Positions 1-23,614 of a stretch of DNA of 23,614 nucleotides are shown here, piece by piece; positions within the stretch are counted from its first letter, which is position 1; each line of letters starts with the position of its first letter. A model generated the notes under the pieces. It was not told the origin of the DNA and did no database searches. It saw nothing but the letters and a program-made list of their open reading frames with translations. This stretch comes from Verrucomicrobiales bacterium (GTDB lineage Bacteria > Verrucomicrobiota > Verrucomicrobiia > Limisphaerales > UBA9464). The translations under genes were made by a program, and so were the position numbers. The stretch lies in contig DLVS01000080.1 of NCBI GenBank assembly GCA_003445095.1, forward strand, positions 1 through 23,614. The letters run 5' to 3'.

Positions 1-240
1 GGCCTGGGCACTTGCGCCCGCAAGCTGGTGGCCGAAGTGGCTACCATCAAAAGTATGGACGTGGTCGTGCCCGTCCGGCGGGGCGAGCAAGACCACGAGC
101 TGCGCCTGCGGGTGGTGGCCCGGCCCGAACGCCGCGTGGCCGAACTTCTGGTCCGCCTCGGGCTGGAGCTGCCCACCGGCACCCGCCTTATTGATAACTT
201 TCCCGGGGAAGCTGCCCGCGCGCCGGTTCAGAAAATGTAG
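1..240 (+). CDS. C-terminal fragment of a probable transposase (IS4/IS1634-like)
   Basis: The reading frame is open from the first base of the window and ends at a TAG at 238-240, giving 79 residues with no visible start, so the gene begins outside the window. The segment has a basic, Leu/Val/Arg-rich pattern (SMDVVVPV, then LRLRVVARPE, then LLVRLGLELP) resembling the last beta strands and tail of IS1634/IS4-type DDE transposases, which often end with an LGxxLP motif and a short tail. The family assignment is by memory of that tail and is uncertain; no catalytic residue lies in the visible part. No terminal inverted repeat can be tested because the other end is absent. Confidence 0.4.
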   Translation, partial: GLGTCARKLVAEVATIKSMDVVVPVRRGEQDHELRLRVVARPERRVAELLVRLGLELPTGTRLIDNFPGEAARAPVQKM

Positions 241-393
241 TGCCGAAAATCGAATCGCGATCCCCGTAACTCGTTGATCTGCCCTTTACGCGTTTTAGCA
301 ACTGCGGAACTTGGGTTAGCTGGGATCGTGGCGAATCTAAGGCCACGGGTAAAACGGTCGGCAGAACAACGGCCCGGCCGCTTGCCGGCGTGC

Positions 394-873
394 TCAACGC
401 CAGAAATGAGCGCGCTGATTTCGCGATAAGCTTTCGTAAGAGGTGTAATCCTTCGCCAGGCTGTCCAAATAGCCCAGGACCAGCTCCCAAGATACATTGT
501 CACGCTCCTTTTCGGTGATCACCTTCAGGATATCTCGAGCATACCAGCCGAACATGTAGATCTGTGTGGGGCGCGGTACCGCATTGTTGTTGGCCAGAAT
601 GGCCAATCGCTCCACCTCGAGTAGCATCAGATGGAATTTCGCCTCCATCTGGACATCCGTGCGGTCGCGGGTCAGAGATCCGGTCTCGATCGCGGCCATG
701 TTCTTGGCAATGTATCCTTCCGTGGCGAAGAGGCGTTGATGCGCTTCGAGAAAGCGTGAAACATTCTCCAGTCGCTGGTTGCGCAGCGTGAGGAACGAAT
801 TCACCAGGAAGACCAGAAGGGCGACGCTGGCGGCGACAACGGTCGCCCAATTGCGGAGCTCGTCGCTGTTCAT
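394..873 (-). CDS. DUF4760-like single-pass membrane protein
   Basis: This is a 159-aa protein with one N-terminal transmembrane segment (about residues 10-31, TVVAASVALLVFLVNSFLTL) followed by a soluble, mostly helical region. The cytosolic part (RNQRLENVSRFLEAHQRLF, then a long helix around MLLEVERLAILANN) is the pattern seen in DUF4760-type proteins of unknown function. I chose the ATG at 873 rather than the longer open frame from 1008 because it sits just before the membrane segment, and the longer frame would overlap the neighbouring transporter gene. It lies 92 bp downstream of the SLC13 transporter on the same strand and may be cotranscribed. No function can be assigned. Confidence 0.7.
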   Translation of the reverse strand: MNSDELRNWATVVAASVALLVFLVNSFLTLRNQRLENVSRFLEAHQRLFATEGYIAKNMAAIETGSLTRDRTDVQMEAKFHLMLLEVERLAILANNNAVPRPTQIYMFGWYARDILKVITEKERDNVSWELVLGYLDSLAKDYTSYESLSRNQRAHFWR

Positions 874-965
874 GCCATCCTTAATTTGCTGGTGACGATG
901 CCGAGGCTTCCCGTCGCTGCACGCGATTATTTTCCGATGGCGCCAATCTAAACGAATGAGGCCCC

Positions 966-2801
966 TTACTTGTAAAGCGGCAATAACAGAGGCACGAGGA
1001 TGACGCAAACGACCATGACCGCGAGACTGAACGGCACCCCGACCTTCACGAAGTCACCGAACTTGTAGTTGCCGGGGCCGACGACCAGCGTGTTCACCGG
1101 CGACGAGATCGGGGTCATGAACGCCGTGGAGGCGGCCAGCGCAACAATCATCGCGAACGGGTAGGGGGACGCATTCATGTCCTTCGCAATGGCCAGCGCG
1201 ACCGGAGCCATCAGGACGGCCGTAGCGGTGTTTGAGATGAACAGGCCCAACATGGCGGTGATGAGGAAAATGCTCCCGAGCACGACGTGGGCGCCCGCGC
1301 CGCCAGTCGCGGACATCAGCGCATTGGCCGCGAGTTCGACGCCGCCGGTGCGCTGCAAGGCTAGCGAAAAGGGCAGCATGCCGACGATCAGGATTAGACT
1401 CTTCCAGTGGATCGAACGGTAGGCGCTGTTCAAATCAACGCAGCGCAGCGCGCCCATGAGCAGACCGGCGATCAGGGCGGCCTGCACGTTCGGCACGATG
1501 CCACTGATCATCAGGCCGACCATGAGCAGCAGACAGGCTACGGCCTGGGGTGCCTTGCCGGAAGCCGGCAGCACTTCGTCCATCTCAGCCGGCAGGTTGA
1601 GCACCACCAGATGGGCCGTGTCCGTCTGCAGCGGACGGATGTCCTTCCACGGACCGATCACCAGCAGCGTGTCGCCGGTGTTCAATCGTTCGTTCAGCAA
1701 GCTTCCCTCCACCGCCGTGGCGCCCCGCCGCAGACCAATCACCGTGAGCCCAAACCGCGTGCGGAACCGAGCCTCGACCACAGTCTTGCCGACGAGATCG
1801 GAGTTTGCCCCCAGCATGACTTCAGCCATGCCGATCTCCTGTGATCGGTCGGCAAAGTAGTCACCGCTGAGCGGCAGCGTCTCCAGCGCGTACTTTTGTC
1901 GAAGTTGATCGATCGGCACGTCAGGGCCAAACACGTCCACCAATAGAATATCTTCGGCCTGCAGTTCGGTAGTTGCGGTCGGGCTGAGAATTTCGCGGGA
2001 AAACCGGCGGCTGCGCTCCAGGGCGACAATGCTCGCGCCGGAGGAGTTGCGCAGATCGAGTTCTCCGATGGTCTTGCCGACTAGCGGCGATCCGGCGGTT
2101 ACGCGGAGCCGGTGCTCGCGGTTGGCGAGTTGGTACTGCTGTACCCAGTCCCGCAGGCTAGGGCGCCGGTTGACCTCGCCGCCGCCCGGAGACTCGGAGG
2201 CAAGCCAGCGGCGAGCGAACATCATGTAGGCAATGCCCATGACGAGGATGGGAGCGCCAAACGGCGTAAAACTGAAGAAACTGAAACCGTCCGCGCCGCC
2301 GCGCATCAGTTCGCTATTCACGACGAGGTTGGGCGCGGTTCCCACCAGCGTCATCATGCCGCTGATCAATGCGGCCATGCTCATCGGCATCATGAGGCGG
2401 CTCGCCGCCATGCCCGTGCTCTGGGCGATTCGGAGGGCGACCGGAATGAAGATGGCGACGACGCCAGTCGAACTCATGACCGAGCCGAGCAGACCCACGG
2501 CCAGCATCAGCAGGACGAGCAGGCGGGTCTCGCTTTTGCCGGCCTTGGCGTTGAGCCAATCGCCCATCTGCTGCGCCACCCCGGTCCGCACCAGACCCTC
2601 CCCGATCACGAACAGCACGGCGATGAGCACGATGTTCGGATCGCTGAACCCGGCCAGCGTCTCGCCCACGGTGACCACCCCCGTAAACGGAAGCAGCGCC
2701 AGCATGAGCAACGCCACCGCGTCCATGCGCGGCTTGTTGATTACGAACATCACAACCGAAGCGACGAGCAAGGCTAGGACAATGGCTAATTCAGTATTCA
2801 T
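966..2801 (-). CDS. SLC13/DASS-family anion transporter with two RCK-C (TrkA-C) domains
   Basis: The 611-aa product has the architecture of bacterial divalent-anion:sodium symporters. A hydrophobic N-terminal half (residues 1-200) is followed by a central soluble insert with two RCK-C domains (about 230-295, around GSPLVGKTIGELDLR, and 325-385, around NSDLVGKTVVEARFR), then a C-terminal membrane half. The C-terminal half carries the family signature SNTATAVLMAPVALAIA and the TPISSPVNTLV loop. Family members move sulfate, phosphate or dicarboxylates with sodium; the substrate cannot be read from the sequence. RCK-C domains usually bind a small regulatory ligand, so gating is likely regulated. 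I chose the ATG at 2801 (MNTELAIVL) because it precedes the first membrane helix; an in-frame ATG exists at 2849. The gene is divergent from the DoxX-like gene. Confidence 0.9.
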   Translation of the reverse strand: MNTELAIVLALLVASVVMFVINKPRMDAVALLMLALLPFTGVVTVGETLAGFSDPNIVLIAVLFVIGEGLVRTGVAQQMGDWLNAKAGKSETRLLVLLMLAVGLLGSVMSSTGVVAIFIPVALRIAQSTGMAASRLMMPMSMAALISGMMTLVGTAPNLVVNSELMRGGADGFSFFSFTPFGAPILVMGIAYMMFARRWLASESPGGGEVNRRPSLRDWVQQYQLANREHRLRVTAGSPLVGKTIGELDLRNSSGASIVALERSRRFSREILSPTATTELQAEDILLVDVFGPDVPIDQLRQKYALETLPLSGDYFADRSQEIGMAEVMLGANSDLVGKTVVEARFRTRFGLTVIGLRRGATAVEGSLLNERLNTGDTLLVIGPWKDIRPLQTDTAHLVVLNLPAEMDEVLPASGKAPQAVACLLLMVGLMISGIVPNVQAALIAGLLMGALRCVDLNSAYRSIHWKSLILIVGMLPFSLALQRTGGVELAANALMSATGGAGAHVVLGSIFLITAMLGLFISNTATAVLMAPVALAIAKDMNASPYPFAMIVALAASTAFMTPISSPVNTLVVGPGNYKFGDFVKVGVPFSLAVMVVCVILVPLLLPLYK

Positions 2802-2976
2802 GGGGGAGGTTATGGGGTTCAACAATTCTTGGGATTCGTGAAACAACAACTGGCTGGCATGTCATCACAGTGCATCGTCTGAGAGGCAAAATGAGCTTGC
2901 TCCACTCGCGGGGTGGAGACATCCATCCCGCGTGACCGTCGCGGCACTTCGCAAAACGTCTCCGGCAAAGTGGATC

Positions 2977-3345
2977 ATGGCGCCCAGACTAATCGCGGCG
3001 TTGCCGTTGCTGGTGTTCGGTTCTTTCCATCTCACCGGAAGGTCGCCGCTGCTTGAAATCTTGCGGCGCGCCGAGATTCCGTTCCCGGAGGCAAATCTAT
3101 ATTTGGCACCCATTTTTATGGTCATGTCGGGGCTTTCGATGGGCATCGGTTTCTACGCCCGCATCGGAGCGGTGATCGGTAGTTTTGCGATGCTGGTGGC
3201 GACCTACAGCAAACTTGTAATCGAGGAGTGGCCGGGACCGATGGAGATCCCTTTGTTGTTGCCGCTGACGGTTCTGGCCGGATGCCTGGTCGTGCTGGCC
3301 AAGGGACCGGGCGCATGGAGTTTGGATTTGAAGGCAAGCCTCTGA
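2977..3345 (+). CDS. DoxX-like small membrane protein
   Basis: The product is a 122-aa hydrophobic protein with about four transmembrane helices: near the N terminus (RLIAALPLLVFGSFHL), two in the middle (LAPIFMVMSGLSMGIGFYAR and AVIGSFAMLVATYSKLV), and one before the end (PLLLPLTVLAGCLVVLAKGPG). The arrangement, with the closing GPGAWSLD, is like DoxX/DoxD-family quinone-associated membrane proteins. An upstream GTG at 2932 would add 15 polar residues; the ATG at 2977 puts the start at the first helix and is preferred. The gene is divergent from the SLC13 transporter, with about 175 bp between the two starts that must hold both promoters. The exact role is unknown. Confidence 0.7.
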   Translation: MAPRLIAALPLLVFGSFHLTGRSPLLEILRRAEIPFPEANLYLAPIFMVMSGLSMGIGFYARIGAVIGSFAMLVATYSKLVIEEWPGPMEIPLLLPLTVLAGCLVVLAKGPGAWSLDLKASL

Positions 3346-3380
3346 ACCGATCAGCGGCCCTGGAGCCCCAGTTTCGCGCT

Positions 3381-4757
3381 TCAGGCGGCTGCGGCCAGTT
3401 CCGGCCAGAGCTGCGCGCCCATGCGCATCCCGGCCATGTAGGCGTCGAGCGAGAATTTCTCGTCTGGCGAATGCGCGTTGTCGTCCGGCAGCGCGAGGCC
3501 GAGCATTAGCGAGTCCGCCTTTAGATGCTGCTTGAACGCCGCGATGATCGGAATGCTGCCGCCGCCGCGCACGAGCACGCATTCGTGACCAAAGCCTGCT
3601 TTCGCGGCGCGCATGCAAGCCTGCGCCAACGGCCCGGCGGGATCGACCATATAAGGTCCGCCGCCCTGGCCTTCGGTTAGCGTGAGCTTCACCGTGGGTG
3701 GACAGATCGCCTTCAGATGCTTCTTCACCAACGCGATGATCTTCTTCGGGTCCTGATTCGGCACGAGGCGCATGGTGATCTTAGCACTGGCCCATGACGG
3801 GATAATCGTCTTGCCGCCCTCGCCTTGGTAGCCACTGGTCAGCCCATTAATTTCAAACGTGGGCCTCGCCGCGCGCTGTTCATCTGGAGTGTATCCTGCT
3901 TCGCCAAACAGCGCCCCGACGCCGACCGACTTGCGGAATTTCGCCTCGCTGAACGGCACCTTCGCCATCTGCTTCCGCTCGTAGGCCGAGAGCTTCACTA
4001 CGTCGTCGTAGAAGCCAGGAATCGTGAATGCGCCGCGCTTGTTCCGGAGCGATCCGAGCATCTGACAGAGCACCATTGCCGGGTTGTCCACCGCGCCGCC
4101 GAACAAGCCCGAGTGCAGGTCGCGATCCGGCCCATCGAGCCGAATCTCCAGCGGAGCCATGCCCCGCAGCGAGTAGCAAAGCGCGGGGTGTTTCATGCTT
4201 GGAATTTCCGTGTCCGAAACCACCAGCGCCTCACACGCCAGCTCCTTCGCATGCTTCGGCAGGAAGTCATACAGCGACTTCGATCCCACTTCTTCCTCGC
4301 CTTCGATCAGGAAATTCACGTTGCACGGCAATTCGTTCCCGGTCTTCAACCAGGCCTCAACGGCGTTGATGTGTGCGAGGTGCTGGCCCTTGTTGTCGCT
4401 GATGCCGCGGGCATACACATTGCGCCCGACGCGCCGCGGCTCAAACGGCGGCGACGTCCAGAGTTCGAGCGGGTCCGGCGGCTGCACGTCGTAGTGCCCA
4501 TAAACCAGGAAGGTCGGCTTCTGCGGGCTCTGGTTCGGCGTTTTGGCGATCACCACCGGATAGCCCGAGGTCTTGCGGGTTTCCGCCTTCAAGCCGGCCT
4601 TAATGCAGCGATCGACCAACCATTCGGCGGAAAGACGCATGTCGTCCGCGTGCTTCGATTGCGCACTGATGCTAGGGATGCGGGTGTAGGCAAAGAGTTC
4701 TTCGATGAAGCGCTCTTCATGGGTTGCGATGTACTCGAGAACGGCGTCCGGGATCAT
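3381..4757 (-). CDS. M20-family metallodipeptidase
   Basis: This complete 458-aa enzyme belongs to the carnosinase/CNDP-like branch of M20 dipeptidases, which hydrolyse dipeptides with a two-metal centre. The metal and catalytic positions are all visible: His88 and Asp90 in YGHYDVQPPDP, the bridging Asp121 in GISDNKG, the Glu pair at 155-156 in EGEEEVGS, Asp182 in VVSDTE, and His429 in DDNAHSPDE near the C terminus. The dimerisation/lid domain lies between about residues 200 and 320 (RDLHSGLFGGAVDNP). There is no signal peptide, so it should act in the cytoplasm. It is bordered upstream on the same strand by a degraded permease fragment, so it is probably a single transcription unit. Confidence 0.93.
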   Translation of the reverse strand: MIPDAVLEYIATHEERFIEELFAYTRIPSISAQSKHADDMRLSAEWLVDRCIKAGLKAETRKTSGYPVVIAKTPNQSPQKPTFLVYGHYDVQPPDPLELWTSPPFEPRRVGRNVYARGISDNKGQHLAHINAVEAWLKTGNELPCNVNFLIEGEEEVGSKSLYDFLPKHAKELACEALVVSDTEIPSMKHPALCYSLRGMAPLEIRLDGPDRDLHSGLFGGAVDNPAMVLCQMLGSLRNKRGAFTIPGFYDDVVKLSAYERKQMAKVPFSEAKFRKSVGVGALFGEAGYTPDEQRAARPTFEINGLTSGYQGEGGKTIIPSWASAKITMRLVPNQDPKKIIALVKKHLKAICPPTVKLTLTEGQGGGPYMVDPAGPLAQACMRAAKAGFGHECVLVRGGGSIPIIAAFKQHLKADSLMLGLALPDDNAHSPDEKFSLDAYMAGMRMGAQLWPELAAAA

Positions 4758-4828
4758 GGCCCGGGAGCTATATCTTCGGCATCTGCTTCCGGCAATTTGA
4801 ATCTCGACGAGGCGGTAGCGGCCAGTAG

Positions 4829-4849
4829 CTCATAACTCATAACTCCATC
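4829..4849 (+). repeat. Heptamer tract CTCATAA
   Basis: Two copies of CTCATAA followed by CTCCATC. The same tract occurs at 6751-6778 immediately after an intact permease gene, and the bases beyond it (tail of the permease reading frame) also match. Confidence 0.75.
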
Positions 4850-5040
4850 ATTACTTGCTTCTCAGCGCCACCATCCATCGCGGCCCGGAGCGCCGGCACG
4901 ATCCCGAACAGAACGCTGCACCCGAGCGCCGTGACGATGACGAAACGGAGCGCCGGGCCGTCCACTCCGACCGAAGAAAGCAGCGGCACATCGACCGCGC
5001 AGGTTTGGATGAACGCGCACGAGGTGCAGGCCGAGCCTTG
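4837..5040 (-). pseudogene. ADOP-type ABC permease remnant
   Basis: A 68-codon open stretch encodes the segment VDVPLLSSVGVDGPALRF followed by LFGIVPALRAA, which aligns with the middle FtsX domain of the intact permeases in this window (compare [14 protein letters not shown] and FGLVPALQ at 9755-12154). Right after this motif the frame jumps to a permease tail: read one frame over, the last codons are WMVALRSK, the usual C terminus (VALRSE). The internal stretch between the two motifs, several hundred codons in an intact gene, is deleted. The 3' flank also matches that of the permease ending at 6780. It is a decayed gene copy with no likely function. Confidence 0.75.
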
Positions 5041-5059
5041 ATCGCTTTCGGGAGGTAAA

Positions 5060-5077
5060 CGTCCCGCTTGCGGGACG
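5060..5077. repeat. Short palindrome (REP-like), cgtcccg/cgggacg
   Basis: A perfect 7-bp stem (CGTCCCG, CGGGACG) with a CTTG loop. A sister palindrome with a 6-bp stem (CGTCCC, GGGACG) lies at 15415-15432. Neither is followed by a clear T tract in a position to end a gene, so they look like dispersed palindromic repeats and not terminators. Confidence 0.5.
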
Positions 5078-5124
5078 CCGGCAGATCGGGGGCGATCAAA
5101 ATTTGGTCACGCCACCCGAAATGA

Positions 5125-5994
5125 TCAACGCCGCCAGGCAGTGACGCCGGCGCCGACGAGGATCAAAACGCCGCCGGCAATCTCGCGCGCCGAAAGCTGT
5201 TCCTGGAACAACAGCTGACCGCCGAGCGCCACGCCCACGGGCACCAGCATCTGCAACAACGTGCCTTCAGCCACGCTTAGGTCCCGGAAGGCGTGGGTCA
5301 TGGATAATTGTCCCGCTGCCACGCAAGCGCCGGCGAGGAGCATTAATGCCCAACCCTGGGCCGACGCCCCGGAGGGACTCATCCCAATAGGCGCCAAGCA
5401 CACGAGCAATCCGTAAACACACTGGGCGGCGAAAATCGTCGCCGTATGTTCTTCGGCGTGCAGTTGCCGAATCGTGATGACAACGTAAGCCGACGCCAAA
5501 GCCGTCAACACGGCGATGGCGAGATAAAACGGGGAATGGCGATACCCGCTGAAGGCGTCCGTCAACAGGGCGAGACCCGCCAGCGTGGCGATTCCACCGA
5601 CGGCCAGGACTAGGCGAAAGCGCTCTTGCAAGAGAACGACCGCCATGATGGCCGCGATGATGACGTAGGTGTTGCCGATGAACGTCGCCAATCCCGCGCC
5701 CAAGTGAACAATCGTCAGGTAAAAACCACAGGTCGCGAGCCCGCCCACCAAACCTCTGCTGATAAGTTTGCCTTTCTGGAACACGCGGAGGAAGCGCGCA
5801 TCGCGACGGTACATGAGCGCGAGGACCGCCAAGCCCGCCGCAAAGCGAACGGCGCAGGTGAGCCAGACATCGACCGACTCCAGCGCGGCGAGGGCGCGAA
5901 TGATGAGCACGTTGGCGGTGAAGCAAATCGTCGAGGCTAGCATCAAGACATAACCTTGTGCCGGGAACGAAGGTGCGGTTTTGGCGTGCGTCAT
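5125..5994 (-). CDS. EamA/DMT-superfamily transporter
   Basis: The 289-aa product has about ten transmembrane helices in two EamA repeats (roughly residues 15-140 and 155-288). Conserved features include NVLIIRALAALESVDVWL in the first repeat, LATFIGNTYVIIAAIMAVV with the family LLQE turn after it, and LLQMLVPVGVALGGQLLFQE with REIAGGVLILVGAG in the second repeat. Family members export metabolites or drugs; the substrate is unknown. I chose the ATG at 5994 because the 48 extra codons available upstream are polar, arginine-rich and run through a terminator hairpin. The gene begins 27 bp after that hairpin, so it should have its own promoter close by. Confidence 0.88.
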   Translation of the reverse strand: MTHAKTAPSFPAQGYVLMLASTICFTANVLIIRALAALESVDVWLTCAVRFAAGLAVLALMYRRDARFLRVFQKGKLISRGLVGGLATCGFYLTIVHLGAGLATFIGNTYVIIAAIMAVVLLQERFRLVLAVGGIATLAGLALLTDAFSGYRHSPFYLAIAVLTALASAYVVITIRQLHAEEHTATIFAAQCVYGLLVCLAPIGMSPSGASAQGWALMLLAGACVAAGQLSMTHAFRDLSVAEGTLLQMLVPVGVALGGQLLFQEQLSAREIAGGVLILVGAGVTAWRR

Positions 5995-6020
5995 AGTGGA
6001 AGCGTTAAATGGACTCGCGG

Positions 6021-6056
6021 AAACAAACAAAAACCGCGCCGAGGAGCGGCGCGGTT
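6021..6056 (-). terminator. Rho-independent terminator
   Basis: On the minus strand a perfect 9-bp stem (AACCGCGCC with GGCGCGGTT, 7-base loop) is followed by TTTGTTTGTTT. It would stop transcription coming from the 6302-6755 remnant before the EamA gene at 5994. Confidence 0.75.
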
Positions 6057-6301
6057 GCGGTCGGATTTGGAGACGATTGAGGAAGGTCAACTCCAAGTCT
6101 TCGCCAGCGCGCGGCGGGACGCATCGACGAGGCGCCACGCGGCGAGCTTATGAACGAGAATGGACTTAGTCATCGGCAAGCCACGCTGGAGGCCCCGCGG
6201 CGACCGTGCAACGGAAAAGTCGCCAGCCTGCATGCCGAGGTTGGTGGAAGGATCATTGGAGGAGAGTTGTTGCCGAGGAACTGGAGCAGTTCACCTTGCG
6301 C

Positions 6302-6755
6302 TCAAAGAGGCCGGCTTCCTTTGACGGTGGGTTTGAGTTCCATGGCTTCGGATTGGATCAGGGTCACCCTTTCTTGCTCGTCGAGAACGTAGCGACTGAG
6401 CACGCGGGCCTGCTCGAAGTCCAGGAGGTAACGATAACTCCATGTCGCCGTTCTTCAGGTCGAAGACGTTCGCGTACTTGGTGCCACCGTCGCCCGGTTG
6501 CAGACAAGTGCGGAGGATCGCTACGCCGTTGGCCGCGGTGGGTTGGGGCGATTTCGCGAGTTCCCGTTCAAGGGCGATCCGGCCCCATCCGAATCCGCGA
6601 CTCGCGCGGGAGAGCGAGACCTGGAGCCGTCCTTCGTGCGAACCGATCACGACGGAAGCGCCGGTCCGATCAGCGATCAATGAAATACTGCGGCGACGGA
6701 AGACAGAACGCCGGAGGGCATTGAGAACGTGTGGTTGTTGACGTTGGTCTCTCAT
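6302..6755 (-). pseudogene. C45 acyltransferase/hydrolase-like gene, truncated and frameshifted
   Basis: The first frame encodes the C-terminal half of a peptidase-C45/penicillin-acylase-like protein (isopenicillin-N acyltransferase family, Ntn-hydrolase fold). Visible landmarks are ISLIADRTGASVVIG, a RGFGWGR turn, ILRTCLQPGDGGTKY and ANVFDLKNGD. At about 6440 the homology leaves this frame and continues one base over as WSYRYLLDFEQARVL, ending at a TGA at 6302-6304. The N-terminal half with the catalytic Cys is absent; the remnant starts immediately beside the heptamer tract that follows the permease at 6780. It therefore carries a 5' truncation plus a one-base indel and should be inactive. 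The terminator at 6021-6056 may be the original gene's. Confidence 0.75.
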
Positions 6756-6778
6756 AACTCATAACTCACAACTCCATC
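6751..6778 (+). repeat. Heptamer tract CTCATAA/CTCACAA
   Basis: Four consecutive seven-base units (CTCATAA, CTCATAA, CTCACAA, CTCCATC) between the permease stop codon and the C45 remnant. It matches 4829-4849. Confidence 0.75.
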
Positions 6779-6779
6779 A

Positions 6780-9197
6780 TTACTCGCTTCTCAACGCCAC
6801 CAGCGGATCCACCTTGGCCGCGCGGCGCGCGGGAATCCAGCAGGTCGCGAGCGTGATCGCCATGACCACCATCACCATCGCGCCCAACGTTAGGGGATCC
6901 GCCGGACTGACCTCGAAGAGATATGTCTTCAAGCCCGTCGCGAGCACGAGGGCGACCACGATGCCAATACCCACCCCGACGGCAGCGAGACGGACCCCGT
7001 CGCCCAGCATCAGGCGGAATACGTCGCCGCGCCGCGCCCCCACCGCCATGCGAATGGCGATCTCTGTCTGTCGTGAGCCGACCGCCAGCGAGAGCACGCC
7101 GTAGATGCCGACCACGGCCAGCAGGCACGCCACCAGCGCGAAACCCACCAGCAAGTTCATCGCGAAAGTCCGCGACGCGACCGAGTCGGCGCGGATTCGC
7201 TCCAAGGTCTTGACGCTTTCCACCGAGACGGTGGGATCGATCGCGCGCAGCTCGCGCTCCACAATTGCCGCCACGGTGCTCGGGTCGCCTTGCGTCCGCA
7301 CCACGAGGTGTTTGGAGAACGCGCTCGACTGCCAGAAAGGAAAGTAGAGTTCAGGCTCTGCCGCGTCGGTTAGCGAGTCGGTGCGCGTGTTGGCCAGAAC
7401 TCCGACGATCGCAATGAGGTTGGTCTGGCCCCGGAATTTCAGTTTGTGACCCAGGGCGCTTTCGCCGGGGAAATGCCGGTCGGCCGCCGCCTGGTTGATG
7501 ATGGCGACTCTCGGCGCCTTGTCGTCATCACTGGAGCGAAAGAGTCGTCCCTCGCTCAGCTTCAGGCCGAGCGCCGGAAAGTAGTCCGGCGTCACGGAAC
7601 GGGTGGGAAAACTTAGCCCGCCGCGCGGCCCGTCGGGGCTCGGCCGGCCGTCGATCTCCATGGTGATCTCCCACTTGTTGCCGGTCAGCGGCACACCCCA
7701 GCCGAAGGCCACGGCTTTCACGCCCGGCAACTGCGCGACGCGGTCGAGCGCCGCTGTGTGAAAGTCGAGATAGTTCGTGCCCACGGTAGTGACGCTCATC
7801 GTGAGGACGTTATCCGTGTCGTAGCCGGGACGGACTTGGGCGAGCGAATTAACAGTGCGGATCAGCAGGCCGGCTCCGACGAGCAAGGCCAGCGTCAACG
7901 CGACCTGCGCCGCCGCGACCCGGCTCAGCAAACGGCGCTCGGTGCGGCCGACGCTCGCCGTGCGGCTGCCGGCTTTCAGTTCGTTGGCAGGATCGCGGCC
8001 CAGCGAACGCAGAGCGGGCAGCAATCCAGCGAACAACCCCGCCACCGCTGAGGTGCAGAGACAAAAAGCCACCAGCGGCCAGCCGAGCCTCACGGCATCC
8101 AGCCGCGGAATGCCGGCGCCCGCGATGGTCTTGAGCAGATCCACACACCACACGGACAACGCTGCTCCCACCACGCCGCCGCACAGGGCCAGCAGCAAGC
8201 TTTCCATCTGCACGGGACGACATAGTTGGAACGACCCGGCTCCCAACGCCGCCCGTACTGCGTATTCGTGCTGACGTTTGAGCCCGCGAGCGAGGAGAAG
8301 TCCGGCGGCATTGCCACACGCAATCAGGAACACCAAGGCAACCGCTCCGGCCACAGGCAGCAACAGGCGGCGTCCTTCGAGGTTCATTTGGGATTCCAAG
8401 GAAAGCACATGAGCCGAAATGCCTTCAAAATCGCGGTCCGCCACGGCTTGCCGCGCCGCCAGCCCAGCGATCTCGGCCTGCGCCGCCATCGAAGTCACCC
8501 CGGGCCGCAGCCGGCCGACGAGAAAGGCGAACTGGTTCTTGAGCTGATCCGGCGACGGCGCAGCCGGCAGCCAGTAGTCCACCTTGGCGTCCACGTTGTA
8601 GTTCGGCTCCTGCGCCACGTTTGGAGACGGCAAGAAACGCACCTCCGGCGGCATCACGCCCACGATGGTGTGCCGTCCGCGCTGGCGGCTGATCTGCACC
8701 GATTGCCCGATGACGTTCGGATCGCCGTGGAACCGCCGCTGCCACAGGTCGTGGCCAATGATGACCGCCGTGGATGGATTGGCCTTTGCGTCGGCCTCGT
8801 CGAACGCCCGACCCAGCGCGGGATGAATCCCCAGCACCTTGAAGTAATCGGTCGTCACCCGCATCCCCTCGATGGACTCGCTGCCATCCGGCGACACCAG
8901 GAAATTGAAGATCCATCCGTAGGCCGCGATGGCTTCGAACGTCTTCGACTCCTTCTGCCATTCCACCCACTGCGCGGCCGGCCAGCCGCGCGAGTAACGC
9001 TGTCCGTCCGTGCGCCCGGCGGTGATCAAGGCCAACCGGTCGGGCTGCGCATACGGCGGCGGCGTCAGCAGCACGCCCTGGATCAGGCTGAACACCGTCG
9101 TCGTTGCCCCGATGCCCAGCGCGAGCGTGAGCACAGCGACGAATGTAAAGCTCGGATTCTTAATAAGCTGCCGTAGGGCAAATCGCAGGTCAGTCAT
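6780..9197 (-). CDS. ADOP-type ABC transporter permease (MacB-PCD/FtsX duplicated), copy B
   Basis: The 805-aa product is an acidobacterial-duplicated-orphan-permease type protein: an N-terminal MxDLRFALRQLxKNP leader and first membrane helix ([19 protein letters not shown]), a periplasmic MacB-PCD domain (about 45-260), an FtsX membrane domain (about 280-400, with FAGLLPALR), a second first-helix/periplasmic unit (about 420-680), and a last FtsX domain ending RAAKVDPLVALRSE. No ATPase gene lies nearby, as is usual for this family; such proteins are thought to work with an unlinked MacB-like ATPase in export, but substrates are unknown. The ATG at 9197 has no Shine-Dalgarno sequence and overlaps the stop of a leader mini-ORF (ATGA). 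It is the last and most divergent of three tandem paralogues. Confidence 0.93.
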   Translation of the reverse strand: MTDLRFALRQLIKNPSFTFVAVLTLALGIGATTTVFSLIQGVLLTPPPYAQPDRLALITAGRTDGQRYSRGWPAAQWVEWQKESKTFEAIAAYGWIFNFLVSPDGSESIEGMRVTTDYFKVLGIHPALGRAFDEADAKANPSTAVIIGHDLWQRRFHGDPNVIGQSVQISRQRGRHTIVGVMPPEVRFLPSPNVAQEPNYNVDAKVDYWLPAAPSPDQLKNQFAFLVGRLRPGVTSMAAQAEIAGLAARQAVADRDFEGISAHVLSLESQMNLEGRRLLLPVAGAVALVFLIACGNAAGLLLARGLKRQHEYAVRAALGAGSFQLCRPVQMESLLLALCGGVVGAALSVWCVDLLKTIAGAGIPRLDAVRLGWPLVAFCLCTSAVAGLFAGLLPALRSLGRDPANELKAGSRTASVGRTERRLLSRVAAAQVALTLALLVGAGLLIRTVNSLAQVRPGYDTDNVLTMSVTTVGTNYLDFHTAALDRVAQLPGVKAVAFGWGVPLTGNKWEITMEIDGRPSPDGPRGGLSFPTRSVTPDYFPALGLKLSEGRLFRSSDDDKAPRVAIINQAAADRHFPGESALGHKLKFRGQTNLIAIVGVLANTRTDSLTDAAEPELYFPFWQSSAFSKHLVVRTQGDPSTVAAIVERELRAIDPTVSVESVKTLERIRADSVASRTFAMNLLVGFALVACLLAVVGIYGVLSLAVGSRQTEIAIRMAVGARRGDVFRLMLGDGVRLAAVGVGIGIVVALVLATGLKTYLFEVSPADPLTLGAMVMVVMAITLATCWIPARRAAKVDPLVALRSE

Positions 9198-9343
9198 AGA
9201 CAGTGAAGAGTGGAAGGTGACAAGTGACGAGCGAGAGCGGCGGGAAGAGTCCTTTGCGTGTCACTCGTCACTCGCCACGGGTCACTTCTTCCGAAGCCGG
9301 GGTTCTTAAGCAACTGGCGGAAGGCGAAGCGGAGGTCTTGCAT
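9194..9343 (-). other. Leader module 1: permease-N-terminus mini-ORF plus hairpin
   Basis: A 49-aa mini-ORF starts at 9343 with [17 protein letters not shown], a near copy of the permease N terminus, then diverges after NPGF into GRSDPWRVTSD and stops with TGA at 9194-9196, overlapping the ATG of the permease at 9197. The tail DNA holds two heptamer tracts of opposite sense: 9261-9288 (TCACTCG units) and 9203-9237 (GTGACGA-type units). They can pair into a hairpin just before the permease start. The module also overlaps the 3' end of the four-helix-bundle gene, whose stop lies inside it in another frame. Whether the mini-ORF is translated is unknown; no Shine-Dalgarno is seen. Confidence 0.7.
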
Positions 9344-9713
9344 AGGGGCGAGAGGCGAGGGAACGGCGAAGCGCGCTGGCCATTTTCTGAATCTCCTCGA
9401 TCAAACCTTGAACGGGCTGCGCTTCCGACGCCGTACAGAAGTTCAATTCGACAGCCAGGATGGACTGCGTCTCGAGCTCAGCCAACGATCCCTCCGCGTG
9501 GGAGATGAACTGGATGCATTCGTCCGTCGTGTTTCGAGCGTGTCCTTCGGCGAGATTGGAGGGCACCGACACGGCGGCTCGCCGCATTTGCGAGTCCAAA
9601 CCGAACCTTTCATCGGCGGGGAATGGGCGCGTGAGCTGATAGATCGTCTTCACCAAGACGATGCTCTTCTGCCAGACCACAAGGTCCTTGTAGCTCATCA
9701 GTTTCTCGCTCAT
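9306..9713 (-). CDS. Four-helix-bundle protein (23S rRNA IVS-type)
   Basis: The 135-aa product belongs to the four-helix-bundle family first met as ORFs within 23S rRNA intervening sequences (once mis-named S23 ribosomal protein). Landmarks are SYKDLVVWQKSIVLVKTIY (helix 1), FPADERFGLDSQMRRAAVSV and PSNLAEGHARNT (helix 2), FISHAEGSLAELETQ (helix 3), and a final helix LIEEIQKMASALRRSLAS. The real domain ends near SLASRP; the last 11 residues (ARPPLRLPPVA) are read-through in another frame of the permease-like stub of leader module 1. The start at 9713 follows an AAGAGAAGAAAA purine run. The gene sits between two permease genes and is flanked by heptamer arms of opposite sense (9733-9760 and 9345-9365). 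Its biochemical role is unknown. Confidence 0.88.
   Translation of the reverse strand: MSEKLMSYKDLVVWQKSIVLVKTIYQLTRPFPADERFGLDSQMRRAAVSVPSNLAEGHARNTTDECIQFISHAEGSLAELETQSILAVELNFCTASEAQPVQGLIEEIQKMASALRRSLASRPYARPPLRLPPVA
9345..9365 (+). repeat. Heptamer arm, 3' side of the four-helix-bundle gene
   Basis: Units GGGGCGA, GAGGCGA, GGGAACG. The same units occur at 14978-14998 in leader module 4, again directly preceding a copy of ATGCAAGACCTCCG on the minus strand. Confidence 0.65.
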
Positions 9714-9732
9714 ATCGGTTTTCTTCTCTTAG

Positions 9733-9760
9733 CTCGCCCCTCGTCTCTCATCCCTCACCC
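9733..9760 (+). repeat. Heptamer arm, 5' side of the four-helix-bundle gene
   Basis: Units CTCGCCC, CTCGTCT, CTCATCC, CTCACCC, complementary in sense to the arm at 9345-9365 (shared core CTCGCCCCT / AGGGGCGAG). It overlaps the permease stop codon at 9755. Confidence 0.65.
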
Positions 9761-12154
9761 ATCATTTCGCAACGCCACCATCGGGTCCACGCGCGACGCG
9801 CGGCGGGCGGGAAGCCAGCAGGCGAGCAAGGTCACGAGCAACAGGACCAACGACACGCCGGCGAAGGTCGCCGGATCCGTCGGCTTGACTTCGTAAAGCA
9901 TCCTGGCCAGCACGCGCGTCAGCCCGAGCGCTCCCGCCAGGCCGAGCACAAGGCCGACCGCGGCGAGCCTCATGCCCTGGCTCACCACGAGCGTGAGCAC
10001 ATCGCGCCGGTTCGCCCCCAGCGCCATGCGGATGCCGATTTCACGGGTGCGCTGCGTGACCGCATAGGCGATGACGCCGTAAAGGCCGATCGCGGCCAGC
10101 AGGAGCGCGGTGCCCGCGAATCCAGCCAGCAGCACCAGCACGAAACGCCGTTGCGCCAACGAACCGGCCAGCGCGGCCTCCATGGTCCGGACGTTGGCCA
10201 CCGGTTGGTTCGGATCGATTTCGAGCACCACCTTCCGCACCGTTTCCGCCATGGCGAGCGGGGCACTGGCAGTGCGAACCAGGAGGTTTCCGTTAGCCAA
10301 GAAGCTGAAGGCCTGCGGTCGATAGACGCAGGGGCGGGAATTCTCCCCCAGCCCATGCTGCCGGACATCGCCAACGACGCCGACAATCTCCCAGCCTTCA
10401 TCGATCTTGCCGGTGGCGACGTCGAGATGGATTCGCTGCCCCAGCGGCTCCTGATCCGGGAAATGCCGGCGGGCCAGGGCTTCATTGATGATGACCACCC
10501 GGGGGGAACCCGCCTTGTCGCCCCACGCGAAGAACCGGCCCTTGCGCAGCGGAATTCCCGCCGCCCGGAAATAGTCCGGCGTGCAAAAGTCAAAGTCGAT
10601 GCCGTGACCGGTTATCGGCGCATCCGTCCGGCCGGCGATGATGAAGCTCGTATCCATCGACCCGCCCGCCACCGGCAGCCTTCCGACCACTCCGGCGGCC
10701 TCGACGCCCGGAAGGCTGCTAATCCGGTCGAGCGTCCGCTCGAAGAAATCCGTCCGGCGCGGGGCGTCCGGATACTTTTTCTCCGGCAGTGTCACCTGCA
10801 TGGTCAAGAGGTTGCGGGGATTGATCCCCGGCGAGACGTGGGAGAGGCGGATGAAGCTGTTGAGGAGCAGACCGGCTCCGATCAGCAGCACGAGCGAAAG
10901 CGCCACCTCCGCGATGATCAGCCCGCCGCGGACACGGCTCCGCGGGCCGGTGCCGGATGCGCGCGCGCCGTCCTTGAGCAGGTCATTCAGGTTGATCCGA
11001 GTGGTCTGGAGGGCCGGCACCAACCCGAACGCCACCCCCGCGAGCAGCGAAACCAGCACGGCGAAGCCCAGCACGCGCAGGTCGAGGCCGACTTCCTCTG
11101 CGCGCGGCAGGTTTATGGCATTCAGGTGCCGGACCGCGCCAACGCCCCAGAACGCGAGCAGCAGTCCGAGCACTGCGCCGGCCAGCGACAGCAGCACGCT
11201 CTCCATCAGCAACTGCCGGACAATCCGCCAGCGCCCAGCGCCCAGCGCGGCCCGCACCGCCATTTCCTTCTGGCGTCCCGACGATTTGGCCAGCAGCAGG
11301 TTCGCCACGTTGCCACAGGCGATCAACAGCACGCACCCCACGGCGCCGAACAGCACGAGCAGCGTCGGTTTGGTGGCTCCCGTGATCTGTTCATGCAGCG
11401 GCATGAGCGTCACGCCCCAGCCCTGCTTCCACGCTGGATACAGGGGACGGAGCCGAGCGGCCATCGCCGAAATTTCAGTTCCGGCGTGTTCCACCGTTTC
11501 ACCCTGCTTCAAGCGGCCAAAGGCCTGGAGCCAGTGTGAGCCGCGTTGATTGACGTCGTTCGGACGAACCGCCATCGGGACGACGAAATCCGCCGGCCCC
11601 CACGGCAGGACCATCGGAGCCAGGACGCCAATCACCGTGTGGCTCTGGTCGCTAAGCTGAATCGTCCGCCCCACAATGGAGACATCGCCGCCAAAACGAC
11701 GCTGCCAGAATCCATGGCTCAACACGACCACCTGGTCCTTGCCCGGCTGGTCCTCGTCGGCCGCGAAGGTCCGGCCCAACAGCGGCTGCGCCCGCAGAAT
11801 CTTCAGGCCGCTGGCGGACATCCCCAGCCCGCTAATGCGTTCCGGCCTTCCTTCCCCGGTGAGGTTCAACTCCCGGTTGTCCAGGAGCGAGAGGTCTTCA
11901 AAGACCTTGCCGTGCTCCTTCCAGTCGAGAAAGGCGCCCGGCGAAGCCCAATTCCGCTGGCCGGGACCGGGAGCCTCCCACACCTGCACCAACTGCCCCG
12001 GCTCGTCGTAAGGCAGCGGTTTCAGCAACACCGCGTCCACGATGCTGAACACGGCCGTGTTCGCCCCGATGCCGAGGGCGAGCGTGAGGATGGCCACAGC
12101 GGTGAAGCCGGGGTTTTTGAGCAGTTGGCGGAAGGCGAAGCGCAGGTCGGTCAT
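9755..12154 (-). CDS. ADOP-type ABC transporter permease, copy C
   Basis: The complete 799-aa orphan permease has the same layout as its neighbours: leader [17 protein letters not shown], first membrane helix ([19 protein letters not shown]), a large periplasmic MacB-PCD domain with the [12 protein letters not shown] and VIGVLAPM blocks, FtsX domain 1 (about 270-400; [22 protein letters not shown] and FGLVPALQ), a second periplasmic domain ([19 protein letters not shown]), and FtsX domain 2 ending [11 protein letters not shown]. The start overlaps the stop of leader module 2 as ATGA and lacks a Shine-Dalgarno sequence. It is closer in sequence to the copy at 12354 than to the one at 6780. The substrate is unknown and no cognate ATPase is present. 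Confidence 0.94.
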
Positions 12155-12309
12155 AAGCAGTGATGAGTGACGAGTGACAAGTGATGAGCGGTGGCAGCGT
12201 AGGAGCTTTTCAGAGTTTCCGGCTCGTCACTCGTCACTCCCCACTGGTCACTTCTTCCGAAGCCGGGATTCTTCAGCAACTGGCGGAAGGCGAAGCGGAG
12301 GTCGTTCAT
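12151..12309 (-). other. Leader module 2: permease-N-terminus mini-ORF plus hairpin
   Basis: A 52-aa mini-ORF begins at 12309 with [17 protein letters not shown], continues [19 protein letters not shown] and ends HHCL with a TGA at 12151-12153 that overlaps the permease ATG at 12154. Opposed heptamer tracts lie at 12223-12257 (CTCGTCA, CTCGTCA, CTCCCCA, CTGGTCA) and 12160-12187 (GTGATGA, GTGACGA, GTGACAA, GTGATGA). The paired block AGTGACGAGTGACGAGC matches the complement of the other arm at 15 of 17 positions. The stub differs from the adjacent permease start at 7 of 51 bases, nearly all silent. It is preceded on the minus strand by only 44 bp after the stop of copy D. Confidence 0.75.
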
Positions 12310-12318
12310 GGCGTTGGA

Positions 12319-12346
12319 GAATCTGGAATCTAAAATTGGCGATTTG
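12319..12346 (+). repeat. Heptamer tract GAATCTR
   Basis: Units GAATCTG, GAATCTA, AAATTGG, CGATTTG between permease copy D and leader module 2. The period is seven bases but the unit is unrelated to the GTGACGA tracts. Confidence 0.5.
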
Positions 12347-12353
12347 AAGTTCG

Positions 12354-14807
12354 TCACTCGCTTCTCAGCGCGACCATCGGATCGACTCGCGCCGCGCGGC
12401 GCGCAGGTAGCCAGCAAGCCACGGCCGTCACTCCCACCAGGATGATTGAGGCGACGGCCAGGGTGGCCGGGTCCGTGGGGTTGATTTCGAACAGCAGCGA
12501 GGCGAGAAAACGACTGAGACCAAAGGCGACCGCGAACCCGAGCCCGAGCCCCACCAGCACAGGCCGCATCCCTTGCGACACGACCATGCGCAGGACATCA
12601 CCGCGTTGCGCACCCAGCACCAAGCGGATTCCGAGTTCGCGGATTCGCCGACTCACGGTGTAGGCGACAACACCATAAAGGCCAACCATCGTGAGCAGCA
12701 GGGCGGTCGCCGCGAATAGTCCGAGCAGCAGCGAACCAAACCTCGGCCGCGCCACTGCATTGGAAACCAGGGCCTCCATCGTCCGATAGTTGGCCATCGG
12801 CAAGGCCGGATCGATGACCTTCATCTCGCGGCGAAGTATGCTTTCGGACGGCACAGGCAGGCCAGCTTCACTGCCCCGCACGACCACCGTCATTTCGTCC
12901 CAGTACGTGGGGAGCTGCGAATACGGGAGGAAGAGACCGGGCGTCGGTTTCAGATCCAACGCATTGGCCCGCACATCCCGGACGATGCCGACGATCAGGC
13001 ACCATTCGTCTTCGCCGAAATCTTTCATCCGGATCCGTTTGCCGATTGGGTCAGCGCCCGGAAAGAACTGGCGGGCGAGCGTCTCGTTGACCACGGCAAC
13101 TCGCGTTTTTCCGGACGCGTCGCCGGCTTCAAAATCGCGTCCACGAACCAGACCCACTCCCATCGTTTGGAAATAGCCGGTCGTCGCCACCCGCAATTGC
13201 CCCAGCGGTTCCTGCCCTGGTCGCGCCGGCGGCATGCCTTCGACCAAGAAATAGCCCACGTTCTCGCTGCCACCGAGAGGCAGATGCGAGACCATCGCCA
13301 CGTTGGCAACCCCGGGAATCGCGCCCAGACGCTCTTGAATCTGGCCGAAAATCGCGATCCGTGAACCACCCTTTTCATAGTTGGCACCCCGGAACGTTAG
13401 ATCGAACGAGCAGACACCCGCTTTCGAAAAACCGGGGTCCAGCGCCAGCATTCTCTGAAAGCTCTGGATCACCAACGCCGCGCCAACTAGCAGGGCGAAG
13501 GCGATGGCCACCTGGCCGGTAACCAATCCGACATGGCTCCGCCATCGGCCACCGTCTGAATTGCCGCGGCCGGCCGCGTGAAGCGCCTCGTTCAGATTGA
13601 CTTTCGAGGCGTGCAGCGCGGGGACTAGGCCGAACAAAACTCCCGTGACGAGCGTGAGCACCAGCGCAAAGAAAAACACCGGCCCATTGAACGCGGCCTC
13701 TTGCAGTCGGGGCATGTTTGGCGGACTCAAGGCCAACAGGAGCTTCAGGCCGCCCATCCCGAGCAACAGTCCCAGACCGCCACCCAGCAGGGCCAGCATC
13801 ACGCTTTCCGTCAGCAATTGACGGATAACGCGCGCCCGCCCCGCCCCAATCGCCGCGCGAATCGCCATTTCCTTCCGACGTGCGGCGGCGCGGCAAAGCA
13901 ACAGGCTCGCCACGTTCACGCACGCGATCAACAGCACAAATGACACCGCGCCCAGGAGCACGAACAGAAGCGGACGGGTCTGACCGGTGACTTGTAAGGC
14001 GAGTGGTCGCAAATGCGTGCTCCATCCGGAATGCGTCGCGGGGCGGTCGGTGGCGGCTTGCTGAGCGATCGTGTCCATCTCGGCCTGCGCTCGGGTCACA
14101 GTCACATTGGATTTCAAACGGCCCAGTACGATAAACTGACGATTCTCGTCGTCCTGCCAAAACTGCGCATCCCGCGCGAGCGGCAACCAAAGTTCTGACT
14201 GCGCTGGAAGATTGTAGGGCGCCGGCATTTCCTGGCGGCGTGGAAAGTTGAAACCCGCCGGCATTATCCCCACCACCACGCGGCTTTCGTTGTTCAGCAC
14301 GATAGGAGTTCCGATGACTTTTGGATCACTGCCAAATTCGCGCTGCCACAGTCCCTCACTGATCACCACGACCTTATCTTTACCAACCTGTTCCTCCTCG
14401 GCGGTGAAGCCACGTCCGATGATCGGCTGCACTCCCAAGGTCTGGAAAAAATTCGCGGTCACGGAAACTCCGCCGATCCGTTTCAATTCGCCGTCCTGTT
14501 TGAGATCCACTTGCACCGAGGAAACGGCGGCCACCTCTTCGAACGACTGCGCCTGCTGTCGCCAATCGAGGATATCCCGCTGGGAGGGCGGCAGTTCGTG
14601 GATGCCGAGGTTGAATGTGGGATTGTCTGTCCACACGACCATGATCCGCTCCGGTTCGTGATAGGGCAGCGGCTTCAAGAGCACCGCGTTGATGACGCTA
14701 AAAATCGCCGTGTTCGCTCCGATACCGAGTGCGAGCGTGAGCACGGCCACAGCGGTGAAGCCGGGATTCTTAATAAGCTGCCGCAGGGCAAAGCGCAGAT
14801 CGTTCAT
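12354..14807 (-). CDS. ADOP-type ABC transporter permease, copy D
   Basis: The complete 817-aa orphan permease starts MNDLRFALRQLIKNPGF, followed by the first helix ([19 protein letters not shown]), periplasmic domain 1 (ISEGLWQREFGSD, VVVGIMPAGFNFP), FtsX domain 1 (LLLCRAAARRKEMAIRAAIG; FGLVPALHA), periplasmic domain 2 (VVNETLARQFFPGADPIGKRI) and FtsX domain 2 ending [15 protein letters not shown] chose the ATG at 14807 because it overlaps the stop of leader module 3 (ATGA) exactly as in the two downstream copies and aligns with their N termini; an upstream ATG at 14840 would add 11 residues encoded by a heptamer tract. It is the first gene of the tandem permease series. The substrate is unknown. 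Confidence 0.94.
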   Translation of the reverse strand: MNDLRFALRQLIKNPGFTAVAVLTLALGIGANTAIFSVINAVLLKPLPYHEPERIMVVWTDNPTFNLGIHELPPSQRDILDWRQQAQSFEEVAAVSSVQVDLKQDGELKRIGGVSVTANFFQTLGVQPIIGRGFTAEEEQVGKDKVVVISEGLWQREFGSDPKVIGTPIVLNNESRVVVGIMPAGFNFPRRQEMPAPYNLPAQSELWLPLARDAQFWQDDENRQFIVLGRLKSNVTVTRAQAEMDTIAQQAATDRPATHSGWSTHLRPLALQVTGQTRPLLFVLLGAVSFVLLIACVNVASLLLCRAAARRKEMAIRAAIGAGRARVIRQLLTESVMLALLGGGLGLLLGMGGLKLLLALSPPNMPRLQEAAFNGPVFFFALVLTLVTGVLFGLVPALHASKVNLNEALHAAGRGNSDGGRWRSHVGLVTGQVAIAFALLVGAALVIQSFQRMLALDPGFSKAGVCSFDLTFRGANYEKGGSRIAIFGQIQERLGAIPGVANVAMVSHLPLGGSENVGYFLVEGMPPARPGQEPLGQLRVATTGYFQTMGVGLVRGRDFEAGDASGKTRVAVVNETLARQFFPGADPIGKRIRMKDFGEDEWCLIVGIVRDVRANALDLKPTPGLFLPYSQLPTYWDEMTVVVRGSEAGLPVPSESILRREMKVIDPALPMANYRTMEALVSNAVARPRFGSLLLGLFAATALLLTMVGLYGVVAYTVSRRIRELGIRLVLGAQRGDVLRMVVSQGMRPVLVGLGLGFAVAFGLSRFLASLLFEINPTDPATLAVASIILVGVTAVACWLPARRAARVDPMVALRSE

Positions 14808-14962
14808 AAGTAGTGATGCGTGACGAGCGACAAGTGACACGTCGTGGCGGTGCGGGAAGTTTGCAGGGTTCCCATCTCGTCACTCATCACTCGCCACTGG
14901 TCACTCCTTCCGAAGCCGGGATTCTTGAGGAGTTGTCGCAGGGCAAATCGGAGGTCTTGCAT
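14804..14962 (-). other. Leader module 3: permease-N-terminus mini-ORF plus hairpin
   Basis: A 52-aa mini-ORF runs from 14962 ([17 protein letters not shown], then GRSDQWRVMSDEM) to a TGA at 14804-14806 that overlaps the permease ATG at 14807. It has the same length as module 2, and by hand alignment the 104 bases after the stub are about 79% identical to module 2 without gaps, loop included. Opposed heptamer tracts are at 14876-14910 (CTCGTCA, CTCATCA, CTCGCCA, CTGGTCA) and 14813-14840 (GTGATGC, GTGACGA, GCGACAA, GTGACAC). Confidence 0.75.
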
Positions 14963-14967
14963 AGGGA

Positions 14968-15108
14968 TTAGTGGTTAGGGGCGAGAGGCGAGGGAAAGGC
15001 ATCCGGAACTACTTTCTTTCTCTCTGACACCTCGCCCCTAACCTCTGACCCCTGCCCACAGCCAGGGTTCTTCGCCAACTGGCGGAGGGCAAATTTGAGG
15101 TCTTGCAC
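14968..15108 (-). other. Leader module 4: tandem permease-N-terminus stub plus hairpin, no permease after it
   Basis: From a GTG at 15108 the frame reads VQDLKFALRQLAKNPGC then GQGSEVRGEVSERKK and stops (TAA at 14968-14970), five bases before the ATG of module 3. The stub is again the permease N terminus. The tail has opposed heptamer tracts at 15024-15058 (CTCGCCC, CTAACCT, CTGACCC) and 14964-14998 (GTGGTTA, GGGGCGA, GAGGCGA), sharing a 13-base exact pairing core GGTTAGGGGCGAG. These units differ from modules 1-3 but equal the arms around the four-helix-bundle gene. The frame can be extended upstream to an ATG near 15189. Confidence 0.65.
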
Positions 15109-15360
15109 AGAGATTAGAGGGCCGAGAGTCGAGTGATGGTGCAGAGCATAGACTTGCTCATTCTGCATTCGGATTTCCACACTCGGCATTCAAACGGTCG
15201 GTCATTGGTGAGTGGTTCTGCCGTCTGGAGGTTCGTGGCCTGGCGATCATTCCGCGCTCAGCGTCTCGAGTTTCGAATTCAGCATTCCCTGACTCCGAAG
15301 CTGCAGCCGTTGTGCCATCAACCGAATCCCTCCGCAGTTCTGCCTAAAATGAAGCTGTTA

Positions 15361-15384
15361 AACCCGTCGGAACGACTATGGGTT
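15361..15384. repeat. Palindromic element AACCC...GGGTT
   Basis: An outer 5-bp stem (AACCC/GGGTT) encloses a small hairpin GTCG-GAA-CGAC with a three-base asymmetric bulge. It may be a REP-type element together with the next palindrome 30 bp away. Confidence 0.4.
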
Positions 15385-15414
15385 CAGCGTTACGATTCGA
15401 TTCTGGGACGTTCC

Positions 15415-15432
15415 CGTCCCGCCAACGGGACG
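15415..15432. repeat. Short palindrome (REP-like), cgtccc/gggacg
   Basis: A 6-bp stem CGTCCC/GGGACG with a GCCAAC loop; sister of the palindrome at 5060-5077. Confidence 0.5.
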
Positions 15433-15470
15433 CGCCACCCGGGGCGTCAGCTTTGACGCATTCCGCAATG

Positions 15471-15506
15471 GCTTGTTCTCCGTAGCTCCGTTGGCGAAAG
15501 CAGAAG
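15471..15506 (+). repeat. Intergenic copy of the TIR-inserted repeat
   Basis: The block starts GCTTGTTCTCCGTAGCTCC and closes GGCGAAAGCAGAAG, the same pattern as the 33-bp insertions in the TIR gene at 17167 (consensus about CCTGTCYCGCCGTAGC, short variable centre, GGCGAAGGCGGA). This is the only copy seen outside a coding sequence. Confidence 0.55.
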
Positions 15507-15636
15507 CCGGTACATTTCGACTTCCCAGGGCGGAAGGGCTTGCGGGCTCGCGAAAGTCCCGACGATTGCACCGCCAGCGTAGTTCCTCCGTTGCAGCCAG
15601 CTTGACGTCTCCGGTAAGCCGGGTAAGAACTCCGCC

Positions 15637-15885
15637 ATGAACAGTGCGACGATCTCGACGAAAGGCCAGTTGGTCATCCCGCATCGTTTTCGCAAAGCTC
15701 TCCACCTAAAGGCGGGCGACAAGGTCTCCTTCTCATTAGACGGCGAGAAACTGACTCTCCAACGCGACGAGCCCAAACGCGCGCGATTGGTCGAGCGTCA
15801 GGGCCGGAAGGTTCTGGTCGCCCCACCCGGCGCACCTCCCATGACCCCCGAACGGGTCCGGTCGTTGCTAGCCGACTTTCCATGA
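15637..15885 (+). CDS. AbrB/MazE-type antitoxin
   Basis: The 82-aa protein has an N-terminal swapped-hairpin AbrB DNA-binding domain (ATISTKGQLVIPHRFRKALH then LKAGDKVSFSLDGEKLTLQ, about residues 4-45) and a C-terminal tail that would wrap the toxin (PPMTPERVRSLLADFP). This is the usual VapB-type antitoxin that binds its own operator and neutralises the PIN toxin. Its stop overlaps the start of the next gene as ATGA, typical of translationally coupled toxin-antitoxin pairs. It is the first gene of the plus-strand series, so a promoter and operator should lie within 15510-15636. No clear operator palindrome was identified. Confidence 0.85.
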   Translation: MNSATISTKGQLVIPHRFRKALHLKAGDKVSFSLDGEKLTLQRDEPKRARLVERQGRKVLVAPPGAPPMTPERVRSLLADFP

Positions 15886-16277
15886 GCCATTTGCTGCACG
15901 TGAGTTTTCTCTTGGCGTGTGGATGGAGTTCCCACCCCAAGCATACCGCCGCACGGGCGTGGCTGGAACGTCAGGCTGCCTTCGCGACCAGCCCCCTCTC
16001 TGAAGTGGGCTTCGTCCGCGTCAGCATGACACCGGGTTATCGGGCTTCATTTTCGGATTCGCAGGCTGCGCTCGCCGATATCACCTCTCGCAAGCAGGCG
16101 CGCTGGTTGCCGGCAGACCTACACGCAGCCCAATTGCCCGTCCTCGCCAACCACGCCCACGTTACCGACGCCTACCTGGTCGAACTGGCTCGCGCTCACG
16201 GCCTGAAGCTGGCCACCCTGGATGATAAGTTGTGCAACATGAATTGGGCCGCCGGCATTGCCGAAAACCCGCTCTGA
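15882..16277 (+). CDS. PIN-domain protein (VapC-like), first catalytic Asp replaced
   Basis: The 131-aa PIN-domain protein pairs with the AbrB antitoxin. The family's usual acidic residues are seen at Glu41 (LSEVGFVRV), Asp96 (VTDAYLVELA) and Asp114/115 (LATLDDKL). The invariant first Asp in beta strand 1 (LLDVNxLLA in relatives) is His6 here (LLHVSFLLA), and the following Asn is Ser8. VapC toxins cut RNA with this acidic cluster and magnesium, so the copy is probably inactive or impaired. The rest of the domain is complete and of normal length, so the change looks recent. A sequence error cannot be excluded. Confidence 0.85.
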   Translation: MSHLLHVSFLLACGWSSHPKHTAARAWLERQAAFATSPLSEVGFVRVSMTPGYRASFSDSQAALADITSRKQARWLPADLHAAQLPVLANHAHVTDAYLVELARAHGLKLATLDDKLCNMNWAAGIAENPL

Positions 16278-16393
16278 TCCGTCGCCATGCCAGAATTATT
16301 CCAATACGACGTCTTCCTGAGCCACAGCGCAAAGGACAAGCCGGTGGTGCGCGACTTGGCGGAGCGGTTGCGCAAGGGCGGGGTGAAGGCGCC

Positions 16394-16435
16394 ATTCCAT
16401 TTCGGAATTCGGAATTCGAAATTCGGATTTGCAAA
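16394..16435 (+). repeat. Heptamer tract TTCGGAA inside the TIR1 remnant
   Basis: Consecutive units TTCGGAA, TTCGGAA, TTCGAAA, TTCGGAT, TTGCAAA from 16401, preceded by ATTCCAT. It occupies the exact gap in TIR homology. Confidence 0.75.
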
Positions 16436-16481
16436 GCCCGGCATGTCGGCTCACGCGTTCGGGTCGGACTTGGCGCAGTCG

Positions 16482-16514
16482 GCCTGTGGCGCCGTAGCTT
16501 CCCTGCGGAGGCGG
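16482..16514 (+). repeat. 33-bp repeat inserted in the TIR1 remnant
   Basis: An eleven-codon insertion (ACGAVASLRRR) at the same codon position as the fourth insertion in the TIR gene at 17167 (AGHAVASLQRR). The two copies are close in sequence, so this insertion predates the split of the two TIR copies or was copied between them. Confidence 0.7.
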
Positions 16515-16527
16515 AAGGCCGGCAGTT

Positions 16528-16674
16528 GCCGTTCGCTCCTTGGCTATCATTCCCAATGGTGATATGCGGGACGAAACCATGGAGAACATCAAGATCGCCC
16601 TCCGGGTATGGCTCCACGTCGAATCCGAGGATTCCGGGGTGCCAGAAGCGGAAGAGGACCTCGTCGCCATCTGA
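16528..16674 (+). pseudogene. HicB-family antitoxin C-terminal fragment, frameshifted
   Basis: The end of the TIR1 frame reads LLGYHSQ, which is the HicB motif (LPGCHSQGDT in relatives). One extra T then shifts the frame, and the next frame continues GDMRDETMENIKIALRVWL and ends EAEEDLVAI, the usual HicB helix and C-terminal tail. The N-terminal part of HicB is replaced by TIR1 sequence. It stops at 16672-16674, eight bases before the RelE-like gene, the place where a cognate antitoxin would sit; it may be the broken antitoxin of that toxin. Confidence 0.6.
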
Positions 16675-16682
16675 GTCGTGCT

Positions 16683-16931
16683 ATGGCCTACGAGATGGAA
16701 ATCAAAGACGAGGCGAAGGCCAAGCTGAGGGCTCTGCCAGAGGATATCCGTCGTGAGATCGGCCATCGCCTCCATCTTCTGCAACGCGATTTTAGTGGCG
16801 ACGTGAAGAAGCTGCAGGGCAGTAAGAATGAATATCGGCTGCGAGTGGGTGAATACCGGGTGCTCTTTGAGTTGGTGGGCACACGCATTGTCGTCTACAC
16901 ACTCGGCCCCAGAAAAGACATTTACCGATGA
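16683..16931 (+). CDS. RelE/ParE-family toxin
   Basis: The 82-aa protein has the RelE fold sequence pattern: MAYEMEIKDEAKAKLRALPE (strand 1 and helix 1), the DVKKLQGSKNEYRLRVGEYR centre with KLxG..YRLRVGxYRVLF, and the final strand IVVYTLGPRKDIYR. RelE toxins cut mRNA in the ribosome, while ParE relatives poison gyrase; the RxGxYRVLF and HRKDxYR-like ends favour the RelE branch. I chose the ATG at 16683 because the longer frame from 16608 runs through the HicB fragment. Its stop overlaps the next gene's ATG (ATGA), and an upstream antitoxin is only present as a frameshifted fragment. Confidence 0.85.
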   Translation: MAYEMEIKDEAKAKLRALPEDIRREIGHRLHLLQRDFSGDVKKLQGSKNEYRLRVGEYRVLFELVGTRIVVYTLGPRKDIYR

Positions 16932-17140
16932 GCACCGCAACCGGGAGAAGTCCGGCCATTCGCCGGCCCCAAAACCTCGACCGCCAGATCGCTCGGGCGA
17001 AAACCATTTTGCGCGAACTCCGCGATACCCTGGAGGACCTGGACGACCGCCGCGAACTGACCCGCGCCAAGCAGCGAAACGCGGGCAAGCGTGGCACCGA
17101 CTGGGAATCCGTTATAAAGGATCTTGGGTTCAAGTTCTGA
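16928..17140 (+). CDS. Small charged helical protein, possible partner of the RelE-like toxin
   Basis: The 70-aa protein overlaps the toxin gene by ATGA. It is rich in Arg, Asp, Glu and Leu, with a probable long amphipathic helix (about residues 18-45, RQIARAKTILRELRDTLEDL), a basic stretch and a compact C terminus (TDWESVIKDLGFKF). No DNA-binding motif is recognised. Position and overlap suggest an antitoxin in a toxin-first pair, but nothing in the sequence proves this. The TIR gene at 17167 starts 26 bp downstream, so it may also belong to the same transcript. Confidence 0.65.
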   Translation: MSTATGRSPAIRRPQNLDRQIARAKTILRELRDTLEDLDDRRELTRAKQRNAGKRGTDWESVIKDLGFKF

Positions 17141-17166
17141 TAGCCCCTCGTTCCCGCCTGGCGCCC

Positions 17167-17664
17167 ATGCCCGACGAATTCCCCTACGACATCTTCCTAA
17201 GCCACAGCGCGAAGGACAAGGCGGTGGTGCGCAACGTGGCGGAGCGGTTGCGGAAGGACGGGGTGAAGGTGTGGCCTGTCTCGCCGAAGAGTCGGCGCGA
17301 AGGCGGATTTGATGAATGGGTGCTCAAACCCGGCGACAGCATCCCGGCGAAGATCAATCTGCCTTCGCTCAAGAGCTACGGCAAGACAGGGGAAGGGCTT
17401 GATGAACGGAGTGGGCTGGCCTGTCCCGTCGAAGCCCATTGGCGAAGACGGATGCTCTGCATGTCGGCGAATGCGTTCGGCTCGGACTGGGCGCAGTTGG
17501 CCGGTCACGCCGTAGCTTCCCTGCAGAGACGGAAGGCCGGCACATTCCGCTTTCGCGACCCGCTGAACAAGGAGCGCCGCTTCCTTCCCCTGCGGTTGGC
17601 CGACTGCGAACTGCCGGACACGCTGTGGCGGTGCCAAGCTCCCTCAACCACATGCCTTGTATGA
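17167..17664 (+). CDS. TIR-domain protein with four in-frame 33-bp insertions (TIR2)
   Basis: The 165-aa frame starts PDEFPYDIFLSHSAKDKAVV and contains the TIR blocks ERLRKDGVKVW, FDEWVLKPGDSIPAKI, LCMSANAFGSDWAQL and AGTFRFRDPLNKERRF in order. Each pair of blocks is separated by an extra 11-codon insertion: residues 37-47, 64-74, 86-96 and 112-122. The last insertion splits the SxWxxxE motif: SDWAQL is present but the catalytic Glu is not (Lys123 stands where QLEAGT is expected). The C-terminal helices of the domain are missing; the end (WRCQAPSTTCLV) is unrelated. The stop overlaps the thsA start as ATGA. NADase activity is improbable; it may be a pseudogene kept open by the multiple-of-three insertions, or a non-enzymatic partner. 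Confidence 0.75.
   Translation: MPDEFPYDIFLSHSAKDKAVVRNVAERLRKDGVKVWPVSPKSRREGGFDEWVLKPGDSIPAKINLPSLKSYGKTGEGLDERSGLACPVEAHWRRRMLCMSANAFGSDWAQLAGHAVASLQRRKAGTFRFRDPLNKERRFLPLRLADCELPDTLWRCQAPSTTCLV
17275..17307 (+). repeat. 33-bp coding repeat, insertion a (forward)
   Basis: Begins CCTGTCTCGCCGAAG and ends GCGAAGGCGGA; it splits KVW|FDEW. Contains the palindromic pairing CGCC/GGCG. Confidence 0.7.
17356..17388 (-). repeat. 33-bp coding repeat, insertion b (inverted)
   Basis: Read on the minus strand it gives TGTCTTGCCGTAGC, then TCTTGAGCGAAGGCAG, the same family in the opposite direction. It splits AKI|xEGL. The centre GCTC-TT-GAGC is a perfect small hairpin. Confidence 0.65.
17422..17454 (+). 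repeat. 33-bp coding repeat, insertion c (forward)
   Basis: Begins TGTCCCGTCGAAGCC and ends GGCGAAGACGGATG. It folds as CCGTC-GAA-GCC-CATT-GGC-GAA-GACGG. It splits the strand before LCMSANAF. Confidence 0.7.
17500..17532 (+). repeat. 33-bp coding repeat, insertion d (forward), at the catalytic Glu
   Basis: Begins GCCGGTCACGCCGTAGC and ends AGAGACGG; it separates SDWAQL from AGTFRF. The equivalent insertion is in TIR1 at 16482-16514. Confidence 0.7.
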
Positions 17665-19112
17665 GTGTCGAAGCCATTTCCGAAACGGAGTTCGTTCGCG
17701 AATACACGCGCGAATTACACAGCAAGAACGCCGCAGTGTTCGCTGGCGCCGGCCTGTCGCTGGCTACGGGCTACGTTGATTGGAAGGGCCTGCTCAAGGA
17801 AATCATCGAAGACCTGCATCTCGATCCGGTCAAGGAGCATGACCTGGTGACGCTCGCGCAGTATCACTGCAACCAAGCCGGCGGCAGCAAGACGCGCCTC
17901 ACCAAAGCGATTTTCGATCACTTCGCACCGACCAAGGCGCCGACGGCTAATCACCGGATTTTGGCCCGGCTTCCGATCCACACTTACTGGACGACAAACT
18001 ACGACAAGCTGATCGAAAAGGCGCTGGAAGAGGCCAAGAAGGTTCCCGACGTCAAGCACGAGCTGAAGCAACTTTCGGTGACCCGGCCAGATCGCGATGT
18101 CGCCGTTTACAAGATGCACGGCGATGTGGATCACCCGGCGGATGCCATCATCTGCAAGGATGACTACGAAGCGTATCCGCTCACGATGAGCGCTTTCGTA
18201 TCGGCTTTGCGTGGAGACCTCGTCGAGAAGACCTTCCTCTTTCTCGGTTTCAGCTTCACCGATCCGAATATCGACTACATCCTCAGTCGGGTGCGCGTGC
18301 AGTATGAAAAGCACCAACGTCATCACTATTGCATCCAGAAGAAGGTGACGAAGGACGCCAGGGAAACGGACGCCGAGTTCAAATACCGGCAGCTAAAGCA
18401 GGACTACTTCATCCGTGATCTGAAACGGTTCAGCGTTTACACCGTGCTGGTCGATGATTACCCGCAGATCACGGTCCTGCTCGACCGGCTCGCTGTGAAC
18501 TACAAGCGGGCCTCGGTCTTGATCTCGGGCGCCGCTGAAGACTACGGAGCGTGGAAGCCGACCGATGCACAGGCGTTCCTGCACGAACTCAGCCGGCAGA
18601 TCGGATCGAAAAGGAACCGGATCATCACCGGGTTCGGCGTAGGTGTCGGGAGTGCCGTGCTCAATGGCGCGCTGGCTCATCTCGACGCTGCGGGGAAGAC
18701 AATCTCTGATGAGGATATCGTGGTGCGCCCATTTCCGCAGGTGGCCACCGGCGGCGCAAGCCTCGACGACCAGTGGGCGCAGTATCGCAAGGCGTTCATC
18801 GAACACGCCGGGATTGCGATCTTCGTCTTCGGCAGCAAACGGGATGCGACCGGCAAGATTGTGTCTTCTGATGGCGTCAGGAAGGAATTCGATCTCTGCG
18901 TCGCAACGAAGGTGCGACCGCTGCCGATTGGAGCGACGGGATTCATGGCCGAGGAGCTGTGGAAGGAAGTTTGGGGCGACTTCGCCACTTTCTATCCAGA
19001 TGCCGACGCCGCTTTCCGTGAGGAGTTCGAAAAGCTTGGAGATCCATCGAAGACTCCCAACAAACTGCTGGCCTCCATCCAAAAACTGATTCAACACCTT
19101 CAGAAAACCTGA
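17661..19112 (+). CDS. thsA: ThsA, Thoeris effector (SIR2-SLOG)
   Basis: The 483-aa protein has an N-terminal SIR2-like NADase domain (about residues 10-280) with VFAGAGLSLATGY, WTTNYDKLIEKAL (Asn113), VYKMHGDVDHP (His153) and FLFLGFSFTDPN. A C-terminal SLOG/STALD domain follows (about 285-483) with SVLISGAAEDYG, GFGVGVGSAVLNGAL and IAIFVFGSKRD. This two-domain order is that of ThsA. In the known Thoeris system, TIR protein ThsB makes a cyclic ADP-ribose signal on phage infection, which binds the SLOG domain and switches on NAD+ depletion. The residues expected for catalysis are all present. The start overlaps the TIR2 stop as ATGA; an in-frame ATG also lies at 17652. The gene is followed 2 bp later by thsB. 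Confidence 0.93.
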   Translation: MSVEAISETEFVREYTRELHSKNAAVFAGAGLSLATGYVDWKGLLKEIIEDLHLDPVKEHDLVTLAQYHCNQAGGSKTRLTKAIFDHFAPTKAPTANHRILARLPIHTYWTTNYDKLIEKALEEAKKVPDVKHELKQLSVTRPDRDVAVYKMHGDVDHPADAIICKDDYEAYPLTMSAFVSALRGDLVEKTFLFLGFSFTDPNIDYILSRVRVQYEKHQRHHYCIQKKVTKDARETDAEFKYRQLKQDYFIRDLKRFSVYTVLVDDYPQITVLLDRLAVNYKRASVLISGAAEDYGAWKPTDAQAFLHELSRQIGSKRNRIITGFGVGVGSAVLNGALAHLDAAGKTISDEDIVVRPFPQVATGGASLDDQWAQYRKAFIEHAGIAIFVFGSKRDATGKIVSSDGVRKEFDLCVATKVRPLPIGATGFMAEELWKEVWGDFATFYPDADAAFREEFEKLGDPSKTPNKLLASIQKLIQHLQKT

Positions 19113-19114
19113 CG

Positions 19115-19687
19115 ATGGCAAAACGCGTTTACTTCGTTTTTCACTACCAGGACGTCATCGACTTCCGGGCGAATGTTGTGCGGAATCACAGTCTAACCAA
19201 GGGTCTTGAAAAGGCTGGCTACTATGACGCCTCGATTTGGGAGGAATCCAAAAAGAAGGGTGAGTTGGCGTTGAAGCGGATGATCAACGCTGAACTGGAA
19301 TACACCAGTGTTACCGTAGTGCTTGTTGGCACGCACACCTATGCCCGCCGTTGGGTGAGATACGAGATCATGAAGAGTGCGGAACGGGGAAATGTAATGC
19401 TGGGAGTGCAGATCAACAGCATTCCCGGAAAGGATAGGCTCACGAAGTTGCCGGGGCCGAATCCGTTTCAGTATCTCGGCGTCACGATCAGCGCCGACGG
19501 GAAGCGGGCGACTCCGCACGAGTGGGATGGCACCAAATGGAAACTCTATTCAGACCTCGGTGCGTTTACTCTGCTAGAGCAACCCGTCGCGAATCGGGGA
19601 AAATTCTTTCCGCTTACGCAGTGGTTTCCAGTGAATGACTGGGTGCAGCACAACGGCTTCAATAACTTCAACACCTGGCTCGGTTAA
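19115..19687 (+). CDS. thsB: ThsB, Thoeris TIR sensor (DUF1863/MTH538-like)
   Basis: The 190-aa protein has a DUF1863-type TIR-like domain: KRVYFVFHYQDVIDFRANVV (strand 1 and loop), GYYDASIWEESKKKGELALK, TSVTVVLVGTHTYARRWVRY, and a WxxxE pair at Trp80 and Glu84 (RRWVRYEI). The rest (LGAFTLLEQPVANRGKFFPL) is family-typical C-terminal region. Known ThsB proteins of this type sense phage and make the cyclic ADP-ribose signal for ThsA. It starts 2 bp after thsA and its TAA overlaps an ATG at 19687, so the genes are a tight operon. All catalytic features look intact. Confidence 0.93.
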   Translation: MAKRVYFVFHYQDVIDFRANVVRNHSLTKGLEKAGYYDASIWEESKKKGELALKRMINAELEYTSVTVVLVGTHTYARRWVRYEIMKSAERGNVMLGVQINSIPGKDRLTKLPGPNPFQYLGVTISADGKRATPHEWDGTKWKLYSDLGAFTLLEQPVANRGKFFPLTQWFPVNDWVQHNGFNNFNTWLG

Positions 19688-19737
19688 TGTCGCTGCTCGT
19701 CACATCCGCGGTGCGTGCTCGCGCTCAGAGGGCGACG

Positions 19738-20262
19738 ATGCGCAATTTCAGCGCGGCGAGCCTGCTCACGGACCAGATGACAAAGCAGGCGTCCGTGTCA
19801 CAGCACGACATTTTTCTGTCACACGCGTTCGACGATAAGGAACTCATTCTCGGTGTCGTGCTCACGCTGGAGGATTTAGGATACACCGTTTACCTCGACT
19901 GGCGAGACGACCCCTCGCTGGACCGAAAAAATGTGACGGTGGCGACGGCTGAAAAACTGCGAACACGCATGAAGGCTAGCAAGTGTCTCTTCTACGCAAC
20001 GACTGAGAACGCCAGCAGCTCGAAGTGGATGCCTTGGGAGCTTGGCTATAAGGACGGCCACAACACTCTCGCGGCAATTTTGCCAATCAAAGAATCGACC
20101 CCCACATCGTTCTATGGTCAGGAGTATCTCGGAATCTATCCATACGCTGTTCAGCAGCGGAGCCAAGCCGAGACTGAGCGTATCTGGATTCACCGGGCGC
20201 CCACGGTCTATGTCGTCTTTGAAGAGTGGCTCGCAGGAAAGGAACCGGTCCAGCGCGAATAA
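19738..20262 (+). CDS. Second TIR-domain protein of the Thoeris operon (canonical TIR class)
   Basis: The 174-aa protein carries a classical TIR domain: QHDIFLSHAFDDKELILGVV, LEDLGYTVYLDWRDDP, LDRKNVTVATAEKLRTRM, LFYATTENASSSKWMPWELG with WxxxE at Trp97 and Glu101, and the family block FYGQEYLGIYP. It differs in class from the DUF1863 ThsB before it; multi-ThsB Thoeris operons are known, with the extra sensors widening phage range. I prefer the ATG at 19738, preceded by AGAGGG at good spacing and giving the MRNFSAASLL start typical of relatives. The alternative ATG at 19687 overlaps the thsB stop (TAATG) and would add 17 residues. Confidence 0.85.
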   Translation: MRNFSAASLLTDQMTKQASVSQHDIFLSHAFDDKELILGVVLTLEDLGYTVYLDWRDDPSLDRKNVTVATAEKLRTRMKASKCLFYATTENASSSKWMPWELGYKDGHNTLAAILPIKESTPTSFYGQEYLGIYPYAVQQRSQAETERIWIHRAPTVYVVFEEWLAGKEPVQRE

Positions 20263-20272
20263 CAGGGCGAAA

Positions 20273-20290
20273 CGAGACCCGGCGGTCTCG
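20273..20290 (+). repeat. Perfect hairpin abutting the DUF4365 fragment start
   Basis: CGAGACC-CGGC-GGTCTCG, a 7-bp perfect stem that ends at the base before the ATG at 20291. There is no T tract, so it is not a normal terminator. Confidence 0.6.
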
Positions 20291-21076
20291 ATGGAGGAGA
20301 AGATCATCTTCAGCAAATACCTCCACGAGCACCTGCTGCCGCACGCGCGCGACGTGGAGCGGTTGCGGCATTATGTCTGCCCGGATTGCGGCACGCCGGT
20401 GGGCAATCGCGAGGTGGCGATGAAGCGGCTTAACGACTGGTTGCGAGGCCGGCCACCCCAGTCGGAGGCCACGGGCTTCAAGGTCCGCAAGGAGAAGGAG
20501 GAGACGCCGAGCATCATCTGCGTGGGCTGCGAGAAGCGGGTGCCGCTCTGGGATGAGATGGAGCAGTGCTTCGCCAGCCCGGAGATTCAGCAGCGCGTGC
20601 GCGACATGCAGGAGGAGTCCGCCATCGAGCTGAGCAACCAGAGCAAGGAACGCGCGCTGGTGGGCGAGGTCATTTCCACGGTCGCGCTGGCCAACCAGAT
20701 CTGCCGCGAATTTACAGTGAGCGATCACGGCATCGACATGGAGATCGAGTTCACCGACGACGTTCACGAGGCGACGAATCAAAAGATCTATCTCCAGCTC
20801 AAGTCGGGCGACTCCTATACGCGCAAGAGCAAGAAGGACGGGGCCGAAACCTTTACGATTAAGGACCAGCGGCATGCGCGATATTGGATGGCATCCGCCT
20901 TTCCTGTGCTGCTGGTCATCCGTAATTCCGAGGGCGAAGTCCGATGGATGGAAGTGCGCGAGTGGCTGAAGCGCGCTAGCGATAATGGGAAGAAGCCAGT
21001 GAAGCAGATCGTCTTCGAGGGCGAGCGTTTCGACGTGATGAGCGTGCGGCGGTGGCGGGAGACGATTCTCACATAA
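20291..21076 (+). CDS. Zinc-ribbon plus DUF4365 protein, probably the C-terminal part of a larger gene
   Basis: The 261-aa frame has a split zinc ribbon (Cys30 and Cys33 in YVCPDCGTPVG; Cys77 and Cys80 in IICVGCEKRVPLWDE), a linker helix, and a DUF4365 domain (about residues 121-230) with the PD-(D/E)xK-like pattern FTVSDHGIDMEIEF (Asp149) and YLQLKSGDSY (Gln169-x-Lys171). From memory of the family, this ribbon-DUF4365 block is usually the C terminus of long LRR, COR/Roc or NTPase proteins, so the gene appears to be cut at its N terminus. No Shine-Dalgarno precedes the ATG, and a perfect hairpin (20273-20290) directly abuts it. It follows the Thoeris genes by 28 bp and could be cotranscribed. 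A nuclease-like role is inference only. Confidence 0.7.
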   Translation: MEEKIIFSKYLHEHLLPHARDVERLRHYVCPDCGTPVGNREVAMKRLNDWLRGRPPQSEATGFKVRKEKEETPSIICVGCEKRVPLWDEMEQCFASPEIQQRVRDMQEESAIELSNQSKERALVGEVISTVALANQICREFTVSDHGIDMEIEFTDDVHEATNQKIYLQLKSGDSYTRKSKKDGAETFTIKDQRHARYWMASAFPVLLVIRNSEGEVRWMEVREWLKRASDNGKKPVKQIVFEGERFDVMSVRRWRETILT

Positions 21077-21119
21077 CTCGAGTTCAAACGCACAGTACGA
21101 AGCGGTCCCCGCACTCAAG

Positions 21120-22946
21120 TCAGTCAATCCGTGACACGCGGTACAGTTGCTCAGGCGCGCCGGGAGCAAGTTCCAATAGTACGGTCACCGGATCTCCAGT
21201 TCCGGAAACAGCGGGTGCAGCGTCTGTCCATTGCGTCACCGGGAACGAGGGAGTTTTCTCGACGCGATAGTGGTGGCCCAGTTCGGTCGGGAATCGGATC
21301 TCGATGTTGTTGCCGACCACGGACGCCGTAGCAATGACGCCCAGTCTCATCAGAAAGATTCCCCGGCTAAAATTCATTCCCTCGCGCCAGCCGGCCGCGA
21401 GGACGACTTCGCACCGATCGTTGAAGGGCGATTGGCGACCGTCTTCTCCATTCGAAATCGAGAGATCCTCCAGCACGCCCCAGTTCAGTTCCGTCAGTTC
21501 GCGCCGCGTTCCGTCGCCGAGGTCGAGGGTGTCACCCAGTCGGGCCAACAGTTCCACTTGGCCATCGGATTTCATGAGCCAGATGCCCACGTTATTGGTT
21601 GGGCCGACGCCGGGACCGGTAAGAGCCGCTCGAAACACGCCTTGCCCGCGGCGGTTCAGATACGGGCCGTTCATCGCGATCAAGTCTTGAAACACCACGC
21701 CCGGAGGAGTGCCGGGAGCCGGCGAACCCGTGCGAGCGACGAGGAGGGAGGGGCGATTGGGAGGGGCCAACCAAAGCCCAAAGTCTAAATCGCTCGCGGA
21801 CAGATTGGCTTGGAACAGCACCTGGCCTTCGCTGCCCATCACGACCTTACCAAAGTCCTGGAATGATTCCGTCGTTCCGGGCGCCGGAGTGCCCGAGCGA
21901 GCCACGAGACGAGGAGCTGCGGGGTCGCCCGCCGCGATGACTTCGGAGTTGTCGGGACCGACTCCGGGACCAGAAAGGAAAGCCGCGAAGGCAATCTCAC
22001 CCTGGGCGTTCGCCGAGGCGCCGGTGGAGGCAACATCGCGGTAAGTGAACGCTGGTCCAAGGAGCGACATCGGCGCCGGATTGCCTGGCACCGCGACTGG
22101 CTCAACGGTTCCCTCTGACCCGAAGAAAAGGACACTGGCCCCTTCAACCCCGGTGGATTCCGCCGAGAAAAGCACGCGCCCATCGGACAAAAGCGACCAA
22201 AGAGTCATGAGCCCGGTATAGGTTCCTCCCGTATCAGGAGCTGGACTTCCCCCCTGGGCGATCAGCGGGAGGAGATTGGTCGAGCCCACTGCGATTCCAT
22301 AGGCGTTTAAGGGATCGATCCCTTCGCCCAAGATTTCGACTCCCGAAGCCACCCAGGCGCCGTTCTGAGTCAGAGGCGCATAGGAGACGGCATCTACTAT
22401 CGCTGCCGGTCGAAGCCTCGACGAGCGGCCTTCGTCCCTAACCAAGAAATCATAGTAGAGCATGGCGGCAAGGAACTTGGATTCGTCCAATCCAGGAAAA
22501 CGCAGGAGTGCGCCCCCAACTCTAACTCGCCGCGCGGCTTGCGGCCTCACTCCACCCGCTGCGGGCGGTAAGAATCCGAACACGATTTGATTCGGTCCGC
22601 CGGCGATGACGTTCTCAAACGAACCGACCCGCAAGCCGTCATCGAACGCCTGGCCCGCGCGCATCACCAACCCCGAATTTCCCGGCGGCCCCCACCAGAT
22701 CCCGCTGCGGTTCGTAGCACCGACGCCCGGCCCGGTGAGCTCGGCGGTGAAGACAACATTGCCCTCATTATCCACATCGAAATAGCCGGTGCTCGCAAAT
22801 GAAAATTTGACTCCATTGGTGGTTCCCGGAGCCGGTTGACCGGACACCGCGACTGGAGCGACGGACTTTTCGATCGCCCAACTTGGGCAAGATAAACTGA
22901 CCAGTACGGCCAGCGCGATAAGTGGCAATCGGCAAGGCAGGATCAT
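21120..22946 (-). CDS. Secreted protein with GxPAPGT-type repeats
   Basis: The 608-aa protein has a signal peptide (LPLIALAVLVSLSCPSWA, cleavage likely after SWA). The body repeats two alternating motifs: GxPAPGT (GQPAPGTTNGVKFSF, GSPAPDTGGTY, GNPAPMSLLGP, GTPAPGTTESFQDF, GSPAPGTPPGVVFQDL) and LTGPGVGxTNxxGIW (at least three copies). This looks like a repeated beta-propeller-like or blade module found in DUF7453-type planctomycetal and verrucomicrobial proteins. The C terminus (HHYRVEKTPSFPVTQWTDA) resembles the sheet domain ending many verrucomicrobial secreted proteins. The ATG at 22946 is chosen since codons upstream belong to a permease remnant in the same frame. The function is unknown. 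It is convergent with the DUF4365 gene. Confidence 0.8.
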   Translation of the reverse strand: MILPCRLPLIALAVLVSLSCPSWAIEKSVAPVAVSGQPAPGTTNGVKFSFASTGYFDVDNEGNVVFTAELTGPGVGATNRSGIWWGPPGNSGLVMRAGQAFDDGLRVGSFENVIAGGPNQIVFGFLPPAAGGVRPQAARRVRVGGALLRFPGLDESKFLAAMLYYDFLVRDEGRSSRLRPAAIVDAVSYAPLTQNGAWVASGVEILGEGIDPLNAYGIAVGSTNLLPLIAQGGSPAPDTGGTYTGLMTLWSLLSDGRVLFSAESTGVEGASVLFFGSEGTVEPVAVPGNPAPMSLLGPAFTYRDVASTGASANAQGEIAFAAFLSGPGVGPDNSEVIAAGDPAAPRLVARSGTPAPGTTESFQDFGKVVMGSEGQVLFQANLSASDLDFGLWLAPPNRPSLLVARTGSPAPGTPPGVVFQDLIAMNGPYLNRRGQGVFRAALTGPGVGPTNNVGIWLMKSDGQVELLARLGDTLDLGDGTRRELTELNWGVLEDLSISNGEDGRQSPFNDRCEVVLAAGWREGMNFSRGIFLMRLGVIATASVVGNNIEIRFPTELGHHYRVEKTPSFPVTQWTDAAPAVSGTGDPVTVLLELAPGAPEQLYRVSRID

Positions 22947-23057
22947 TGCGATGAAGCTACCGACCCGGCCTGACGGTGCGAGCGGAAAGTCGGGGGTGAA
23001 GGCGAGCTCGCTTGCGATGATCAGTTGCGTTTCTAGTTCAGCCACCAGCGTGAGCAG

Positions 23058-23165
23058 CACGTGTTTTCCGATCGGATCTTCGTTCGGAAATATCCTCCGG
23101 GCGAGGGCCTCGCTGCAAACCAGGACCGGCGCTGGATTGGTGGAATGATCGGTTCGGGAGAAAGT
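23058..23165 (-). pseudogene. ADOP permease shred (periplasmic domain)
   Basis: On the minus strand one frame reads ERRTFSRTDHSTNPAPVL followed by SEALARRIFPNEDPIGKHV, matching the second periplasmic domain of the intact permeases (compare VVNETLARQFFPGADPIGKR). It is bounded by an upstream TGA and lies between the FGE-like gene and the secreted-protein gene, in the frame of the latter. It is a remnant of at least the fourth or fifth permease copy in the window. Confidence 0.7.
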
Positions 23166-23198
23166 TCTGCGTTCGTTTCATGATAGGTTGGCGGCCCG

Positions 23199-23614
23199 TC
23201 ATGGCTGGACTACTACCACGCGGAAGCCGATGTGATCGGCCCGCCGCTCTGGTTCATAGCGGAGTCGCAGCGCCGAACGGCAAAACGCCGCCGGGTCCAT
23301 CCACGCTCCGCCGCGTCGAACGCGGGAATACGTTCCATCGCGGTTGGGCAGTCCTTTCCGTTCCGACAAGTCGGGATCGGCGCCACCCGGCAACCGCGAA
23401 TGATACCAATCCCGGCACCACTCGAATTCGTTGCCGTGCATGTCATGCACACCCCAGGCGTTTGCGCGGAAGCTTCCGACCCGTGTCGATGCCGAACCCG
23501 GTACTCCCGTCGGCGTTCCGTTGTAGGGCTTCCCGAAGTTCGCCTCCCGATCCGTCAGAGTGTCGCCGAAAGAGAACGCAGTAGTGGTCCCCGCGCGGCA
23601 GGCGTATTCCCACT
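23199..23614 (-). CDS. FGE/sulfatase-modifying-factor-domain protein, C-terminal part
   Basis: The frame is open at the window edge and gives 138 residues: WEYACRAGTTTAFSFGDTL, GSFRANAWGVHDMHGNEFEW, RDWYHSRLPGG, RVRRGGAWMDPAAFCRSALR and the end GFRVVVVQP. These are the conserved blocks of the formylglycine-generating-enzyme/SUMF1 fold (a C-type-lectin-like fold), with the usual RGGAW and GFRV terminal motifs. True FGE catalytic cysteines cannot be judged: the visible part has Cys in EWCRD and in FCRSA, but the N-terminal half is outside the window. Many such proteins are not sulfatase activators. The stop is at 23199-23201. Confidence 0.88.
   Translation of the reverse strand, partial: WEYACRAGTTTAFSFGDTLTDREANFGKPYNGTPTGVPGSASTRVGSFRANAWGVHDMHGNEFEWCRDWYHSRLPGGADPDLSERKGLPNRDGTYSRVRRGGAWMDPAAFCRSALRLRYEPERRADHIGFRVVVVQP

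Follow-up and report, generated by a model that had tools for sequence, protein, structure and literature searches.

A 33-bp REP-like palindrome of Verrucomicrobiota, probably mobile, in frame at recurrent sites in TIR genes

A stretch of 23,614 nucleotides from a Verrucomicrobiales contig (DLVS01000080.1; the whole stretch is here called the window) has in its right half a Thoeris defence locus, in which ThsA, a SIR2-STALD protein (17661–19112, forward strand; E 7.7e-190), is followed by ThsB (19115–19687, forward) and by a second ThsB-like TIR gene (19687–20262, forward). With ThsA and two ThsB-like genes, the system at 17661–20262 looks complete. Upstream of ThsA there is a TIR1 remnant (16287–16562, forward), which matches the TIR_2 family below the family cut-off, and then TIR2 (17167–17664, forward), a TIR_2 gene riddled with copies of a short repeat: the initial annotation had recognised in it four additional in-frame segments of eleven codons. 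What are these segments, how might they have entered the gene, and what would they do to its product?

That the four segments are insertions is evident from comparison with genes that lack them, a check that the initial annotation had called for. In a DNA alignment (MAFFT) with uninterrupted TIR genes from four genomes (G014, G004, G011 and G062), TIR2 has 33 extra bases at each of the first and fourth sites, and 66 at the second and third together (split 22 + 44 by MAFFT); in protein alignments, each of the four sites has 11 extra residues. The copies represent three codon phases and both orientations. Copy 1 (17275–17307, forward, codon phase 0) adds PVSPKSRREGG after KVW, at site 36; copy 2 (17358–17390), which is inverted, as had been noticed, reads about NLPSLKSYGKT after AKI, at site 53; copy 3 (17420–17452, forward, codon phase 1) places ACPVEAHWRRR before MLCMS, at site 62; and copy 4 (17501–17533, forward, codon phase 1), the most diverged, follows WAQL, at site 78. 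Starts had previously been given as 17275, 17356, 17422 and 17500, so the presence of all four segments stands, but their exact bounds have had to be redrawn.

The assignment of the four inserts to a single repeat family is borne out by a covariance model built from 48 hand-chosen copies from outside the window, with the window copies and some odd copies left out. The model finds five copies in the window, with E values of 6.7e-11, 5e-10, 2.5e-8, 1.1e-7 and 4.3e-4, the last being the weakest of the TIR2 inserts and the fourth being the further copy that had been reported within the TIR1 remnant (16483–16515, forward), where its place equals that of copy 4 (site 78); the sixth-best match is noise (E 0.27). 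A pattern search allowing up to three mismatches gave four window copies (three in TIR2 plus that in TIR1) against none in 100 shuffles, and missed the copy at 17501. An intergenic copy had also been proposed, at 15471; a degenerate 33-mer can be made out there by eye, with indels (15472–15504, forward), which the model does not match at E ≤ 1, and it is listed here as a possible, unconfirmed copy. The suggestion that each insert can fold on itself holds in part: in DNA folding the copies at 17358 (z −1.65) and 17420 (z −2.50) form the family hairpin, that at 17275 takes a different fold (z −1.93), and the fold of that at 17501 shows no advantage over shuffled sequence (z +0.64). An Rfam search of window positions 15000–18000 gave a single match (E 0.99), under its gathering score.

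The family consensus is CYTGTCNCGCCGTAGC-N6-GCGAAGGCGGA (33 bp). Searching with this pattern (up to three mismatches, CCTG at the start) within the order to which the Pedosphaera and Limisphaerales records belong revealed the element in 31 of 320 genomes, and in 49 of 387 genomes drawn from the phylum Verrucomicrobiota; the reversed pattern matched none of the genomes listed in either set. Some genomes are rich in matches (63 in G556 and 22 in G565), and the genome closest to the window by its permease (G323; 68 and 78% on two fragments) has none in the pattern search. Viral contigs contained no exact match to the element.

How sharply is the unit defined? Among the 135 copies found in the supplied loci, 67 were distinct in their flanks, and in these the conservation ends sharply at base 1 and base 33, the end bases carrying 1.58 and 1.46 bits and positions outside them 0.38 or less; as the position score or pattern used to find the copies admits fixed alternatives at certain positions, the variation visible within the unit is limited. 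The flanks show a bias, with G at −1 in 39 of the 67 and T or A at +1 in 51, and this preference is too weak to account for the TIR sites. Alignment with empty sites revealed no target-site duplication at the TIR sites. Across the 67 copies, abutting direct repeats of at least 4 bp occurred twice (0.46 in shuffles), and a 5-mer shared near the junction six times (2.4 expected; 11 of 500 shuffles reach six), so that, given this small genome-wide excess of direct repeats, some copies may carry duplications. Complementary flanks were found around eight copies (2.5 expected, the largest shuffle giving 7), which suggests that some copies lie inside existing hairpins or form the cores of longer ones, and in some genomes the core is kept within longer family-specific repeats. 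At two loci (L245 and L234, from G033 and G205), identical flanks, TCCGAATAGG and TGTTTAGCCG, surround cores that differ by a linked change of GTA/GAA to ATA/GAC.

The conserved first four bases, CYTG, form an unpaired 5' tail. Behind them is a stem of pairs 5–33 and 6–32, a bulged base 7 and pairs 8–31 to 11–28, then a 3 × 3 internal loop, usually GNA/GNA, followed by a short inner stem and loop. In a covariation analysis that assumed no structure (105 distinct copies, with 31 hand-picked copies left out), the most strongly linked columns were 5–33 (TA/CG), 12–27 (GA/AC), 17–22 and the neighbours 18–19, followed by 8–31 and 10–29; the links 5–33, 12–27, 17–22, 8–31 and 10–29 were each equalled in none of 300 permutations. 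The top ten also contained, lower down, pairs that do not belong to the hairpin (24–30, 7–27, 17–18 and 7–12, besides 18–19). With the structure given, 95.6% of cells pair in the 48 hand-chosen rows, and both partners have changed in 30 cells, where shuffles give 6.2. Loops of the GNA/GNA type can form sheared pairs. Positions 12 and 27 change jointly from G/A to A/C in 11 of the 105 copies and are A/A in six, a non-Watson–Crick covariation within the mostly GNA/GNA loop. It points to a non-canonical structure that is recognised, and offers an experimental approach to the enzyme that would move the element.

The TIR genes are not the only ones with copies in frame. An alpha-L-rhamnosidase (L241) contains one; aligned with the solved homologue 3w5m (E 1.8e-245), it shows a gap of 11 residues at the element, which HMMER sets three residues too early. 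In three genomes the reading frame of an NAD-epimerase contains the element (L233, L235 and L250), the single alignment examined stopping short of the insert. Elements also lie in frame in a ComEC protein (L249), within its DUF4131 match; in L237, in the stretch that precedes a kinase domain; and in an XseA frame (L225), within the N-terminal region, where the copy may be upstream of the true start. L242 matched no solved homologue, and neither it nor L227 matched any family. Many other copies look intergenic, and spurious frames in GC-rich DNA make any estimate of the intragenic fraction unreliable. The consensus itself, as read off, is free of stop codons in five of its six frames, and since 33 is 3 × 11 an inserted copy can leave the frame open; the in-frame state requires no special adaptation. 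The initial annotation's view of the inserts as palindromic elements that enter genes in frame as 33-bp units thus finds support both in the uninterrupted relatives and in the many copies in other genomes.

From these comparisons of sequences we think it probable that Verrucomicrobiota possess in the 33-mer a mobile palindrome, REP-like and non-autonomous, that integrates as an exact 33-bp unit, and that TIR genes are recurrent landing places for it. Such an element would prefer to integrate with G before it and T or A after it, and may move as single-stranded hairpin DNA with a mover enzyme supplied in trans; reading frames would survive by virtue of its length and lack of stops, TIR genes would be hit repeatedly, and two copies within one gene could then recombine, deleting the DNA between them. 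In transposition of the IS200/IS605 type, the substrate is a single-stranded hairpin and insertion takes place without target duplication. The 33-mer is similar in its hairpin and in the absence of duplication at TIR sites (the target duplication of MITEs and IS derivatives is likewise missing there), but differs in having no strongly conserved tetranucleotide in its 5' flank and no transposase linked to it in the 60 Y1 loci examined. Cyanobacterial small dispersed repeats, which are reportedly very small, mobile and of similar size (Elhai et al., 2008), belong to a different lineage. Whatever moves it, the element has left a natural record of 33-bp insertions and empty sites from which target choice and end definition can be read directly.

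What might the insertions mean for TIR2? The copy at site 78 splits the glutamate codon of W-A-Q-L-E, an instance of a W-x-x-x-E motif whose E is present in most uninterrupted relatives; WAQLE aligns with W-T-N-Y-E of AbTIR, and this glutamate we take to be the catalytic residue of TIR. As the copy replaces the conserved glutamate, TIR2 is predicted to be inactive as an NADase, and loss of NADase activity is predicted likewise for other TIR proteins with an insertion at site 78. Immune TIR genes are thus among the targets of in-frame palindrome insertion in Verrucomicrobiota, which can cost them a conserved glutamate. A relative that is free of inserts and similar at its C-terminus (P0021) has G in place of the glutamate, so the activity may have been lost first. 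Structure prediction gave pLDDT values of 47.3 with the inserts and 53.9 for the uninterrupted P0021; both models were built on insert-rich alignments and are too poor for the effect of the inserts to be judged.

Is the gene, then, simply a decaying pseudogene that collects repeats, its open frame reflecting nothing but the length of the element and its lack of stops? We find the case evenly balanced. Decay would account for four copies in a single gene next to a TIR1 that is itself a remnant, and it would sit well with the removal of the glutamate by site-78 copies and with the G in the insert-free P0021. On the other hand, the 165 codons of TIR2 include no frameshift or stop, its host residues are still well conserved, and its stop codon overlaps the ThsA start as ATGA, suggesting translational coupling. 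The question bears on function and leaves the mobility of the element untouched.

The places at which TIR genes are interrupted are few and recurrent. Alignment of 179 listed TIR proteins to a single uninterrupted reference gave 206 inserts of at least four residues, of which 141 were exactly 11 residues long, in a sample that is biased by the use of two insert-bearing queries and in which some of the 11-residue inserts may be something other than the element. They fell at sites 26–28 (7), 36 (28), 51–53 (34), 62 (40) and 77–80 (29), with single cases at sites 68, 83 and 90, that at site 68 being unlike the element; three inserts of 22 residues were tandem pairs. An insert of 10–12 or 22 residues at one of the five sites was present in 77 of the 179 proteins, in 19 combinations. 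TIR genes in whole genomes reuse sites (36 and 90 in G011, and 90 in G013). A hybrid junction in G011 has the 5' flank of site 28 on one side and the 3' flank of site 62 on the other, and looks as if the DNA between two copies had been deleted. A copy in G135, met via the element, lies by eye at site 28 of a TIR remnant, where tblastn gave no match at E ≤ 1. In a set of 80 TIR loci from named genomes, the covariance model found one clear copy (in L026) and weak matches in L040 (E 0.025) and L026 (E 0.15), from which most of the TIR loci of named genomes appear to be empty; the insert at site 36 of G011 is 33 bp long with a junction as in TIR2, yet it is absent from the model's matches at E ≤ 1.

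In our reading, insertion has occurred repeatedly; recombination between the similar TIR genes has to be taken seriously, whether as a rival account or as a contributor. In its strong form, to which we give appreciable weight while inclining against it, that rival holds that each site was hit once or a few times long ago and that homologous recombination and transfer have since redistributed the insert-bearing alleles over the TIR paralogues, producing mosaic combinations with no new insertions. The TIR genes would lend themselves to this: those aligned from G014, G004, G011, G013 and G062 are 80–94% identical in DNA, whereas the window permease is mostly about 27–43% identical in protein to the matches listed, and TIR genes and fragments form same-strand clusters in several genomes, about 0.4 to 6 kb apart (L172, L173, L176, L177 and L181). 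Across all 174 proteins, occupancy follows the tree at sites 53, 62 and 78 (0, 0 and 1 of 200 shuffles); within the 72 carriers, in favour of repeated insertion, there is no clear signal, 43 to 300 of 300 shuffles managing with as few changes. Within one protein, the copies at sites 62 and 78 are as alike (0.691) as those of different proteins (0.689; 10 proteins), which gives no support to genome-specific source copies. Against the rival, elements are not clearly more alike within site 62 (0.645) or site 78 (0.707) than across the two (0.667). Element identity barely tracks host identity (r 0.05–0.25), and at site 36 the window and G011 have very different 33-mers, the latter with a matched change at 9–30.

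Repeated insertion of a mobile palindrome, our preferred reading, raises the question of relatives. Intragenic REPs are described in several species, Opitutus terrae having most of the GTAG ones (Di Nocera et al., 2013; PMC3733652), so the earlier statement that no such element is described for this lineage does not hold: on the evidence of that paper, in-frame palindrome insertion is already known for Verrucomicrobiota, and neither the phenomenon nor the phylum is new. What is new is a REP-like family of fixed length that bears a CYTG tag and recurs at certain sites of TIR genes, the Opitutus repeats having been compared by description; searches of the open-licence literature yielded no description of it. 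By that description (PMC3733652), both kinds of repeat are small palindromes in which a conserved tetranucleotide stays unpaired at one end, both show complementary changes in the stem and intragenic copies, and both occur in one phylum. They differ in that the window family is tagged by CYTG rather than GTAG or CGTC, has a fixed length of 33 bp and a GNA/GNA internal loop, and recurs at particular TIR positions. Palindromes in frame within genes are also a feature of the RPEs of Rickettsia, to which the elements had been likened; the intragenic repeats of R. conorii correspond to RPE-4 and RPE-6, RPE-1 being longer (same source), and the window element is set apart, by description, by its 33 bp and by the lack of a CGTC tag.

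Could the elements nevertheless be GTAG REPs of the ordinary kind, with RAYT transposases as their movers? In the broad sense of a multicopy imperfect palindrome of 20–40 bp they are REPs, with 33 bp, many copies and a covarying hairpin; Y1_Tnp genes occur in 19 of 20 and in 4 of 4 element-bearing genomes, and GTAG precedes 7 of the 36 listed copies of G556 and G565. We nevertheless think this unlikely, as terminal GTAG is not general (2 of the 67 flank-distinct copies): the unpaired end is CYTG, GTAG being internal, in the internal loop and inner stem, and column counts over the 67 copies do not show the CGTC tag either. In 60 Y1 loci, a part of the Y1_Tnp matches, no copy reached the position-score cut-off, and two model matches below E 0.001 lay about 1.4 kb (L114) and about 150 bp (L283) away; no RAYT in these loci was consistently flanked by the element, a further difference from the REPs as described in that paper. 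In L283 (1350–1921), a Y1 transposase lies between inverted repeats of its own, CCTAGGGTT, probably a separate REP family.

We attach very little probability to a bolder idea, in which the family would be a third, CYTG-tagged class of REP, with a mover other than RAYT that inserts the 33-mer, and perhaps precisely removes it, at preferred positions of TIR immune genes, and in which insertion at the conserved glutamate codon would switch off an NAD-cutting defence protein reversibly and in frame. Ordinary divergence of protein sequence can be dismissed as the origin of the segments, in view of the uninterrupted relatives, the 33-bp size, the copies at unrelated loci, the three phases and the two orientations.

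Finally, we draw attention to other repeats in and around this locus. The TIR1 remnant (16396–16440) and three proteins (P0020, P0122 and P0123) contain an insert of a different kind, whose reading resembles FGIRNSKFGFAKPG and which replaces part of the TIR domain; other repeats are also in frame within TIR genes of this order. Elsewhere in the window, short remnants resembling the start of a permease lie between neighbouring permease genes (9295–9355, 12261–12321, 14914–14974 and 15060–15120), with a spacing of about 150 bp and with TCACTCGTCACT-like repeats close by.
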